Shown: one piece after another, positions 1 through 64,000 of the stretch
How the letters are laid out: each line of letters opens with the position of its first letter
How positions within the stretch are numbered: the stretch's first letter is position 1
NCBI GenBank assembly: GCA_013140975.1
Contig: JABFRV010000041.1
Span: 1-64,000 of the forward strand
From: Saprospiraceae bacterium
GTDB lineage: Bacteria > Bacteroidota > Bacteroidia > Chitinophagales > Saprospiraceae
DNA length: 64,000 nt
Direction of reading: 5' to 3'
Program-made: the position numbers and the translations under genes
The notes under the pieces: generated by a model
The model's input: the letters and a program-made list of their open reading frames with translations, nothing else
Database searches by the model: none
What the model was told of the DNA's origin: nothing

Positions 1-1669
1 AAATTGGCCTTAATCCATACAAAGAAGAACGAAACGCTATGCCAGAATCAAAAGGTTCATTTTTTTTAGCCCGTGAATTTATCAATGAATCCAATTTACT
101 TTCTTCAAACAATTCTAAAATATAAGGATTCTCTGAATTGCCGCTTGCAACTAAAGCCATATAAACTTGAGTTGTTACAAATCTTTTATTGACTATTTTT
201 TCGCGATTAAATTTGTAGAAATTAACAGCTATTTCATGCTTTCCAAGCGTTTTTTTAACTTTATTAAATGAAGATTCCGCATTTTTGGATGTTCGACTTC
301 GAGCAAAGCTAATTCCTTTGCTTTGCAAAGAAAAATCAAATAACCACTTTAAGTATTTGGGCTGATCAATAAAAAGGCTGCTATAATTAAATAAAATATT
401 ATACTTTTTAGTATCATAGTTGATTAAATAATTTATTTTTTCTTCTTCTGTTAAATCTTGCAGATTTATTTCAGACCTTTCTAGCAAAGAAATTAAACTA
501 TCAATACACTTTAATGCAAGTACTTTATCAGTTTTACTATATTGAGAAAGCAAGAAACTCAATAATACTGAATATTCACTACCCATAATATTTTCATCTA
601 CAGAATACTTATTTATAAACGCTTCAAGTCTTACAAATAAATTGTTGATATGAACTTCACTTGCGGCCAATTGCAAAATCTCCAAACGAGTCAAAAGTAC
701 CAAAGTATTGAATCTTAAATAATTATTTAAATCTACATTATTTTCATTATGTATATAACGATTTAGATGAATCTCTAGGATTTGACAAATACTATCTGCA
801 ACTGTATATTTCTTACACAATACTAAGTTAGCTGCATAAAACTGTAAAATTTGAAAATGATATAATGTTAATTGCTCTGACTCAGATAAAATATTTAACG
901 CTACGCTATTCAAAAATAAATCAGCTGAATCGTACTTGAACAAATTATTATATAACCAACCTTGATCATATAATAATTTAAATCGATTGGATTTACTAGA
1001 ATTATCAATATGCAATAAACGAGTATTGCTCTTTAACGCTTTCTCATATTGCTTCAATAATGAATTAAAATATACTGAATATTGCAAGTGATATTGATAT
1101 TCTTTACTAAAAGAATCCAACTGAAGCACAATTGAGTCCGCTAATTCTTGAAAACTTTTAGCTTCTCTAAATTTATTTAGTCTATAATATAATTCTGAAG
1201 ATGCATCATAACACTTCAGGATAAATTTAACATGATTCTTAGATTTAACTTTATGAATAAGACTATCAAGCAATGATGTGGCCTGACTATAATTTTGCGA
1301 ATAAATAAGTGATCTGGAAAGAACAATATCCGCTTCGAGATTTATTGAATCCGCTTCATGACTTGCAATAAAATAATTACTCTTATATTCATCCAATAAT
1401 CTAACAACACTGCCAAAATTACCGGCATAAAATAGTTTGTTTGCTGCTCCAACAATTATTCGTTCAAATGTTGATTGCTCCCATAATAATTTCTCCGCTC
1501 TAATAAGTTCATAGGCGCTGTTTGAATTCTCTAACAATTTTATCTTTAACATGATACTTAAACTATCACATTCTTTAGATGATAGTTTTTTCTTATTCAA
1601 ATTAAGTTCTTGCGCACCAAGATTTAAAGTGAATATTATAAGCAGGCATCCAATTAAGCTTAATTTCAT
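1..1669 (-). CDS. Exported TPR-CHAT domain protein, C-terminus outside window
   Basis: The reading frame is open from an ATG at 1669 down to the window edge (556 codons, no stop), so the protein is truncated here. It starts with a signal peptide (MKLSLIGCLLIIFTLNLGAQ). About 400 helical residues with tyrosine/leucine/alanine spacing typical of degenerate TPRs follow. The last ~130 residues match the beginning of a CHAT domain: GKHEIAVNFYKF, then a strand VYMALVASG and LFEESKLLDSLI. CHAT is a clan CD (caspase-like) protease fold; its catalytic His and Cys would lie beyond position 1, so activity cannot be judged. The gene is last in a leftward run after ECF sigma, TPR membrane protein and M48 peptidase, 146 nt after the M48 stop. 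Unlike those genes it lacks a CTGATAACA element and has a TAnnTTTG box instead. The CHAT call is confident; proteolytic activity is inferred. Confidence 0.8.
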   Translation of the reverse strand, partial: MKLSLIGCLLIIFTLNLGAQELNLNKKKLSSKECDSLSIMLKIKLLENSNSAYELIRAEKLLWEQSTFERIIVGAANKLFYAGNFGSVVRLLDEYKSNYFIASHEADSINLEADIVLSRSLIYSQNYSQATSLLDSLIHKVKSKNHVKFILKCYDASSELYYRLNKFREAKSFQELADSIVLQLDSFSKEYQYHLQYSVYFNSLLKQYEKALKSNTRLLHIDNSSKSNRFKLLYDQGWLYNNLFKYDSADLFLNSVALNILSESEQLTLYHFQILQFYAANLVLCKKYTVADSICQILEIHLNRYIHNENNVDLNNYLRFNTLVLLTRLEILQLAASEVHINNLFVRLEAFINKYSVDENIMGSEYSVLLSFLLSQYSKTDKVLALKCIDSLISLLERSEINLQDLTEEEKINYLINYDTKKYNILFNYSSLFIDQPKYLKWLFDFSLQSKGISFARSRTSKNAESSFNKVKKTLGKHEIAVNFYKFNREKIVNKRFVTTQVYMALVASGNSENPYILELFEESKLDSLINSRAKKNEPFDSGIAFRSSLYGLRPI

Positions 1670-1687
1670 TAGTAAGTATTTAAATAG

Positions 1688-1695
1688 CAAATTTA
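1688..1695 (-). promoter_or_regulatory. Possible -7 promoter box for the TPR-CHAT gene
   Basis: On the minus strand the sequence reads TAAATTTG, matching the Bacteroidota primary-sigma -7 consensus TAnnTTTG, 18 nt before the ATG at 1669. No clear -33 TTG was seen. It suggests that the CHAT gene can be transcribed separately from the sigma-factor operon. Confidence 0.4.
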
Positions 1696-1815
1696 CCTAT
1701 TTTCTATCGCTTAAGTAATGAAGATTCATAATCAATCATAAGTGAATTTCAATATCATTCGAATTTGCTTCAAACCCTTTTCTAAAATATTTCAACTAAA
1801 ACAAATTCCAATATA

Positions 1816-3339
1816 TTAATACTTAACATATTCAGTTACTACATTTTTGGCGTCAATCAGAACTGCATAACGATCCATTTCACAATGGTATACAGATCCT
1901 CCCGTAATTAATAGGTTTGAACGGACTTTCTTAAGGTTTGAATTTTTAACTTTCCATGAACCATATATGCGTTGCATATTCAATTTATAAGTGGGAGTTT
2001 TTACGCTATAAATTGTAGATTGCGATAACTTTATAATACTAATCTCAATTTTTTCTTTCTCATTCAGAGTTATATATTTTTCTTGAGGCTGCCACTTCTG
2101 CAATCGAACTCCGTCTATAGTTTTAGAAGCCTCAGGAAATTTAAAACACGATTCCTGAGAAGGATTGACCGGCAGGTTATCCATTACTTTTAAATTATAT
2201 GCAGCCTGTTCGGCAAAAACCGAAGAAGAAGTTTGAGAAATATCATTCCAGATTTTTTTAGAATTATCTTTTTGTCCGGCACCTTCATATGCCAATGCCA
2301 GAATAAGTCGCAGCTGTTCCTTTTCCTTATTATCAGCAACAAATAAATTACTCTTCTTAATCAATTCATTGGTTCTATAATAATCTAATGCTTCCAGAAA
2401 CTGTCCTTTAAGTACAAATACTGTCATGATATTCAAATTGGTTGTAAACATTTCCGGATCAATAACACTTGCCTCAATAAGATTTTTTTCAGAATTTGAA
2501 AGGTATTCCTGACGCAACAACATCTCGGGTTTGCTCAACAAGTCTCCTCTGGCTAGAGAAGGCTTTTTCAATCGGGTATTCCACTCCAGTTCTAATGGAT
2601 AAACGAAAGCATCAGCATTTTTTGAAGTAAAATTCAATGCCAGGTAAGCATAATTTACTCCAAGATTATTATAAATCTCTCTTCCTTTATACCACTTATT
2701 AATAAATTCATAGCAATATACTGCAAGTTGATATTTGCCAATTGCGGTAAAATAATTCCCTGCTTCATATACATGAATCAATTCTTCAATCATTCTTTTG
2801 ACTTTGGCAGCTGTTTTCTTTCTTTCTTCAAGACTTGGATATCCGTATAATTTTTCTTCCAGATCAAACTCTTTATAAATATCTTCAATCAAAGGTTCGA
2901 TAATTTCCAATGTCTTATAATTGGCTAAGTAAGCTAAAAATCCACCGCTGACATCAGCTTCCTCTTCATGCGAAATGGAAGAATTCTCTGCACTTGAATA
3001 CGCCAAAAAACTGGTTTCTTTGGCTTTCAGATCTTTTTGAAATGCGTGTGAGAGTTCATGCCCAAGAACAAATGCGAGTGCTGAAGAAGAATCCTTACCA
3101 TATTTTCTGCAAGCTTGTAGAAGCTTTTCACTAATTTCAATTGAATTTTTTGTTCTTCTGTACAGTGCAGCATTTCGATCGTCATTAGTAATAACTACTT
3201 TCGGTTTAAGGATAATCTTATTCCCATTTTGCTTGTAAAGCTTATCCAAAACCTTTTGAGCAGCTGCGGATTCCTGTGCACAAACAAATGCCGGTATCCC
3301 TAAGAGGAGTACCGGCAATATTTTAATGAATTTAAGCAT
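1816..3339 (-). CDS. Exported M48-family zinc metallopeptidase with TPR-like C-terminal region
   Basis: 507 residues with a signal peptide (residues 1-22, cleavage after FVCAQ). The zinc site GHELSHAF gives His94, Glu95 and His98. The third ligand is probably Glu127 in HEEEADVSGG, the EADxxG pattern of M48/Oma1/BepA-like peptidases. After the catalytic domain, residues ~190-380 are helical and TPR-like, as in BepA; the last ~100 residues look beta-rich. This implies a soluble periplasmic protease or chaperone. The gene follows the TPR/anti-sigma-like gene by 65 nt and has its own CTGATAACA element 46 nt upstream of the ATG. Family assignment is firm; the substrate is unknown. The neighbouring exported TPR proteins and the anti-sigma-like protein are possible targets, by inference. 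Confidence 0.85.
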   Translation of the reverse strand: MLKFIKILPVLLLGIPAFVCAQESAAAQKVLDKLYKQNGNKIILKPKVVITNDDRNAALYRRTKNSIEISEKLLQACRKYGKDSSSALAFVLGHELSHAFQKDLKAKETSFLAYSSAENSSISHEEEADVSGGFLAYLANYKTLEIIEPLIEDIYKEFDLEEKLYGYPSLEERKKTAAKVKRMIEELIHVYEAGNYFTAIGKYQLAVYCYEFINKWYKGREIYNNLGVNYAYLALNFTSKNADAFVYPLELEWNTRLKKPSLARGDLLSKPEMLLRQEYLSNSEKNLIEASVIDPEMFTTNLNIMTVFVLKGQFLEALDYYRTNELIKKSNLFVADNKEKEQLRLILALAYEGAGQKDNSKKIWNDISQTSSSVFAEQAAYNLKVMDNLPVNPSQESCFKFPEASKTIDGVRLQKWQPQEKYITLNEKEKIEISIIKLSQSTIYSVKTPTYKLNMQRIYGSWKVKNSNLKKVRSNLLITGGSVYHCEMDRYAVLIDAKNVVTEYVKY

Positions 3340-3385
3340 TGTCTGAAATTGATCTGTTACTATATGGATTCTGATTTAAGGATTA

Positions 3386-3394
3386 TGTTATCAG
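3386..3394 (-). promoter_or_regulatory. CTGATAACA element upstream of the M48 peptidase gene
   Basis: The minus strand reads CTGATAACA, then 15 nt, then AATCC. It lies 46 nt upstream of the ATG at 3339. The same 9-mer with the same AAT spacing precedes the TPR, sigma factor and caspase genes. It is interpreted as the -35-like element of a promoter used by the local ECF sigma factor. Confidence 0.6.
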
Positions 3395-3404
3395 ATTGAT
3401 TCAA

Positions 3405-4226
3405 TTATTTTTTCAAAAGATCTAAGTAAGCTTTCGCATTCTCGTAATATTTAGATCCGGAGTCCGAAGCCAGTTCCTGTAACAAGAATCTAGCAGTATC
3501 AAGATCATGCTCAGTCTGGAACTGTGTGTAACACATCGCTGCATACCACTTTGCAAGATCACGGTCTTCTTTTTCAGCGATTCTGGTTAAAGGAGTAAGA
3601 TACTTTGCACCTTTGGCATATTTACCTTCGTGAACATAAGAGATACCAAGATAAAGCTGTGCTGTATTATCATCCGGATAGCTATTTAAATATTGAAGAA
3701 GAGCCATTCTTGCTTTTACATACTCATCTTGCTTTACAAGTAAAAGTGCGAAAGCCAGTGAATCCTTCTTGCCTTTTTCCTTATCACCCAAGCCAGGAAC
3801 AGACAGATCTTCTATTGTCGCTACCAGGTGACGATTCTCAAGTTTCAAATCCGCAACATTCGGCAAAGGATAGTTATCCGAAGGCCATAAAATAAATACA
3901 CTCACAACTAATATTGCTGCAATACTTGCTGCAATTGCCCAATCCTTTGACCTTTCTGTTTTCTTAATGAAAGGCCTGACAATGCTTTGATTCTCATTAA
4001 AGAATCCTTGTGATTCCAGCTTGCCTTCAACATTAAGAATAGTATTTCTGATTCTTTGATTTCCAAATCTCTCAATGTGCTCAATGATATTGTTGTACGT
4101 TTTTAAATCATTGGCGAGAGTTGAATCCTGATTCATCTTCTTTTCAAATTGTTCTTTGGCTTGCTGATCTAATTCATTGAATTTCCACGCTTCTATGCGA
4201 TCTAAATTGTTCCATGTATTTTTCAT
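3405..4226 (-). CDS. Single-pass membrane TPR protein with anti-sigma-like N-terminus
   Basis: 273 residues. The first ~90 residues are charged and helical (ELDQQAKEQFEKKMNQDS, then LANDL), resembling the FExxLxxDxxLxxE pattern seen in cytoplasmic heads of Bacteroidota anti-sigma/TPR proteins; there are no zinc-binding cysteines. One hydrophobic segment (about 96-114) follows, and residues ~150-273 form about three TPR units (KARMALLQYLNSYPDD, AQLYLGISYVHEGKYAKGA). The predicted topology is a cytoplasmic head and periplasmic TPR tail. The gene starts 40 nt after the sigma-factor stop, the usual position for a cognate anti-sigma factor. Its CTGATAACA element lies inside the last codons of the sigma gene. 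The anti-sigma role is inferred from position, topology and the N-terminal pattern, not from a defined zinc anti-sigma domain. Confidence 0.75.
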   Translation of the reverse strand: MKNTWNNLDRIEAWKFNELDQQAKEQFEKKMNQDSTLANDLKTYNNIIEHIERFGNQRIRNTILNVEGKLESQGFFNENQSIVRPFIKKTERSKDWAIAASIAAILVVSVFILWPSDNYPLPNVADLKLENRHLVATIEDLSVPGLGDKEKGKKDSLAFALLLVKQDEYVKARMALLQYLNSYPDDNTAQLYLGISYVHEGKYAKGAKYLTPLTRIAEKEDRDLAKWYAAMCYTQFQTEHDLDTARFLLQELASDSGSKYYENAKAYLDLLKK

Positions 4227-4266
4227 ATTATTTAATAATTTAATTTGTTATTTATTTATTTCAAAA

Positions 4267-4815
4267 TCATTCGTTTGTTATCAGTTCACGTAAAGAATTC
4301 ATACATCTGTTTTTCTTAACGCGGATAAAACCTTGTGTATAGCCCATGATATCTGCTACTTTTCCCAATGGAACATTGTAGTAATAGAAATTCATAATAA
4401 TTTCTTTACATTCTTTTCCTATATTTTCCAATGCACGTTCCATTTTAGAAAATTGCAATTCCTTATCTTCAGGATTATTATCATCCTGTGCATCTCTCCA
4501 ATCAAAATCGGATTCGCCGATTTCAACTGTTTCAGTCGTTTTGTTTTTTACCAAGGAAGCGAGCCACTTATTCTGTGCAATTGACATAATATAAGTACTT
4601 AACTTCGTTCCACTGTACAACTCAAATTCCGGATTACGGACATTCTTAACAAGAGCAATAAGCACCTCCTGAAAGAGATCTCTTGCTGATTCTTTGGTTC
4701 CGCTATTATTTAGCACATACTTTAGAACCATAGGGTAATACTCCTGGTATAATTCCTCAAAAGCCCATTCTTCATTGAGCTTCAAGGCCGTCATAAAATT
4801 TTCGCTAGGTTTCAT
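4267..4815 (-). CDS. ECF-type RNA polymerase sigma factor
   Basis: 182 residues, the usual size for an extracytoplasmic-function sigma-70. Region 2 is visible at ~18-85 (FEELYQEYYPMVLKYVL, then ESARDLFQEVLIALVKN and KLSTYIMSIAQNKWLA). Region 4 is at ~125-180 (ALENIGKECKEIIMNFYY, then LGKVADIMGYTQGFIRVKK, NRCMNSLREL). There is no region 3. It is the first gene of the leftward run and its stop is 40 nt before the TPR membrane protein. A CTGATAACA element sits 45 nt upstream of its ATG and another faces the divergent caspase gene, which suggests autoregulation of a small regulon. The sigma-factor identity is clear; the regulon is inferred from the repeated motif. Confidence 0.9.
   Translation of the reverse strand: MKPSENFMTALKLNEEWAFEELYQEYYPMVLKYVLNNSGTKESARDLFQEVLIALVKNVRNPEFELYSGTKLSTYIMSIAQNKWLASLVKNKTTETVEIGESDFDWRDAQDDNNPEDKELQFSKMERALENIGKECKEIIMNFYYYNVPLGKVADIMGYTQGFIRVKKNRCMNSLRELITNE
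4276..4284 (-). promoter_or_regulatory. CTGATAACA element upstream of the TPR membrane-protein gene
   Basis: The minus strand reads CTGATAACA, 49 nt before the ATG at 4226, followed after 15 nt by AATAA. It overlaps the last codons (Leu-Ile-Thr) of the sigma-factor gene, so coding constraint could explain the sequence. Its spacing nevertheless matches the other three copies. Confidence 0.45.
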
Positions 4816-4860
4816 ACATTAATTTTTTTGGTACATTGATGAATTCAACTATTTCCCTAA

Positions 4861-4869
4861 TGTTATCAG
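4861..4869 (-). promoter_or_regulatory. CTGATAACA element upstream of the ECF sigma-factor gene
   Basis: The minus strand reads CTGATAACA, 45 nt before the ATG at 4815, followed after 15 nt by AATTC. It is one of four copies, each oriented toward its downstream gene, and fits an autoregulated ECF promoter. Confidence 0.6.
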
Positions 4870-4978
4870 GTATTATACATTTTTTGTAAATTTACTGAAA
4901 TTTATTAGTTTTAACCTGATTCTAAAATGACAGTTTCAACTCTTATTAATACTAAATTTATTAAATTCCCTTTATTGG

Positions 4979-4987
4979 CTGATAACA
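4979..4987 (+). promoter_or_regulatory. CTGATAACA element upstream of the caspase gene
   Basis: The plus strand reads CTGATAACA, 41 nt before the ATG at 5029, followed after 15 nt by AATAC. It is the only copy on the plus strand and ties the divergent caspase gene to the same putative regulon. A second short match (ACCTGAT at 4914-4920, inverted relative to 4865-4871) also lies in this divergent region. Confidence 0.6.
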
Positions 4988-5028
4988 AAGGACGATTTTC
5001 TTAATACATCAGATAGAAATCTTATTAT

Positions 5029-6978
5029 ATGCGCAACTATTTTACTTATTTATTATGCTTTTTCGCACTTTCAAATAGTTTTGTAAAAGGGCAATCAAAA
5101 ACCCATGTTCTACTTACCGGCATTGGCTCATATCCTTCGAATTCAGATTGGCATAAACTATCTTCCGCCAACGATCTCGATTTATTACAATTAAGTCTAG
5201 TAGATTTTGGAATTCCCAAGAGTCAAATTACGATAAAAAAAGATGCAGAAGTAACGCATGCAAACTTATTGACATCCATAGAATCAGATTTACTCAACAA
5301 AGTAAGTCCAGGTGATTTTGCTTATTTTCACTTTTCAGGTCATGGACAGCAGATCCGCGACAAGAACAATGATGAAGTAGATGGCCTTGACGAAGCGCTG
5401 GTACCCTATGATTCTCCCAAATTTTTCAATAAAGGCATATACGAAGGAGAAAGACTTGTGACAGATGATGAATTGCATATGTTATTTTCGAGAATTAGAA
5501 AAAAGCTTGGTCCGGAAGGAAGATTACTCGTTTGTATTGATGCCTGTCATTCTGGATCTGCGACTCGAGGAAACAATCAGGATAAACTTAATTCAAGGGG
5601 AACACATATAATAATGGCGGATGCATTTGATATGCTGCCTATAATCAATAATCAGGAAAATTCTAATGTGGATAATATTAATTCTGATAATCCCCAACTT
5701 GCTCCTCAAATTAATTTCTACAGTTCAAGCCCACATCAATTAAGCTACGAGTATAAGGACAAGAATAATAAATCATACGGTCTTTTTTCTTATGCTTTCT
5801 GCAAATCACTTTATGAATTAAATAACGACGATAATTATAAAACACTTTGGGACAAACTTTCATTATTTATCTCCTATCAGACTTCGATTCAAACTCCTTA
5901 TGCTGAAGGAAGGATCAATGAAAAAGTTTTTGGAAAGTTGGTTAGAACGCAAAACCGATATTTCACACTTAAAAAAATTCTAGCCCCGAATCTTCTTATC
6001 CTTGGAGCCGGAGCATTGCAGGGAATAACAGAAGGAAGTAAAGTTGGCATTTATGAATTAAAGGACAGACATTATGCTAAACCCATTGCAACTGCAATAG
6101 TAGATGGAGTTGACATTTTTACTTCTGATATTACACTGTCAAAAAAATGGAAAGCAAAAAACCTCAGTAAATACAAGGTCAAAGTTATCGAACACCAGAC
6201 CGCCGAACTAATAATCAAACTCAAGCTTGACTCTGATATAAAATATGAAAGTATCATATCAAAAAAATTGATTGAGAACCCAATTATTACTCTAGAAAAG
6301 AATAATTATGATCTGCAATTATTAATACGGGAAAATGCTCCTGATTCTATACAAATCTTAATTAATTCTCCCGATGGTTTCACTTTATATGATAATTTTT
6401 TAAACAATATACAAGAACTGGAAGATGATATTTTTTATCAGATCGATGAGTGCATATCAAAATTTGCCAGAGCCAACAATCTTCGGAAGCTAAACACTCC
6501 GGATAATTTTTTTGGCGCAGAAATTGAATTATATATACGTGATTCAACCGGAAAATTTAATATTTCAGAAACTAAAGTATTACACACCAACCAAAAAGCC
6601 AAGATTAAAATTCATAATCGAGGGAAAGAAGTATTTTATTTTTCTCTTTTCGATATTAGCCCTAACTCAGAAATAGAAAAACTCATTCCGAGAGAAAAAG
6701 CTGCAATCGATTATAGCCTAAGCCCGGATAGCACATATCTAAGTGATTCCTTTGAAGTCAGCCCTCCGTATGGAACGGATGTATTAAAACTTATCTGCAC
6801 CAAAGAACCCATAGAATTTAATGCTCCGGTACGTGGAAAAAATTCTGAAAGCAATAACCCTATTCAGAAATTAATAAGAACACTGTATTTACCTGGAATG
6901 GAAACACGGGGATTAAAGCCAAGCCTTTCTACCGACCAGGGGTATATTGGGTCGTTTACGTTTATTGTAAAGGAATAA
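5029..6978 (+). CDS. Exported caspase-family (C14) protein with DUF4384-like C-terminal region
   Basis: 649 residues with a signal peptide ending near residue 22 (FVKGQ). The peptidase C14 domain spans ~25-310: the catalytic His is His105 in FHFSGHGQQI and the catalytic Cys is Cys173 in VCIDACHSGS, both intact. The middle (~320-500) is of unknown fold. The C-terminal ~130 residues (IELYIRDSTGKF, FYFSLFDISP, FEVSPPYGTDVLKL) resemble DUF4384, often fused to bacterial caspase homologues. The gene diverges from the sigma/TPR/M48/CHAT run and carries the same CTGATAACA element, so it is probably co-regulated. The acidic tract after the His loop (DKNNDEVDGLDEAL) may bind calcium, as in metacaspases; this is inference. 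Export is unusual for a cell-death effector and points to a role in the envelope. Confidence 0.88.
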   Translation: MRNYFTYLLCFFALSNSFVKGQSKTHVLLTGIGSYPSNSDWHKLSSANDLDLLQLSLVDFGIPKSQITIKKDAEVTHANLLTSIESDLLNKVSPGDFAYFHFSGHGQQIRDKNNDEVDGLDEALVPYDSPKFFNKGIYEGERLVTDDELHMLFSRIRKKLGPEGRLLVCIDACHSGSATRGNNQDKLNSRGTHIIMADAFDMLPIINNQENSNVDNINSDNPQLAPQINFYSSSPHQLSYEYKDKNNKSYGLFSYAFCKSLYELNNDDNYKTLWDKLSLFISYQTSIQTPYAEGRINEKVFGKLVRTQNRYFTLKKILAPNLLILGAGALQGITEGSKVGIYELKDRHYAKPIATAIVDGVDIFTSDITLSKKWKAKNLSKYKVKVIEHQTAELIIKLKLDSDIKYESIISKKLIENPIITLEKNNYDLQLLIRENAPDSIQILINSPDGFTLYDNFLNNIQELEDDIFYQIDECISKFARANNLRKLNTPDNFFGAEIELYIRDSTGKFNISETKVLHTNQKAKIKIHNRGKEVFYFSLFDISPNSEIEKLIPREKAAIDYSLSPDSTYLSDSFEVSPPYGTDVLKLICTKEPIEFNAPVRGKNSESNNPIQKLIRTLYLPGMETRGLKPSLSTDQGYIGSFTFIVKE

Positions 6979-7005
6979 GTCGCAAGACTTTAATCGTATG
7001 TCGAG

Positions 7006-7123
7006 AGTCGCGGGTCGCGAGTTCGGAAATACATTTTGTATTCAGAACCTCATTCTCATCCCGGTTTTAAGTCGGGACAATTTTCACTTTTCAATTTTCT
7101 CCCGACATAATGTCGGGACAATT
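7006..7123. repeat. Intergenic cluster of GC-rich hairpins and repeats
   Basis: The gap between the caspase gene and purL contains AGTCGCGGGTCGCGA (7006-7020), which recurs inverted at 27699-27713. It also contains two copies of GTCGGGACAATT (7072-7083, 7112-7123) and a perfect hairpin CCCGACA-TAA-TGTCGGG (7101-7117). Such GC-rich palindromes stand out in this AT-rich sequence and look like small dispersed repeats. The hairpin may also help terminate the caspase transcript. Confidence 0.6.
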
Positions 7124-7127
7124 ATAT

Positions 7128-7161
7128 AAAGCTTCAGAGCTCCAGAGCTTCAGAGCATTAA
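7128..7161. repeat. Small repeat with AGAGCTTCAGAGCATTAA, copy 1
   Basis: A tract of degenerate 10-mers (AGCTTCAGAGC type) directly upstream of the purL promoter. Its 18-nt end AGAGCTTCAGAGCATTAA (7144-7161) recurs inverted at 10547-10564, after tlpA. The two copies thus flank the purL-tlpA unit. Confidence 0.65.
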
Positions 7162-7168
7162 CTTTTCG

Positions 7169-7176
7169 TATCTTTG
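7169..7176 (+). promoter_or_regulatory. -7 promoter box of purL
   Basis: TATCTTTG matches the Bacteroidota -7 consensus TAnnTTTG and ends 18 nt before the ATG at 7195. The longest open frame would start at a TTG inside this box, which argues that the ATG is the real start. Confidence 0.65.
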
Positions 7177-7194
7177 TCCCTTACCAGCCACCAT

Positions 7195-9417
7195 ATGCAA
7201 AGCTCTGCCGTCGAAACTGCCAAAAAATTAGGCCTTCTCGAATCTGAATACTCAAAAATCTGCGAAATCCTGGGCCGCGAACCCAACTTTACCGAACTCA
7301 GTATTTACTCGGTAATGTGGTCTGAGCACTGTTCCTATAAGAATAGTATAACTTATCTCAAGAAATTACCACGTAAAGGATCAAGGTTATTGGTAGAAGC
7401 AGGAGAAGAGAATGCCGGACTCGTCGATATTGGGGATGGTTTGGCTTGCGCATTTAAGATTGAATCTCATAATCATCCCTCTGCTATTGAGCCCTATCAA
7501 GGTGCTGCGACGGGAGTGGGTGGAATTCATAGAGATATTTTCACCATGGGTGCGCGTCCGATTGCAGCTTTAAATTCATTGCGCTTTGGAAATCCGGATC
7601 TTCCACATACAAAGAAATTAATCAAAGGTGTAGTCAAAGGAATTGGAAATTATGGCAATTCATTTGGCGTTCCAACTGTTGCAGGTGAGGTATATTTTAA
7701 TGAATGTTACAATCAGAATATTCTTGTGAATGCAATGTCCGTTGGAATTGTAAAACACAATGAAACAATTTCAGCACGAGCTGATGGACCGGGAAATCCT
7801 GTTTTTATTGTTGGATCTGCAACCGGAAAAGATGGTATACATGGTGCTACTTTTGCTTCTGCTGATTTAAGTGAAAACTCTGCCGATGATCTTCCTGCAG
7901 TTCAGGTTGGAGATCCTTTTCAGGAAAAATTATTGCTTGAAGCAAGTCTTGAAGCGATCGCTACTGGCCAGGTTGTAGGAATGCAAGACATGGGTGCTGC
8001 TGGAATAACTTGTTCGACATCAGAAATGTCTGCGAAGTCTGGAACGGGAATGAAAATTTGGTTAGACAAAGTTCCTACCCGGCAAAAAAATATGAAGCCA
8101 TTCGAAATTCTATTATCAGAATCACAAGAACGAATGCTAATCATCTGCAAAAAAGGTGGTGAAGAAACGTTGTTTAAAGTTTTTGATAAATGGGATCTCG
8201 AATGTGTGCAGATTGGTGAAGTAACTGAAGGTGGAAGATTACACTATTTTGTTGGTAATGAATTAGTAGCAGATGTGCCCGCTGAAACTCTTGTTCTGGG
8301 TGGTGGTGCTCCTGTTTATGAAAGAGAATTTACACGCCCTGTTTACTTTGATAAAATTGCAGATTTTAGCCCTTCCATAATTAATGCGCCGGATGATCTG
8401 GTTGAAGTTGCTAAAATGATTATTGCATTGCCCAATATTGCTTCCAAGGCTTGGGTATATGAACAATATGATAAAATGGTTCGCACAGGAACTATGACTT
8501 CTGTAAGTTCAAGTGATGCAGCGATCGTCAGAGTGAAAGGAACAGAAAAAGTTCTTGCATTAACTGTAGATTGCAATTCTGCGTATGTATATGTTGATCC
8601 ACATATTGGTGGAATGATTGCTGTTGCAGAAGCAGCAAGAAATATTACATGCAGCGGTGGAGTTCCGGTTGCTATTACCAATTGTTTGAATTTTGGAAAT
8701 CCATATAATAAAGAAGTATATTATCAATTTGTACACGCATTAAAAGGAATGGGCGAAGCTTGTACAAAATTTGAAACACCTGTTACCGGTGGGAATGTTA
8801 GTTTTTATAATCAATCACAAATAGGTGATAGAACAGAGCCCGTACACCCTACTCCAACAATTGGAATGTTGGGAATCATTGATGATAAGAAACATATCAC
8901 TACAATTGAATTCAAATCTGAAGGGGATCTTATATTTTTAATTGGTGATCAGAATAATCATCTTGGCTACTCAGAATATCTACACCATTATCATGGCATC
9001 ATTCATGCACCGGCTCCACATTTTAATTTAGATGATGAATTTAAAATGCAAATTGCCGTGAGAGCTGCTGTACATGAAGGATTAATACGCTCAGCGCATG
9101 ATGTATCAGAAGGAGGAATATTTGTTAGCTTAATGGAATCCGCAATGAGTTCTTGTATGGGCTTTGAGATTGATATCCCAATTGCTTATATACAACACAT
9201 ATTTCTCTTTAGTGAGTCGCAGGGACGCGTAATTGTTTCAATCAATCCTTTGAACAAAAGTAAACTTGAAGCGTTACTGAACATTCAGAAGGTAGAATAC
9301 CATTTTCTAGGTCAGGTTAAAGGCAAAAGTGCATTTATTGACAAGCAAGATTATGGAACTATCTCTGAATACCATGAACTCTATTCAAATACCTTGCATA
9401 GCAAATTAGAAAATTAA
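7195..9417 (+). CDS. purL: Phosphoribosylformylglycinamidine synthase, PurL subunit
   Basis: 740 residues, the length of the small-type PurL. It performs the ATP-dependent amidation of FGAR to FGAM in purine synthesis, with ammonia from the PurQ glutaminase (not in this window). Conserved blocks are visible: [15 protein letters not shown] near the N-terminus, then [20 protein letters not shown] and [13 protein letters not shown]. Further blocks are [15 protein letters not shown], and in the second half [21 protein letters not shown] and SAHDVSEGG. The start is the ATG at 7195: the in-frame TTG at 7174 lies within the TATCTTTG promoter box and the extra seven residues have no family counterpart. 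tlpA follows 16 nt after the stop, so the two may be cotranscribed. Confidence 0.95.
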
Positions 9418-9433
9418 AACTATATAATATAAT

Positions 9434-10534
9434 ATGAAATTGTCAGTACAACTTTTAGGATTTTTACTAATAAGTATCTTTACTATTTCCTGTTCAAATA
9501 AAACCAGCATTAATGGAAATTTTTCTGATGCCGGAGATAGCATGGTAAATCTGGACCGTATGGGATTAGACAATACTTCCACTCCAATTACAAGTCAGCA
9601 AATGAAGTCCGGAAAATTCAGCCTTGAGTTTGCAGAAGCTCCAAAACCAGGATTATATCGAATTAAATTTGGCCAACAACAGGTTCTATTTGTATTGGAC
9701 GGAACTGAAAAAAAGGTTACTGTTGAAGGAACTGTAGCCAATTTAAATCAAGGAAAATATACAATTAAAGGATCTAAAGTTGCAGAAGAGGTCTCCAATT
9801 CTTTAAATGATCTGCTTGCAGGCCAGGTAACGATGGAAGCTGCAATGGCAAAAATAAATGCTGCAACAAGTCCTTTATCACAAGGATTATTAGCAGTGCA
9901 ATTATTAGGATTCAGACCTGATTTTCTAGAAAAACATAAATCTATCGTAAACGAATTAAAATCTAAGTATCCTGAATCAGAGTTTACAAAAACGTACGAA
10001 GCGTTTATTGTGCAGACTGAGCAAGCATCTCGTCAGGAACAGGCTTCTACCGGAATACAAGTTGGAATGGAAGCACCGGATATCGATCTTCCTTCTCCTA
10101 AAGGCAAAAATTACAAATTATCTGCACTTAAAGGAAAAGCAGTTTTAATTGACTTTTGGGCGAGTTGGTGTGGACCTTGCAGACGCGCTAATCCTCATGT
10201 TGTTGATGTTTATAATCGTTACAAAAGCAAAGGATTTACAGTATACTCTGTTTCCTTAGATGGTGTTGATAGCAGAACAAAAGCACAACTTGGAAACGAA
10301 GCATCCATCAATCAATTTATGAATGATGCAAAAAGCAAATGGGTTGGCGCAATTGAAAAAGATGGTCTGATCTGGGATACTCATGTTAGTGATCTAAAAA
10401 AATGGGATTGCGAACCTGCATCACGATACGGCGTAAGATCAATTCCTAAAACTTTTCTTGTAGACAAGACAGGAAAGATTGCTGCAATAGATCCAAGAGA
10501 TAATCTTGAAGAAGAATTGAAGAAAATTTTATAA
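9434..10534 (+). CDS. TlpA-like thiol-disulfide oxidoreductase lipoprotein (DUF4369 + thioredoxin fold)
   Basis: 366 residues. The N-terminus is a lipoprotein signal ([12 protein letters not shown], lipobox Cys20), so the protein is membrane-anchored facing the periplasm. Residues ~22-110 are the beta-rich DUF4369 domain common in Bacteroidota TlpA proteins. The C-terminal ~160 residues are a TlpA/AhpC-like thioredoxin domain with the active site [12 protein letters not shown] and the cis-proline region [11 protein letters not shown]. It probably reduces or exchanges disulfides in exported proteins. It lies 16 nt after purL, which says little about function. Family call is firm, substrate unknown. 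Confidence 0.9.
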
Positions 10535-11120
10535 AGCTCTGAAGCTTTAATGCTCTGAAGCTCTAATACATTAATTTAATATTTAAACTCGGCTTGGTTA
10601 CGGTACAGGCGCAACTTAATTCGTTGTGTCTTATAGGCTTAGAGTGGAAGATAATTAAAAGAAAAAGTTAAATTTTTTACTTGAATTCGTAATTCAAAAA
10701 CGAGTCACACTCCCCATTTCTTTGTTTTTCATTGAGTAAATTTATTTTACATATAGAAAGCTCAGTTTTCACTGGATCTTGCATTTGCCTGACAACCACA
10801 ACGTTACGATACAATTTTTAAAAAGCTTGGGATGCCTCCCTTCTTCATATTTTTAATTGGGTAATTGGATTTACGTCCTTACATAATAAGCATTTTTAGA
10901 AAATCAACAAGTTACCGGGATTCGTTCAAATTTCGCTTTCTCTAAGAATAATTAAAATATGCTTACGTTTACAATAGATTTGAATCAGAAATAAACAATT
11001 TATCTTGATTCATAAATTCATTGGATCATGATTACAATAGACAACTAATTTTTGATTCATGATTCTGAAGTATTGTCTATTCGAATTAAATTTTTTGATT
11101 AACCCAATTTAAAAACAAGT
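10535..11120. other. Intergenic region without a recognisable gene
   Basis: About 585 nt with no convincing ORF. It begins with the second copy of the small repeat (TTAATGCTCTGAAGCTCT, 10547-10564, inverted relative to 7144-7161), directly after the tlpA stop. The rest is AT-rich unique-looking sequence, with no RNA gene or insertion-sequence ends that I could identify. Confidence 0.5.
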
Positions 11121-11858
11121 ATGAAAAAAAATCAATTATTACTTATCGTGTTTCTCTCCATCGGATGCGCTTTGAATAGTTTTGCACAGAATGATCTGAA
11201 ATTTGAAGTAAACAAAGTCTTACCTTCTATTCCGATTCAGGAAAACAAATTAACTAAAATAAACACACTTACGGATTTAGATAAACGATATCCTGCATCC
11301 TGGGTAAAAGAATATATTTCTGTAGAAATATCAGCGCATAAAAATGGAATCTTAACAATGGCTTCTGGCAGTAGCGATGTATTGACGAAAGAACAAAAAG
11401 AACTTATACGATTCGCTGACCGTAAGTACGATATAGCTGTAAGTGTTATGTATCTACCCAATAATTCATTAAAAGAAAGCACAGCAAAGCAACACGATTT
11501 CAAAGTTACAATCATGCCAGAGAAAAATGCAACTTATGGCAAAGGGTCAGAGCAATTGACTCAGTATCTCCAAAAAAATTGCATGGCAAATATTGATGCA
11601 GCAAATTTCAAGGGTTATGATTTGACTGCCATTAAGTTTACTATTACAGAACAAGGGCAAGTTGCTGATATTAAAGTTGCATTATCATCTAAAGATGCTA
11701 AGATTGATGAAATGCTGGTTTCGGCTCTTTCTAAAATGCCCAATTGGAAACCGGCTTCATTTTCGAACGGATTAAAAGTCAAACAATCTTTTGTACTAAC
11801 CATTGGCAATATGGAAAGCTGCATGGTTAATACATTAAGTATCCGTCCTCTTCAATAA
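11121..11858 (+). CDS. Exported protein with TonB-C-like C-terminal domain
   Basis: 245 residues with a signal peptide (MKKNQLLLIVFLSIGCALNS, cleavage near FAQ). The C-terminal ~85 residues have the TonB C-terminal layout: FTITEQGQVADIKVALSS, then a helix EMLVSALSKMPNWKPA, then GLKVKQSFVLTIG. This pattern (V.F.I...G.V.d..V..SS, MP.W.PA) is frequent in Bacteroidota exported proteins that are not true TonB transporters' partners. There is no N-terminal transmembrane anchor or proline-rich linker, so it is not a classical TonB. Residues ~30-160 are not recognised. It is flanked by long intergenic gaps and appears monocistronic. Function unknown. Confidence 0.7.
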   Translation: MKKNQLLLIVFLSIGCALNSFAQNDLKFEVNKVLPSIPIQENKLTKINTLTDLDKRYPASWVKEYISVEISAHKNGILTMASGSSDVLTKEQKELIRFADRKYDIAVSVMYLPNNSLKESTAKQHDFKVTIMPEKNATYGKGSEQLTQYLQKNCMANIDAANFKGYDLTAIKFTITEQGQVADIKVALSSKDAKIDEMLVSALSKMPNWKPASFSNGLKVKQSFVLTIGNMESCMVNTLSIRPLQ

Positions 11859-11933
11859 ATAAGAAGACTAAAGCAGTTTTGATTCTTATGCGATTAATAT
11901 TGCATGAGATGAATAGAAATTTATTTCTCTCAA

Positions 11934-12094
11934 CTCGACTTAAGCTTCCCGTGTCGCGGGACAGACTCAGCTTAAGTCAAAGCGACATTATCTCGGCTTA
12001 AGCTCTAGCTTAAGTCAACGTGACCTCAAGCCTCCGGCTTGAATAATATTAAATAGTAAATAATAATAAATAAAATTCCATCTCGGCTTAAGCT
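11934..12094. repeat. Intergenic repeat cluster, CTCGGCTTAAGCT type
   Basis: CTCGGCTTAAGCT occurs at 11993-12005 and 12082-12094, with a one-base variant CTCGACTTAAGCT at 11934-11946. Inverted pieces (AGCTTAAGTC) and short hairpins lie between them. The unit contains the palindrome AGCTTAAGCT or part of it. No ORF crosses this gap (11859-12225). It looks like a degenerated palindromic repeat; a regulatory role for the next gene is possible but unsupported. Confidence 0.6.
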
Positions 12095-12225
12095 TGTCCC
12101 GTCTAAGGCGGATGTCCTTCCTTCACAATTACCCAAGTCGTTACCATTGTTGTAATACATAATATTTTCCGGAAAGTTCTTACTTTGCAAGCGCGAAAAT
12201 TTTCAATGTATAAAGCCCAATTCAA

Positions 12226-14235
12226 ATGCAGGCCTTAAGAATAAAAAGGATCTTGTTTGCTCTAATATTTATTATTAATTCTCTAGGAGCACAAAAGACA
12301 GTTTACATCCCTACATTTATTACCAATACTGGTATGAACCTGAATGACACCACTAGTCAATGGTGTTATGCAAGGAGTATTGAGACTGAAAACATTGTGG
12401 TGTTTTGGGAACCGGGATTTGGCGCTGATCCTACAAATTCTCCTTCTCCATATACAGTGGACATGAAGAATTTTATGGAAGTAGCTGAGAAGTCTTATCG
12501 CATCATGCTCGATTCCTTAAAATTTGCAATTAAAGATTCTTCTGTGACAGATCGATATAAGCTTATGGTGTTTTTATTATACACTACCAATTGGGTGGCT
12601 TATGGGTCAGGACAGGACAATCTCGTTGGTTCAATATTTGTAAGTCCTGATGCTGCCAATGGTGAGCATGTAGTGGCGCATGAGATTGGCCATGGCTTTC
12701 AATACATAACAGGCTGTGATACTGAAGGTGGATTCAGATACGGATTTGGTGAAAATCTTTCTGGTGGAAATGGGTTCTGGGAACAGTGTGCACAATGGAT
12801 GGCATATCAGGTATATCCCGAACAACTTTTTGTTGATGGAGATTATAATAATTATATCAGAAGCAATCACCTGAATATCATTCACGAGAATACCAGATAC
12901 GCGAATTATTTCATCACTGAATTCTGGGCTTATAAAAATGGTATTGACTTTATAGGTAAACTTTGGCGAGATGCAAGAAAACCTGAAGATCCGGTAGAAG
13001 TATATAAAAGATTAAATAAACTTGATCAGGAAGATTTTAATAAAGAAATATACGAACACGCCGCACGTCTAACAAGCTGGGATATTCCTTTTTTAAGAGT
13101 GAATGGCAAAGACTATATTCATAAAAGATCTCAACCAAAAATGAATTTTACGGTAGATAGTTTTTGGCAGATAGATCCTAGTATTTGTCCGGAAAATTAC
13201 GGTTATAATAGTATAAAACTCGGAGTGCCGGCAAAGGGAACAGAAATAAAAGTGACATTTAAGGGATTAGCAGGAGACACAACTTACAGGTTGAAAAATA
13301 TTGATCAGGCAGGTTGGAATTTTGGCTTTGTTGCACTTCTGAAAGATGGTCAACGCATTTACAGCGAAGCTAAAACAGCTAAATACTCAAATGGGCTTAA
13401 TCCAGAATCATCACTAAGTTTTATAAGTCCTGAGAATTGCACCCATCTTTGGCTCATTGTAACAGGAGCACCGCAACAACATTGGAGACACGCCTGGGAC
13501 GATAACAATTCTAATGATGAACATTGGCCATACAAGGTAAAATTTGAAAACACAGATTTATCCGGCATTTTCATGGGCCCTTTAAAAGATTTAGAATTAA
13601 GTTACGATGTAATCATGAAACCAAGATCCAATTATGATCCGGATAGAATCAAACTTAATACTGTCTTGATAGAAGAATCATTTGCATTACCGGAAGCAGA
13701 AATAAGTCAAAAACTTGGCAGCCAAATCAAATACTACGCTATTAATACGGATGGAAGTCTGGACAGTAATTCTACTGCATTTTATCCGGGACATTGGTTT
13801 GATAAAGATGGCAAAGTAACAAGGTGGCAGGTTAACTCATTTGTTTATTCCGAACTTGACATCAATGATCAGCGAGTCAGAATCGGTCAATTTCCGGGAG
13901 CCTGTAAAAATGGAGATTCTGTTACGATTCGCCAGGCACTTATTTACAGACGCAGTGATGGTAAATCAGCAAGACTGACAATGAAATTCAATATTTACAT
14001 TAAGGATGAAATCACAGTAATAGAAGAACCATCACACAATGGAAAATTGAATATTTATCCCAACCCTGCTTCCAACATGATATCATGGAATGCCTACGAT
14101 TACTTTGTCCTGCGTAATATCAATGGAGTCCGAATAACAAGTGGATATGGAAGTTCTGTAGACATTTCTAATTATCAAAGTGGCTTATATTTACTTAAGA
14201 TTGGAAAGGAGATTTATAAGATTGTGAAACAATAA
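12226..14235 (+). CDS. Secreted zinc-metallopeptidase-like protein with type IX sorting domain
   Basis: 669 residues with an N-terminal signal peptide (ends near SLGAQ). Residues ~40-300 resemble, from memory, the DUF6055-type family: FWEPGFGADP, then a zinc motif VVAHEIGHGFQYI, then WEQCAQWMAYQ, where a Glu about 40 residues after the HExxH could be the third ligand (gluzincin layout). The middle (~300-580) is beta-rich and probably forms two sandwich domains. The last ~65 residues are a type A Por sorting domain (LNIYPNPASNMISW through GLYLLKIG). The protein is thus probably exported across the outer membrane and surface-attached. A near-consensus promoter (TTACTTTG) lies about 50 nt upstream. 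Peptidase activity is inferred from the motif only. Confidence 0.75.
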   Translation: MQALRIKRILFALIFIINSLGAQKTVYIPTFITNTGMNLNDTTSQWCYARSIETENIVVFWEPGFGADPTNSPSPYTVDMKNFMEVAEKSYRIMLDSLKFAIKDSSVTDRYKLMVFLLYTTNWVAYGSGQDNLVGSIFVSPDAANGEHVVAHEIGHGFQYITGCDTEGGFRYGFGENLSGGNGFWEQCAQWMAYQVYPEQLFVDGDYNNYIRSNHLNIIHENTRYANYFITEFWAYKNGIDFIGKLWRDARKPEDPVEVYKRLNKLDQEDFNKEIYEHAARLTSWDIPFLRVNGKDYIHKRSQPKMNFTVDSFWQIDPSICPENYGYNSIKLGVPAKGTEIKVTFKGLAGDTTYRLKNIDQAGWNFGFVALLKDGQRIYSEAKTAKYSNGLNPESSLSFISPENCTHLWLIVTGAPQQHWRHAWDDNNSNDEHWPYKVKFENTDLSGIFMGPLKDLELSYDVIMKPRSNYDPDRIKLNTVLIEESFALPEAEISQKLGSQIKYYAINTDGSLDSNSTAFYPGHWFDKDGKVTRWQVNSFVYSELDINDQRVRIGQFPGACKNGDSVTIRQALIYRRSDGKSARLTMKFNIYIKDEITVIEEPSHNGKLNIYPNPASNMISWNAYDYFVLRNINGVRITSGYGSSVDISNYQSGLYLLKIGKEIYKIVKQ

Positions 14236-14403
14236 TGAAACATAGGATTGATTCAAGTATAAAATAGCTATTTTTGGAAATAAGTCTGGCCAAAACCAGA
14301 AATATTCAGTTAAAACCTATTGCATAGGCATAACACATTTAGATGTCTAAGAAAGTAATGCAACATCTTAGAACTTACAAAGACAAAAATTAATTAAAGA
14401 TAT

Positions 14404-15678
14404 ATGAACGAAATTATTTGCCCACATTGCAAAAAAGCTTTTAAAGTAGATGAAGCTGGTTATGCCGACATTATAAAGCAAGTCAAAGACCACGAATTTG
14501 AAGAAGAAATAAAAACTAGATTAACTCTTGCAGAAAATGAGAAATTAAGTGCTGTAAAACTTGCAGAGGCAAACATTAAGAATTTATTCCAAGAACAACT
14601 GGCAAAAAAAGATTTAGAACTAAAAGATTTAAAATCTCAAAATGAGATAGCATTCTCTGAAAAGTTAAATATTAAAGAGAATGAAATAACACAGCTTAGG
14701 GCTAAAATTGACAATGTTGAAGTAGAGAAAAAACTAGCTATTAATGAAGCTATTCAAAAAATTGAGAAAGAAAGAGACGAACTCGTAAATAATTTAAAAA
14801 CAAAGGAACTGGAGAAACAAAATCTTGAAAACGCTTTAAACCAAAAGCATGCAACGGAATTACAAAATAAGGACATAATCATTAAATATAAAGATGATGA
14901 AATTGCTCGTGTTAAGGAAATGAAGCAAAAGCTTTCAACTAAAATGATAGGTGAATCTCTTGAACAGCATTGCGAAATTGAATTTGAAAAACTTCGCTCA
15001 ACAGGATTTCAAAAAGCCTATTTTGAAAAAGATAATAATTCAAGATTAGGCAGTAAAGGAGATTATATTTATAAAGAAGATGATGAATTAGGTAATGAAA
15101 TCATTTCAATTATGTTTGAAATGAAAAATGAAAATGACGACACTGCAACAAAAAAGAAAAATGAAGATTTTTTCAAGGAATTAGACAAAGATAGAACAGA
15201 AAAAAAATGTGAATACGCAATACTTGTTACTTTATTAGAAGCCGATAACGAACTATATAATTCTGGAATCGTTGATGTTTCACATAGATATAAAAAAATG
15301 TATGTTGTTAGACCTCAATTTTTCATTCCAATCATCACAATTTTGCGAAATGCTGCATTGAATTCAATGAATGCAAAAGCTGAATTAGCGATTGTAAAAA
15401 GTCAAAATATAGATATAACTAATTTTGAAGAAAATATTAATTTATTCAAATTAGGCTTTGCTAAAAATTACGATTTGGCAAGTAGACAATTTAAAACTGC
15501 AATGGATGAAATTGATAAAACAATAGACCATCTTCAAAAAACAAAAGACGCCTTATTGGCTTCTGTAAACAATTTAAGACTCGCAAATAACAAAGCCGAA
15601 GATTTAACAATTAAAAAATTGACAAAGGGAAATCCAACAATGACTGCAAAATTTGAAGATTTAAATAAAAAAATATAA
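14404..15678 (+). CDS. DUF2130 domain protein
   Basis: 424 residues matching the DUF2130 layout: an N-terminal zinc-ribbon-like ICPHCKKAF, a long charged coiled coil (~20-185), and a C-terminal domain with [29 protein letters not shown] and [20 protein letters not shown]. The conserved GDY...FEMKNE pattern has been likened to PD-(D/E)XK nuclease folds, so DNA binding or cleavage is conceivable but unproven. It is cytoplasmic, stands alone between long gaps among secreted-protein genes, and has very lysine-rich, A-rich codon usage. These features suggest an accessory gene, possibly acquired. Confidence 0.85.
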
Positions 15679-15686
15679 TAAAAGCA

Positions 15687-15702
15687 ATCGCACAGATGCG
15701 AT
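15687..15702. terminator. Hairpin after the DUF2130 gene
   Basis: ATCGCA-CAGA-TGCGAT is a perfect 6-bp stem 8 nt after the stop codon. It is followed by A-rich rather than T-rich sequence, so on the plus strand it is a weak terminator at best. The rest of the gap to 16047 (about 345 nt) is AT-rich with no gene seen; a TTACCTTG promoter-like box sits near 16021. Confidence 0.4.
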
Positions 15703-16047
15703 CTTGCAAAAAAAATTTCCTTACACTTTATTTAAAATCAATTACAATGACATAATTCAATAGATGCTAATATATGGGATGATATAGAAAAGTTTACAAG
15801 CCTAAAAAAGACCTTTAAGCTTTTACCCTATCAGAAAAATATTTCTGGCCTAATAATTTTAGGAAATTTGAATTGCAAGCAAGTTCAGATATATGTTTTC
15901 AATTTATTTTGTCAATTAGAGAAAGAATTGGGAGACTTTTAAATTCTCAACTAATAAAGAAATGACAAAATGGATAAAGGTCAAAATTATCTCGAGCAGC
16001 AAAAAATAACCTAATATTCCTTACCTTGCAATTCATAATAGACCGCC

Positions 16048-18378
16048 ATGCCAAAATTACTCATTCCCATGTTATTCCTAGTTTCTACTTATAGCTTTTC
16101 TCAGTCTAACAGTAAAACCATTTTCCATCTTGATGCCGGTAAAGGCATTAAGTCTGATTCAATGAATTTTGTTTCAGAGTGGACTGATGCGAATTCAAGT
16201 ATTATATCTAAACAATTGACAGCAAACAACAGGCCAATATATGTTAAGGCTGCAATCAATAATCTTCCTGCTCTGCGGTTTGACGGCGCTAAGACATTTA
16301 TGAATTTACCGTCTGTCTTTCCTGTAAGGGCTGATTATACTATTGCTGTGGTTTGCAAGGCTGATGCTATAACCAATAATATTCTTGGGGGAACTTCAAG
16401 AACTCTGTGGATGGGAGGAAGCACCACGCCAACTGTGCTGCATAATGGAGATTTCAATAATCAGGCAAGATCTACAATAGATCCCGGCACAGATCCATGT
16501 CTCATTGTAGCTCAATACAGATATGCAACCAAACATGTCAGCTTTTATATCAATGGTCAATTTGCGGATTCTTCATATTGTCCTGACAATATAGATTCCA
16601 CTATTTTTATTGCTGCATATCAGAGTGCATATAACTTCAATGGTCATATTGCAGAAATAATTCTGTATAAGAATATTTTATCTGGAACTGAGCGATCTTC
16701 TCTTGAAACTACTCTTATCAATAAATACAAACTTCCTGCTCCTAAAATCGTTGATAGATCCATAGAACTTGCACCTGCAAATCATCAGCTCTACCCCAGA
16801 GATGAAAATAATATTTGCAAGGTCGAAATTTCAGGAAGATTTAATGACAGCAACAATTATGATAGTATCTCCATTGAACTAAGAAGCAATGACACTCTCC
16901 TGTTTCAAGAAAAATCAAAATTGAATTACACTTCCGGAATTGCTCCTTTTAAATGGAATTTCAATCTTAAAGCCGGTTTATATTCACATAAATTCGTCGC
17001 AAAGGTTTACAAAAATGGCATTGATTCAACTCTATTACTACGTGACAATGTAGTCTGTGGTGATGTTTATATTATTACGGGTCAGTCCAATTCTATTTTT
17101 GGTGGCTCTCAAGATACTGATCCATTCTGCAAAACTTTTGGAAGAAACTATTCAACCAGAGTGGCTGATACGCTTTGGACATCAGCATCTGCTGTTGGCA
17201 ATGGAGGAGGTCCTGATATTGGCGCCTGGGGTATACATCTAGCTAAGCTATTAATCCAGCAATATAAAATTCCAATATGTATCATGAATGGCGGAGTTGG
17301 TGGCACCTCAATTCAACAACATCAGCGAAATGATAATAATCCTTCAGTTCCCAATAACATTTATGGATCACTGTTATACAGAATGAAAAAATCAAACCTT
17401 ACTACTGCTGCAAAAGGAATTTTCTGGTATCAGGGTGAGTCCAATAATTCGAACGGATATTTTGATAATTTTAAATCATTGTATGAAGACTGGAAAAATG
17501 ACTATCCCAATGTCAAGCATCTTTATGTTGTACAAATTCATCATGGTTGCGGAGCGGGTGATCACGCCAATGTTCGCGAAGTACAAAGAAATCTACCTAA
17601 AACGTTTCCTGACATACATGTCATGAGTACCAACAATTTACCTTTCCATGATGGCTGTCATTACGGAGTTCCCGGATACAATCAACTGGCTAAATGGTTA
17701 CTTCCCTTAGTTCAAAGAGATTTTTACAATCAATCGTTCAATAAGAACATTGATCCTCCGAATATTACACAAGCAGCATACACAAGTACGCTGAAAAATC
17801 GCATCGCTTTAATTTTTGGACCAACAGGTCAGAATCTAAAAGCCACAAAAGATACATTAATTCAAAATGTGACAACTTCAGTGAAGGATTATTTTGCTCT
17901 CGATGGACAATTTCAAAAAGTGCAGTCGATAGATTTTTCAGGAGATACCGTTTTCTTAAATTTAATCACTTCAAGTTCAGCTAAGAAAATCACCTATCTC
18001 CCGGAAGTGAATTACTTCAACACAAATATTGTATATCGTGGCCCTTACATCATAAATGATTTAGGAATCGGAGCATTAAGTTTTCATCAGGTAGATATCG
18101 CTGACAAACTTATAACAGAAACAAATCAACTGATTCCGTCTGATATGCATTTTGAAAACAATCTACAGAATCGCGAATGGATTATTTGGTTTGAAAATGA
18201 TGTACATAATGTTGAACTTGAATATTACTCCATGAATGGCAAGTTAGTCAAAAAGAATAAACATAATTTTATAGCCAATCAAAAGCACATCATTTCTGCT
18301 TCTGAATTCGAAGGCCTCACTCCCCTCGTGTTAAAAATTCAATCAAATAACAGAACTTATGTGTTAAAATTAATTTGA
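16048..18378 (+). CDS. Secreted SGNH sialate O-acetylesterase-like protein with LamG-like domain
   Basis: 776 residues with a signal peptide (ends near YSFSQ). Residues ~20-230 are a concanavalin/LamG-like domain (FHLDAGKGIKSDS, LRFDGAKTFMNLP, FNGHIAEIILY). A short beta region precedes an SGNH hydrolase domain (~340-565) of the sialate O-acetylesterase type. Its blocks are VYIITGQSNSIFGG (nucleophile Ser), GGVGGTSIQQH, GIFWYQGESNN and HDGCHYGVPGYNQLA (Asp-x-x-His). The tail (IIWFENDVHNVELEYYSMNG, then FEGLTPLVLKIQ) resembles a type IX sorting domain but lacks a clear YPNP. A role in de-acetylating extracellular glycans is likely. It is convergent with the beta-helix gene, one base apart. Confidence 0.8.
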   Translation: MPKLLIPMLFLVSTYSFSQSNSKTIFHLDAGKGIKSDSMNFVSEWTDANSSIISKQLTANNRPIYVKAAINNLPALRFDGAKTFMNLPSVFPVRADYTIAVVCKADAITNNILGGTSRTLWMGGSTTPTVLHNGDFNNQARSTIDPGTDPCLIVAQYRYATKHVSFYINGQFADSSYCPDNIDSTIFIAAYQSAYNFNGHIAEIILYKNILSGTERSSLETTLINKYKLPAPKIVDRSIELAPANHQLYPRDENNICKVEISGRFNDSNNYDSISIELRSNDTLLFQEKSKLNYTSGIAPFKWNFNLKAGLYSHKFVAKVYKNGIDSTLLLRDNVVCGDVYIITGQSNSIFGGSQDTDPFCKTFGRNYSTRVADTLWTSASAVGNGGGPDIGAWGIHLAKLLIQQYKIPICIMNGGVGGTSIQQHQRNDNNPSVPNNIYGSLLYRMKKSNLTTAAKGIFWYQGESNNSNGYFDNFKSLYEDWKNDYPNVKHLYVVQIHHGCGAGDHANVREVQRNLPKTFPDIHVMSTNNLPFHDGCHYGVPGYNQLAKWLLPLVQRDFYNQSFNKNIDPPNITQAAYTSTLKNRIALIFGPTGQNLKATKDTLIQNVTTSVKDYFALDGQFQKVQSIDFSGDTVFLNLITSSSAKKITYLPEVNYFNTNIVYRGPYIINDLGIGALSFHQVDIADKLITETNQLIPSDMHFENNLQNREWIIWFENDVHNVELEYYSMNGKLVKKNKHNFIANQKHIISASEFEGLTPLVLKIQSNNRTYVLKLI

Positions 18379-18379
18379 T

Positions 18380-20353
18380 CTATAATTTCAGAAATTTCGT
18401 AGTTCCTTGTTCGCTGGTTATAAAATAAATTCCAGGTCTTAAATCTGAAACATCAATCCTTGATTTCCCTTCGATCAATTCAATCGATCTAATAACTTTA
18501 CCAAGGGAATTGAATATCGGTAATTTTGATACATTTGAATTGCTTGAAATAACATAAAGGAAATCATGAACAGGATTGGGGAAACAATTCAAAGTGCTTA
18601 TCTTTTCATATTCTTGAATACCTGTTATCACACCGTCACATCTTTTATTACTTAAAGCAGAATCTAGCTTTGCAAAATCGCAGCCTATATCTTTACCCTC
18701 AGTTGCTAAAGATGCATATACACTGGAATCGCTTAAACTATAATTATGATAGTCGGATTTACCCTGTGCATAATTTAAAAATCGAACATTTATAATACTT
18801 GCTGGAAAGTAATTTTTACTTATCGTGTTATAATTAGAATATCTCATACTGTTATCACCAACAAAAACGTTTTTATGAATTCTTAATGAGGCATCGGTAA
18901 TATCCGGAAAGTATCGGGCTATTGTTGCATTACCATGTTGAACTCCAGGACCATAAATACCCTGATAGCCTGCAGCATTCGGAAAGCTGAATGCTAGATT
19001 ATTGGTATATTGAAAACCGGGAACTTTTTTACCGGCCCAAGTTATTGGGCCTGTTTGCAAAAATGTGTTATGATCAATAATTACATCTTGCGGCTCTCCC
19101 AATTTAATGATTGTACCATCGTTTGGTCCATTGACATTTTGATCTCCGTAAAGTGGTCCACTTATATCTTCAAATAAATTGTTGTAAATATGAATTCTCT
19201 TAGAAATAATTCCAACACCATCATCTGAACCTGATAAACTTATTCCTGCTCCGCAACGTCGAATAATGTTATTACTGATAGTAATATCACTTACATCAGA
19301 ATTAGGAGCTGCCCCATTTTCTGTTCGCACTGTTAATAATATCGCATATCCACTTTGCCCGATCGGAAGATCAGCCCAGGAATTCTCAAGAATGTTTCCA
19401 TCAAACAATACTCTTTTTCCATTTTTGAGTTCAAACAAATTTTTAATAGTCCAAAGCTTGCCGGCATACGTTGGATGATCAACACGCCAATGTAAGGGTT
19501 TGAAAAAATGATTATTGCGAATTACAATATCAGAAGGAATGTTATCAGGAATTCCACTTGCACCACCACCAAAAAAAACATTTTCTCCGGATGCTTCTAA
19601 ATAATTATTCAATATCCAAAAAGGTCCGGGTCCATTAATTCCTGCAATGGCCTGTGCATCGAATCCTATACTGTGAAAATCCGAAACATCACTATCAACA
19701 ACCGCACCATATGCACAGTCCAGTCTTACACCAAATTTCATAATTGTTCCCTTACTATGTCCATGAATATAACATCTGTCAAATATTATATGATGTGGTG
19801 CTTTATCTACTGTATTTTGTTTGTTAGTAATATCGCCTACGTGTATGAGTCCAAAACTTTGCAACACACGTTCATCAGCAGTAAATTCTATTCCAACGAA
19901 ACGATAATGATGCGCCTTGTTTAAAGCCGTCATACATGGAATCCCTGCAAGATTCGTCGTTACAATTTTTGGCATTGCAGATTTTTGATTTGGAAAATTT
20001 GTATTCAGAGTTGAAGACAATGGCTTAACTCTTATTCCTTCTTTTGGCAACAAATCCATTCGAGATGAAATTACAATAATCCATCCCTGTCCTTGTTTTT
20101 CAGGCAAAGTAAATCCACCAACAAATGTCTCTCCGGCATCCAGAACCAATACAGTCGCTAAGGGAACTAAATTTATCGCAGTCTGAAGATCAGAAAAGTC
20201 CCTTCCAACCGGTCCAACTGTCTTATAAGAATATCCGGAAGTATCCGGAAAGCAGCTATTGAAATTGTTCATCCTCGGAAGCTCCGGTAATTGCTGAGCC
20301 TTTATGAAGAATAAACTTAGTAGAAGTATAAGGGAAGTTGAAAAACGTATCAT
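18380..20353 (-). CDS. Secreted parallel beta-helix protein with type IX sorting domain
   Basis: 657 residues, signal peptide at the N-terminus (LLSLFFIKAQ). Residues ~40-560 show the repeated strand-turn pattern of right-handed beta-helix (pectate-lyase-like) proteins: HYRFVGIEFTA, HHIIFDRCYIHGHS, DIVIRNNHFFKP, VLFDGNILENSW, DITISNNIIRRCG, IHIYNNLFEDISG, DVIIDHNTFLQTG. The last ~75 residues are a Por sorting domain (LNCFPNPVHDFLYV ... GIYFITSEQG). It is probably a surface or released polysaccharide-binding or -cleaving protein; no catalytic residues can be assigned. With the adjacent esterase-like gene it forms a convergent pair of likely glycan-acting proteins. Confidence 0.8.
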   Translation of the reverse strand: MIRFSTSLILLLSLFFIKAQQLPELPRMNNFNSCFPDTSGYSYKTVGPVGRDFSDLQTAINLVPLATVLVLDAGETFVGGFTLPEKQGQGWIIVISSRMDLLPKEGIRVKPLSSTLNTNFPNQKSAMPKIVTTNLAGIPCMTALNKAHHYRFVGIEFTADERVLQSFGLIHVGDITNKQNTVDKAPHHIIFDRCYIHGHSKGTIMKFGVRLDCAYGAVVDSDVSDFHSIGFDAQAIAGINGPGPFWILNNYLEASGENVFFGGGASGIPDNIPSDIVIRNNHFFKPLHWRVDHPTYAGKLWTIKNLFELKNGKRVLFDGNILENSWADLPIGQSGYAILLTVRTENGAAPNSDVSDITISNNIIRRCGAGISLSGSDDGVGIISKRIHIYNNLFEDISGPLYGDQNVNGPNDGTIIKLGEPQDVIIDHNTFLQTGPITWAGKKVPGFQYTNNLAFSFPNAAGYQGIYGPGVQHGNATIARYFPDITDASLRIHKNVFVGDNSMRYSNYNTISKNYFPASIINVRFLNYAQGKSDYHNYSLSDSSVYASLATEGKDIGCDFAKLDSALSNKRCDGVITGIQEYEKISTLNCFPNPVHDFLYVISSNSNVSKLPIFNSLGKVIRSIELIEGKSRIDVSDLRPGIYFITSEQGTTKFLKL

Positions 20354-20473
20354 ACTCTTTTTTTGTAAAAATAAGAAGTGAAAACCGATTCATCTAAATA
20401 ATATAGAATTAAAAGAAATAAAAACGCTATAATTTATGAATAGATTACCCCGTTAAACGTTATATATACTATT

Positions 20474-21889
20474 ATGCTATTCAACTCTATCTCGTTTCTA
20501 GTATTTTTCCCAATTGTCACTCTACTGTACTACTTATTAGCATTTCGTTTCCGATGGATACTATTACTGCTAGCCAGTTGCATTTTTTACATGTTTTTTA
20601 TACCGGAGTATATATTAATAATCTTTGTAACAATAATCATCGACTATCTTGCAGGAATCTATATAGAAAATGCTGAAGGGCATAAAAAGAAGATGTATTT
20701 AATTGTTAGTATTGTCTCAACATGTTTGGTTCTTATTGTTTTCAAATACTTCAATTTCTTTCAACAGAATATTGAATCCCTTTTGCAAATTTTTGGGTTT
20801 AATTTTAAAGCAACTACATTTAATATTCTGTTGCCAATCGGACTTTCATTTCATACTTTTCAGAGCCTAAGTTATGTTATTGAAGTCTATCGTGGCAATC
20901 AAAAGGCCGAAAAACATTTTGGCATCTATTCTCTGTATGTCATGTTCTACCCTCAATTGGTAACGGGACCTATTGAAAGACCACAAAACCTCTTAACGCA
21001 ATTACGTCAGGAAAAAGTTTTTGAATACCAGAATCTTGCAAATGGATTGCGGTTAATGCTTTTTGGCTTTTTCGTAAAAATGGTAATTGCAGACAATCTT
21101 GGAACGTATGTAGATCTTGTATATACTTCACCTGCAGATTTCAGTTCCTCTTCAGTCCGTTGGGCAACTCTTTTTTATTCCTTTCAAATCTATGGTGACT
21201 TTTTTGCTTATTCTACTATTGCTGTTGGCGCTGCACTTTGCATGGGATATTCTCTCATGGATAACTTCAAAAGTCCATACTTATCAAAAAGCATCGGTGA
21301 ATTCTGGAGTCGATGGCACATTTCCTTATCCACATGGTTCAGAGATTATGTCTATTTCAGTTTGGGAGGAAATAAGGTAGCAATTTCAAAGTGGATATTC
21401 AATATTCTAATTGTTTTTGCAATTAGTGGTTTTTGGCATGGAGCAAGCTGGACATTTGTAATTTGGGGATTGGCACATGGCTTCATATATATTCTGGAAA
21501 GTTTCTTCCCATTTAACCAGGAAATAAAAAACAAATTAACACGCGTTCAATTATACTTATTGGATTCCATTTTAGTACTTAAGACCTTTGTCATTACCAG
21601 TTTAATCTGGATACTCTTTAGAGCACAAAATCTTGAGACTGCAAAAACCATATTCAACTCTACATTGAACAACAACATGGGAACAAAAAATCTTGAAATC
21701 GATAATAAGATATTTTATTTCCTGGGTCTATTCATTCTTATAGAACTTCTTCTTTACAATAAAAGATTTGATAAATGGTGTGGAGCCCGAAAGGTATGGG
21801 TACGCTGGATAATCTATTTAGCTTTAATTGCATTGACAATTCTGTATTCCAGTGTTCAGGATTATGCATTTATTTATTTTCAATTTTAA
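20474..21889 (+). CDS. MBOAT family O-acetyltransferase, AlgI-like
   Basis: 471 residues with about ten hydrophobic segments. MBOAT/AlgI signatures are clear: LSFHTFQSLSYVIEVYRG, MFYPQLVTGPIERPQN, FWSRWHISLSTWFRDYVY (then SLGGN), and AISGFWHGASWTFVIWGLAH with the catalytic His. Such proteins move acetyl groups across the inner membrane onto exopolysaccharide or cell-wall polymers through a periplasmic SGNH partner. The next gene, 3 nt downstream, encodes a membrane-anchored SGNH-like protein and is the likely partner. The acceptor polymer is unknown; no alginate genes are present. Confidence 0.92.
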   Translation: MLFNSISFLVFFPIVTLLYYLLAFRFRWILLLLASCIFYMFFIPEYILIIFVTIIIDYLAGIYIENAEGHKKKMYLIVSIVSTCLVLIVFKYFNFFQQNIESLLQIFGFNFKATTFNILLPIGLSFHTFQSLSYVIEVYRGNQKAEKHFGIYSLYVMFYPQLVTGPIERPQNLLTQLRQEKVFEYQNLANGLRLMLFGFFVKMVIADNLGTYVDLVYTSPADFSSSSVRWATLFYSFQIYGDFFAYSTIAVGAALCMGYSLMDNFKSPYLSKSIGEFWSRWHISLSTWFRDYVYFSLGGNKVAISKWIFNILIVFAISGFWHGASWTFVIWGLAHGFIYILESFFPFNQEIKNKLTRVQLYLLDSILVLKTFVITSLIWILFRAQNLETAKTIFNSTLNNNMGTKNLEIDNKIFYFLGLFILIELLLYNKRFDKWCGARKVWVRWIIYLALIALTILYSSVQDYAFIYFQF

Positions 21890-21892
21890 GCT

Positions 21893-23374
21893 ATGAAAGA
21901 AATAAAATATTTACCCATCAAAATAGTGACTTTAATAGTCTTTCTTTTTGCGCTTAATATTATTTATAAGAAATACTATTTTAGCAATGATGTTGACAAG
22001 CATTCTCCTATTCTTCTATCAATCCAACAAGCCGTTTCAGATTCTGCGCAAATTGTTTATTTAAGTGAATCTTCCAACACTACTTATCATGACTTAGATA
22101 CCGACAAAAGAGCCATCAGTGAGATGATTCAGGATTATTATCCTACAATTAAAGTTCATACTATTCATAAAGAAGCAACACAGGCCAATCATCATTTGCA
22201 AATGCTAAAAAGCATTAAAAATCCTAACAATATAAATACAGTGATTGTGACATTCAATCTGAGATCGTTTGGAAGCGGATGGATTTATTCCGGTCTAGAA
22301 ACTTCATTACAAAAAAGCCTGGTGCTTATAAAAAGTTATCCTCCTCTGGTAAATCGGTTTTTTCTGAATTTCAAGAATTATCCAGTCTGGGATAAAAATT
22401 ATTGCGACAGTAAAATTAGAAATAGCTGGTCCCAGGCGCGTATCTATGATCATCCGAAATATGATTCCATAAACACAATAAACAAATGGTTGAGTGAAAT
22501 TGATAAACACCAGCTTGATTCTCTTCGTGAACTCACTAAACATTACGTTAAGAATTATGGATTCAACCTAAGCTTAGATTCCGACAATCCCAGACTTAAA
22601 GACTATGATGAAATTATATCTCTATGCAAAGCTAACAATTGGAAGCTGATCTTGAATCTAATGGCAGAAAATCTTGATCAGGCACAACATCTTGTTGGCA
22701 CACCTTTAGTAGAACTCTTTCAATCCAATGTATCTTATTTAAAATCACGTTACACGCAAGATCATGTTATTATAGTAGACAATCTTGCAGCAGTAAAGGA
22801 TGATGATTTTATTGACCGAAGCTGGCCTACTGAACATTATAAAGAAAATGGAAGAAAGGCAATTGCCGCATCTGTTGCGTCTTCACTTAAAAGTATATAT
22901 TCAACAGGATTCGTTCAACCTGACACAATTACAAAACTCACTACAAAATATTTCGAAGGTGCGGAAATGAAGGCCGGACTTTCAATCAATCCTACAGTTA
23001 CTCGAGAAAAATCCTACACAGGAAAAAGCTCTTCCAAGACTGGAAATGGAAATGATTTTAGTGTCGGCTTTAACATTCCTATCAAGCAGTTACCGGACAG
23101 TGTTAAAAAATTAATTGTTGATTTCTACATTTTTATGGATGACAATAACACCGAAGCTAAATTGGTATTCGAAACAAATGGAACAGACCCTTACAAATTT
23201 TACGATTCTTATAAAGTTATATACATAACCAAGGAAATAAATAAATGGACAAAACTTCATTACGAATACACACTTCCGGAATTATTTAATAAATCAGATT
23301 TTATAAAAGTGTATATCTGGAACACGAGTAAGACAAACGTATATGTTGATGACTTAAATCTTAACTTTGAGTAA
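21893..23374 (+). CDS. Membrane-anchored SGNH/DltD-like partner of the MBOAT acyltransferase
   Basis: 493 residues. One N-terminal transmembrane segment (~9-25) is followed by a periplasmic domain with a possible nucleophile motif YLSESSNTTYHD and a late Asp/His block (DRSWPTEHYKENGRKAIA), as in DltD/AlgX-type SGNH proteins. Residues ~340-493 form a separate beta-sandwich-like domain (AGLSINPTVTREKSYTGKSS, FNIPIKQL, FYIFMDDNNTEAKLVFETNG) that could bind carbohydrate. It begins 3 nt after the AlgI-like gene, so the two are almost certainly cotranscribed and work together in polymer O-acylation. The SGNH call rests on motif placement and context rather than strong similarity. Confidence 0.65.
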   Translation: MKEIKYLPIKIVTLIVFLFALNIIYKKYYFSNDVDKHSPILLSIQQAVSDSAQIVYLSESSNTTYHDLDTDKRAISEMIQDYYPTIKVHTIHKEATQANHHLQMLKSIKNPNNINTVIVTFNLRSFGSGWIYSGLETSLQKSLVLIKSYPPLVNRFFLNFKNYPVWDKNYCDSKIRNSWSQARIYDHPKYDSINTINKWLSEIDKHQLDSLRELTKHYVKNYGFNLSLDSDNPRLKDYDEIISLCKANNWKLILNLMAENLDQAQHLVGTPLVELFQSNVSYLKSRYTQDHVIIVDNLAAVKDDDFIDRSWPTEHYKENGRKAIAASVASSLKSIYSTGFVQPDTITKLTTKYFEGAEMKAGLSINPTVTREKSYTGKSSSKTGNGNDFSVGFNIPIKQLPDSVKKLIVDFYIFMDDNNTEAKLVFETNGTDPYKFYDSYKVIYITKEINKWTKLHYEYTLPELFNKSDFIKVYIWNTSKTNVYVDDLNLNFE

Positions 23375-23419
23375 ATAGATTTATAAATAATATGATTCTA
23401 CATCTCTCCATTCTTTTAA

Positions 23420-23512
23420 ACTTCTAACTAGAATTATATTGATCACCATCCCATCACTAACAATTAATCATTTACAATTTACCATTAATAATTCACCATT
23501 AACCATTACCCC
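23420..23512. repeat. Degenerate ATTAACCATT-type tandem repeat
   Basis: Between the SGNH-like gene and tpiA the sequence repeats a loose unit (AATTTACCATTAATAATTC, then ACCATTAACCATT) several times. It contains no ORF and resembles degenerate simple repeats found elsewhere in this window (27557-27616). Confidence 0.45.
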
Positions 23513-24267
23513 TTAAATCCTCTAACAATAAGTGAAAACTCCTCCGCTTTCAGACTTGCGCCTCCGACAAGTGCACCATCTATATTTTCTTTCATAGCGA
23601 GCTCTTTGGCATTAGAAGATTTTACAGAACCTCCATATAGAATTCGGGTTTCGCGTGCATTTTTATCTCCGTATTTTTTTCCAATCCAATTGCGAATAAA
23701 TGCATGCATCTCATCAGCTTGTTCGGAACTTGCTGTCAATCCTGTTCCTATTGCCCAGATAGGCTCGTAAGCTATAATTATTTTTTCAGAGTTCCATTCA
23801 ATTAATTGTGAAAAATTTTCATCGAGTTGCCTCTTTACGTACTGTTTCTCATTCTGTTTCTCTCTCTCTTCTTTTGGTTCACCACAACAATAAATGATTG
23901 AAAGATCAGCTTTCAGACAGGCATTAATTTTCATGGGTAGCAGGGAATTTTCCAAATGATTTGCTTCCCGAATTTCACTATGTCCCAATATGACATATTC
24001 AACATTAAGATCTTTCAGCATTGGAACAGATACAGAACCCGTATGTGCGCCATAATCTTCAAAGTGGACATTCTGAGCAGCAAGAGAAAAATTATTGAAT
24101 ATCAATTGCTTCATTAAAGACAGATGAGTAAAGGGAGGCGCGATAACTACATCAACGTGTAAATTCCCACAGGCTTCTATTATATCTTCAGCTAGCTGTA
24201 CAGCTTTTGAAGGCAAGACATTCATCTTCCAATTGGCAGCCACAAAGGCCTTTCGATTCTTATTCAT
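23506..24267 (-). CDS. tpiA: Triosephosphate isomerase
   Basis: 253 residues from the ATG at 24267. It interconverts dihydroxyacetone phosphate and glyceraldehyde 3-phosphate in glycolysis. Visible motifs: VAANWKMN with Asn12 and Lys14, catalytic His96 in YVILGHSEIR, catalytic Glu168 in IAYEPIWAIGTG, and phosphate-binding ILYGGSVKSSN and GALVGGASL. The usual GHSERR is GHSEIR here, an Arg-to-Ile change at a normally conserved position. The longer open frame (12 extra residues) is rejected because a TACTTTTG promoter box lies only 8 nt upstream of the chosen ATG, inside that extension. It diverges from the DUF72-ppk1-cutA unit. Confidence 0.95.
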   Translation of the reverse strand: MNKNRKAFVAANWKMNVLPSKAVQLAEDIIEACGNLHVDVVIAPPFTHLSLMKQLIFNNFSLAAQNVHFEDYGAHTGSVSVPMLKDLNVEYVILGHSEIREANHLENSLLPMKINACLKADLSIIYCCGEPKEEREKQNEKQYVKRQLDENFSQLIEWNSEKIIIAYEPIWAIGTGLTASSEQADEMHAFIRNWIGKKYGDKNARETRILYGGSVKSSNAKELAMKENIDGALVGGASLKAEEFSLIVRGFKG

Positions 24268-24275
24268 TTCGTGTT

Positions 24276-24283
24276 CAAAAGTA
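24276..24283 (-). promoter_or_regulatory. -7 promoter box of tpiA
   Basis: The minus strand reads TACTTTTG (TAnnTTTG consensus), 8 nt before the tpiA ATG at 24267, with a TTTTG about 17 nt further upstream as a possible -33 element. The transcript would have almost no leader. Confidence 0.6.
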
Positions 24284-24305
24284 AGCTCTTTATCACAAAT
24301 CAAAA

Positions 24306-24313
24306 TACCTTTG
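24306..24313 (+). promoter_or_regulatory. -7 promoter box of the DUF72-ppk1-cutA unit
   Basis: TACCTTTG matches TAnnTTTG and ends 15 nt before the ATG at 24329. Together with the box at 24276-24283 it forms a compact divergent promoter pair. Confidence 0.6.
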
Positions 24314-24328
24314 CTTCAGGATCCTTAT

Positions 24329-25159
24329 ATGAAATTCGGTCATTTAGAAATACCTTTGGCGAGCTTTAAGCCTATTGAGGAACCAAGATTTTGGTTTCAA
24401 GGCTCTAGTAATCAGGGAAATATATATTTTGGCTCAACCAATTGGACAGAAGCTTACTGGAAGGGACTTATATACCCACCCAAAGCTAAACCGAATGAGT
24501 TTCTTTCTCATCATAGTCGGTTTTTCAACACAATAGAGTTAAATACCACTTTCTATAGAAATCCCGGTGTAGAGCAGATTTTAAAATGGAAAAATGCAAC
24601 ACCGGAACATTTCATGTTTTGCCCCAAAGTTCCATCAAGAATTAGTCAAAGCAAATTATTGGGAACCGATACTGAGCTATGGTCAGAGTTCGAAACTTCA
24701 GTACAACATTTCGACTCCCAGCTCGGTCCTTGTTTTCTACAATTACCGGAATACTTCGATCGCAGCAGAAGCAATATTGTAGAAGAACTTATCAGCGGGA
24801 ATTTTTTTCATAAAAATATTCTCATTGAATTCAGACATTCTTCATGGTTTTCCTCTTCTGAGAATTTGGAAAAAATATGCAGTTTGCTAAGTTCCAAAAA
24901 TAATGGACTGGTTATTACGGATACACCCGGAAGACAGGATGTTTTACACAATAATATTTGTTGTGAAAAAATACTCGTTCGTTTTGTTTCAGATGGCAAT
25001 CCATTACATGATCAAGAAAGGCTTGATAACTGGTCAGAGAGAATCGAACAAATGCTATCCGGCGGAATAAAAGAAATTCATTTTATTCTTCATCACCCTA
25101 ATCCTGAACAAATGATTGCACTAACAAAAATTATGATGACACGCCATACGAATTCATAA
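24329..25159 (+). CDS. DUF72 (YecE-like) family protein
   Basis: 276 residues from the ATG at 24329. The longer frame starting at 24233 would run through the tpiA start and both promoters, and its extra residues have no domain. DUF72 features are clear: IYFGSTNWTEAYWKGLIYPP, FFNTIELNTTFYRNPG, FMFCPKVPSRISQS, GPCFLQLPEYF, ILIEFRHSSWF and LVITDTPGR. The family has a TIM-barrel fold and unknown function. The stop is 2 nt before the ppk1 start, so it is cotranscribed with polyphosphate kinase and cutA; this linkage is the only hint of role. Confidence 0.9.
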   Translation: MKFGHLEIPLASFKPIEEPRFWFQGSSNQGNIYFGSTNWTEAYWKGLIYPPKAKPNEFLSHHSRFFNTIELNTTFYRNPGVEQILKWKNATPEHFMFCPKVPSRISQSKLLGTDTELWSEFETSVQHFDSQLGPCFLQLPEYFDRSRSNIVEELISGNFFHKNILIEFRHSSWFSSSENLEKICSLLSSKNNGLVITDTPGRQDVLHNNICCEKILVRFVSDGNPLHDQERLDNWSERIEQMLSGGIKEIHFILHHPNPEQMIALTKIMMTRHTNS

Positions 25160-25161
25160 AT

Positions 25162-27258
25162 ATGGAAGAGAATATTAAAAATATAGAATACGAATATATA
25201 GATCGCGATCTCAGTTGGCTAAATTTTAACTACAGAGTTCTGCAAGAGGCTAAAGACCCGAGTGTAAGACTCATGGAACGGTTAAAGTTCTTTGCAATAT
25301 ACTCTTCTAATCTTGGTGAATTCTTTCGCATACGAGTTGCACACCATAAAAACATCGAGAAACTTGGTAAAAAAACCAGAAGTGAACTTAACTATGATCC
25401 GAAGAAACTTTTAAAACTGCTCTACTCTATCGTTAATAAACAGCTCACCGAATTTAATGATATATTTGACAATGAGATTGTTCCTAAACTTGCAGAAGAA
25501 AATATTTTCTTACATTCTCACAGAGAATTAAGCAAAGAACATCAACAATTCTTAGATATTTTCTTCCGTGAAAATTTGTTGCCATTCGTTCAACCTGTAT
25601 TGTTAATTGGAAATCGCATCAAACCATTTCTAAATAATTCCGAACTTTATCTAACCATAATTTTAAAAGCCAAAGACGGTGACGATGAAGCAGAACAATT
25701 TGCAATTGTAAAAATTCCGTCTGATCACTTGCCGAGATTTATCATTCTACCTAGCAAGGACGATTCACATCATGTTATTCTGCTGGATGAAATAGTTCGG
25801 TATTCCCTAAAGTGGCTATTTCCCGGATACAATGTTATTCACTCCTATTCTGTTAAAATTACCCGCGATGCTGAATTATACATTGAAGACGAATTCAGTG
25901 GTGATCTACTGGATAAAATTAAGAAAAGCCTAATTAAACGACACATAGGCCCTGCCTCCAGATTGGTGTACGATGACGCAATGCCTAAGGAAATGCTGCA
26001 TTATTTTCTGCGTCTGTTGGAAATTCAAAAAACAGACTTGACTCCTGAAGGGCGATACCATAATAATTTTGACTTTTTTAATTTTCCGGATTTCAAGTTA
26101 AAACACTTAAAGAATAAACTATTAAAACCCATACATTACGCAGCTTTTCAAAACGGAAGTATATTAAATGCTGTCGAAAAGGAAGACCATCTTTTATATT
26201 TTCCATTTCATGATTACGAATCAATCGTTGGATTTTTTGATGAAGCCGCATCAGACCCGGAAGTAACATCTATAAAAGTTACTTTATATCGCGTAGCCAG
26301 AAAATCAAAAATTATTGATGCTCTTATTGAAGCTGCGGCGCAAGGAAAGAACGTCTTTGTTTTTTTGGAAGTCAAGGCACGATTTGATGAAGAAGCCAAC
26401 CTTAGATGGGGAGAAGAAATGGAAAAGAATGGCATAAAAGTCAGATACAGTTTTCCAGGTTTAAAAGTACATGCCAAATGCGCTCTTATTACCAAGAAGA
26501 GAAATAACGAAACAATTCAATACGCCTATCTAAGTACCGGAAACTTTCATGAACAGACTGCACGTGCATATACGGATCATGGATTGTTTACATCTCATGA
26601 TAAAATCACACTTGAAGTGTCACGGGTTTTTGCTTTTTTAGAAAATACAAAACTACCTACCCAATCTTTTCAACATTTGTTAGTAGGACAATTCAACATG
26701 AATGACGAGTTAAGAGCCTTAATTCGTTTTGAGAATGAACAGGCACAACTTGGTAAGCCGGCAAAAATAATTATAAAATTAAATGGACTCCAGGACAATG
26801 AAATGATTGATTTATTATACGATGCAGGTAAGGCTGGAGTTAAGATAAATCTTATTGTTCGAGGAATTTGTTGTCTTATACCCAATAAGCCGGGTATGAG
26901 TGAAAATATTTCCGGCATTTCTATTGTAGATCGTTTCCTTGAGCATAGCAGAGTGTATTATTTCTATCATGGAGGCGAGGAGAAAATTTTTATATCCTCT
27001 TCAGATTGGATGGTCCGTAATTTACATTTTCGAATAGAAGTTGCTTTTCCAATATATTCTGAAAAACTTAAAAAAGAAGTATTAGATATTTTGGATTTAC
27101 AGTTACGTGACAATATGAAAGCAAGATCTATAGAATATCAAAAAATGAATGAATATCTGAAGAATACTGAAGAGAAGAAAGTTCGCTCACAGATAGAAAC
27201 CTACAAATATTATAAAAACCTCAATAAGATAGCAAGCCCGGAAACTGATGAAAAATAG
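25162..27258 (+). CDS. ppk1: Polyphosphate kinase 1
   Basis: 698 residues, typical PPK1 size. It polymerises the ATP gamma-phosphate into polyphosphate. The N-terminal domain is recognisable (YIDRDLSWLNFNYRVLQEA, RLKFFAIYSSNLGEFFRIRV), as are VTLYRVARKSKIIDALIEAA and the two phospholipase-D-like catalytic halves. The autophosphorylated His is about residue 437 in PGLKVHAKCAL, and a second His is about residue 603 in VYYFYHGGEEKIFISSSDWM. The gene sits between DUF72 (2-nt gap) and cutA (11-nt overlap). Polyphosphate can chelate metals, which may connect it with cutA and the metal-efflux operon just downstream; that link is inference. Confidence 0.96.
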   Translation: MEENIKNIEYEYIDRDLSWLNFNYRVLQEAKDPSVRLMERLKFFAIYSSNLGEFFRIRVAHHKNIEKLGKKTRSELNYDPKKLLKLLYSIVNKQLTEFNDIFDNEIVPKLAEENIFLHSHRELSKEHQQFLDIFFRENLLPFVQPVLLIGNRIKPFLNNSELYLTIILKAKDGDDEAEQFAIVKIPSDHLPRFIILPSKDDSHHVILLDEIVRYSLKWLFPGYNVIHSYSVKITRDAELYIEDEFSGDLLDKIKKSLIKRHIGPASRLVYDDAMPKEMLHYFLRLLEIQKTDLTPEGRYHNNFDFFNFPDFKLKHLKNKLLKPIHYAAFQNGSILNAVEKEDHLLYFPFHDYESIVGFFDEAASDPEVTSIKVTLYRVARKSKIIDALIEAAAQGKNVFVFLEVKARFDEEANLRWGEEMEKNGIKVRYSFPGLKVHAKCALITKKRNNETIQYAYLSTGNFHEQTARAYTDHGLFTSHDKITLEVSRVFAFLENTKLPTQSFQHLLVGQFNMNDELRALIRFENEQAQLGKPAKIIIKLNGLQDNEMIDLLYDAGKAGVKINLIVRGICCLIPNKPGMSENISGISIVDRFLEHSRVYYFYHGGEEKIFISSSDWMVRNLHFRIEVAFPIYSEKLKKEVLDILDLQLRDNMKARSIEYQKMNEYLKNTEEKKVRSQIETYKYYKNLNKIASPETDEK

Positions 27259-27568
27259 TATTCTATTATTTTATATTCCATGCAAAAACAAAAAAGAGGC
27301 AATTGCACTTTCTAAAAAATGCATCGAAGCTAAACTAGCAGCATGTGCAAATATCTTTCCGATTACTTCAATTTTCCCCTGGAATAAGAAGATTGAAAAC
27401 GCAAGTGAATTCACAATACTATTAAAAACAATTCCTAAACTTGAAAAACAACTCAGTAAGTATATCTCTAAAAATCACTCTTACGAAATTCCATGCATCG
27501 CAACCACCAAATTCAAAGTCAATAAAGAATACTTTAATTGGATGAATACGATTTTGGTTGACGGTTGA
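27248..27568 (+). CDS. cutA: CutA1-like divalent cation tolerance protein
   Basis: 106 residues, the usual length of trimeric CutA1. The family pattern is clear: LLFYIPCKNKKEAIALSKKC, EAKLAACANIFPITSIFPW, EFTILLKTIPKLEKQL, and the C-terminal SYEIPCIATTKFKVNKEYFNW. CutA1 is cytoplasmic and associated with copper and other divalent-cation tolerance, though its biochemical role is unsettled. It overlaps the ppk1 end by 11 nt (ATG inside ppk1), showing translational coupling. It is convergent with the CzcCBA-type efflux operon, about 185 nt away. Confidence 0.92.
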   Translation: MKNSILLFYIPCKNKKEAIALSKKCIEAKLAACANIFPITSIFPWNKKIENASEFTILLKTIPKLEKQLSKYISKNHSYEIPCIATTKFKVNKEYFNWMNTILVDG

Positions 27569-27713
27569 CGGGTTGACAGTTGACGGGACTTTGGGTTGAC
27601 GAGTTGAAGAGTTGACTTCTATCAATATCGTCATTTCACCTGTTAAATCCAAAATTCTACCACTAATTGATATTGCTTCCACTACCCCGACTCGAGACTC
27701 GCGACCCGCGACT
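27557..27713. repeat. GTTGAC-type tandem repeat and GC-rich palindrome
   Basis: From 27557 to 27616 a loose unit GGTTGACGG/AGTTGAC repeats about seven times, overlapping the last codons of cutA. TCGCGACCCGCGACT at 27699-27713 is an inverted copy of 7006-7020 and is itself nearly self-complementary (TCGCG-ACC-CGCGA). The gap separates cutA and the convergent efflux operon and contains no gene. Confidence 0.6.
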
Positions 27714-27752
27714 AAATATTAACGACCCACGACTTTACTCGTTACCCTCCTT

Positions 27753-28937
27753 TTACAACTTATACTTCATTAACTCCGCAACCGCAATCTGATACTCAAG
27801 CTCCGTTTTATAGTAATGCAACAAAGCATTGTGATAAAAACTTGATTCCAAAAAATATTCTATAACATTTATTTCACCCAGCTGCAATGCTTTTTCCAAC
27901 AAACTGGAATTGCTTATGGACGAAATAGCGTTGTTGTATTGATCCAACGAATTCCGAAGTGAGGCTTGCCGATCATACAGTTCCTTAATTTCAAAAAAAT
28001 GCTCATTTAAATGAGATGCCAGATTTAATTCTGAAAATAAAAGTTTGGCTTGCTCCTGCTTTGTCCTGTATTTCTGTTCCCAGATTGGCAATGTAATTCC
28101 TGCATGTACACCACTGAATTTTTGACCCAATATTCCCTGATAATGATATCCTGCTTCAAACTTTGGAAAACTCCAGAATTTTGCAAGTTCATATTGCTTT
28201 TCTGCGATTCTTTTCTCTTGCTCCAGATTCAAGCGTTGTGGATCAACTGCCTCATACTCTCTTTCTACGATTTCAAAAGATTTAATTTCCGGAATAGCCG
28301 GATAAATCGAATCGAAAAAAGTAATTTTTTCTCCACCGTTCAGTTCTGTTAAATGTGTTTGAAGTTTTGCGATATCGACTTCATTATCTTTAAGCAATTG
28401 ATTATTTTCCAATAATTGCAATTTGATTTTATTGAGATCTAAAATATTGCCATCACCTTTATCCAATTTAGTTTGATAATCCTTCTGTAATTTATCAACG
28501 TCCAATTTTCTTCGTGAATAGAAATTTTTCAACTTATGAAGATAAATTAAATTCAGGCAGATCAATTTCGCTTCCAATAACACATCTTGGCGAGTCGCCT
28601 GAATGGAAGAAGTAGAAATTTCTCCTTGCATTTTTGCAAGCTTCATGCGTTTTTTATAAACTGTAGGAAAATCAAAAGATTGCACGACAAAAATATCCGT
28701 TTGATTTCCGGCCGTTTCCGGGGAACCTATTAGATACTGTCCTTGAATTCCCGGGTTGGGCAGACTTAGACCAGTTTTATATTCTATTTTCCTGGCTTCC
28801 CAGTATTGAAGATTTGCACGAAGACTTTTATTGTTGGTTTCAATTTTTACCAATACAGATTCCACATTCGTCTGTGAGTATATTTCACACCAAAAGAAAA
28901 AGAGGAACGGAAAAAGTAATTGCTTATTAAAAATCAT
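27753..28937 (-). CDS. TolC/CzcC-like outer-membrane efflux protein
   Basis: 394 residues with an N-terminal signal peptide (FFWCEIYSQ). The body is long helical sequence with the outer-membrane efflux protein pattern (NKSLRANLQYWEARKIEY; GLSLPNPGIQGQYLIG; ELNLASHLNEHFFEIKELYD; LLEKALQLGEINVIEYFLE). It would form the outer-membrane exit duct of a tripartite heavy-metal exporter. Its start overlaps the end of the RND pump gene by 4 nt (ATGA type), so the genes are translationally coupled. It is the last gene of the His-rich protein-CzcB-CzcA-CzcC run. Confidence 0.87.
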   Translation of the reverse strand: MIFNKQLLFPFLFFFWCEIYSQTNVESVLVKIETNNKSLRANLQYWEARKIEYKTGLSLPNPGIQGQYLIGSPETAGNQTDIFVVQSFDFPTVYKKRMKLAKMQGEISTSSIQATRQDVLLEAKLICLNLIYLHKLKNFYSRRKLDVDKLQKDYQTKLDKGDGNILDLNKIKLQLLENNQLLKDNEVDIAKLQTHLTELNGGEKITFFDSIYPAIPEIKSFEIVEREYEAVDPQRLNLEQEKRIAEKQYELAKFWSFPKFEAGYHYQGILGQKFSGVHAGITLPIWEQKYRTKQEQAKLLFSELNLASHLNEHFFEIKELYDRQASLRNSLDQYNNAISSISNSSLLEKALQLGEINVIEYFLESSFYHNALLHYYKTELEYQIAVAELMKYKL

Positions 28938-31900
28938 TTTACAACTTTTTTATTTGTTAGATAATATACCACAGGAATAATAAAAATATTCAACAAGGTA
29001 GACGAAAGCAATCCTCCTAAAATTACTTTAGCCATTGGACTTTGTATTTCGTTACCCGGAAGATCACCTGCAATTGCAAGTGGAATAAGCGCAAGGCCTG
29101 CGGTTAATGCTGTCATAAGAATTGGCGAAAGACGATCAACAGACCCGGTCATAATCGTATCATAAATAGACAGTCCTTCTTCCTGCAAGGTTTTGTATCG
29201 GGATACCAGTAATATTCCATTACGCGTCGCAATACCAAATAAGGTTATGAATCCTATGATAGCCGGAATACTCAAAATTCCGGAAGTAATCCAGATACTA
29301 AATACACCACCAATTAATGCTAATGGAAGGTTCAATAGAATGATGGAAGCGATTTTCAGATCTTTAAATTCCTGAAATAATAATAGAAATATTACCAACA
29401 GGGATAATAAGGAAGTTATAATAAGTGTTTTTGAGGCCGCAGCTTCTGCTTCAAATTGTCCACCGTATTCTACACGATAACCTTCGGGAAGATTTATATT
29501 TTCTGATACTTTACTTCGAATTTCATCTACTGCACTTCTTTGATCTCTGTTAGCTACGTTTACAGATACAACAGTTTTACGCTGAACATTTTCGTGACTA
29601 ATCGTATTCGGCCCGGAAGTGCTGATCACTTCTGCTATATAATGCAATGGAATTTTTTGTCCATTGGCCGCATCTATCAAAGTATTGCGAATGTTCTCTA
29701 TATTTCCGCGATTCATATCGTCGAATCGCAAAATGAGATTGAAACTTTTATTCCCTTCATAAATATCTGAAACTTTTTCGCCTGAAAATGCTACATCTAC
29801 AAATTCGTTAAACTGACCAATAGAAATACCGTAGTGATTGAGAAGATCTCTTTTGGGTTTGATCTGAATTTGTGGAACTTCGATTTGTTGTTCTACACTG
29901 ATATCCACCAAACCAGGAATGTCAGATATTTGATTTTTAATTTCATTGGATAGTGAAAACAATTTTGATAAATCGGTACCAAATATTTTTATAGCAATAT
30001 TTGCTCTGGTTCCGCTAAGCATGTGATCTATTCGATGACCGATCGGCTGACCTATACTGATATTTGCACCAGTGACATTGGAAAGTTTGTCACGAACATC
30101 TTTCATAAATTCAGAGCGACTTCTATCTGTCAATGTGAATGGCGCTTCCACTTCCGAAGTATTCACTCCCAATGCATGTTCGTCCAACTCTGCCCTTCCT
30201 GTTCGTCGAGTTGTAAGTTCTATTTCAGGAATTTTGAGTAATTCTTTTTCTATTTGCGTTCCGATTTTATTGCTTTCTTCCAATGAAATACCCGGCAAAC
30301 TCACTGCCGAAATTACAAGTGCACCTTCATTGAATTCCGGTAAAAAACTTCTTCCAAGTTGCATAAGAGCAACAATAGATACGAGCAACATGATCATGGA
30401 TGCTATTAAAAAACTTTTCTTTGCCTTCATAACTCTAGTCAGTACACCGGCATATATTCTTTGCAAATGCAAGACTAACCAGGATTCACTTTCTTGCTTC
30501 TTTAACATATTACTTCCGGAAAGCAGATAGCTTCCTAATACAGGAGTCAATGTAATACTCACAATTAAAGAAGCAAAAAGTGCAACAATAAATGCTATCC
30601 CGAGCGGAGCAAGCAATTTTCCTTCCATTCCGGAAAGAAAAAATAGTGGCACAAAAGCTACAATAATGATGAGTGTAGCATTGATAATACTTGTACGAAT
30701 TTCAACTGATGCATCAAAAATTACTTTAAGAACACCTCTTTGATCTGAAATTGGCAAGAGTGCATTTTGCTTAAGTCGTTTGAAAACATTTTCTACGTCA
30801 ATGATAGCATCGTCAACAAGAGCACCAATTGCAATTGCCATACCGCCAAGAGACATTGTATTAATTGTAAATCCTAGCCATTTCAAAGTGATTATAGCTA
30901 CAATCAGAGAAACCGGAATCGCTAATATGGATATAAGTGTCGCACGCCAGTTCATCAAAAAAACGAATAATATTATTACGACAAATAGACTTCCTTCCAG
31001 TAAGGTTTTTTTAATATTATAAATAGAAGCATTAATAAAATCTGCTTGTCTGAAAATTCGAGTATTGATTTTTACATCAGCAGGAAGAGTCTTACTTAAT
31101 TCAGCGACTGCTTCATCAATTGATTCTGTTAAGGCGAGTGTATTGGTCGAAGGTTGCTTTCCAACGGTTACAATGATCGCCGGTTTGCCAAGCAATGAAG
31201 CATCTCCGATTTTTGGAGCAGCACCAATTTTTAGTGTCGCAACATCTTCAATTTTTACAATGCCTCGTGAAGTAGATTTAATGACAGATTTACCCAATTC
31301 TGCCAAATCATTTGTTCGCGCAATCCCACTAACTATATATTCATTACCATATTCATTTAAAAATCCTCCAGTAGAATTACCATTGGCATCTTCGCAAGCT
31401 TTGATCAATTCTGAAAGAGAAACATTATATGCTCCCATTTTTTGTGGCGAAGCTAAAATTTGATACTGTTTGTAATCTCCGCCAATTACTATGACTTGAG
31501 CAACTCCACTTGTTCCTAAAAGTCTTGGCCTCAAGCTCCAATCTGCAATCGTCCTCAAATCCATTTGAGAAGTAGAGTCAGAAGTTATACTAATGAGCAT
31601 AATCTCACCCATTATACTTGATTGCGGAGCCATAGTCGGATTTCCAACTCCATCAGGAAGAGCTTCGGCAATTGCAATAATTTTTTCATTGACAATTTGC
31701 CGTGCTCTAAAAATATCTGTGTTCCATTCGAATTCAATCCACACGATTGAAATTCCTGCAGATGAAGATGATCGCACTCTTCTCACATGCATAGCGCCGT
31801 TCACAGCTGTTTCAATCGGTAGGCTTACTAATTTTTCAACTTCTTCAGGTGCCATTCCATGCGCTTCAGTTAAAATTACAACAGTTGGAGCAGTGAGATC

Positions 31901-32020
31901 AGGAAACACATCTATTTCCATCTTCGTGGCTATATAACTACCTGAGATAATCATAAATATTGTTGCCACTACAATCAACAAACGATTGTGTAATGAAAAA
32001 TCTATTATTTTATTTAGCAT
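28934..32020 (-). CDS. Heavy-metal RND efflux pump, CzcA/CusA type
   Basis: 1028 residues with the RND architecture: the N-terminal transmembrane segment with KMEIDVFPDLTAP, VVILTEAHGMAPEEVEKLVS, two large periplasmic loops, and two blocks of transmembrane helices. The TM4 motif GGMAIAIGALVDDAIIDVEN carries the acidic residues used for proton coupling in heavy-metal pumps. It is closer to the CusA-like AIAIGA form than to the classical CzcA form, so the metal (Cu/Ag versus Zn/Co/Cd) cannot be fixed. It works in the inner membrane with the adaptor encoded 11 nt upstream and the TolC-like protein downstream. Confidence 0.92.
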   Translation of the reverse strand: MLNKIIDFSLHNRLLIVVATIFMIISGSYIATKMEIDVFPDLTAPTVVILTEAHGMAPEEVEKLVSLPIETAVNGAMHVRRVRSSSSAGISIVWIEFEWNTDIFRARQIVNEKIIAIAEALPDGVGNPTMAPQSSIMGEIMLISITSDSTSQMDLRTIADWSLRPRLLGTSGVAQVIVIGGDYKQYQILASPQKMGAYNVSLSELIKACEDANGNSTGGFLNEYGNEYIVSGIARTNDLAELGKSVIKSTSRGIVKIEDVATLKIGAAPKIGDASLLGKPAIIVTVGKQPSTNTLALTESIDEAVAELSKTLPADVKINTRIFRQADFINASIYNIKKTLLEGSLFVVIILFVFLMNWRATLISILAIPVSLIVAIITLKWLGFTINTMSLGGMAIAIGALVDDAIIDVENVFKRLKQNALLPISDQRGVLKVIFDASVEIRTSIINATLIIIVAFVPLFFLSGMEGKLLAPLGIAFIVALFASLIVSITLTPVLGSYLLSGSNMLKKQESESWLVLHLQRIYAGVLTRVMKAKKSFLIASMIMLLVSIVALMQLGRSFLPEFNEGALVISAVSLPGISLEESNKIGTQIEKELLKIPEIELTTRRTGRAELDEHALGVNTSEVEAPFTLTDRSRSEFMKDVRDKLSNVTGANISIGQPIGHRIDHMLSGTRANIAIKIFGTDLSKLFSLSNEIKNQISDIPGLVDISVEQQIEVPQIQIKPKRDLLNHYGISIGQFNEFVDVAFSGEKVSDIYEGNKSFNLILRFDDMNRGNIENIRNTLIDAANGQKIPLHYIAEVISTSGPNTISHENVQRKTVVSVNVANRDQRSAVDEIRSKVSENINLPEGYRVEYGGQFEAEAAASKTLIITSLLSLLVIFLLLFQEFKDLKIASIILLNLPLALIGGVFSIWITSGILSIPAIIGFITLFGIATRNGILLVSRYKTLQEEGLSIYDTIMTGSVDRLSPILMTALTAGLALIPLAIAGDLPGNEIQSPMAKVILGGLLSSTLLNIFIIPVVYYLTNKKVVK

Positions 32021-32031
32021 GGTTTCTAGTA

Positions 32032-33576
32032 TTAATGCTCATGACTATGCGTAGGAAGTGATCCTGATGCACTTGATAACTTAATCTGATACGCTCCTTT
32101 ACTTACTACTCTTTCACCCTCACGAAGACCTGAAAGAATTTCAACATGTATTCCATCCGTCGCACCTATTTTCACCTGCCGTTTCTCAAACGCTTCTCCA
32201 TCTAATTGTACATAAACATAAAATGTACCCATTTCTTCCAGAATTGCGGAATATGGTATAATCAATTTTGGTGCAGATCCGGATTGCAAGAAAACTTCAA
32301 CTATAGAGCCGGGAATAAATTCAGCTTTATTATCCACTTTAAAATACACAGGCAAAAATGCTGAACCTGCCACAGTTGACTTTCCTGAAGATATTAGTTT
32401 TCCATTCAGAGTTCGGGTACTAAAAACAGTACTATTGTCATTGTATTTAAAATTTGCAACATTAAAAGTGTGTATTTTTGGAAAATACTTTTGAGAGACA
32501 TCTGCGCGCAATAGTAATCGATTACTTTTTGAAATTGTAAGCAATGATTGTCCTTCCTGAACAAACTGTCCATTTTCTATCTGCAGATTCTTAATGAATC
32601 CACTTATTGGAGAAACTATCGTTTGCTTAGTCTGATTGAATTTTTTCGAGACGGATACTCTGGATAATTGAGATTGCGCATTTTCATATCGCAACTTGGT
32701 TTCTAAAAATTCTTTTTCAGAAATTATTTTATCTTTAACAAGTTCGCCGGCTCTGGTGAATTGGGCTCTTGCAGTTTCAACATCTTGTTCAGCTTGTTGA
32801 ACCGCTGTGCTTAAATTCGTTTTTGTTATCTCATTATTTTTAATAGTAAATAATATACAACCCGCTTTTATGTTTGATCCCGGAATAAGGTTTTTTGTCG
32901 CATATGAAATCAATCCATTTATTTGAGCTGATACAGTAGCTTCATCATTGGGTGATGGAATAATCTGTCCACTTGTTCTTATGACTTCGGCAAAAGGCTG
33001 AACCTTTGCTACCGTACTGGCAAACTCAACATTCCATGCTTGCTCTTTTAAGTAAGCGATATTTTCAGCTTCTTTCTTGTTATTTGCCTGACTTTCAATT
33101 GCTGATTTTACATCCTGAAATACCTGAAGCTTATCGATTGTAATTCTGTCTTCATAAGAAGCTGTTTTAATTTTAAAAATCAAATCTATAACTCCGGTTT
33201 TCGCAGGAGTAAAACTTAATTTAAAAATACCCGGTCTGTACGGTGATACGGATTTGACAAGTATAGAATCTGAATTACTTTTTACTATAAGACTTACAGT
33301 TCCATCCGTAATGGCTTTAAAAACTTCACCAATAGAAGTCATATGTACAAGCATTTGATTTTCTCTGCCTACAACGAAAGGCTCTGATCCCATAAATAAT
33401 TCTGACCTATTGGTATATAGAGTAAACTTACTCATCTTAAGTACATCTTCTTCAATAGGACTAGAAATATGATTGCCATCTTTATCGTGATAATGGCCCT
33501 TTGAATCATTGTGATTATGCTTACATCCACTAATTATAGTCAATGCTGCAATGAACGCCACAATTAATTTTTTCAT
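32032..33576 (-). CDS. Membrane-fusion (CzcB/CusB-like) lipoprotein adaptor
   Basis: 514 residues from the ATG at 33576; the open frame extends 7 residues further, but this start places the lipoprotein signal (KKLIVAFIAALTIISGC) at the N-terminus. Right after the lipid-anchored Cys is a His-rich stretch (KHNHNDSKGHYHDKDGNH), and the protein ends in SLPTHSHEH; both could capture or hand over metal. The middle contains the lipoyl/barrel-sandwich and helical hairpin (VSAQINGLISYATKNL, ARAQFTRAGELVKDKIIS, QTIVSPISGFIKNLQIENGQ). The beta-barrel part is before the C-terminus. It bridges the RND pump and the outer-membrane channel. Gap to the pump gene is 11 nt. Confidence 0.88.
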   Translation of the reverse strand: MKKLIVAFIAALTIISGCKHNHNDSKGHYHDKDGNHISSPIEEDVLKMSKFTLYTNRSELFMGSEPFVVGRENQMLVHMTSIGEVFKAITDGTVSLIVKSNSDSILVKSVSPYRPGIFKLSFTPAKTGVIDLIFKIKTASYEDRITIDKLQVFQDVKSAIESQANNKKEAENIAYLKEQAWNVEFASTVAKVQPFAEVIRTSGQIIPSPNDEATVSAQINGLISYATKNLIPGSNIKAGCILFTIKNNEITKTNLSTAVQQAEQDVETARAQFTRAGELVKDKIISEKEFLETKLRYENAQSQLSRVSVSKKFNQTKQTIVSPISGFIKNLQIENGQFVQEGQSLLTISKSNRLLLRADVSQKYFPKIHTFNVANFKYNDNSTVFSTRTLNGKLISSGKSTVAGSAFLPVYFKVDNKAEFIPGSIVEVFLQSGSAPKLIIPYSAILEEMGTFYVYVQLDGEAFEKRQVKIGATDGIHVEILSGLREGERVVSKGAYQIKLSSASGSLPTHSHEH

Positions 33577-33691
33577 TTTACAAAAAATATTAAACAAGTT
33601 AAAAAATACACAATATCCGCTACAGAATTATCTGCTACGATTATTATTAATAAATTCGATTTTAAGAAAAAGTGAGGAACTTAAAATTTCA

Positions 33692-34084
33692 CTATGCAGT
33701 GAATACTATTGGCTTTGGAGGCTGCCAGATATTGTTAGGAAAATTAGAATAATATAAAAATTTATTATACTCTATTGAAAGAGTGAGTTTAACAAACTGA
33801 GGGTTCAATTTAGGAAGGATAAAATTGCTAATAACCACTACTAAATTATGGCTTGTCGCACAATTTTCTGTTTTAAATGGCAGATCATGGTGTGAATGCT
33901 CTTCGCTTTCTGAATGATCTGAATTGGCGCTATAATGGTCATGAAGGAATTCAAAAATGGAACCATCTTCTTTATGCTCCATATTATAGTGCGATATAAG
34001 CGCCGGCAACTTATAAATCTGATGGAATTCTGTATGCCCGGATACAAAAATCAATAATAGTGATATGGCAGTAAAGCTCTTCAA
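33692..34084 (-). CDS. Small exported His-rich protein leading the metal-efflux operon
   Basis: 130 residues: a short hydrophobic start (FTAISLLLIFVSG), then HTEFHQIYKLPALISHY, then a His/Asp/Glu-rich centre (EFLHDHYSANSDHSESEEHS, HHD) followed by LPFK and a hydrophobic C-terminal part ending in QPPKPIVF. Similar small proteins precede CusB/CzcB genes in many Bacteroidota, from memory, but I know of no assigned function. The His cluster suggests metal binding in the periplasm, as a buffer or sensor. It is the first gene of the efflux run (115 nt before the adaptor) with a TAATTTTG promoter box 5 nt upstream. Coding status is well supported; function is inference. Confidence 0.75.
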   Translation of the reverse strand: MKSFTAISLLLIFVSGHTEFHQIYKLPALISHYNMEHKEDGSIFEFLHDHYSANSDHSESEEHSHHDLPFKTENCATSHNLVVVISNFILPKLNPQFVKLTLSIEYNKFLYYSNFPNNIWQPPKPIVFTA

Positions 34085-34089
34085 TTATG

Positions 34090-34097
34090 CAAAATTA
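34090..34097 (-). promoter_or_regulatory. -7 promoter box of the metal-efflux operon
   Basis: The minus strand reads TAATTTTG (TAnnTTTG), ending 5 nt before the ATG at 34084, so the mRNA would be nearly leaderless. No metal-regulator operator was recognised around it. Confidence 0.55.
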
Positions 34098-34287
34098 CAC
34101 CAAGACTGACAAATGTTAGGTAATAAATATTAAATAATAAATTATATAGCTAAGTATTCACATTTTACCTGTTCAAGTTTTCCGTATTTCGAATTTAAAA
34201 TTATCCCTCTATTAAAATAAATCCTAAATTTATTATTCATTACACACCCAAACACCATTTCCACACTCAATTCGTAATTCTTAATTT

Positions 34288-34941
34288 TTAATTGACAATA
34301 AACCCATCTTTCATAGTAAGTACCCTTCCCGTTCTAGATGCAATGTTCATATCATGCGTAACAATCACAGTCGTGATACCAAATTCGCTCCGCATTTCTA
34401 ATAATAATTGTAAAACTTCTTCCGCATTGGCCTGATCCAGATTCCCGGTAGGCTCGTCTGCCAATAGAATTTTTGGTCTATTAATCAAAGCCCGGGCCAG
34501 TGCAACACGTTGTTGCTCACCACCAGACATCTCAGATGGTTTGTGTTGCAATCGATCAGACAAACTAAGCCTTTCTAATAACTCACTCCCTCTGCGATTG
34601 GCTGATTTCTCATCTTCGCCAAGGATATAAGCCGGAAGACAGGCATTTTCGATAGCAGTTAATTCCGGAAGCAGATGATGAAACTGAAAAATAAAGCCAA
34701 TATGCTTGTTTCTAAATTCGGATAGTTCTTTAGTGCTTAAGGTTGAAGTATCAGTTCCGTCAATAATCAGCTGCCCCTTATCTGCCTTATCTAAGGTTCC
34801 CATGATATGAAGCAGGGTACTTTTACCGGCGCCGGATGCTCCTACAATACTTGAAAGGCTTCCTTTTTCAAAATCTATACTGACATTTCGAAGTACATCA
34901 ACCTTATCATATGACTTTGACAGCGAACGACAACTAATCAT
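34288..34941 (-). CDS. LolD-like ABC transporter ATPase
   Basis: 217 residues, a single ABC ATPase domain. Walker A GASGAGKSTLLHIMG, Q-loop FIFQFHHLLPELTA, signature MSGGEQQRVALARAL, Walker B ILLADEPTGNLD and the H-loop TTVIVTHDMN are all intact. The closest class is LolD/MacB/FtsE-type, probably lipoprotein release or a similar MacB-like exporter. No permease gene is adjacent, so the partner must be encoded elsewhere. It is monocistronic on the minus strand between the efflux operon and the glycosyltransferases. Confidence 0.88.
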   Translation of the reverse strand: MISCRSLSKSYDKVDVLRNVSIDFEKGSLSSIVGASGAGKSTLLHIMGTLDKADKGQLIIDGTDTSTLSTKELSEFRNKHIGFIFQFHHLLPELTAIENACLPAYILGEDEKSANRRGSELLERLSLSDRLQHKPSEMSGGEQQRVALARALINRPKILLADEPTGNLDQANAEEVLQLLLEMRSEFGITTVIVTHDMNIASRTGRVLTMKDGFIVN

Positions 34942-35263
34942 CTCATTTTTTATTCAAAATGAAAGGTAAGCCTTTATTATAATTTATATATAAATTTTCA
35001 AACAAATGATAGAAATTAACCATAGAAATTATATATAAAATATTGTAATACAGTTATATATATATAATATAAATTTATTAAGTAAAAACTACCTAACGTA
35101 TTTTTTTTCAGCTTATTATCCGATAGAATATTTACTTTTGCTAATTATTTTTTAAAAATTTATTCATCCACATAGTAATTTGAACAAATTAGACGTTATC
35201 GATTAATAAGCGTGAAAAAGTTTTTTGGTATAATTCCTGCTTATTAAACCGACGAAGCCAATT
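34942..35263. other. AT-rich divergent intergenic region
   Basis: 322 nt between the divergent LolD-like and glycosyltransferase genes. It is extremely AT-rich (for example a TA run near 35054-35066). No ORF, hairpin with T-run, or consensus TAnnTTTG box was seen. Confidence 0.5.
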
Positions 35264-36493
35264 ATGAAAGTCCTCCAACTGTGTAAAAAGTTTCCTTACC
35301 CTCTTCAAGATGGTGAGTCAATAGCTATTCAACATATATCTAAATCTTTAGCAGATATGGGTTGTGAATTGAGTATGCTAACAATGAATACCAAAAAGCA
35401 CTATTATCAAGCTTTAGGTGATAATATACCTGAAGAACTTAAACATTATAAAGAAATTCATACAGTAGATATTGATAATACGATTAAGAAATGGGATGCT
35501 TTCAAGAATCTGTTTTCTAAGGAATCTTATCATATCAGCAGATTTCAATCTGATGAATTCGCTTCCAAATTGTTAGAATTACTTCAGAATAATAATTATG
35601 ATATCATTCAGATGGAGACTCTATATCTCGCTCCATACTATGAACTCATAAAAGCGAATTCCAATGCTATCCTGGTCATGCGTGCTCATAATATAGAACA
35701 TGAGATCTGGGATAGAATTACGGAACAGATTGATTTTACTCCTAAGAAATTATACCTTTCTTACCTGGCGAAAAAACTGAAAAAATTTGAAGTTGAAAGA
35801 CTCAACAAATACGATTTTCTAATCGCGATTACAGAAAGAGACCTAGATCGTTTTAAATCCTTAGGCTATAAAAATGGTTGCATGGCATTACCGGTAGGAT
35901 TTGATCTTGGTAAATATGAACCGGAATATTCAGCATTTCAGAGACCATTATCACTGTCTTTTATTGGATCATTAGATTGGATGCCCAATACTGAAGGATT
36001 AAATTGGTTCCTCGATGAAGTATGGCCTAAACTTAAACTTAAGCATCCTGATATAGAATTTCATTTTGCAGGAAGAAATGCACCAAGCGAATTGAAAAAC
36101 ATCAGAATTAATGGTGTACATTATCATGATGATGTAGTAGATGCGAAAAATTTTATGCTTCAATATCCTATAAGCATTGTTCCATTATTTGCCGGATCCG
36201 GAATTAAAGTAAAAATATTGGAAGCATTGGCTTTAGGACGTGTCGTTATAAGCAGTTCAATAGGTCTTGAAGGAATTCCTGCCAAGCATATGAAACAGGT
36301 AATAATTGCCAATTCAATTGAGGATTATATTGAAAGTATAGATTGGTGTTATCAAAATCATTCACAATTACAAAAAGTCGGAGAGAGCGCAAGAAATTTT
36401 CTAAAATCCAATTTCAATAATGACAAACTTGCCGGCAAACTTGTGAACGCCTATCAAAAATTAAGCAATACTCACGGGCACAAAATGAATTAG
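35264..36493 (+). CDS. Glycosyltransferase, GT4/GT1-like (GT-B fold)
   Basis: 409 residues. The N-terminus MKVLQLCKKFPYPLQDGESI and AIQHISKSLADMGCELSMLT is the usual glycosyltransferase-4-like acceptor domain. The C-terminal nucleotide-sugar domain shows LSFIGSLDWMPNTEGLNWFL, FHFAGRNAP, SIVPLFAGSGIKVKILEALA and GRVVISSSIGLEGI, a GT-B donor-site pattern. It is cytoplasmic, possibly membrane-associated. The GT2 gene starts 6 nt after its stop, so the pair probably act on one exopolysaccharide or glycoconjugate. Donor and acceptor cannot be told. Confidence 0.9.
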   Translation: MKVLQLCKKFPYPLQDGESIAIQHISKSLADMGCELSMLTMNTKKHYYQALGDNIPEELKHYKEIHTVDIDNTIKKWDAFKNLFSKESYHISRFQSDEFASKLLELLQNNNYDIIQMETLYLAPYYELIKANSNAILVMRAHNIEHEIWDRITEQIDFTPKKLYLSYLAKKLKKFEVERLNKYDFLIAITERDLDRFKSLGYKNGCMALPVGFDLGKYEPEYSAFQRPLSLSFIGSLDWMPNTEGLNWFLDEVWPKLKLKHPDIEFHFAGRNAPSELKNIRINGVHYHDDVVDAKNFMLQYPISIVPLFAGSGIKVKILEALALGRVVISSSIGLEGIPAKHMKQVIIANSIEDYIESIDWCYQNHSQLQKVGESARNFLKSNFNNDKLAGKLVNAYQKLSNTHGHKMN

Positions 36494-36499
36494 TGTCTG

Positions 36500-37699
36500 G
36501 TGATTTTGGCTTTACAAATTCTTCTTATTGGTTGTCTGCTTCTCGTTTTTACAGCCTATCTCCTATTTCCTTTATTTTTGTTTCTTCGCTACAAATGTAA
36601 AAGCCATAAAAGCACATCACTAACAAATTTGGAATATACACCCATTGTTAGTTGTGTAATCTCAATCTATAATGAAGAGAAAATAATTGAAGAAAAAATC
36701 AATAGTCTTCTTCTTCAAAATTATCCCAACGAAAAAATTCAAATCTATATTGGCTCTGATTGTTCATCTGACAAGAGTGATGAAATAGCTCACAGAATAT
36801 CAGCCTTACATAGTAATATTCATCACATTACATTTCCTAAGCGACGAGGAAAAACTGCAGTTATAAATGATCTGGTTCAAATTATCTCCAAGGATCGTCC
36901 TGGCGATCCCAACCATCTTCTTCTTTGTACAGACGCCAATGTCATTCTTGATGCAAACTGTATGAGAAATTTAGTAAAGCATTTCAGTGATCCTTCAATA
37001 GGTCTTGTTGATTGCAATATGACACCGCTTACTGAAAAATCAGCAGATATTGCCAATTCTGAAAGAACGTATATTAAACTTGAAACATCAATAAAATACT
37101 GGGAAGGTGAAATCTGGGGAAATATGATGGGCGCATTTGGAGGTTGTTATGCTTTACGGTCTAATTTAATGCCTATTATCCCTGACAATTTACTGGTTGA
37201 TGATTTTTATATAAGCATGAAAGTATTAGAAGCAGGATACCAATCCAAAAATTCATTAGACGCTATCGCTTTCGAATCCTTACCCGGCAGTCTTGGAGAA
37301 GAGTTTAAGAGAAAAATGAGAATTTCAACAGGCAATTTTCAAAACCTTAATTACTTCTCACATTTTTTGTTTTCAGGTCCCATGAGTAGAATTTTATGTT
37401 TTATTTTTCATAAGGTAATACGATGGATAACGCCAATACTAATATTGATATCTTTCCTTTGCACATTCATTTTATTTTTTCAATTTAGCGGAACTTATAA
37501 GATTCTATTGGGCATGTTTGTAATGACATTCTTTTTATTGCCAATTGCTGACAGAGCATTAAAGTATATCAATGTTCGCATTCCTATCTTGCGCAATATT
37601 TCTTATTTCGTTGTAATGAACTTTGCATTGTTTAGAGGGTTTATTCAATATTGCAAAGGAGTTCGCTCGGGTGTATGGCAACCTACTTCCCGAAATTAA
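36500..37699 (+). CDS. Membrane glycosyltransferase family 2
   Basis: 399 residues starting at a GTG (36500). One N-terminal transmembrane helix (~3-28) precedes a GT2 catalytic domain: TPIVSCVISIYNEEKIIEEK, the DxD-like TDANVILDANC, GAFGGCYALRS and VDDFYISMKVLEAGY. The processive-type RKMRIS motif stands in place of QxxRW. Three transmembrane helices (~295-385) follow. This layout is that of PgaC/IcaA-like or other lipid/polysaccharide synthases in the inner membrane. It lies 6 nt after the GT4 gene and 15 nt before ribBA. The alternative start is not resolved; no ATG lies between the GTG and the TM helix. Confidence 0.88.
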   Translation: MILALQILLIGCLLLVFTAYLLFPLFLFLRYKCKSHKSTSLTNLEYTPIVSCVISIYNEEKIIEEKINSLLLQNYPNEKIQIYIGSDCSSDKSDEIAHRISALHSNIHHITFPKRRGKTAVINDLVQIISKDRPGDPNHLLLCTDANVILDANCMRNLVKHFSDPSIGLVDCNMTPLTEKSADIANSERTYIKLETSIKYWEGEIWGNMMGAFGGCYALRSNLMPIIPDNLLVDDFYISMKVLEAGYQSKNSLDAIAFESLPGSLGEEFKRKMRISTGNFQNLNYFSHFLFSGPMSRILCFIFHKVIRWITPILILISFLCTFILFFQFSGTYKILLGMFVMTFFLLPIADRALKYINVRIPILRNISYFVVMNFALFRGFIQYCKGVRSGVWQPTSRN

Positions 37700-37714
37700 T
37701 TAAAATCAGAGACC

Positions 37715-38809
37715 ATGTTTCACAGTATCGAAGACGCAATTCAGGATTTTAAAGCCGGCAAAATTCTCATCGTTGTTGATGATGAAGACAGGGAAAATGA
37801 AGGAGATTTCATCTGTGCTGCCGAGACGATTAACCCACAGGTTGTAAATTTTATGACTACAGAAGGTCGTGGATTGATCTGCGCGCCGATTGAAGACCAA
37901 AGAGCAGATGAGTTAGACTTACAACTCATGGTAAGAACCAACACCTCTTTACATGAAACTGCATTTACCGTTTCAGTAGATCTAATTGGTCATGGTTGCA
38001 GTACCGGTATTTCCACGTATGATAGAGCTTTAACATTAAAAGCCTTGAATGATAGCAAATTTGTTGCCTCTGACTTTGCAAGGCCAGGACATATTTTTCC
38101 TTTGCGTGCTAAAAACGGAGGAGTATTACAACGCACCGGACATACTGAAGCAACAACAGACCTTGCAAGATTGGCGGGATTAAAACCAGGTGGCGCATTG
38201 ATTGAAATTCTCAATGAAGATGGAACGATGGCAAGACTTCCGGAATTGATTGAAAAAAGCAAAAAACACGGCATTAAAATTATCTCGATCAATGATCTTG
38301 TTCAATATCGGTTAAAAAGTGAAAGGCTCATCAGAATTGAACATCAATCTTTGCAAAAATTTGGAGACAATACATTTGAAATTATTCAATTTGGTCAGAT
38401 TGATTCCGATGATAAGCATATTGCAATCGTCAAAGGAAATATTGATAGCAATGAACCAATACCCGTTAGAATACAATATTGCGATAGCATGGCCGAGTTA
38501 TTAGACCTCATTCTGAATAAAGAAAACTCAGTATTATCAAAAGCATTTTCAAGTATTTCTAAAGAATCTTGTGCGGTTCTGGTTTTATTATCCAATCAGA
38601 AAAAAGAAAAGGATCCATTAAGCAGAATTATAACTGACAAGCCAAAACTAATACGCACTGATCAGGATCAAAGAGAAATTGGAATTGGAAGTCAGATATT
38701 AAAAGAATTGGGAGTTCGAAAAATCAGACTAATTACGAACATGCCTCGAAAAAACATAGGAGTTGAAGCCTATGGCCTTGAAATTGTTGATCATATGAAA
38801 CTTGATTAA
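37715..38809 (+). CDS. ribB: RibBA-like protein: DHBP synthase fused to a degenerate GTP cyclohydrolase II domain
   Basis: 364 residues. The N-terminal half (1-~205) is an intact 3,4-dihydroxy-2-butanone 4-phosphate synthase (riboflavin pathway): VDDEDRENEGDFICAAE, TEGRGLICAPI, TSLHETAFTVSVD, RPGHIFPLRAKNGGVLQRTG and HTEATTDLARLAGL. The C-terminal half aligns in outline with GTP cyclohydrolase II (PVRIQYCDSMAELLDLIL; IGIGSQILKELGVRKIRLIT) and ends with IGVEAYGLEIVDH. However, it lacks the zinc-binding Cys-x10-Cys-x-Cys block and the RQEGRGIGL catalytic motif. RibA activity is therefore unlikely and must come from another gene. It follows the glycosyltransferases by 15 nt, and the patatin gene begins about 20 nt later. 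The RibB call is firm; RibA loss is inferred from missing motifs. Confidence 0.9.
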   Translation: MFHSIEDAIQDFKAGKILIVVDDEDRENEGDFICAAETINPQVVNFMTTEGRGLICAPIEDQRADELDLQLMVRTNTSLHETAFTVSVDLIGHGCSTGISTYDRALTLKALNDSKFVASDFARPGHIFPLRAKNGGVLQRTGHTEATTDLARLAGLKPGGALIEILNEDGTMARLPELIEKSKKHGIKIISINDLVQYRLKSERLIRIEHQSLQKFGDNTFEIIQFGQIDSDDKHIAIVKGNIDSNEPIPVRIQYCDSMAELLDLILNKENSVLSKAFSSISKESCAVLVLLSNQKKEKDPLSRIITDKPKLIRTDQDQREIGIGSQILKELGVRKIRLITNMPRKNIGVEAYGLEIVDHMKLD

Positions 38810-38830
38810 TTAGTCATTAAGACTATTTTA

Positions 38831-40530
38831 ATGCAATCTTACAAATCACCGGACACATTATTAAATTTATTACCGGGGAAACGATTTTCAAACAGGGAGA
38901 GAACGAAAGGAATTTTTTTATCGTACTCTCCGGAAGGCTAAGGGCAGTAACGGAAAAAGATAATGGATTTAAAGTATTGGGTGATATCACAGAGGGCGAA
39001 CCAGTTGGGGAGTTTGCCTTTTTCACCAATGATCCAAGATCAGCAACAGTATTTGCAATGAGACCATCTGTAGTATTGGAAATAAATGAAAACGAATATT
39101 ATAAGATTATAAGCCTTCAACCCGAGTTCGCTCAGAAATTGACGGCTATTACTATCAAAAGACTTAAGAGCAATAGCTTGCAAGACAACATAAAGAATGC
39201 CCCTAAGAATATAGCTATTATTAATTTACAGGAAAATCCTGATTTAACGCCCTGGACTCAGCTTATTGAAAATCAATTTTTAAAGTCTGGTATAAATTAT
39301 AAATTACATAATCGTTCTGATTTAAAGGATGAGAATTATGATGCATTCTTTCAGAAATTGGAAGAAAACGATTCTTTGAATTTTTTTGTGTGTAATTTGG
39401 ATCAACCTGAATGGTCTAAACAATGCTGTATATATTCTGATCTGGTGATTATTGCAGCAGAATTTGATGGAAAACATGAAATTTATGAGATAGAAAATGA
39501 TCTGGAATTATACAAGGATAATGTATTAAGAAAGAAGATATACTTATTGTTGCTACATCCGGAAAATTCACCGCATGCAAAGAATACTAAAAAATGGTTG
39601 GAGAAACGAAAAATAGATTTACATATTCATTTTAGAAAACACCATACCCGGGATGCAGCAAGATTTTGCAGAATCATTACCAATAAAGCAGTTGGTTTAG
39701 TATTAGGTGGTGGTGGTGCTAAAGGTTATGCTCATTTTGGAGCAATCAGAGCTTTGTTAGAAGAAGGTATTCAAATCGATTTTCTGGGAGGCACAAGTTC
39801 GGGAGCCTTTTCAGGCTTAACAGTTTCCAGTTTGGATTTTGATTTTGAAAAAATAAAATTTTATGAAGAAGATCCATTGAATAAAAATTTGACAAAGAAC
39901 GATTATACTTTTCCTGTCATATCACTTCTAACAGGAAAAAAAATTAAGAAATACGTACAAAAATTATTTGGCGATCTTTGTCTTGAAGATTTTTGGGCAA
40001 AGACCTATTGCGTTTCTTCGAATTTTTCTTCGGCTCAACTGAGCATGCATGAAGAGGGATTAGCAAGTAAAAAAGTTCTTGCCAGCGCTGCAATACCCGG
40101 AGTATTTCCACCTGAGATTATTGATTATGAGCTGCATGTTGACGGAGGTGTAATGGATAACCTTCCGATTCAATCGATGTATAAATTTCCTGTAGGTTAT
40201 ATAATCGCAATCTCCTTGTCAAGCAGCACACTCCACAAATCTGAACATGATGATACACCATCAAACCCTGAATTGCTTTTGGATAAATTACTATTAAGAA
40301 AAAAATATAAATTACCAAGTATGTCATCCATTATAATTAATTCCCTGACCCTAAACAGTGTGCAAAGACAAATTCAAAATAAATCAAATGCCACTTTTTA
40401 TCTGGAACTGAACCTAAAGGGATTTGGATTCCTGGATGATTCGAAGTGGAAAGAAATATTACAACAAGGGCATAATCAAATGAAGGAATTTATTAAAAAT
40501 GTGAATCCAAGTGAGAAATTTTGGAAATGA
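38831..40530 (+). CDS. cNMP-binding/patatin-like phospholipase (NTE type), apparent 1-nt frameshift near start
   Basis: About 566 residues. The N-terminal ~110 residues form a cyclic-nucleotide-binding domain (GETIFKQGENERNFFIVLSG, then DITEGEPVGEFAFFTNDPRS); a linker is followed by the patatin domain at the C-terminus. Its oxyanion motif is VLGGGGAKGYAHFGAI, the nucleophile elbow GTSSG and the catalytic Asp is in VDGGVMDNLP. This is the NTE/YlbK-like lysophospholipase class. The cNMP frame is open from 38821 but has no ATG, GTG or TTG before the domain. An ATG at 38831 lies in another frame and would join if the AAA run at 38843-38845 had one more A, giving MQSYKITGHIIKF. So either a sequencing error or a real frameshift occurred. 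It is about 20 nt after ribB. Confidence 0.8.
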
Positions 40531-40574
40531 GTCTTTATTTCAATGAATTGATTTCTCAAAGCATGCCTAGTCCC

Positions 40575-40623
40575 CCAAAACATGCATTAGAAAATGTATT
40601 ACAATCTTCAATGCATATTTTGG
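40575..40623. terminator. Inverted repeat between convergent genes, copy 1
   Basis: Arms of 14 nt (CCAAAACATGCATT at 40575-40588; AATGCATATTTTGG at 40610-40623) pair with one mismatch around a 21-nt loop. They lie between the patatin gene and the leftward secreted-protein gene, so the hairpin could end both transcripts. A related, less perfect copy lies at 42609-42646, after the tandem paralogue. Confidence 0.6.
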
Positions 40624-40653
40624 AGTCAGGCAATTTTCAAATTATTAGAAAAA

Positions 40654-42552
40654 TTAATTTCTTCCTTGCTTTACTAATTTGATCGTTTCTGTATAAGATT
40701 TGTGCTTAACACTTGCATAATATAAGCCATCAGGATAATTTTCTCCGAAACTGACTTGAGATTGATTTGAAATTTTAATTGTCTCAACGCGGGTACCTAA
40801 TGAATTAATGATCTGAATTTCAAAATTACACTTTTCAAATTCACAAATTACATTAAATGCTTCTTGCGCTGGATTCGGATAAATATGAATATGCTCAACA
40901 TTAGATTCAGAATTATTAAACATAATTTCTGAAAATAATTGTTTAGATCCATCTGACTTAAGATTATTATTACAATTGGCTTCTCCACAAGGCCCAAGGT
41001 AATCACCATGCCCCAAATGAGCTGCTACTGCTGATTCTGCGACACAAATTGTATGAGGATTATTATTTACATTATGACAGATATTCACCTTGTCATTCTT
41101 ATTTCCACATTTCCAGGAAGCCGGCAGATTGCTAAATCCGGGATAAACATGACAATCCGGTTGTCCATCATTGTTATTGTCAATCTGATCATTTCCACCC
41201 GGACACAGATCACAAGAATTTCCAACACCGTCACAATCATCGTCACCAGTTAAGGTTACCGTTGCAGTACAAGCTGAACTGTTGCCGTGAATATCAGTTA
41301 CAGTTAATGTTACTATTTGTTCTACAGCATCATGAAAACATGGGATAGAACTTGGATCAACCGTAATACTTTCAATACCACAATTGTCATTGCTTCCATT
41401 ATTAACAGCACTTGCGTCGATTGCATAAACGCCATTTTCATTTGGAACTACAATGATATTTTGACAAATAGCAGACGGAGACTCCACATCCTCTACAGTA
41501 ATTGTAAAGCTACATAATGCTACACCGCACTCATTTTCAGCAGATATAAAAACAGTGGTTGTTCCTACATTAAATGTTGACCCGCTACCCGTTCCTGCGC
41601 CAGATCCAATAGTGGATCCTTCAAATGTATAATTCAATACAGGTGCCGGATTACCATCAGCTGTAACGGTATATGGTACTTGAGCATTGCATTGATTTTC
41701 ATCGTTTGACATCAGCATATCAATAGAGCAAGAAGTAAATGAAGGTGGCGTACAAGGAGTATGACACACATTAAGAGATACATTGTCCAATACGAGACCG
41801 GCTGGACCAGTCCAAGTCTGAGGAATTGTAACCAAACATTCAAAGACCAATTGCTGGCCTTCATATGCATGTAATTGTGGAAAGACATTTAGGACAATCC
41901 CAGTTCTAAAAAACTGTGAACCTGTTAAATTATAGAGAAACAGAGTTTCGAGCAAGGTAGAACCAGTAACATCATAAAGCCTAACTTGAAAAGTTCTAGC
42001 CTGACCACCATAAGATGATCGAACTCCATAATTAAAACTTAATTCAGCATTATCCAAATTATCAGGCACAGTGATGGTTTGTCTTAGTCTATGTTGATTA
42101 CCAGCAACACCATCATACATGGAATAAATGGCATATAGACCGCCGAATTCCTGACCTGGATCAGAGCATCCGGTTGATGTAACTGTGGAAACATTCCAAG
42201 TTCTGGACATGCTTGGACAAGTTCCTGTTGGGCTTACTGGTCCAACTGCGCTTATAGTCCAACCCGATGCATTTCCTGTTTCAAATGTTCCATTCGTAAG
42301 GAGTTCTTCTGAAACACTTGGACTTTGACAACTAAGAGGCATCATCATAACTTGCGGAAAATTTACCGCATCAAGTTCTTTAGGAAAGCTGACAGGATTA
42401 TTGTATCGATCGGAATAATCCTGATCCTTGGCAGCTACTTGTGCATCTAATTGAAATGCAAATAAGAGGCTACATAACAATGAAAATTGTCGAAACCATT
42501 TTGAAATGAACAAACGATTGTTTGGAATTTTTGAGATGAAATTTTTTTTCAT
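40654..42552 (-). CDS. Secreted HYR/thrombospondin-3-like protein with type IX sorting domain (paralogue A)
   Basis: 632 residues; a hydrophobic signal segment lies at ~20-40 (LLCSLLFAFQLDAQ). Residues ~75-265 are a jelly-roll-like module (LLTNGTFETGNASGWTIS; LVLDNVSLNVC). HYR-like repeats follow (CQNIIVVPNENGVYAIDASA; SACTATVTLTGDDDCDG). Next is a calcium-binding thrombospondin-3-like stretch (DDDCDGVGNSCDLCPGG), a Cys/His cassette (VNICHNVNNNPHTICVAESA, HLGHGDYLGPC), and a Por sorting domain (IHIYPNPAQEAF ... LVKQGRN). It is probably a surface-anchored adhesin-like or matrix protein. The last ~190 residues are nearly the same as in the next gene, so the two arose by duplication or exchange their 3' ends. 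Confidence 0.82.
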   Translation of the reverse strand: MKKNFISKIPNNRLFISKWFRQFSLLCSLLFAFQLDAQVAAKDQDYSDRYNNPVSFPKELDAVNFPQVMMMPLSCQSPSVSEELLTNGTFETGNASGWTISAVGPVSPTGTCPSMSRTWNVSTVTSTGCSDPGQEFGGLYAIYSMYDGVAGNQHRLRQTITVPDNLDNAELSFNYGVRSSYGGQARTFQVRLYDVTGSTLLETLFLYNLTGSQFFRTGIVLNVFPQLHAYEGQQLVFECLVTIPQTWTGPAGLVLDNVSLNVCHTPCTPPSFTSCSIDMLMSNDENQCNAQVPYTVTADGNPAPVLNYTFEGSTIGSGAGTGSGSTFNVGTTTVFISAENECGVALCSFTITVEDVESPSAICQNIIVVPNENGVYAIDASAVNNGSNDNCGIESITVDPSSIPCFHDAVEQIVTLTVTDIHGNSSACTATVTLTGDDDCDGVGNSCDLCPGGNDQIDNNNDGQPDCHVYPGFSNLPASWKCGNKNDKVNICHNVNNNPHTICVAESAVAAHLGHGDYLGPCGEANCNNNLKSDGSKQLFSEIMFNNSESNVEHIHIYPNPAQEAFNVICEFEKCNFEIQIINSLGTRVETIKISNQSQVSFGENYPDGLYYASVKHKSYTETIKLVKQGRN

Positions 42553-42608
42553 AAAATTGATTTAATGTTTAATTAAAATTGATTACTATTTTTACCAGAT
42601 GCCCCAAC

Positions 42609-42646
42609 ATATGCATAGAGAAAGCATTACAACTTTCAATGCATAT
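42609..42646. terminator. Inverted repeat between paralogues, copy 2
   Basis: ATATGCAT (42609-42616) and ATGCATAT (42639-42646) form a perfect 8-bp stem after the paralogue B stop. The surrounding 3'-flanking sequence resembles that after paralogue A (40575-40623), showing that the duplication extended beyond the coding region. Confidence 0.5.
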
Positions 42647-42681
42647 TTTAGAACCAGGTAGTAATTGATTCATTTGAAGAA

Positions 42682-44193
42682 TTAATTTCTTCCTTGCTTA
42701 ACTAATTTGATCGTTTCTGTATAAGATTTATATTTTACACTTGCATAATATAAGCCATCGGGATAATTTTCTCCGAAACTGACTTGTGAATCATTTGTAA
42801 TTTTCAAATATTGTATTACCGTACCTAAAGCATCGATTACTTGAAGTTCAAAATTACAATCATGCGAATATTCACAATGAACATAAAATTCATCTTGAGA
42901 AGGATTTGGATAAATATGAATGTTATCAATATTTGACTCCGAATCATTAAACATAATTTCGGAATAGACTTTCTTTGATCCATCAGCTTTAAGGCTAGAA
43001 TTACAACTCGCTTCATCACATGGTCCAAGATAATCACCATGCGCTAAATGATCTGCTACTGCTGATTGAGCTACACAAATTGTATGAGGATTATATCCCA
43101 CATTATGACAGATACTAACCTTATCATTTTTATTTCCACATTTCCAGGACGCTGGAAGATTGCTAAATCCGGGATATACGTGACAATCCGGTTGACCATC
43201 ATTGTTATTATCTATTTTATCATTACCTCCGGGACAAAGATCACATGCATCTCCAACACCATCACAATCACTATCTTCCTGATTGACATTCGCTGTATTC
43301 ATGCAATTGTCTATACAATTAGCAACACCATCACCATCTGAATCAGTATCTACAACACCACAACCACAGATTCCGGGCTCGATTTTATTTGCATCATTAG
43401 GACAACCATCAAAACAATCGGCAGTACCATCACCATCTGCATCAAAGCCTTCATCGACTAAATCATCACAATCATCATCATGTCCATTGCATGATTCGAC
43501 TACCCCGGGATTGATGTCTTCATTGGCGTCGTCACAATCATCACCACCACAGTCAGCATCAGCATAACCGTCACCATCTGCATCACCGCAAGCACAAAGC
43601 TGAGTAACTTTTACGGTATAAAAATTATCACATCCATTACAGAAATTGTCCGAATAGATTCCATCGTTGACACCGACGCGAAGCGGAACAGGATTAGGGT
43701 TAGACGGAATCAAAGTGTTCATGTCAATAATGAAAGTATATTTATTACTTGCTTGGTAAGGTGGAGTATAAGGTGCTGTAACTTCTATTCCTGCATCCAC
43801 ATTATAATAAATATGCCTATAGGCATCATCATCGTTTCCTGTTGAATGATGAACCGTGCCTTCAATTGTGGTTACCAATTGATAGTGGTTAGCATGATGA
43901 GTTGGACTTCCAGGAATATTGAAATAAAAAGCATCTCCTTTTGAACTTCCAAGAGAAGCTCCTGTTCCTGAACAGGTAATAAGAACCATTCCTGAATAAT
44001 TCCCTGTTGTTAAAGCACCTGCTGCCGATTTAAAATCTGCAACAACTGTTTCAGTTGAACTGCACACCGAATAAACGACACCGCCAATAGTGTACGCCTG
44101 AGCATTAATCTTGATTGAAAGTATTAGAATAGTAAAAGCGAGAGTAAAAAACAAGTTTTTGAAGTTCCATTCGAAAGTTTTCTTCGTTTTCAT
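42682..44193 (-). CDS. Secreted thrombospondin-3/MopE-like protein with type IX sorting domain (paralogue B)
   Basis: 503 residues with a signal segment ending near KINAQA. Residues ~35-205 are a beta-rich domain of unknown type. A long Asp-rich calcium-binding region follows (CGDADGDGYADADCGGDDCD; CNGHDDDCDDLVDEGFDADG; TDSDGDGVANCIDNC). The C-terminal part (DLCPGGNDKIDNNNDGQPDC; VSICHNVGYNPHTICVAQSA; IHIYPNPSQDEF; SFGENYPDGLYYASVK; LVKQGRN) is shared with paralogue A. It is likely secreted by the type IX system and stabilised by calcium. It lies 129 nt upstream of paralogue A in the same orientation. Confidence 0.82.
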   Translation of the reverse strand: MKTKKTFEWNFKNLFFTLAFTILILSIKINAQAYTIGGVVYSVCSSTETVVADFKSAAGALTTGNYSGMVLITCSGTGASLGSSKGDAFYFNIPGSPTHHANHYQLVTTIEGTVHHSTGNDDDAYRHIYYNVDAGIEVTAPYTPPYQASNKYTFIIDMNTLIPSNPNPVPLRVGVNDGIYSDNFCNGCDNFYTVKVTQLCACGDADGDGYADADCGGDDCDDANEDINPGVVESCNGHDDDCDDLVDEGFDADGDGTADCFDGCPNDANKIEPGICGCGVVDTDSDGDGVANCIDNCMNTANVNQEDSDCDGVGDACDLCPGGNDKIDNNNDGQPDCHVYPGFSNLPASWKCGNKNDKVSICHNVGYNPHTICVAQSAVADHLAHGDYLGPCDEASCNSSLKADGSKKVYSEIMFNDSESNIDNIHIYPNPSQDEFYVHCEYSHDCNFELQVIDALGTVIQYLKITNDSQVSFGENYPDGLYYASVKYKSYTETIKLVKQGRN

Positions 44194-44247
44194 TGCTAAA
44201 AATTTGGTTTATTGATTGGTTTAATAAAAACATTTTGGCTTAATCTT

Positions 44248-44412
44248 TTACTTTGCTTTGAGCTGCTCAATCTTTTTGTCTAACTCAGAGTCTCTGTATT
44301 CGAAATAAGCATTTATTAGATAGATAAATACGATGAATATGATAGAATACAATAGCCATAAACACAAAGTCTTAAGTGTTGCCTCCGACACTATTGACTT
44401 CTGCTTTTTCAT
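44248..44412 (-). CDS. Small single-pass membrane protein, 54 residues
   Basis: A short open frame (ATG at 44412, TAA at 44248-44250). The protein starts MKKQKSIVSEATLKTL, has one hydrophobic helix (residues ~16-36, LCLWLLYSIIFIVFIYLINA) and ends in a charged amphipathic helix (DSELDKKIEQLKAK). The composition (basic start, clean TM, charged tail) is protein-like rather than random. It sits between paralogue B and the TPR-HTH regulator in the same orientation, 142 nt after the regulator's stop. No function can be assigned; a small regulator or stabiliser of a membrane partner is one possibility. Confidence 0.5.
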   Translation of the reverse strand: MKKQKSIVSEATLKTLCLWLLYSIIFIVFIYLINAYFEYRDSELDKKIEQLKAK

Positions 44413-44554
44413 CCCGTATCTTGGTCTTTAAAAAAATACAAAGCATATTTTACTACGCAAAGTATGATAATGGAATGTTCAAAACCTAGAAAAGAGGCTC
44501 TACAAGAAATCTACATTTGAAAAACTGAAGTTACAAACGACTGAAAATCAATTA

Positions 44555-46258
44555 TTAAGAATCGGCTTTTATTAACTTTTTATGCAATCGCCAACGTGCC
44601 TGGTGCACAGATTTACTTGAAATCCCCAAAATTTTAGCTGCCTCTCGGTCACTTAGTCCTAACTTTTCAAGTGCCATCAATCGTAAATCAGCCGGACTTG
44701 TGTTTTTATGAATATTTCTTTGTTCATCCAGATAGCCAGGATACACCTTTTCAAATAAGTTACGAAAAGTTAACCATGCTTCTTCTGTGAGAAGAGTGCT
44801 ATGTGTGAGCGCTTCTAAAAACTCATTTCGCTCTCCGGAATTCATGAGTCTTTCATTCTCGGCTTGGAGCCTTTCTGCCAGTTCCGATTTTTCACGAATA
44901 TTCGCCGTGAATGAATTGAGCGCATTTCTCGCAGATTCTAATTGCAGAATTGAAAGCTTCTGCTTATAAGAAAGCTTTCTATAATTGACATAACTAAGTA
45001 TTAATAAAAATAACAAAGTAAGAAATGTAGAATTACGCAACAATTTATTTCTTTCTTTTTCATTCTCAATCATAAGAATTTGTTGCGTGTATTTTTGCGC
45101 ATCATGAAGTTGCTGGATCTTATTCAATTTATTAGCATCATTTCGCCGATCAAGACTGTCCCGGACAAGATTCGCATAATTCTTATATTTAAGGGCTTCT
45201 GGATAATTACTTTTCATTGCAAAATATTGTGAAGCAGACTCAAAATAATTCAGGTTCTTGAAATAATATTCTTCCGACTTACCATTCACTTTAAAAATCT
45301 CCTCCATTTTTTCGAGCAAAGAGAATACCTGATCCATCTTACCTAATTTAAGCTTGGTAGAAATTAGAATCGGTAACATGTCGTATAGAGTCTGTGTATC
45401 ACCTTTTATTAGTTCATAACCCTTATCCGCAATGATCTCACCTTCAGAAAATTTTCCTTGCTCTGTTAGCATTGTAGCAATGTCAATGGAAACTATTCCT
45501 TGCCAGGTACTACAAAATTTGACTTGATCGGGCTTATAACTTGGACAATTCTGCATCGTCTCGAAGATTTCCCAGGAATACTCCAATCCTTTTTCATAGT
45601 TTTTCTTTTTTTGATAAATAGTCTCTATGTGGTTCTTAATATATGTCCAGTATACCAACCCTTTAATTGTTGGCTCAGCATATTTTTCGGCTGTTAATAA
45701 AATATCCAGTGCTTTATTGTAATTATCTAAATTATAGATGAATTTTCCAGAATGAAACAACAATTGGTCAATATCATACGGTTTAAAGTTCTCAAAACCC
45801 AATTGCGTCATTCTATCTAAATCTTTCAAGATACCGGAATACAACTGTTCATAAGTAATCTCTTTTAAATCAAATTGAGAAAATAGAATGTAATGTTCTG
45901 CTACTACTTGTTCAATTTCCAGGCCAGCATGTACCGCTTCATTCTTTAAGTCCTCCACAAGTGCTGCCATCTCAGTATTGCTAAACTTCATATTTTCTCG
46001 TTGCAAGAAATACTCGTATCGCAACGCCCAGCTGGTTCTATTGTCTTTTTCCTTTTGGGTGATAAACATCAAAGCATGGTAACTTTCAAAAAATGAAGCA
46101 GTGTCTAGTAATTCGAGATTTAAGCTTTGTACATATTGAAAACGTTGATCAGGATTCATTTTGTAAAAATTATCCAGATCCAGATCTGTTATCTTTGCTT
46201 CAGTGAGTTGCAAGAGATTGCAACACAATATAGTTAGAATCGATTTGATTCGTTTCAA
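44555..46258 (-). CDS. TPR membrane protein with C-terminal LuxR-like helix-turn-helix
   Basis: 567 residues. A signal-like N-terminus (ILTILCCNLLQLTEA) is followed by ~340 residues of TPR-type helices (KALDILLTAEKYAEPTIKGL; GLEYSWEIFETMQNC; ALKYKNYANLVRDSLD). A transmembrane helix (~412-428, TFLTLLFLLILSYVNY), a cytoplasmic coiled coil and a C-terminal HTH (LRLMALEKLGLSDREAAKIL, GISSKSVHQARWRLHKKL) follow. This architecture is common in Bacteroidota: a periplasmic TPR sensor linked to a DNA-binding head. It is upstream of, and in the same orientation as, the small membrane protein and the two secreted paralogues, so it may control them. The ligand is unknown. Confidence 0.85.
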   Translation of the reverse strand: MKRIKSILTILCCNLLQLTEAKITDLDLDNFYKMNPDQRFQYVQSLNLELLDTASFFESYHALMFITQKEKDNRTSWALRYEYFLQRENMKFSNTEMAALVEDLKNEAVHAGLEIEQVVAEHYILFSQFDLKEITYEQLYSGILKDLDRMTQLGFENFKPYDIDQLLFHSGKFIYNLDNYNKALDILLTAEKYAEPTIKGLVYWTYIKNHIETIYQKKKNYEKGLEYSWEIFETMQNCPSYKPDQVKFCSTWQGIVSIDIATMLTEQGKFSEGEIIADKGYELIKGDTQTLYDMLPILISTKLKLGKMDQVFSLLEKMEEIFKVNGKSEEYYFKNLNYFESASQYFAMKSNYPEALKYKNYANLVRDSLDRRNDANKLNKIQQLHDAQKYTQQILMIENEKERNKLLRNSTFLTLLFLLILSYVNYRKLSYKQKLSILQLESARNALNSFTANIREKSELAERLQAENERLMNSGERNEFLEALTHSTLLTEEAWLTFRNLFEKVYPGYLDEQRNIHKNTSPADLRLMALEKLGLSDREAAKILGISSKSVHQARWRLHKKLIKADS

Positions 46259-47026
46259 TGGAGGTTTGTTGGCAACAGCGAATATGGGGTTTTTTTAGGA
46301 AAATAAAAAATTTAATTCGCTCAATTCAAAGAACTATGATATGCTGTACATTTAATCTCTCATAAATAAATATTATTTGCATATATACTGTTCTAATTTG
46401 ACAGCTGGAAGTATAGACATATAAGTTTAGTTCCTTCTACCTGTTCAGTCTTTCCCTGAACCTTGAATATTACACGTGTCGAAGTGAAGTCTCCCGGTCA
46501 GAACTTAATATCCGGTTGTCAAGTCGAATTGGCCAGATATCAATCCTATTCTAAGTTTCGAATGTCAATAAATTATAACTTTGTAACTTACCAGAGGATT
46601 GTCTACAACCGTAATTATTCAAAATTAGGTATTTCAGTCTCTTTTTATAAGCACGCCGGAAAGCGTAAAGAATTTCCGGATCGTAAAGAATTAAAGAAAT
46701 GTTGCCCAGAAAATTCTATTAAACTTGGCCTAAAGAATGTTCTTTCAATTCGGGATCTTGCAAGGAATGGGATAACAGTATAATTTATTGGAATAAATTG
46801 AATTAAAAAACAAAGCTGCCCACAACAATGTATAATCGATTATGTTCCTATAGGGTCGTATTGCAAAAAGACCCTCTGTTGTGAATAATTATAAATAGCA
46901 ATTTCAAAACAATCAAAAAACAAATGCTGATACGCGAATTAACATGCTTGATTGAACCTGCTAATTGTAGTTTATCTTTCAAAAAGTACAGGTAATATTC
47001 TTTTTCAATTTTTTATAAGAACATAA
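46259..47026. other. Long intergenic region, possible structured element, no convincing gene
   Basis: 768 nt between divergent genes. An open frame at 46463-46783 (106 codons) can only start at TTG, has no recognisable domain and is not accepted as a gene. No TAnnTTTG box is obvious before the bestrophin gene. A nested inverted-repeat structure occupies 46821-46883 and is listed separately. Confidence 0.5.
46821..46883. other. Possible three-way-junction RNA or DNA structure
   Basis: An outer stem CACAACA (46821-46827) / TGTTGTG (46877-46883) encloses two inner helices: the palindrome ATAATCGATTAT (46832-46843) and AGGGTC (46852-46857) / GACCCT (46870-46875). Together they could fold into a three-way junction in the leader of the bestrophin gene, ending 143 nt before its ATG. 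It does not match a riboswitch class I know. Confidence 0.35.
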
Positions 47027-48010
47027 ATGTATACGAAGAAAAATTATGGCTTTTGGATGACTTTCAACTGGTCAAAAAAACCATTTATTATAGGGTTATT
47101 ATATTCCGGAATTATCTGTTTATTGACTTATTATTTCCAACTTTCAATATCTCTGCCCTGGCAACCAATAGGAGTAATTGGTATTGCAGTTGCATTCTAT
47201 TTGGGTTTTAAAAACAATAGCTCTTATGATAGAACATGGGAAGCGAGAAAAATTTATGGCGGAATTGTTAACGATAGCAGATCAATTGGTGTTGCTATAG
47301 CTTCTTTTGTGCAAGGTGATAATGCAGATGTAATTAAAAAAGAATTAATTTACAGACACATTGCATGGCTCACCGCTCTTCGCCACCAACTTCGGTTAAG
47401 CAAGCCATGGGAACATATAGAAAATAGAATAAATGGAATGTACGCACCGGTTGTGTGTGAAGATTATGACAACAAACTTCATAAAGAGTTATCCGAATAC
47501 CTTTCTGAAGCAGAAGTCATAGAATTAAACTCTACTACGAATAGAGCTACTCAAATTTTAAAGAAACAATCGGAAAGATTTCAAGAACTGAAAAACAGTG
47601 GATACTTTGATGATTTTAGGCATATGGAATTTCATAAGCACATCAACAATCTGTATGATGGGCAAGGCAAAGCTGAAAGGATTAAAAATTTCCCTTTTCC
47701 AAGACAATACGCATCAACAGCTCTTTGGTTAACTCTCGTATTCTGTACAATTGTTCCATTCGGATTACTTGAAATCTTTACCGGAAATATTTGGAGTCAG
47801 ATTTTTTGTTCTATTATGTCTGCACTCATTATTTGGGTATTTTTTCTTATGGAAAAAATCGGAGATTATTCGGAAAATCCATTTGAAGGCACCTACAATG
47901 ATGTCCCAATAACTTCTATTTCAGTCGGGATTGAGATTGATTTAAGAGAAATGATAAACGACAAAAATATTCCGCTTCCGGTAGTGGCTGAAAATGGTTT
48001 TTTAATGTAG
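47027..48010 (+). CDS. Bestrophin-family (UPF0187) membrane channel
   Basis: 327 residues. The bacterial bestrophin pattern is present: FNWSKKPFIIGLLYSG, LPWQPIGVIGIAVAFYLGFK, then NNSSYDRTWEARKIYGGIVN, and a second membrane block near ~230-275 (PRQYASTALWLTLVFCTIVP; SALIIWVFFLMEKIGDY). The ending ENPFEGTYNDVPITSIS (the family's conserved ENPF) is followed by EIDLREMIND. Members form pentameric ion channels (bacterial homologues conduct cations) in the inner membrane. The gene appears monocistronic, with hairpins downstream at 48063-48123. Confidence 0.92.
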   Translation: MYTKKNYGFWMTFNWSKKPFIIGLLYSGIICLLTYYFQLSISLPWQPIGVIGIAVAFYLGFKNNSSYDRTWEARKIYGGIVNDSRSIGVAIASFVQGDNADVIKKELIYRHIAWLTALRHQLRLSKPWEHIENRINGMYAPVVCEDYDNKLHKELSEYLSEAEVIELNSTTNRATQILKKQSERFQELKNSGYFDDFRHMEFHKHINNLYDGQGKAERIKNFPFPRQYASTALWLTLVFCTIVPFGLLEIFTGNIWSQIFCSIMSALIIWVFFLMEKIGDYSENPFEGTYNDVPITSISVGIEIDLREMINDKNIPLPVVAENGFLM

Positions 48011-48062
48011 ATCATACGTGTCCAAAATATATTCCAAATAAGTGGCTATCAAGCGAATATAT

Positions 48063-48123
48063 TTTTAACCCTAAACTTTAGTTTGGGGTTAAAAGATGCT
48101 TATAAATAAAGGGCTTCAGCCCT
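48063..48123. terminator. Two hairpins after the bestrophin gene
   Basis: The first (48063-48094) is TTTTAACCC-T-AAAC, loop TTTA, GTTT-G-GGGTTAAAA, a 14-bp stem with one G-T pair. The second (48110-48123) is AGGGC-TTCA-GCCCT. Both could stop transcription, but neither has a T-run; the paired AACCC/GGGCTTCAGCCC layout also looks like dispersed palindromic repeats. The rest of the gap to 48272 holds a near-consensus TATCTTTA about 30 nt before the pirin start. Confidence 0.5.
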
Positions 48124-48272
48124 GAAATAAATAATTATATTGGACGGTTGTAAATGTAGATATGAATTCAACGATTCTCAATCATCAGATTTTCATATGC
48201 TATCTCCTATTTTTATATTCCTAAGATTTCTAAACTGACCTATCTTTACAAAATAATATTAAAGCAAATAAT

Positions 48273-49151
48273 ATGGAACGGAAAGAATTTTTAAAATCAG
48301 CAATTCTTACAGGCGCAGTTGGGGCTATTGCTCCACAATTGCTCAATGCAAAAAATAGCGAGACTGAAAAATCAACCTACGATACTTTAATGCAACAAGT
48401 AGGCTTTAATCATTTACCAAATAAAGAGAATAAAACAATGAATTCCGTAATTCACAAAGCAGGTACTCGTGGTGATGCCAACCACGGTTGGTTACACAGC
48501 AAACACTCATTTAGTTTTGCCAATTATTACAACCCTGAAAGAATGCACTTTGGCGTGCTAAGAGTTTTAAATGACGATATTGTTGCACCCGGAATGGGTT
48601 TTGGCACACACCCCCACGACAACATGGAAATTATTTCCATTCCATTGGAAGGAGATTTAGAACACAAAGACAGTATGGGAAATGTAGCCGTAATCAAACA
48701 AGGTGATGTACAAGTTATGAGTGCAGGAACAGGCATTACCCATTCTGAATACAATAAAAATAAAAATAAAGAAGTCAAATTTCTTCAAATCTGGTTATTC
48801 CCCAACAAGAAGAATGTAACTCCACGATACGACCAAATTTCAATCAGAGATATTGAAATAGAAAACAAGTTTTATCAGGTTCTTTCTCCTAATAAAGACG
48901 ATCATGGAGTGTGGATAAATCAAGATGCCTGGTTCCATTTAGGAAAATTCAAAAAAGGAATTTCTGATGAATACAAAATTAAAAAAGCAGGAAATGGTGT
49001 TTACGTATTTATCCTGGAAGGCGAAGTAGAAATAAACAACGAAAAGCTATCCAAAAGAGATGGAATGGGTGTCTGGGATACAGACTCAATAAAAGTAAAA
49101 GCATCCGAAAACGCTCGTGTACTTTTAATGGAAATACCGATGAGTATTTAA
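48273..49151 (+). CDS. Pirin-family cupin protein with an N-terminal export-like signal
   Basis: 292 residues. Residues ~58-292 are a pirin/YhhW-type bicupin: AGTRGDANHGWLHSKHSFSF, FGVLRVLNDDIVAPGMGFG, the metal-binding HPHDNMEIISIPLEGDLEH, DVQVMSAGTGITHSE and FLQIWLFPNKKNV. The His/His/Glu ligands of the N-terminal cupin appear present. The first ~27 residues (MERKEFLKSAILTGAVGAIA, PQLLNA) look like a Tat signal with RK in place of RR. Such pirins act as quercetinase-like dioxygenases or redox-sensing proteins, usually in the cytoplasm; export would change that role. An internal Met near residue 55 could start a normal cytoplasmic pirin, so both forms are possible. Confidence 0.88.
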   Translation: MERKEFLKSAILTGAVGAIAPQLLNAKNSETEKSTYDTLMQQVGFNHLPNKENKTMNSVIHKAGTRGDANHGWLHSKHSFSFANYYNPERMHFGVLRVLNDDIVAPGMGFGTHPHDNMEIISIPLEGDLEHKDSMGNVAVIKQGDVQVMSAGTGITHSEYNKNKNKEVKFLQIWLFPNKKNVTPRYDQISIRDIEIENKFYQVLSPNKDDHGVWINQDAWFHLGKFKKGISDEYKIKKAGNGVYVFILEGEVEINNEKLSKRDGMGVWDTDSIKVKASENARVLLMEIPMSI

Positions 49152-49287
49152 TATTTGTCGACAGAAGATCATTCTATCAGTAGATAAAATTAAAATTATT
49201 TTACATGACTACAAAATGGATGCTTCAATAAAAGTATCTATCACTATTATTGACAAGCACAATACCGAAATTATATTGATTCATCAA

Positions 49288-49956
49288 TTAATCAAAAACT
49301 ACAAAGATATTTTCTGCAAATTTTTGACTAACACTTGATTGCTGTCCATTAACTTCTATTAGCATCATGGCATCATAATCCTGTCTTGACAATACTTTTA
49401 TTTCATTGTTTATACCCAATCCCACTTTTACAACATATTGCAAAAAAGAATTTGAGTTATCTTTTACTGCTATCATCTTACAGGATTTTCCAACTGCAAT
49501 CTCAGCTAGTGTGGTTTTGTGTTGAACCTTGAACTTCCCTTCCTTATTGGGTATTGGATCTCCGTGTGGATCGAACTCCGGATAATCCAAAAACTTTTCC
49601 AATTTATCGATTAATTTATCTGATTTTATATGTTCCAATTGTTCGGCGACATCATGAACCTCATCCCAGCTAAAATCTAATTTTTCATACAAAAAAGTTT
49701 CCCATATACGATGCTTTCGAATGATTTCTAAAGCGATTTTGGTTCCTTGATTTGTTAAGTTTATTTTTCCATATTTTTCATAACTAACAAGTCCTTTTTC
49801 TTTCAACTTTTTAAGCATATCATTTGCCGTAGCAGGTTTTACAGCCAAATGACTTGCCAATTCATTAGTGCCTGCTTCAGAATTTGCATTTTCCAAAACA
49901 AGCTTAATCAATGTTTTTAAGTAATTTTCTTCCGTATGACTTAGTAATGCATTCAA
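49288..49956 (-). CDS. DtxR/MntR-family metal-dependent transcriptional regulator
   Basis: 222 residues: an N-terminal winged HTH (HTEENYLKTLIKLVLENANS; AVKPATANDMLKKLKEKGLV), a metal-binding dimerisation domain (IIRKHRIWETFLYEKLDFSW; DEVHDVAEQLEHIKSDKL), and a C-terminal FeoA/SH3-like domain (TTLAEIAVGKSCKMIAVKD). In HDVAEQLEH, Glu occupies the place of the DtxR cysteine, as in MntR, which hints at manganese rather than iron sensing; the Asn in TEENYL, at the place of another ligand, leaves this open. It diverges from the di-heme/Rieske/porin operon. The shared region contains promoters in both directions and a perfect inverted repeat, so it likely represses that operon when metal is bound. 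Confidence 0.9.
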   Translation of the reverse strand: MNALLSHTEENYLKTLIKLVLENANSEAGTNELASHLAVKPATANDMLKKLKEKGLVSYEKYGKINLTNQGTKIALEIIRKHRIWETFLYEKLDFSWDEVHDVAEQLEHIKSDKLIDKLEKFLDYPEFDPHGDPIPNKEGKFKVQHKTTLAEIAVGKSCKMIAVKDNSNSFLQYVVKVGLGINNEIKVLSRQDYDAMMLIEVNGQQSSVSQKFAENIFVVFD

Positions 49957-49974
49957 TCGTACTTAAAATTTTGA

Positions 49975-49982
49975 CAAAGATA
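49975..49982 (-). promoter_or_regulatory. -7 promoter box of the DtxR-family gene
   Basis: The minus strand reads TATCTTTG (TAnnTTTG), 18 nt before the ATG at 49956. Confidence 0.6.
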
Positions 49983-50004
49983 AGAAATTAATCAAACTTT
50001 ATTT

Positions 50005-50020
50005 GTTAGATACCTCTAAC
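50005..50020. promoter_or_regulatory. Candidate DtxR/MntR operator
   Basis: GTTAGA-TACC-TCTAAC is a perfect 6-bp inverted repeat that resembles the core of DtxR/IdeR/MntR boxes (TTAG...CTAA). It lies between the TTTG (-33, 50002-50005) and TATATTTG (-7, 50026-50033) elements of the di-heme operon and about 50 nt from the regulator start. A bound regulator would block RNA polymerase. Confidence 0.65.
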
Positions 50021-50025
50021 TTTTA

Positions 50026-50033
50026 TATATTTG
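50026..50033 (+). promoter_or_regulatory. -7 promoter box of the di-heme/Rieske/porin operon
   Basis: TATATTTG (TAnnTTTG) lies 20 nt after a TTTG -33 element (50002-50005) and 21 nt before the ATG at 50055. The TTG that would give the longest frame (50031) lies inside this box, so it is not the start. Confidence 0.65.
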
Positions 50034-50054
50034 CCTAATCTTACCATACAATAC

Positions 50055-51266
50055 ATGTTTAAGCAATTAAAACCAACATATATAATAGTATCCATCCTTA
50101 TCTCATCGATTGTGTTCTTAGTCGCCTGCTCTGAACTTGAGCCTGCAGCACCTGCTGACGAAGACATATTAGATGGACCACTTGAAGGTCTAACGAATGC
50201 ACAAAGCGCACAATTCCTTGCAGGAGATATTGCATTTAATGATGAAATATTTACAAAAGACAAAGGGCTTGGTCCTGTCTTTGTTGCTACGAGTTGCGGC
50301 AGCTGTCATGCCGGAGATGGAAAAGGAACACCGTTCACTACTCTTACAAGATTTGGTCAAGTTGATCATACAGGAAACAAGTTTTTACATTTAGGTGGAC
50401 CTCAATTACAGAACAGATCGATTCCAGGATTTAATCCGGAAACAATTCCAACAGGTGCTACATTCTCAAAATTTACTCCTCCTGCCAATACCGGATTAGG
50501 TTTTATAGAATTGGTTCCGGATTCTGCAATTCTTGCTTTGTCAGATCCAAATGATATGAATGGTGATGGAATATCCGGAGTGCCAAACTGGAACACAGTT
50601 CCTTCATATGTTGATATTCTGGAAAATGCGATTTCACAAAATGGCAAATACATCTGCCGCCTTGGCAAAAAGGCATCTACTTTCAATTTATTACAACAAA
50701 CAGTAAATGCTTATAATCAGGATATAGGAATAACTTCAACTTTTAATCCAATCGATGTTTATTCCGGACACAGCATTGATCCCGAAGTATCTGACAAAAC
50801 GGTAAGAGATGTCGTAGCATATCTACAAATGCTAAAAGCTCCTATACAAAGAGAAACAGAAAATGTAGAAATTGAGAATGGTAAAAATTTATTTATTCAA
50901 ATAAAATGTGCAGCCTGTCATGTTCCACAATTGCAAACAGACTTCTCCATTATATCTGCTTTATCATATAAAACATTTTATCCTTACACCGATTTGTTAT
51001 TACATGACATGGGTAGTGATCTGGATGATGGCTATACGGAAGGAAGTGCGAAAACCTATGAATGGCGCACACCCCCACTCTGGGGCTTAGGATTATCTCC
51101 CGGATCACAAGGAGGTAAATATTTTTTAATGCACGATGGCCGGGCCAAAAGTATTGAGGAAGCTATAGAAATGCATGGAGGAGAAGCAGCGCAGAGCAAA
51201 AACAACTTTCAACAATTGTCAGCTACTGATAAAGAAAAATTAATTCAATTTTTAAAATCCTTATAA
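50055..51266 (+). CDS. Di-heme oxidoreductase-family (DUF1111-like) lipoprotein
   Basis: 403 residues from the ATG at 50055. The lipoprotein signal ends at FLVACS (Cys25), so it is anchored facing the periplasm or outer membrane. Two c-type heme motifs are present: CGSCH (Cys81, Cys84, His85) in VATSCGSCHAGDGKG and CAACH (Cys285, Cys288, His289). The DHOR signatures DGISGVPNW, LLLHDMGSDLDDGYTEGSA, EWRTPPLWGLGLS and MHDGRAKSIEEAIEMHGGEA are clear. These proteins resemble cytochrome c peroxidases but their reaction is not settled; links to metal metabolism are known from context. It starts the operon with the Rieske lipoprotein and porin, under a putative DtxR/MntR operator. Confidence 0.88.
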   Translation: MFKQLKPTYIIVSILISSIVFLVACSELEPAAPADEDILDGPLEGLTNAQSAQFLAGDIAFNDEIFTKDKGLGPVFVATSCGSCHAGDGKGTPFTTLTRFGQVDHTGNKFLHLGGPQLQNRSIPGFNPETIPTGATFSKFTPPANTGLGFIELVPDSAILALSDPNDMNGDGISGVPNWNTVPSYVDILENAISQNGKYICRLGKKASTFNLLQQTVNAYNQDIGITSTFNPIDVYSGHSIDPEVSDKTVRDVVAYLQMLKAPIQRETENVEIENGKNLFIQIKCAACHVPQLQTDFSIISALSYKTFYPYTDLLLHDMGSDLDDGYTEGSAKTYEWRTPPLWGLGLSPGSQGGKYFLMHDGRAKSIEEAIEMHGGEAAQSKNNFQQLSATDKEKLIQFLKSL

Positions 51267-51334
51267 ACATATTCAAAGGATAAATTCTAAAATGCAAACA
51301 GAATTACTAGCCAATAAATAAAAATGTTTAAAAA

Positions 51335-51778
51335 GTGAATAGAAAGAAATTTATAAAAACCTGTGGCCTTGCTTGTTTAAGCACAAGTGCATTTGGCCTG
51401 CTCTTACAAAGCTGTAGCGGCAGTAAAATTATTGCAGCGCAAATCGTTGGTGAAAATATTATTGTACCACTTAAGGATTTCGAAATAGTAAAAAAATCTG
51501 AGAAGGCTTATAGAAATTATTTGGTAATACAAAATGAAAAACTAAAATATCCCATCTATATATTTAGATTTTCCGAAAAAGAATATTCAGCATTGTACAT
51601 GCAATGTACTCATCAGGGAGTAGAACTTACTGCATATGGTGACAAATTAGTATGCTCTGCTCATGGCAGCGAATTTGACAACAAAGGCAACGTACAAAAT
51701 TCTCCGGCAAGCAAAGCATTGCGAACATTTCCGGTAATATCAGAAAATAATCAATTAAAGATCTCATTAAAATCATGA
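51335..51778 (+). CDS. Rieske [2Fe-2S] lipoprotein
   Basis: 147 residues starting at GTG (51335). The N-terminus NRKKFIKTCG and hydrophobic AFGLLLQSCSGS give a lipobox with Cys27 (preceded by an RK Tat-like motif, suitable for export of a folded iron-sulfur protein). The Rieske cluster ligands are Cys91 and His93 in MQCTHQGVEL and Cys107 and His110 in LVCSAHGSEF; ALRTFPV follows. It probably passes electrons between the di-heme protein and another carrier at the envelope. It is 68 nt after the di-heme gene and overlaps the porin gene by 4 nt, so all three are one operon. Confidence 0.9.
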   Translation: MNRKKFIKTCGLACLSTSAFGLLLQSCSGSKIIAAQIVGENIIVPLKDFEIVKKSEKAYRNYLVIQNEKLKYPIYIFRFSEKEYSALYMQCTHQGVELTAYGDKLVCSAHGSEFDNKGNVQNSPASKALRTFPVISENNQLKISLKS

Positions 51779-52995
51779 TAAAAAAGATAGTACTCTTCTG
51801 CATTGCGTGCATGTACGCCCAATTAACTTTTGCCCAGATTGATTCCACTTTATTAAATAATGTTATTGCAGACACAGGTAAACAGACTTTAAATATGGAT
51901 GCTGTTTACAATAGACCCTTTTTAGGAATTGGAAAACTACCCGTCTCATTGGGTGGTTATGCTGAAGTAAACTGGCAACATATAGGCACAGACGGAGTAA
52001 GCGAGGGACATCAATTTCAAATGCGAAGAATGACTTTGTTTGTTGCATCGACAATTAGCAAGAAGATAAAGTTTTTGAGTGAAATAGAATTGGAAGAAGG
52101 TGGTAAGGAAATTAGTGTAGAGTTTGCTTCCATTGATGTGGAATTTCATCCCTTATTAAATCTACGTGGCGGTATTGTTATGAACCCTATCGGATCATTT
52201 AACCAAAATCACGACGGACCCAGATGGGAGTTTACCGATAGACCAATTTCCGCAACGCAAATGTTAGCTGCAACCTGGAGCAATGCCGGATTTGGATTAT
52301 TTGGAAAGACATATAAAAACAATTGGATGTTTGGCTACGAAGCTTACCTGACGGGTGGCTTTAATGATGACATAATAGATAATGAAATGAACAAAACATT
52401 TCTTCCCGCTGCCAAAGTCAGTGCAGAACGTTTTGAAGAAGGAAACGCATTGTTGACAACTAAGATTGCAACACGCCATTCCAAATTTGGTGAACTTGGA
52501 TTAAGTTATATGGGAGGAAATTATAACACTTATAAAAATGATGGTATAGTCTTAGACGAAAAAAGACAATTACATGTTTTTGCAATGGATTACAACACAA
52601 CACTGCCAAAAATAAATACAACAATCACGGGTGAATGGGCATGGATAAATATTGATGTACCATCTAGCTTTACACAACAATACGGCAACAAACAGCGAGG
52701 TGGATTTCTGGATATTGTTCAACCCATATTCAAGAGAAAAATTTTAGGTTGGGATAAAGCAGTCGTAAACCTATCTTGTCGATTGGAATATGTAGACTGG
52801 AACGTTGGGACGTTTAACGAAACGGGAGATAATATTGGCGATAATTTATGGAGCGTCATGCCGGCAATTAGCTTCAGACCAACTGCTCAAACTGTATTTC
52901 GATTCAATTACAGATATCAGTTACAAAAAGATGTTTTGGATAATGATCCTTCTAAGACCGGAGGATTTAGCTTTGGTATTTCATCTTATTTTTAA
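51775..52995 (+). CDS. Outer-membrane beta-barrel porin-like protein
   Basis: 406 residues with a signal peptide (ends near LTFAQ). The body is alternating beta-strand sequence typical of OprO/phosphate-selective-like porins: PVSLGGYAEVNWQHIG, FQMRRMTLFVASTISKKIKF, SEIELEEGGKEISVEFASID, LNLRGGIVMNPIGSFNQNHD, and a final strand TGGFSFGISSYF with terminal Phe. It overlaps the Rieske gene by 4 nt. By context it would bring a substrate through the outer membrane for the di-heme/Rieske pair; given the regulator type, a metal ion or its complex is the best guess (inference). Confidence 0.8.
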   Translation: MIKKIVLFCIACMYAQLTFAQIDSTLLNNVIADTGKQTLNMDAVYNRPFLGIGKLPVSLGGYAEVNWQHIGTDGVSEGHQFQMRRMTLFVASTISKKIKFLSEIELEEGGKEISVEFASIDVEFHPLLNLRGGIVMNPIGSFNQNHDGPRWEFTDRPISATQMLAATWSNAGFGLFGKTYKNNWMFGYEAYLTGGFNDDIIDNEMNKTFLPAAKVSAERFEEGNALLTTKIATRHSKFGELGLSYMGGNYNTYKNDGIVLDEKRQLHVFAMDYNTTLPKINTTITGEWAWINIDVPSSFTQQYGNKQRGGFLDIVQPIFKRKILGWDKAVVNLSCRLEYVDWNVGTFNETGDNIGDNLWSVMPAISFRPTAQTVFRFNYRYQLQKDVLDNDPSKTGGFSFGISSYF

Positions 52996-53140
52996 GGAAT
53001 TAATTTGACTTTATAATACAAAACCTTCATAAGACAATTATCTTCATAAAGATATTATTCATTAGAAAAAATTCAAACAATACAGTTCTCAATAACAAAC
53101 TGATAAACAAGAATCAAAATAAAATAATTTTACCCTTTAC

Positions 53141-53566
53141 TTAAATGGATATTTGATTCTTCCCGGATTTCAGTTGTTTATCAAAATAATTTTTCAAAAG
53201 AGGAATTTGAATAAAAAACATTATTGTCGTAAGCACCACCGCATAGGTTGCTACAGACGAAAAATCGAATAATCCGGTAAGATTATCCTTATAGTTTGAT
53301 AGATACTCATTTTTACTAAACCAACCTTTAGTCTGGGATTGAGTATTAAGGATCAGGTATAGAATAAAAGAAAAAATGCAAGTGAAAATTGCAATAAAAC
53401 CTGAATTTGAAATCAAGGGCTTGTAAACAGTGATATCGCTAGTTTTCGTTGCCAAAACCTGAGACATCACTTTTGAAGTAAAATCATCTGCGGGAGATTC
53501 CAATGAAGCTCCTCTCATTATATTGTGGACTAATTTTTCCAGGTCTTTATCTTCGTTCGCTTTCAT
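53141..53566 (-). CDS. Putative membrane anti-sigma factor
   Basis: 141 residues. A charged N-terminal head (~1-45: DLEKLVHNIMRGASLESPAD, DFTSKVMSQVLA) precedes two transmembrane helices (~55-73, GFIAIFTCIFSFILYLIL; ~100-122, ATYAVVLTTIMFFIQIPL). It overlaps the end of the ECF sigma gene by 20 nt, the usual arrangement of sigma/anti-sigma pairs. No zinc-finger motif is present. The role is inferred from size, topology and overlap. Confidence 0.65.
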   Translation of the reverse strand: MKANEDKDLEKLVHNIMRGASLESPADDFTSKVMSQVLATKTSDITVYKPLISNSGFIAIFTCIFSFILYLILNTQSQTKGWFSKNEYLSNYKDNLTGLFDFSSVATYAVVLTTIMFFIQIPLLKNYFDKQLKSGKNQISI

Positions 53567-54140
53567 AATATTCTAATATTTCTGGCTCCAATCGGTTTTT
53601 CAATATTGAAGTCAATTTTATTTTGCTTCTAAATAATCTCACTTTAACATAGTTTGGAGTAATTCCGATAATCTTTGAAATTTCCTCCAGGGATTGTTCT
53701 TCAAAATAAAACAAAGTTAATAAAAATCCATCTTCTTCCGGTAATAAGCGGATACAATCCTGAATTGTATCCGTTCGTTCTTTTTCGCTGATGGAATCCA
53801 AAACATTTCCTATTGCTTCCATTTTACTCTCTGACCAATCATCCAGAGGAATCGCCTCATGCTCCTTTTTATATTTTTTTATCCGATCTAAGCAAGTATT
53901 GTAATTCACTTTGTAAATCCAGGTCGAAAATTTTGATTCGCCTTTAAACTTATTTAAAGATTGATATACTTTGACAAAGGTATCCTGGGCGGCTTCTTCT
54001 GCCTCTTCCGGTCTCTTCAGCATCTTTACACTTAGTGTATACACCATATCCTTATATCTATCTACCAGGATTGCAAATGCCTTTGCATCACCTCCGACAA
54101 TGAGATTTATATAATGTTGATCTTCTATTATTTGGCTCAC
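53547..54140 (-). CDS. ECF-type RNA polymerase sigma factor (second)
   Basis: 197 residues starting at GTG (54140). Region 2: DAKAFAILVDRYKDMVYTLS, RPEEAEEAAQDTFVKVYQSL and KFSTWIYKVNYNTCLDRIKK. Region 4: IRLLPEEDGFLLTLFYFEEQ, SLEEISKIIGITPNYVKVRL. This is a standard SigW/RpoE-like ECF. A TGTAACC-N16-CGTC promoter lies directly upstream, and the mirror-image promoter drives the divergent DUF6249-like gene, indicating autoregulation. No ATG occurs in the first 38 residues, so the GTG is accepted. It overlaps the membrane anti-sigma gene by 20 nt. Confidence 0.93.
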   Translation of the reverse strand: MSQIIEDQHYINLIVGGDAKAFAILVDRYKDMVYTLSVKMLKRPEEAEEAAQDTFVKVYQSLNKFKGESKFSTWIYKVNYNTCLDRIKKYKKEHEAIPLDDWSESKMEAIGNVLDSISEKERTDTIQDCIRLLPEEDGFLLTLFYFEEQSLEEISKIIGITPNYVKVRLFRSKIKLTSILKNRLEPEILEYYESERR

Positions 54141-54151
54141 CAGTTATATTG

Positions 54152-54178
54152 GACGACAAGTTAATGAATTCGGTTACA
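54152..54178 (-). promoter_or_regulatory. ECF-type promoter of the second sigma operon
   Basis: On the minus strand TGTAACC (54178-54172) and CGTC (54155-54152) are separated by 16 nt, matching classical ECF -35 (AAC) and -10 (CGTC) elements. The start codon at 54140 would give a leader of only a few bases. Confidence 0.75.
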
Positions 54179-54210
54179 AGATACTCAATAAAAAAATAAA
54201 TGGTAAATCC

Positions 54211-54237
54211 TGTAACCTCATAAACAAAGCCATCGTC
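54211..54237 (+). promoter_or_regulatory. ECF-type promoter of the DUF6249-like gene
   Basis: TGTAACC (54211-54217), 16 nt, then CGTC (54234-54237), identical in motif and spacing to the divergent promoter at 54152-54178. The leader to the ATG at 54285 is about 40 nt. Confidence 0.75.
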
Positions 54238-54284
54238 ATAGTCTCTGTAAACAATTATTCATATTTAAATTTAAACAAAACAAC

Positions 54285-54629
54285 ATGGAAGCAGAAATAA
54301 TCGTACCCATAAGTTTCGCTTTACTCATATTCGGAGTTTGCTATCTTTATTTTTCAACCCGTAACCGTGAGCGATTAGCCTTAATAGAAAAAGGAGCAGA
54401 TGCAAAAATCTTTGTTAGTGGAAATAAATCTGGAATTTCCACTTCAAAAGTACTCATTCTGAATCTCTCTCTGTTATTAATGGGAATCGGATCAGGGGTT
54501 TTCATTGGCCTTTTACTAACAGCTTACACTGCACTTAGCGCTGATGGTATTTATCCTGCCAGCATATTTACTATGGCCGGAATTGCATTATTTATTGGGT
54601 TCAATATTACCAAGAATTTAGATAAGTAG
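54285..54629 (+). CDS. Small membrane protein, DUF6249-like
   Basis: 114 residues: an N-terminal transmembrane helix (~5-23, VPISFALLIFGVCYLYF), the conserved-looking RNRERLALIEKGADAKIF, then two more helices (~48-75 LILNLSLLLMGIGSGVFIGL; ~88-107 ASIFTMAGIALFIGFN). The RxRERxALIEKG motif is typical of DUF6249-type proteins that sit beside ECF sigma factors in Bacteroidota, from memory. It diverges from the sigma/anti-sigma pair and has the same ECF promoter, so it is a likely regulon member. Function unknown. Confidence 0.8.
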   Translation: MEAEIIVPISFALLIFGVCYLYFSTRNRERLALIEKGADAKIFVSGNKSGISTSKVLILNLSLLLMGIGSGVFIGLLLTAYTALSADGIYPASIFTMAGIALFIGFNITKNLDK

Positions 54630-54685
54630 TAATATTACTGTACAATGTTATAGTTATAATAACATAATTACATTTAGTAAAATAA

Positions 54686-54904
54686 CATTTTAGAGGCGAT
54701 AAAAAGTTCAAGTACAAATTTGAAGACAATGAAAGTGGGCAAATAACTGAAACTAATTATAAAGTATTATTATTAAAAAGTGAAAATACTAAGCATAACA
54801 TCGGATTGGTTATATTGAGACTGAAGTTATTCGATGAAATCTTCCCCTCCTGGACGGAACAAATACAAGTTAAAGCACGAAAAGTTTTCAAGTTTCAAGA
54901 TTAG
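54686..54904 (+). pseudogene. Start-less coding-like fragment
   Basis: A frame opens after a TAA at 54683-54685 and runs 72 codons to TAG at 54902-54904. It contains no ATG, GTG or TTG near its beginning. The translation (KFKYKFEDNESGQITETNYK; KHNIGLVILRLKLFDEIF) is compositionally protein-like. It may be the tail of a decayed gene or non-coding sequence; I do not recognise it. The rest of the 54630-54989 gap shows nothing else. Confidence 0.25.
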
Positions 54905-54989
54905 AAATTCTATAGTACTTTAGTGCGAAATATCCGCGACAACTTGTGCCGCCAAAGCGGTCACACCAATCACGGAACCCTTACCTACA

Positions 54990-55709
54990 ATGCTTAAAGG
55001 ACAGACTGACATTACATGGTTTCCAAATTCTTGGATACGTTTAAGGACGAACAAGAAAGTTATTTATTTTGACCCAGCCTATCTGACTACCTATTTTACA
55101 AATTATCATGACAAGACGGAATTTTCTAAATGGCCAGGCCCAATAGACGGACTTCCAAACAATCTTGAAAAAGCGGACATCATTTGTATTACACATCATC
55201 ACAAAGACCATTGCAAGAAAGTAACTACCGATAGACTAAGGAAAAAGGAAACCAAGGTATTTGCGCCAAAGTCTTGTTTGCCTGAACTTAGAGACAGCTT
55301 TCAGGTAGTTAAAATTGGTGATAGATTTAAAATTGATAAAGATATCAAATTAGAGGTGGTTGACGCTTACAATACTGTAGACGGTTCATCAACACGTAAG
55401 CAACATAAAAAAGGTAAGGGCTGCGGATATGTTATGACACTTGGAAAACTTAGAGTTTATCATTTGGGGGATACGGACTATTTACCCGAAATGAAAAATC
55501 TAAAAAATATTGACATTGCATTCGTGCCAATGGGTGGAAAATTTACAATGGACGCAAATGAGGCGCTTGAAGCAACCAAAGCAATTAGTCCTAAAATTGT
55601 CATTCCGGTACATAAACTTGACAAAGACTTTGGTGATTTTGCGAAAGGATTAAAAGGAAATAAAATAAAATGCCTTGTTCCAGAAATTGGGAAACCAATA
55701 ATAATATGA
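54990..55709 (+). CDS. MBL-fold metal-dependent hydrolase (UlaG-like)
   Basis: 239 residues, a compact metallo-beta-lactamase fold: DITWFPNSWIRLRTNKKVIY, FDPAY, ADIICITHHHKDHCKKV (HxHxDH-type metal site, here THHHKDH), KLRVYHLGDTDYLPEM (metal-binding Asp), IDIAFVPMGGKFTMDANEAL and IVIPVHK (C-terminal His). It belongs to the broad UlaG/RNase-Z-like group, whose members act on varied phosphodiesters, lactones or nucleotides. It is cytoplasmic and stands alone. The flanking sequence (54920-54975) is more GC-rich than the surroundings, which may mark a recent arrival. Confidence 0.88.
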   Translation: MLKGQTDITWFPNSWIRLRTNKKVIYFDPAYLTTYFTNYHDKTEFSKWPGPIDGLPNNLEKADIICITHHHKDHCKKVTTDRLRKKETKVFAPKSCLPELRDSFQVVKIGDRFKIDKDIKLEVVDAYNTVDGSSTRKQHKKGKGCGYVMTLGKLRVYHLGDTDYLPEMKNLKNIDIAFVPMGGKFTMDANEALEATKAISPKIVIPVHKLDKDFGDFAKGLKGNKIKCLVPEIGKPIII

Positions 55710-56109
55710 AAGCACATGCATAAAACACGGGTTTTGCGATAGTGTGCTGATCCCTCATGTACGGGCTGATTAAAAGATAATTAAGCAACTAAAAAACATT
55801 ATTGCTGGCAGACAATTTACAATTTTTAAATGTACTTCACCACCAAGCCTATTGCAGTAATACGCATAATCTTTCTTCTCTGATTAAATATTCTGCGAAT
55901 TTAAAATGACTCCATTCTAAGCAGTATCAAAGACGTTCGACTATCACTTCTCCATAACAGCTTTCAACAATAATACTTTTCAGTATCATTTCTGTATGAT
56001 TTAAATTATTTAAGCAAATGACCAATGTCATCACTTCAGTAATTATCTGTAATAAATTTACAGAATAATAATTCAACTCTATTCATTTACATAAACCTAA
56101 AACATTATT
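55710..56109. other. Intergenic region, no gene seen
   Basis: 400 nt between the MBL-fold and Kelch genes. No accepted ORF, RNA or promoter consensus. A 20-codon minus-strand frame near 55930-55992 (MILKSIIVESCYGEVIVERL) reads like a protein start but stops at once; it is too short to call. Confidence 0.4.
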
Positions 56110-57468
56110 ATGATTAAAAAAATTACATTATTAATGATTCTGCTTATTTCTACCATCTTTAGTTCTTATGGACAAGGGACATGGTCACAATCAAAATTAT
56201 CAACCACAGCTATCAGAATGGGCGCAGCTTCTATTGGGTCAAAAGTTTATTTTGCCGGCGGTGCAAGAGGAAATAATATTTTGCCCTCGGCAATTGTTGA
56301 TATTTATGATGTAAATTCGAAACAATGGACTACAGACAATTTAGCTGTCGCAAGAGAACTTACAGCTGGGATAACCAATGGCAACAAGATATTTTTTGCC
56401 GGCGGAATTAACGCAATTACATCGAAAGTTTTTGATGATGTTGATATTTATGATACAACCTCGCAACAATGGTCAACAGCAAATCTTTCCGTACCTCGAT
56501 TTGGTATTGCTACTGCAAGTTACGGGAATGAAGTTCTTTTTGCAGGTGGATTAGATATACAAGCCAATCGCCCATATTCAACTGTGGATAAATTCAATAC
56601 ATCAACAGGAGTTTGGTCAACAGATTCACTATCCGCGGCCCGGGGCGCTATGGGATATGCAGTTGCAGGTCGCAAAGTCGTTTTTGCAGGTGGATTTACT
56701 GGCTTTGGCAATCCTCCATCAAATGCTGTAGATATTTATGACTTTAATTCCGGACAGTGGACTACTGACACTCTTTCTTTAGCGAGAGTCTTTTTATCTG
56801 CAACAGCAGTAGGAAATAAAATCATTATTGCTGGCGGCATGACAGCTGCAAATACTCCCACCGACAGAGTGGATATATACGATGTCTCTACTGGCATTTG
56901 GACAACATCAAGGCTTTCTGTGCCAAGAGCGCTTTTTGATATGGCTGCAACTGCCTGCGGAAAAGCTTTTTTTGTAGGTGGTGGTAATTTTAACATTAAT
57001 ACGGGAGGATGGGAAACTGCCTCGAATGTTGTTGATATTTATGACCCTGTGAGCGGTGTCTGGACATTGGAACAAATTCCAAGCCATGCATTAGTGAATC
57101 ACGAAGTTGTGGCAAACGGCAATCAGTTATTTGTGGCAGGTGGTACAGACTTACCCACAGTTTTTAATACCGTAGATATTTATGCCTGCTCAACTTTGGG
57201 TATTGACAACTTAAGTAACGAAAAGAACTCATTCACTTTATATCCCAACCCTGCAAATGAAAAAGTAGTTATCAGTTATCCCTTATTGGCAGGTAAAAAT
57301 ACAACCGTAACTATAACCGACATCACCGGCAAATTGGTTTTCAAAACCAATCCTACACAAACAGAAAAGATAGAAGTAAATACTAAACATCTTGATCCGG
57401 GAGCTTATCTTGTACAAGTTCAAACTGATGATATTGTAAGTGCCAGAAAACTTTTTATTGAAAAATAA
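56110..57468 (+). CDS. Secreted Kelch-repeat protein with type IX sorting domain
   Basis: 452 residues with a signal peptide (ends near SSYGQ). Seven Kelch blades fill ~25-360, each with a GG pair followed by a VDIYD strand (KVYFAGGARG, KIFFAGGINA, EVLFAGGLDI, KVVFAGGFTG, KIIIAGGMTA, AFFVGGGNFN, QLFVAGGTDL), consistent with one complete beta-propeller. The last ~75 residues are a type A Por sorting domain (FTLYPNPANEKVVISY; GAYLVQVQTDD; ARKLFIEK). It is likely displayed at the cell surface or released, and may bind carbohydrate or protein; no catalytic site is visible. A strong hairpin terminator follows. Confidence 0.9.
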   Translation: MIKKITLLMILLISTIFSSYGQGTWSQSKLSTTAIRMGAASIGSKVYFAGGARGNNILPSAIVDIYDVNSKQWTTDNLAVARELTAGITNGNKIFFAGGINAITSKVFDDVDIYDTTSQQWSTANLSVPRFGIATASYGNEVLFAGGLDIQANRPYSTVDKFNTSTGVWSTDSLSAARGAMGYAVAGRKVVFAGGFTGFGNPPSNAVDIYDFNSGQWTTDTLSLARVFLSATAVGNKIIIAGGMTAANTPTDRVDIYDVSTGIWTTSRLSVPRALFDMAATACGKAFFVGGGNFNINTGGWETASNVVDIYDPVSGVWTLEQIPSHALVNHEVVANGNQLFVAGGTDLPTVFNTVDIYACSTLGIDNLSNEKNSFTLYPNPANEKVVISYPLLAGKNTTVTITDITGKLVFKTNPTQTEKIEVNTKHLDPGAYLVQVQTDDIVSARKLFIEK

Positions 57469-57522
57469 TAACTCATTACAAAGTATCAGAAATATATTAA
57501 TTGGATATTGACTCTAACACTT

Positions 57523-57593
57523 TTGCACTTTCTTTTGCAAGAATCATTAAAAAAATATTAATTAATGATTGCAAATGAGAGTGCAATTTTTTT
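57523..57593 (+). terminator. Long imperfect hairpin with T-run after the Kelch gene
   Basis: An imperfect stem of about 25 bp (TTGCACTTTCTTTTGCAA... pairing with ...TTGCAAATGAGAGTGCAA) is followed by seven T (57587-57593), 55 nt after the Kelch stop. It fits an intrinsic terminator. The rest of the gap to 57848 holds nothing recognisable. Confidence 0.7.
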
Positions 57594-57848
57594 AACAACA
57601 ATAACATATTCTCCTTGCGAAACCAACAGATGTTTTTTCAATGATGCATTCCCCTATTCACCAATAGATTTTTTGAAAGAATTTTTGATATTTATCATTT
57701 ACGAAGTTGACATTGATCAACACCACCAAAACTAAGGTAGCTTACCTTTAGAATGGATTATTGTAAATACTGGATTCTTTGTGACAGGAGAATATGGTAT
57801 TTTGATCAAAATGCTACCGATTAAAGCTTATAAATTTATTGCAGCCTT

Positions 57849-58253
57849 GTGAATTCTGAAAACCGAATTGCATCTTTTTACAGTAACATAGGAAATATAC
57901 TCTATTCTGTTGCTGCCTGCGACAAAGTGGTACAAAAGGAGGAGATTCTTAACGTTCGGAAACTGCTTCAAAAGGATTGGTTGATCGCAGAGAAGTCCTT
58001 GAAGGACCTCGAAGAAGATAGTGCCCAAAAAATCCAGAATTATTTTTATTCCCTCTTAGAGCAATCACCGGACCCTCAAGAATGTTTTAACGAATTTAAA
58101 GCTTTTTATGAGTCCAATAAGGATATGTTCTCAAAGACTATAAATGATTGGATAATTAACACAACCAGCGCCATCGCTTTTTCATTTTCGAAAAACAATA
58201 AATCGGAATTAGTAATGTTAAGTAAAATCCAAATTCTTTTAACTCAAAAGTAA
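57849..58253 (+). CDS. TerB-like small cytoplasmic protein
   Basis: 134 residues from a GTG start (57849). The sequence is all-helical. FYSNIGNILYSVAACDKVVQ and KEEILNVRKLLQKDWLIAEK resemble the start of TerB/DjlA-N-type domains (a helix with aDg.v...E), but the rest is not clearly matched and the usual acidic metal-binding residues are incomplete. There is no signal peptide or membrane segment. It lies 90 nt before mlaE on the same strand and might be cotranscribed with it, but there is no functional link. Family call is tentative. Confidence 0.6.
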   Translation: MNSENRIASFYSNIGNILYSVAACDKVVQKEEILNVRKLLQKDWLIAEKSLKDLEEDSAQKIQNYFYSLLEQSPDPQECFNEFKAFYESNKDMFSKTINDWIINTTSAIAFSFSKNNKSELVMLSKIQILLTQK

Positions 58254-58343
58254 AATTCTTTTATAAGGTCATCTCCATGTTAATGAATAGATTTGCAGAA
58301 CATAATTGGGTAAAATGTTTACAATTAATGTCAATTTGATCGC

Positions 58344-59111
58344 ATGCCAAATTCTATAATAAATATATTGCTAAATGAAGTCGGAGACGTGACCTGGTTT
58401 GCGGGTAGATTTTTCCGGGAGTTGTTTAAGCCAAGGTTTGAATTTAAAGAATTTTTAAAGCAATGCTATTATATAGGCTACATGTCTCTCTCTTTAGTAG
58501 CAACAACTGCATTTATAATGGGCTTAGTGATTACGATGCAATCCAGGCCAACACTGGTTGAGTTTGGAGCGGAAGCATGGTTACCAAAAATGGTATCTGT
58601 ATCTTTAATACGGGAAATTGCTCCGGTTATAACGGCCTTAATTTGTGCAGGAAAAATTGGTTCCGGAATAGGGGCCGAACTGGGTTCGATGAAAGTTACC
58701 GAGCAAATTGATGCCATGGAAGTTTCCGGAACAAATCCTTTTAAATATCTTGTGGTTACCCGGGTTTTGGCTACCACCTTAATGATTCCTTTATTGGCCG
58801 TTTTTGCGGACGTTATATCCTTATATGGAGCTTATTTAGGAGCTAACATCGATGGTGTTGTGAGTTGGAAGTTATATTGGAATCAGGTGTTTGAAACTTT
58901 GCAATTTAAAGATTTATTACCCTCTATATCTAAGACATTCTTATTCGGTTTTGCAATTGGCATTATTGGTTGTTATAAAGGATTTAATTCTGATAAGGGG
59001 ACAGAAGGTGTTGGGCAATCTGCAAATTCGGCAGTAGTTGTGTCATCCCTTCTTGTTTTTATTTTAGATTTACTGGCAGTTCAATTTGCCAACATTTTCG
59101 GATTGACCTGA
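58344..59111 (+). CDS. mlaE: MlaE-family ABC transporter permease
   Basis: 255 residues with about five to six membrane helices and the MlaE pattern: FITAFIMGL-like ATTAFIMGLVITMQSRPTLV, REIAPVITALICAGKIGSGI, GAELGSMKVTEQIDAMEVSG, NPFKYLVVTRVLATTLMIPL and IGIIGCYKGF. It is the inner-membrane permease of the Mla phospholipid transport system that keeps the outer membrane asymmetric. It is followed after 11 nt by the ATPase and then by the MCE-domain protein, the standard order. Confidence 0.95.
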   Translation: MPNSIINILLNEVGDVTWFAGRFFRELFKPRFEFKEFLKQCYYIGYMSLSLVATTAFIMGLVITMQSRPTLVEFGAEAWLPKMVSVSLIREIAPVITALICAGKIGSGIGAELGSMKVTEQIDAMEVSGTNPFKYLVVTRVLATTLMIPLLAVFADVISLYGAYLGANIDGVVSWKLYWNQVFETLQFKDLLPSISKTFLFGFAIGIIGCYKGFNSDKGTEGVGQSANSAVVVSSLLVFILDLLAVQFANIFGLT

Positions 59112-59122
59112 CAAAATTTTCT

Positions 59123-59878
59123 ATGGATAAAACAAACATTTCGGAATCCACAGAGATTGTATTAAAGGTTAAAGATTTATCGATTGCCTTTGGTGAAAAA
59201 CAAGTATTGCAGGATTTTAATTTGACCTTGTATAAGGGCGAGAATCTTGCTGTACTTGGTAAGTCTGGTTCCGGAAAATCCGTACTCATTAAATGTATAA
59301 TTGGTCTGATTAAACCCGATTCCGGTCACATTGAAGTTCTGGATAAAGTTGTTTCTGAATTAAGTATTGATGAATTGGATCTTTTAAGAAAGGATACCGG
59401 ATTTTTATTTCAAAGCAATGCCTTATATGATTCAATGACAGTTAGGGAAAATCTTGAATTTCCACTGAGAAGGCATGGCGTAGAAAAATCAAAAGAAGAA
59501 GTAGATGCAATGGTAAGTGAAGCATTGAATAATGTCGGACTTCCCAATACGGAAGAAATTATGCCTTCACAACTATCGGGTGGAATGAAGAAGAGAATTG
59601 CCTTAGCAAGAACCTTGATATTGAATCCAAAAATTATTCTTTATGATGAACCTACTACAGGCCTGGACCCAATCACCGGAAAAGAAATTAGTAATTTAAT
59701 GATTGATATTCAGAAAAAGTACGACACTTCTTCCATTATAATTTCACATGATATTTATTGTGTTAAAATAGTTGCCAATAGAATAGTGATGCTTGTTGAT
59801 GGTAAAGCATACGCAGAAGGAAGCTATAACGAACTTGTAAAATCCAACGATAAAATTGTTAAATCATTTTTTGAATAA
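59123..59878 (+). CDS. mlaF: MlaF-family ABC transporter ATPase
   Basis: 251 residues, one ABC ATPase domain: Walker A AVLGKSGSGKSVLIKCIIGL, Q-loop FLFQSNALYDSMTVRENLEF, signature LSGGMKKRIALARTLI, Walker B IILYDEPTTGLDP and H-loop SIIISHD. The ALYDSMTV and SGGMKKRI forms are characteristic of MlaF. It powers lipid transport with MlaE and the MCE protein. It starts 11 nt after mlaE and ends 2 nt before mlaD. Confidence 0.95.
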   Translation: MDKTNISESTEIVLKVKDLSIAFGEKQVLQDFNLTLYKGENLAVLGKSGSGKSVLIKCIIGLIKPDSGHIEVLDKVVSELSIDELDLLRKDTGFLFQSNALYDSMTVRENLEFPLRRHGVEKSKEEVDAMVSEALNNVGLPNTEEIMPSQLSGGMKKRIALARTLILNPKIILYDEPTTGLDPITGKEISNLMIDIQKKYDTSSIIISHDIYCVKIVANRIVMLVDGKAYAEGSYNELVKSNDKIVKSFFE

Positions 59879-59880
59879 AC

Positions 59881-60858
59881 ATGACAAAGGAAATTAGTAG
59901 AAATATTAAACTCGGAATTTTTGTAATTTTAGGAACACTATTTCTGAGTGTTGCTTTTTATTTATTAGGGAGTAAAAAAAATTTATTCGGATCTACGATA
60001 CAAATTAGTGCTAAGTTTAGTGATGTTGGTGGTCTGCAATCAGGCAATAATATAAGGCTAGGCGGAATTAATATAGGTACCGTTAAAAGCGTACAACTCG
60101 CACCGAATCAAATGATAAATGTCGAAATGTTGATTGAAAGAAAATCACAACCGTATGTCAGAAAAAATTTTTTAGTCAGTGTAGGAACAGATGGGTTAAT
60201 GGGAAATAAGGTGGTTAACATGCATCCTATGAGTGATTCCTCAGAGCCTATAGTGGAAGGCGATGTATTAGAAGCAAAGCCTGTAGTTGGAATGGATGAG
60301 ATAGTAAGATCGCTTAACCAGACAATAGATGATGCTTCTGCCGTCACTAAAAACCTTAGAGCTGTTACAGAAAGATTGAACGGCCCAAATGTATTATGGA
60401 ACTTACTCACGGATTCAATACTTGTCGATAATGTTAAACAGTCAATCGTAAATATTAAGTTGACGAGCAGTCGTACTGCAACGATTACAGGTGATTTAAG
60501 CAAGATTGTGAACGAAGTTAAAAATGGAAAAGGGTCAATAGGTGCCTTATTGACAGATACTTCTTTTGCCAATAAGTTAAACCAAACGATTGTAAATATT
60601 AATGTTGTATCCGATACCATGGCACTTATCTCAGGTGACCTTAGAAATATTACCCGAAAAATAGAAAATGGAGAAGGAACATTAGGAGCTCTATTATTAG
60701 ATACAACATTTGTTCCTAACCTAAATAAAAGCATGGAGAACATTAAGAGCGGAACGAAAGGGTTTGAACAGAATATGGAAGCATTAAAACACAACTTCTT
60801 ATTAAGAGCTTATTTTAAAAAACAAAACAAGAAAAACAAAACGAATTCCACAAAGTAA
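59881..60858 (+). CDS. mlaD: MCE-domain lipid-transport protein (MlaD-like)
   Basis: 325 residues. One N-terminal transmembrane helix (~8-28) and an MCE domain (~35-115: QISAKFSDVGGLQSGNNIRL, GGINIGTVKSVQL). The C-terminal ~200 residues are helical and contain two internal repeats (VKNGKGSIGALLTDTSF and IENGEGTLGALLLDTTF), longer than in E. coli MlaD and typical of Bacteroidota MCE proteins. It would form the periplasmic lipid-binding ring attached to MlaE-MlaF. It starts 2 nt after mlaF; mlaB and mlaC equivalents are not adjacent. Confidence 0.92.
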   Translation: MTKEISRNIKLGIFVILGTLFLSVAFYLLGSKKNLFGSTIQISAKFSDVGGLQSGNNIRLGGINIGTVKSVQLAPNQMINVEMLIERKSQPYVRKNFLVSVGTDGLMGNKVVNMHPMSDSSEPIVEGDVLEAKPVVGMDEIVRSLNQTIDDASAVTKNLRAVTERLNGPNVLWNLLTDSILVDNVKQSIVNIKLTSSRTATITGDLSKIVNEVKNGKGSIGALLTDTSFANKLNQTIVNINVVSDTMALISGDLRNITRKIENGEGTLGALLLDTTFVPNLNKSMENIKSGTKGFEQNMEALKHNFLLRAYFKKQNKKNKTNSTK

Positions 60859-61018
60859 TTTATTCATTAAATGTTTCTTGTAGAATAAGCAATGTTAAAA
60901 ATCAATTTTCTCTTGATATCAATTTGTGCAAACCTATATGCTTTCAGTATGATTTATACGTTTCAAAAAAAATACTCAACTATAATTTTAGACAATTGTA
61001 ATTCAAGATAATCAATAC

Positions 61019-63418
61019 ATGAAGCACATACTTTTTTTTAAGCAAATTAGCATCACGGATATTGCCAAAGTTGGCGGAAAAAACGCTTCACTTGGGGAAA
61101 TGTACAATCAGCTAAACCCAAAAGGAATTGGCATTCCTAATGGCTTTGCTTTAACAGCAGATGCCTATCGGTTATTTCGTGAGCACAATGGAATAGAGAA
61201 ACAACTCAATGAGTTATTACTTTCGTTAGATACAAAACAGTATTCAAATCTTGCTGCCATCGGCCAATCGGCAAGGACTATGATTTTATCAGGAACATTT
61301 CCTCAAGAAATAATTGATGATATTAACGAAGCATATAAAACACTTTCCAATGATTGTGGAATCCAAAATTTAGATGTTGCTGTTCGCAGCAGTGCTACTG
61401 CTGAAGATTTACCAACCGCAAGTTTTGCAGGAAGAATGGAGTCCTTTCTCAATATTAACGGAGAAAAACAATTGCTTGAGGCAATTCATCTTTGTTATGC
61501 ATCTTTATTTACTGATCGCGCGATTAAATACCGCCATGATATGGGCTTTACAGGAATTGACATTGCAATTTCAGTCGGTGTTCAGCAAATGGTGCGTAGT
61601 GACAAGGCCTCATCAGGCGTAGCATTTACGATTGATCCTGATACAGGATTTGAAAATAGCATCGTCATAAATAGTTGCTGGGGATTGGGAGAAAACATCG
61701 TACAAGGCAGGGTGACACCAGATGAATGGCTCGTGTTTAAACCTACCCTATTTGCTGAAAAATTAAATCCGATTTTAAAAAGTATTTGTGGAAGAAAGGA
61801 ATTTACGATGTTATATGTTGAAAATGCAGAACGCGCGTCTGCAGAAAAAACAATTATAAATATTGAATCATCTTCAGAGCAACAGAAAAAGTTATCGCTT
61901 ACAAACAATGAAGTTATCCAGCTTTCTCAATGGTGTTACAAAATTGAAGAACACTACGGCAAGGCAATGGATATTGAATGGGCAAAAGACGGAATCAACA
62001 AGCAACTTTATATTGTACAGGCAAGACCTGAAACAGTACGCGAAAAAGAAAAAAAACAAGTACGGGAAATCTATTCTCTTCAGGAAAAAAGTAAACTTCT
62101 TACAAAAGGAATTGCCTTGGGTGATAAAATCGCTTCAGGAAAAGCACGTATTATTAATCATCCACAGGATGGAGATCAATTGCAAAAAGGAGAAATATTG
62201 GTGACTGATATTACGAATCCTGATTGGGATCCGGTATTAAAAAAGGCAGCAGCAATCATTACCAATAAAGGTGGAAGAACCAGCCACGCTGCAATTGTAG
62301 CAAGAGAATTAGGAACGGTTGCTGTGGTAGGATGTGGAAACGCAACTGATGTAATTAAAGATGGACAGGAAATAACTGTTTCATGTGCAGAAGGAAAAGA
62401 AGGAAATATTTATGATGGTATTTTAAAATGGAGTATAAAAGAACAGGATTATAGCAGCTTACCCATGCCAAAGACGAATCCGATGTTTATTCTTGCGGAT
62501 CCTGAACGTGCATTTGAACTGAGCAATTACCCTAATCAGGGGGTTGGTTTATTACGCTTGGAATTTGCTATCAGCAACAGCATTCGTATTCATCCATTAG
62601 CTTTACTTGAACCTGAAAAAATTACGGATGAAAAAACAAGAACAGCAATAAACGAACTTGTAAAAGATTATACGGATGACAAAACATATTTCATTAACAA
62701 ACTTGCTGAAGCAGTATCGATGGTTGCAGCTGCATTTTACCCGAAAGATGTGATTGTTCGGATGAGTGATTTTAAAAGCAATGAATATGCAAATTTGATT
62801 GGAGGAAAATATTTTGAACCACATGAAGAAAACCCGATGATTGGCTTGCGTGGTGCATCCCGTTACTACAACGATTTTTACAGAAAAGGCTTTGCATTGG
62901 AATGTGAAGCCATGAAGAAAGTACGGAATGAAATGGGCATGACCAATGTAAAACTTATGATTCCGTTTTGCCGCACGGTAGAAGAAGGAGAAAAAGTGAT
63001 TGCAGAAATGGCCGCAAACGGATTAAAACAAAACGAAAATGGTTTGGAAATTTATGTAATGATAGAAATACCCAGCAATGTTTTGTTAGCGGATGAATTT
63101 GCAAAATTGTTTGATGGCTTTTCCATCGGCTCCAATGATTTGACACAACTCACTTTAGGATTGGATAGAGATTCTGCCCTGGTTAGTTATTTGTTCAACG
63201 AAGAAAATCCCGCTGTAAAAGGATTAATAAAAAAAACGATTCAGGCTGCAAAACGAAACAACATAAAAGTCGGTTTATGTGGTCAAGCTCCAAGTGATAT
63301 TCCGGCCTTTGCCAGATTTCTGGTTGAAGAAGGTATTGATAGTATTTCATTCAATGCCGATGCTTTAATAAAAGGAATTGAAAATATTTTACAAGCTGAA
63401 AAAAATATTGAAATTTAA
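61019..63418 (+). CDS. ppsA: Phosphoenolpyruvate synthase
   Basis: 799 residues, full PPS length. It converts pyruvate and ATP to PEP, AMP and phosphate. The N-terminal ATP-grasp domain (VGGKNASLGEMYNQL, VAVRSSATAEDLPTASFAG, NSCWGLGENIVQGRVTPDEW), the phospho-His domain (KGGRTSHAAIVARELGTVAV; His in GGRTSHA) and the C-terminal PEP-binding TIM barrel are present. The barrel shows NQGVGLLRLEFAI, LMIPFCRTVEEGEKV, FSIGSNDLTQLTLGLDRDS and VGLCGQAPSD. A gluconeogenic enzyme, cytoplasmic. The CoA-transferase gene starts 11 nt after it, so the two are probably cotranscribed for growth on acetate or similar substrates. Confidence 0.96.
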   Translation: MKHILFFKQISITDIAKVGGKNASLGEMYNQLNPKGIGIPNGFALTADAYRLFREHNGIEKQLNELLLSLDTKQYSNLAAIGQSARTMILSGTFPQEIIDDINEAYKTLSNDCGIQNLDVAVRSSATAEDLPTASFAGRMESFLNINGEKQLLEAIHLCYASLFTDRAIKYRHDMGFTGIDIAISVGVQQMVRSDKASSGVAFTIDPDTGFENSIVINSCWGLGENIVQGRVTPDEWLVFKPTLFAEKLNPILKSICGRKEFTMLYVENAERASAEKTIINIESSSEQQKKLSLTNNEVIQLSQWCYKIEEHYGKAMDIEWAKDGINKQLYIVQARPETVREKEKKQVREIYSLQEKSKLLTKGIALGDKIASGKARIINHPQDGDQLQKGEILVTDITNPDWDPVLKKAAAIITNKGGRTSHAAIVARELGTVAVVGCGNATDVIKDGQEITVSCAEGKEGNIYDGILKWSIKEQDYSSLPMPKTNPMFILADPERAFELSNYPNQGVGLLRLEFAISNSIRIHPLALLEPEKITDEKTRTAINELVKDYTDDKTYFINKLAEAVSMVAAAFYPKDVIVRMSDFKSNEYANLIGGKYFEPHEENPMIGLRGASRYYNDFYRKGFALECEAMKKVRNEMGMTNVKLMIPFCRTVEEGEKVIAEMAANGLKQNENGLEIYVMIEIPSNVLLADEFAKLFDGFSIGSNDLTQLTLGLDRDSALVSYLFNEENPAVKGLIKKTIQAAKRNNIKVGLCGQAPSDIPAFARFLVEEGIDSISFNADALIKGIENILQAEKNIEI

Positions 63419-63429
63419 GAACTCACCAA

Positions 63430-64000
63430 ATGCAAAGAATGTCTTCTCAAAGTGCTTTAGAAATTATTAAAAGTGGCGATCGTGTATTTTTACAAGGAGG
63501 CGCAGCCACACCTTCTATTTTGCTACGTGCTTTATTTAAGAGAAAAGAAGAACTCAAAAATGTGGAACTGATAAGCATTACCACATTGGGAGATGATCTT
63601 TTCAACTCTGAAAATATGGGTAATAGTTTTTTTGTCAACTCTCTTTTCGTTTCAAAAAATGTACGTAAAATTGTGAACACTGATCTCGGAGAGTATGTGC
63701 CTGTTTTTCTAAGTGAGATACCACTTCTATTTAAAAACAATATATTGCCAATTGATGTAGCCTTAATTCATGTTTCTTTACCCGATAAACATGGATATTG
63801 CTCTCTGGGCACATCAGTAGACACTGTTCGTTCAGCAATTGCAAATGCCAAACATGTTATTGCACAAGTAAACAAACAAATGCCTCGGACGCATGGCAAC
63901 GGCATAATTCACATTTCAGAAATCAACTCCATTGTAGAAATTGACGAACCATTACCGGAAATTAATTATGGTAAAAAGATTGATGAAAAATCTTTGGCTA
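63430..64000 (+). CDS. Acetyl-CoA hydrolase/transferase family protein, C-terminus outside window
   Basis: The first 190 codons are in the window (ATG at 63430) and the frame is open to the end. The N-terminal domain of the acetyl-CoA hydrolase/4-hydroxybutyrate CoA-transferase family is clear: IIKSGDRVFLQGGAATPSIL, LISITTLGDDLF, FLSEIPLLFKNNILPIDVAL, HVSLPDKHGYCSLGTSVD and KHVIAQVNKQMPRTHGNG. It transfers or hydrolyses short-chain acyl-CoA. The catalytic Glu and second domain lie beyond 64000. It is 11 nt after ppsA. Confidence 0.88.
   Translation, partial: MQRMSSQSALEIIKSGDRVFLQGGAATPSILLRALFKRKEELKNVELISITTLGDDLFNSENMGNSFFVNSLFVSKNVRKIVNTDLGEYVPVFLSEIPLLFKNNILPIDVALIHVSLPDKHGYCSLGTSVDTVRSAIANAKHVIAQVNKQMPRTHGNGIIHISEINSIVEIDEPLPEINYGKKIDEKSLA

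Follow-up and report, generated by a model that had tools for sequence, protein, structure and literature searches.

The closest described systems are SigW-RsiW of Bacillus subtilis and AlgU-MucA, in which an ECF sigma factor is encoded beside a membrane protein with a cytosolic helical domain and is autoregulated from a -35/-10 promoter with an AAC-type -35; the SigW-RsiW promoter reads TGAAAC-N16-CGTA. The locus described here resembles both in these respects, and the geometry of SigW promoters equals that of its putative TGATAAC/GnAATnnA promoter. Unlike SigW-RsiW and AlgU-MucA, however, it combines a -35 of TGATAAC, a -10 of GnAATnnA and a TPR sensor part with apparently separate promoters for the sigma factor, anti-sigma-like, M48 and caspase genes, and with a predicted protease-rich regulon. 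In the Bacteroidetes, ECF promoters with a -10 CGT box have been described in Flavobacterium psychrophilum SM6, where they precede T9SS targets and a sigma/anti-sigma pair (PMC9723704). The promoter class proposed here was likewise derived from sequence, but the SM6 type is resembled by the promoter of a second ECF sigma factor in our window (TGTAACC...CGTC) rather than by TGATAAC. This second locus comprises a sigma gene at 53547-54140(-), followed by a gene for a small membrane protein at 53141-53566(-), and two divergent TGTAACC...CGTC sites at 54178(-) and 54211(+), which are of the type more usual for Bacteroidetes ECF promoters.

Caspase-like proteases have been found next to sigma factors before. 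In the accessible portions of two reports, metacaspase operons of Myxococcus xanthus carry sigma-70 genes (PMC3501461) and EACC2-caspase neighbourhoods contain ECF sigma and TPR genes (PMC8195603); unlike the present cassette, the cases as presented there come with no defined promoter or regulon and no mention of an M48 partner. The mostly open-access literature yielded no description of TGATAAC as an ECF motif, of the cassette, of the regulon or of the apparent anti-sigma factor. The promoter itself is ordinary in kind, and what is noteworthy is the protease-rich regulon together with a conserved candidate anti-sigma factor. Only 6% of Bacteroidetes ECFs have a recognised class I anti-sigma neighbour, against 32% overall (PMC7406223), and the cassette gives a Bacteroidetes ECF a conserved candidate partner together with a defined promoter and a regulon that can be tested. 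Caspases are numerous in a related bacterium, Haliscomenobacter hydrossis, for which 28 homologues are reported (PMC3501461). With two to three caspase-like proteases under one predicted switch, bacterial caspase function becomes testable by turning a single sigma factor on or off.

Proteins of the cassette

The genome under study (G000) comprises 3.97 Mb in 196 contigs, and the window, meaning the whole 64,000-nucleotide stretch analysed, covers positions 1-64000 of contig C139. Its ECF sigma factor (182 aa; 4267..4815, minus strand) matches Pfam Sigma70_r2 and NCBIfam sigma70-ECF and has only sigma2 and sigma4 domains, as expected of an ECF factor, with the Pfam sigma4 match falling below the curated cut-off; the nearest solved relative is B. 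subtilis SigW. The adjacent TPR protein (273 aa; 3405..4226, minus strand) consists of an N-terminal helical domain, a transmembrane helix at about residues 96-113 and a C-terminal TPR region. Its structure model (pLDDT 86) places the helical domain next to a single transmembrane helix, the layout of class I anti-sigma factors. When the N-terminal domain was compared with the PDB using Foldseek, the sole match at E<=10 was MucA of AlgU-MucA, a weak one (E 8.7, TM 0.51/0.60, Z 5.4), and the full-length model retrieved TPR-type folds only. The zf-HC2 model was weakly matched by 7 of 36 homologues. Taken together with the modelled layout, these matches hint at an anti-sigma role for the TPR protein, which we treat as a candidate. 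Some TPR proteins of this kind have longer N-termini with apparently two tandem anti-sigma-like units (L214:4975-6018, L138:1283-2323, L225:4098-5126, L222:4909-5814 and L212:5304-6221).

The remaining genes of the island encode an M48-like metallopeptidase (507 aa; 1816..3339, minus strand; Pfam Peptidase_M48, 1.8e-05), a caspase-domain protein (649 aa; 5029..6978, plus strand; Pfam Peptidase_C14, 5.5e-18) and a product that looks TPR/CHAT-like by eye (2..1669, minus strand), which has no Pfam match and is truncated at the contig end. Both peptidases appear by eye to carry signal peptides, and the caspase-domain protein contains the His-Cys dyad of caspase-like enzymes, within SGHG and DACHSG.

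Promoter-like sites in the island and the genome

The first-pass annotation had proposed that four genes of the island share a private promoter motif, CTGATAACA followed after 15 nt by AAT. Its positional claims hold throughout: exact copies lie at 3386-3394(-), 4276-4284(-), 4861-4869(-) and 4979-4987(+), each points toward its own gene, AAT follows after exactly 15 nt at all four, and the distances to the starts of the M48, TPR, sigma and caspase genes are 46, 49, 45 and 41 nt (ATGs at 3339(-), 4226(-), 4815(-) and 5029(+)). As putative -35 elements they are paired with the -10 sequences GAATCCA (M48), AAATAAA (TPR), GAATTCA (sigma, at about 4840-4846) and TTAATACA (caspase). Upstream of the fifth gene (2..1669), no site with up to two mismatches and a fitting -10 was present. 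One further exact CTGATAACA occurs in the window at 19540(-), within a coding frame and without AAT. Since copies of CTGATAACA with one mismatch are as frequent in the window as in shuffled sequence (20 versus 19.9), the case stands on the two-part pattern and its clustering; that such clustering exceeds chance, as had been claimed, is borne out by a probability of about 3e-12 for four sites in 1602 bp, computed from the density of the other seven exact CTGATAACA-N15-AAT sites in G000.

The copy at 4276 had been noted to lie within coding sequence, which is true of its -35, located in the last sigma codons (LIT), but not of its -10, which falls just past the stop codon. The codons CTG ATA ACA are identical in G000 and in two relatives, G044 and G152, whereas codon agreement for identical residues across the three sigma factors is about 52% overall. 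Beyond these codons the C-termini diverge (NE, F and IEH), but the -10, at or past the stop, remains equally far from the -35. Codon identity and a -10 kept beyond the coding sequence favour a real promoter within the gene end, and we disfavour mere coding sequence on the same grounds.

Genome-wide, CTGATAACA-N15-AAT is found 11 times in G000 and never in its backwards-read form (68 versus 31 for CTGATAACA alone), and among 67 CTGATAACA sites the offset of AAT peaks at 15 (11 sites, against a mean of 3.5 at other offsets). Likewise, TGATAAC-N15-GAAT occurs 19 times, compared with 3 and 5 for spacers one and two nucleotides longer. Of the originally proposed 9-mer, the TGATAAC part stands; the leading C is variable and lies outside the core, and we therefore rejected CTGATAACA as the core. 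A logo of 43 sites reads [CG]TGATAAC[AC]T, with G at +21, S at +22, A at 24, T at 25, A at 28 and a purine at +35, the last only a hint of the transcription start. The refined putative signal is TGATAAC-N17-AT-N2-A, with a -10 extending to roughly GnAATnnA about 16 bp from the -35. Two elements at this fixed spacing, with an AAC core in the -35, are what an ECF promoter is expected to have, as is a site before the sigma factor's own gene that is kept in orthologues. In the logo the flank preceding TGATAAC is blank and the -10 that follows it is conserved, a layout that speaks against an unseen upstream element; TGATAAC as a -10 with such a -35 was rejected for this reason.

The refined pattern (TGATAACM-N16-ATNNA) has 32 sites in G000 against 4 for its mirror image, so the motif is commoner than at random positions; equal frequency would, according to the first-pass annotation, have refuted its proposal. 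Fifteen of the 32 sites precede a gene, the island's four included. The base before the motif is mostly C or G at gene-preceding sites and mostly A or T at intragenic ones; a match in the window at 36326(-) is preceded by T. Five of the seven exact two-part sites outside the island are intergenic and oriented to a gene. The motif is thus not private, as it also precedes about 11 other genes. These include genes for a caspase-TPR protein (C138:46391), a matrixin-like metalloprotease (C48:26714), a C39/C70-like cysteine protease (C143:5100), a C13/C14-like peptidase (C16:18167), a PLD-like protein (C194:4711), an outer-membrane-like protein (C196:304) and a small secreted protein (C55:11292); a weaker site (C45:30141) lies 284 nt from the start of a gene without a Pfam match. 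The predicted distant targets are mostly secreted or envelope proteins, many of them proteases.

Conservation within the Saprospiraceae

The closest named relatives are Saprospiraceae MAGs, the 78% sigma match being isolate SJ486. The related species G044, whose sigma factor is 78% identical, keeps all four island sites at equivalent places, including the sigma site (ATGATAAC...TAATTCA) and that before the M48 orthologue (GTGATAAC...CAATTAA). In G152 (sigma 63% identical) the caspase site, shared with G044, and the TPR site are present, and the sigma site deviates (TGGTAAC-N16-GAAT, with a -10 read as GAATC); a C39-like gene adjoining this cassette has no site upstream. Searching the pattern independently in G000 and G044 identified nine orthologous gene pairs with a site, four from the cassette and five at remote loci (caspase-TPR, matrixin-like metalloprotease, C39/C70-like cysteine protease, outer-membrane-like and small secreted proteins). 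These make up 9 of the 15 genes preceded by an intergenic site in G000 and 9 of the 13 in G044. Sharing five remote genes by chance has a probability of about 3e-11, assuming about 3000 genes per genome. Across the nine pairs, TGATAAC agrees at 63/63 positions, AT at 18/18 and A at 9/9, and spacer identity is about 33%; because the pattern search itself selects for the motif columns, the evidence free of such selection is that genes are shared and that spacers have drifted. The G152 genome also contains a second, distant cassette (L152, C22) with its own sigma factor, TPR protein, two M48-like and two caspase-like genes, and G044 has a transposase-like ORF downstream of M48, where G000 has the TPR/CHAT-like gene.

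A profile of 17 sigma factors detected relatives at E<=1e-30 in 216 of 398 Saprospiraceae genomes. Among 61 sampled loci the order sigma factor, TPR membrane protein, M48 peptidase recurs, often with a caspase added, and an M48 homologue was present in 49 of the sampled sigma loci. In the 120 nt before 61 sigma genes, TGATAAC is the commonest 7-mer (26/61); it precedes 11 of 237 control ORFs from the same loci (P 1e-12), and no shuffle exceeds 7. Exact TGATAAC within 150 nt is absent from half of the sigma upstream regions. The upstream comparison suggested by the first-pass annotation thus finds conservation both in G044 and before sigma genes across the family. Mapped on the sigma tree, the motif is spread over both deep branches of the M48-cassette clade; of 18 sister ECF genes, none is preceded by it. 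Site numbers follow the cassette as well, with 146 sites against 77 mirror sites in cassette-bearing genomes and 40 against 53 in cassette-free ones (P 2e-4). Since G000, G044 and G152 taken together show a ninefold excess, and genomes outside this genus a modest one (110/73), the large predicted regulon may be a feature of the genus.

About ten genomes have TGATAAC so close to the sigma ATG, with its end a nearly constant 20-25 nt upstream, that the -10 overlaps the start codon (L137, L138, L143, L147, L207, L214, L215, L220, L240 and L149). Transcripts from such a promoter would begin within the sigma gene and, lacking its start, could not be translated into the sigma factor. These promoters would serve only the TPR protein and M48, amounting to inhibitor-only feedback, or the element may do something else in these genomes.

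A predicted protease circuit and its alternatives

We consider it very probable that the ECF sigma factor at 4267-4815 reads the motif as its promoter, within an autoregulated, envelope-released circuit driving a mainly secreted multi-protease regulon. That the sites are the -35 and -10 of the local sigma factor, as originally proposed, is supported by the comparison of genomes, and recognition is inferred from co-occurrence. In this circuit the adjacent TPR protein probably retains the sigma factor at the membrane through a cytosolic anti-sigma-like domain, with one transmembrane helix and a periplasmic TPR part. An envelope signal would free it, and RNA polymerase with the freed sigma factor would transcribe the sigma, apparent anti-sigma, M48 and caspase genes, each from its own promoter, together with about 11 distant genes, including those for the second caspase and the C13/C14-like, C39/C70-like and matrixin-like proteases. 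Many products of the predicted regulon carry signal peptides, as judged by eye, and are therefore most naturally read as part of an envelope response. If the predicted recognition is true, one stress circuit would turn on a set of proteases; a role in lysis or cell death is speculation.

Among the alternatives, chance repetition in an AT-rich genome, with the 4276 copy as ordinary coding sequence, could appeal to the chance-level abundance of one-mismatch CTGATAACA copies in the window and to the coding position of that copy. It has next to no probability given the 11 versus 0 count, the improbable cluster, the four sites kept in G044 and the family-wide enrichment, and we rejected it as refuted by conservation. 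Alternatively, an ordinary DNA-binding regulator could use TGATAAC as its operator, with the downstream AAT incidental. This would suit the ten or so genomes that have the site directly next to the sigma start codon, an awkward place for a promoter. We regard the operator reading as improbable, as the site is non-palindromic, directed toward genes, at a fixed distance from a second conserved element and blank in its upstream flank, and no second regulator gene was recognised in the cassette. The sites could also form a genuine ECF promoter that is read by a paralogous sigma factor, or by several with overlapping specificity. These genomes do encode several related ECF factors, and other bacteria have ECF factors whose regulons overlap, as discussed in PMC9723704. 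Against this reading, the site stands before this sigma factor's own gene throughout the family, is absent before sister ECFs, and its genome-wide excess follows the cassette, which leaves a similarly small chance.

The local sigma factor thus remains the preferred reader of the motif. A broader proposal is more tentative, and we lean against it in full: a Saprospiraceae-wide ECF circuit with a TPR anti-sigma factor that would command a mostly secreted multi-protease response, possibly for lysis or envelope self-proteolysis, and in which the sigma factor would drive only its inhibitor and M48 in some lineages. Extra, near-identical sites (CTGATAACCATT...GCGGTATAAA) occur in two further related genomes, G058 (C174:11690 and C184:1744) and G159 (C113:52418 and 53508), some of them near the cassette and with a variant -10, GGTATAAA.

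Follow-up and report, generated by a model that had tools for sequence, protein, structure and literature searches.

In the IdeR/DtxR system, the site bound by a single dimer is defined as TTAGGNNNNCCTAA in the available text of PMC8464063. In Stenotrophomonas, a TonB receptor of Mn/Fe starvation with a CxxC motif in its plug is controlled by an MntR box, and a CQNC family of such receptors has been described there; the CxxC-plug receptor module is reported for Lysobacterales, Sphingomonadales and Opitutales, and the part of the paper available contains no word beginning 'Bacteroid' (PMC13217887). DUF1111 proteins have been described as di-haem peroxidases, and di-haem DUF1111 proteins accompany imelysins in Fur-regulated operons considered to be iron-uptake systems (available text of PMC3143127).

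The locus described here lies in a 64-kb stretch of Bacteroidota DNA, referred to below as the window. A gene for a DtxR-family regulator and an operon for a di-haem oxidoreductase (DHOR), a Rieske protein and a beta-barrel diverge from a gap of 98 bp (49957–50054, given an operon start at ATG 50055), which holds a palindrome and promoter-like elements in both directions. The features are:

49288–49956, minus strand: DtxR-family metalloregulator with a C-terminal FeoA/SH3-like domain, 222 aa, TTG start (from Pfam)
49975–49982, minus strand: –7-like box TATCTTTG of the regulator promoter, 22 bp from the operator
50002–50005, plus strand: –33-like TTTG of the operon promoter, sharing base 50005 with the operator
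50005–50020, no strand: predicted operator GTTAGA-TACC-TCTAAC, GTTAGATACCTCTAAC (from sequence, pattern search and conservation)
50026–50033, plus strand: –7-like box TATATTTG of the operon promoter, 20 bp after the TTTG
50055–51266, plus strand: DHOR lipoprotein with two CXXCH motifs and the lipobox LVAC (PF06537, E 6.5e-65; motifs)
51335–51778, plus strand: Rieske [2Fe-2S] protein with a lipobox-like N-terminus and GTG start (PF00355, E 1.3e-12; CTH...CSAH motif)
51775–52995, plus strand: predicted outer-membrane beta-barrel, porin-like (BBP2 in aligned copies)

The palindrome and its place in the promoter

Promoters of Bacteroidota have TTTG at –33 and TAnnTTTG at –7. The initial annotation placed the palindrome exactly between TTTG and TATATTTG; its position holds, but the TTTG overlaps it by one base, the last G being the first base of the box. 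The TATCTTTG which it had read on the regulator strand is present at 49982–49975; in that direction a –33 element would be placed at the operator's edge, where TTTG is absent. The TTG start assigned mechanically to the DHOR frame (50031) falls inside the –7 box, while ATG 50055 leads a lipobox signal peptide, so ATG 50055 is the likelier start.

The 14-bp core of the palindrome, TTAGATACCTCTAA (TTAGA-TACC-TCTAA), has half-sites and a 6-bp spacing identical to those of the single-dimer site TTAGGNNNNCCTAA, and both the TTAG-n-N4-n-CTAA geometry and the regulator family are shared with IdeR/DtxR (available text of PMC8464063). The fifth base of the half-site differs, being A/T here (A in the window) instead of G/C (PMC8464063, same text), and an outer G..C pair is conserved here. 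The 19-bp two-dimer box of IdeR/DtxR, TTAGGTTAGSCTAACCTAA, was not found in the window sequence around 50000–50025.

A palindrome by itself was ruled out as evidence: the window contains 40 perfect 6-N4-6 inverted repeats, so that about 6% of gaps of 98 bp would contain one by chance. A search of the window for the operator at two mismatches gave three sites against 2.48 expected, which is chance level, and an Rfam search of 46000–56000 gave no match.

The case for a functional site comes from the orthologues of the regulator. The best 80 relatives from public genomes (58–78% identical) provided 79 upstream regions, one having been dropped for less than 100 bp of sequence, and the box was sought within 250 bp. 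The best match to GTTAG-N6-CTAAC had 0, 1, 2, 3 or 4 mismatches in 56, 13, 3, 4 and 3 loci, respectively; dinucleotide shuffles (n = 1,580) gave 0, 9 and 160 at 0, 1 and 2 mismatches. The box is thus conserved across orthologues, and a chance origin is untenable. The seven of 79 loci at three or four mismatches count against the reading preferred below.

Its placement is conserved as well. Among 72 sites with at most two mismatches, the divergent strand carries a TAnnTTTG that begins 4–5 bp downstream of the box in 51 (exactly 5 bp in 46), compared with 2.1% of shuffled flanks even when 2–18 bp was allowed; the arrangement first noticed in a single sequence is therefore the common one for this promoter. 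Of the relatives, 53 have a –7 box, and in 34 of these TTTG is also present at a 20-bp spacer; in the regulator direction TAnnTTTG occurs 22–25 bp after the box in 35/72. The window site is not a typical member of the set: its centre, TACC, is an outlier to the usual nTAn (72 sites), and its score of 16.4 lies below the median of the relatives, 23.3.

The genome scan proposed in the initial annotation was run. GTTAGA-N4-TCTAAC occurs exactly once in the 3.97-Mb genome, with seven further places at one mismatch. For GTTAGN6CTAAC at one mismatch there were 36 places against 214 for a reversed control, and hence no genome-wide excess. Eighteen distinct sites from 17 loci, covering part of these 36 places, were set against open reading frames; 12 lie inside frames, and the six intergenic ones are the window operator, two boxes of ABC systems, two sites on contig C14 and a weak one in L204. 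The C14 sites adjoin repeated lipoprotein-like genes without Pfam families. Box-like palindromes occur just behind repeated lipoprotein-like genes at L206:2667 and 4305, probably with no tie to metal control. TTTAGN6CTAAA matched 14 places where the control matched 25; the ABC-system sites are two of the 14. A family-wide pattern, DTTAGRNTANYCTAAH, was dropped as evidence, its control being equally common in many genomes.

The regulator and its divergent partners

The regulator matches Fe_dep_repress (PF01325, E 2.7e-13), Fe_dep_repr_C (PF02742, E 2.5e-32) and FeoA (PF04023, E 2.9e-13), the first two above the Pfam cut-off, and so has the N-terminal winged helix-turn-helix and metal-binding/dimerisation domains that define the DtxR family. 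It keeps six of seven compared ligand positions, which we take to be those of both metal sites in DtxR/MntR: H82, E86, H101, E105 and E108 are present in 80/80 orthologues and H109 in 79/80. All 80 have Glu at the position of DtxR Cys102, as in MntR and unlike DtxR itself; Glu in place of this Cys is a feature of manganese-type members. Position 11 is Asn in the window and in 78 of the 80 orthologues (Asp in two), whereas the N-terminal ligand of B. subtilis MntR is an Asp, D8. Because of Asn11, and since the score against the NCBIfam MntR equivalog NF047407 is 161 bits where the cut-off is 350, the protein is filed as DtxR family, MntR-like, and not as MntR. Asn replaces the Asp/Met ligand at residue 11 also in 43 of 47 paralogues with the T..A box type described below.

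The closest solved structures are 5zr4 (E 7.3e-41), presumably a Deinococcus protein, and ScaR (E 8.6e-33), with SloR also near. These are DtxR-type proteins with a C-terminal SH3-like domain, and the similarity extends over nearly the full length of the regulator; in the alignments the position equivalent to residue 11 is Asp in 5zr4 and ScaR, not Asn. The operators of ScaR and SloR differ from the window box.

The regulator gene is usually found opposite a TonB receptor. Among the 80 regulators, the divergent neighbour is a TonB receptor in 70, DHOR in one (L057), a ZIP transporter in one (L101) and another gene in four, including an NRAMP transporter at L058; four have none within 320 bp. 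CxxC is present in 50 of 65 full-length divergent receptors, in most cases as part of NCN(V/I)C in the plug. Plug variants CNIC, CNVC, CAVC and CQNC occur among the receptors of L039–L118, from many Bacteroidota, and resemble the CQNC family of Stenotrophomonas. Another gene follows the receptor at 35 loci, and at eight of them it encodes a CxxC protein of 120–200 aa, confirmed as thioredoxin-like at L040. In Pedobacter-type loci (L093, L098, L102–L105, L107, L110, L112–L115, L117) a 380-aa protein stands close behind the receptor, and at L093 it matches Pfam DACNV. Within the family and order to which the window belongs, CxxC is present at 26 of 30 receptor loci examined, with an exact TTAG-N6-CTAA upstream in 17 of the 26; the four receptors without CxxC have no box.

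As in the TBDR-pTFP operon of S. maltophilia, the box lies between promoter hexamers with a regulator gene nearby, and the relatives have a CxxC-plug TonB receptor, in some cases with a thioredoxin-like protein behind it (available text of PMC13217887). In contrast to the 25-bp MntR box of S. maltophilia (Lysobacteraceae), a 16-bp box is here combined with a FeoA-domain regulator, and in the window the place of the receptor is taken by the DHOR–Rieske–barrel operon (PMC13217887, as available).

The window therefore falls outside the CxxC-plug receptor module, DHOR being the gene divergent from the regulator. Among the matches listed for its genome, no close receptor with CxxC appears; the best are 35–37% identical and lack CxxC (L360, 37%), which fits a substitution of the receptor by the DHOR operon. 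Such a replacement was rejected as a general rule, since at least six of the 26 other DHOR genomes searched (G183, G249, G204, G062, G252 and G306) have both, with receptor plugs 74–88% identical to the query. NRAMP was sought in the window genome and none was found.

The DHOR operon and the outer base of its box

The first gene of the operon belongs to Pfam DHOR, which we take to be DUF1111. DHOR relatives are present in 55 of 298 genomes of the window's family. In the best 24 loci (L130–L153, the window being L130) the barrel is found in 23 and the Rieske protein in 21; L135 ends at the contig edge, and L151 and L152 have no Rieske match. Two CXXCH motifs are present in 22/22 copies examined. 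The barrel is the least defined component: the window copy has no Pfam match up to 0.001, BBP2 (a porin-like barrel) is matched by three of 18 aligned copies (best E 2.3e-5), the profile has no match up to E 1 among PDB sequences, and structure prediction from two sequences only gave a mean pLDDT of 27.6. Taken together, the lipoprotein cytochrome, Rieske protein and barrel point to a putative outer-membrane redox module. No matching paper was found for the Rieske/di-haem/porin combination in the literature searched. Among the eight operon and flanking proteins (47027–54140) Pfam found no imelysin, and the operon is thus not of the EfeUOB/imelysin type. Near its end are a sigma-70 family factor and a small downstream protein (53141–54140, minus strand). 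Pirin-like and bestrophin-like genes (48273–49151 and 47027–48010) lie behind the regulator, with no link to the box found.

An exact TTAG-N6-CTAA core lies upstream of 19 of 27 DHOR copies (a set that includes L298 and leaves out L153, whose contig starts within the gene), with one mismatch in three more and two in five, while shuffles of these regions gave it in 1/810. The eight regions without an exact core count against the preferred reading. Most of the 19 boxed loci have no adjacent DtxR gene, so the box is not a mere by-product of a regulator in the neighbourhood. Five distant DHOR loci outside such operons (L155–L159) have no exact box. The 5-bp distance to TAnnTTTG is kept in only four of the 27 regions (window, L131, L146 and L057); the spacer placement is hence typical of the regulator's divergent promoter and not of DHOR operons at large. 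The outer bases of the 19 boxes are G..C in five, T..A in eight and mixed in six.

The T..A type leads to a second regulator. A paralogue in the same genome (C55:31399), 41% identical to the window regulator, has TTTAGATTTGCCTAAA upstream and is followed by a ZnuA-family binding protein, whose best PDB matches are mostly of Mn or Fe type (PsaA, MntA, MtsA), and an ABC ATPase. On another contig (L191:3310–4578, minus strand), an ABC-3 metal permease carries a DtxR metal-binding/dimerisation domain as a fusion, so that the transporter contains a regulator-like domain of its own; it has the box TTTAGGCTTGCCTAAA 33 bp upstream. The paralogue's box type is thus TTTAG-N6-CTAAA, beside an Mn/Fe-type ABC system. 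Once other outer pairs had been removed, 109 distinct regulators with an exact core divided into 62 with G..C and 47 with T..A. A TonB receptor is near 54 of 64 G..C regulators and a binding protein near 34 of 47 T..A regulators. All G..C regulators have Lys or Pro at residue 64, where every T..A regulator has Gly. Strong as this association is by count, it was rejected as a statistical test: the regulator tree needs only two changes of outer-base label, which makes it a property of clades and perhaps a single independent case.

Predicted repression by metal and its alternatives

The best explanation as a whole, to which we assign a probability of about 0.86, is that the DtxR-family regulator encoded next to the palindrome uses it as its operator, for metal-dependent repression of the operon together with autoregulation. 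With plentiful metal, most likely Mn(II) and possibly Fe(II), one metal-loaded dimer would occupy the 14-bp core and, lying between the –33 and –7 boxes of the DHOR–Rieske–barrel operon, would block polymerase. The same complex would overlap the would-be –33 of the divergent regulator promoter; this position of the operator is the ground for predicting autoregulation. On metal shortage both the operon and the regulator would be transcribed. Asn11 of the regulator, the low score of the window site with its TACC centre, and the 5-bp distance to TAnnTTTG in no more than four of 27 DHOR regions also weigh against this explanation.

The DtxR-type reading of the box in the initial annotation is borne out by the domains, six of seven ligand positions, the IdeR-like geometry and the conserved position in the promoter spacer. 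Its prediction of metal-dependent repression gains comparative support from the same box type before Mn/Fe transport genes and before lone DHOR operons, and on these sequence comparisons repression and autoregulation are well supported. The linkage of the box to metal-transport genes is observed, as are its sequence, positions and conservation; we infer binding, the direction of regulation and the metal, and a role for the operon in metal acquisition or in adaptation to shortage.

That the palindrome arose by accident, or belongs to a promoter or terminator that no regulator reads, draws on the abundance of such repeats in the window, but is scarcely credible given a box whose sequence, spacing and gene context are conserved across the phylum. 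The adjacent regulator might instead not be the main controller, the box being read mainly by the ABC-linked C55 paralogue: GTTAG..CTAAC and TTTAG..CTAAA half-sites differ solely in the outer base, DHOR operons without a neighbouring regulator mostly have T- or A-flanked boxes in genomes with an ABC-type paralogue, and G..A boxes occur at L142 and L144. This is very improbable, however, since box type tracks regulator clade, with residue 64 differing without exception, and DHOR boxes follow their neighbours, being G..C beside G-type regulators in 4/4 (window, L057, L146, L154) and T..A beside a T-type regulator at L037. A regulator that senses Zn, Co or Ni, or that activates, is somewhat less remote but still unlikely; the near-universal Asn11 and the ZIP partner at L101 would accord with another metal, whereas the invariant Glu at the Cys102 position and the NRAMP and PsaA/MtsA-like partners speak for Mn or Fe, and a box between –33 and –7 occupies the position of a repressor.

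The purpose of the operon is a more evenly balanced matter. It may be metal-regulated and yet serve defence or respiration under shortage, as a peroxidase or electron shuttle, and not uptake; we hold this to be a serious possibility, somewhat short of even odds. The peroxidase description of DUF1111 proteins favours it, as do the redox motifs, Rieske and CXXCH; against it, such proteins accompany imelysins in operons regarded as iron-uptake systems (available text of PMC3143127), and the other genes linked to the box are mostly transport genes. The operon resembles P. aeruginosa PA4370–PA4373 in having a di-haem DUF1111-type protein under metal-starvation control (predicted here), but differs in its Rieske protein and beta-barrel in place of an imelysin and in a DtxR-type box in place of Fur (PMC3143127, as available). 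A bolder proposal is that the operon is a metal-starvation-induced, redox-driven, TonB-independent module for outer-membrane Mn/Fe uptake, placed in this lineage at the promoter that elsewhere drives a CxxC-plug TonB receptor, with the outer base of the operator (G..C or T..A) switched along with the controlling DtxR-family paralogue; this may be so, but is rather doubtful.

On the preferred reading the switch belongs to a type already known, and the interest lies in the genes it would control and in how widely it occurs among Bacteroidota. No description of such a metal-sensing regulon in Bacteroidota was found in the literature titles and abstracts searched, and the box now offers a concrete operator and a candidate regulon for metal sensing in this phylum. 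The CxxC-plug TonB receptor module is extended to many Bacteroidota, and an uncharacterised di-haem/Rieske/beta-barrel operon is placed under a predicted metal repressor, by which its function becomes testable through the supply of Mn and Fe.
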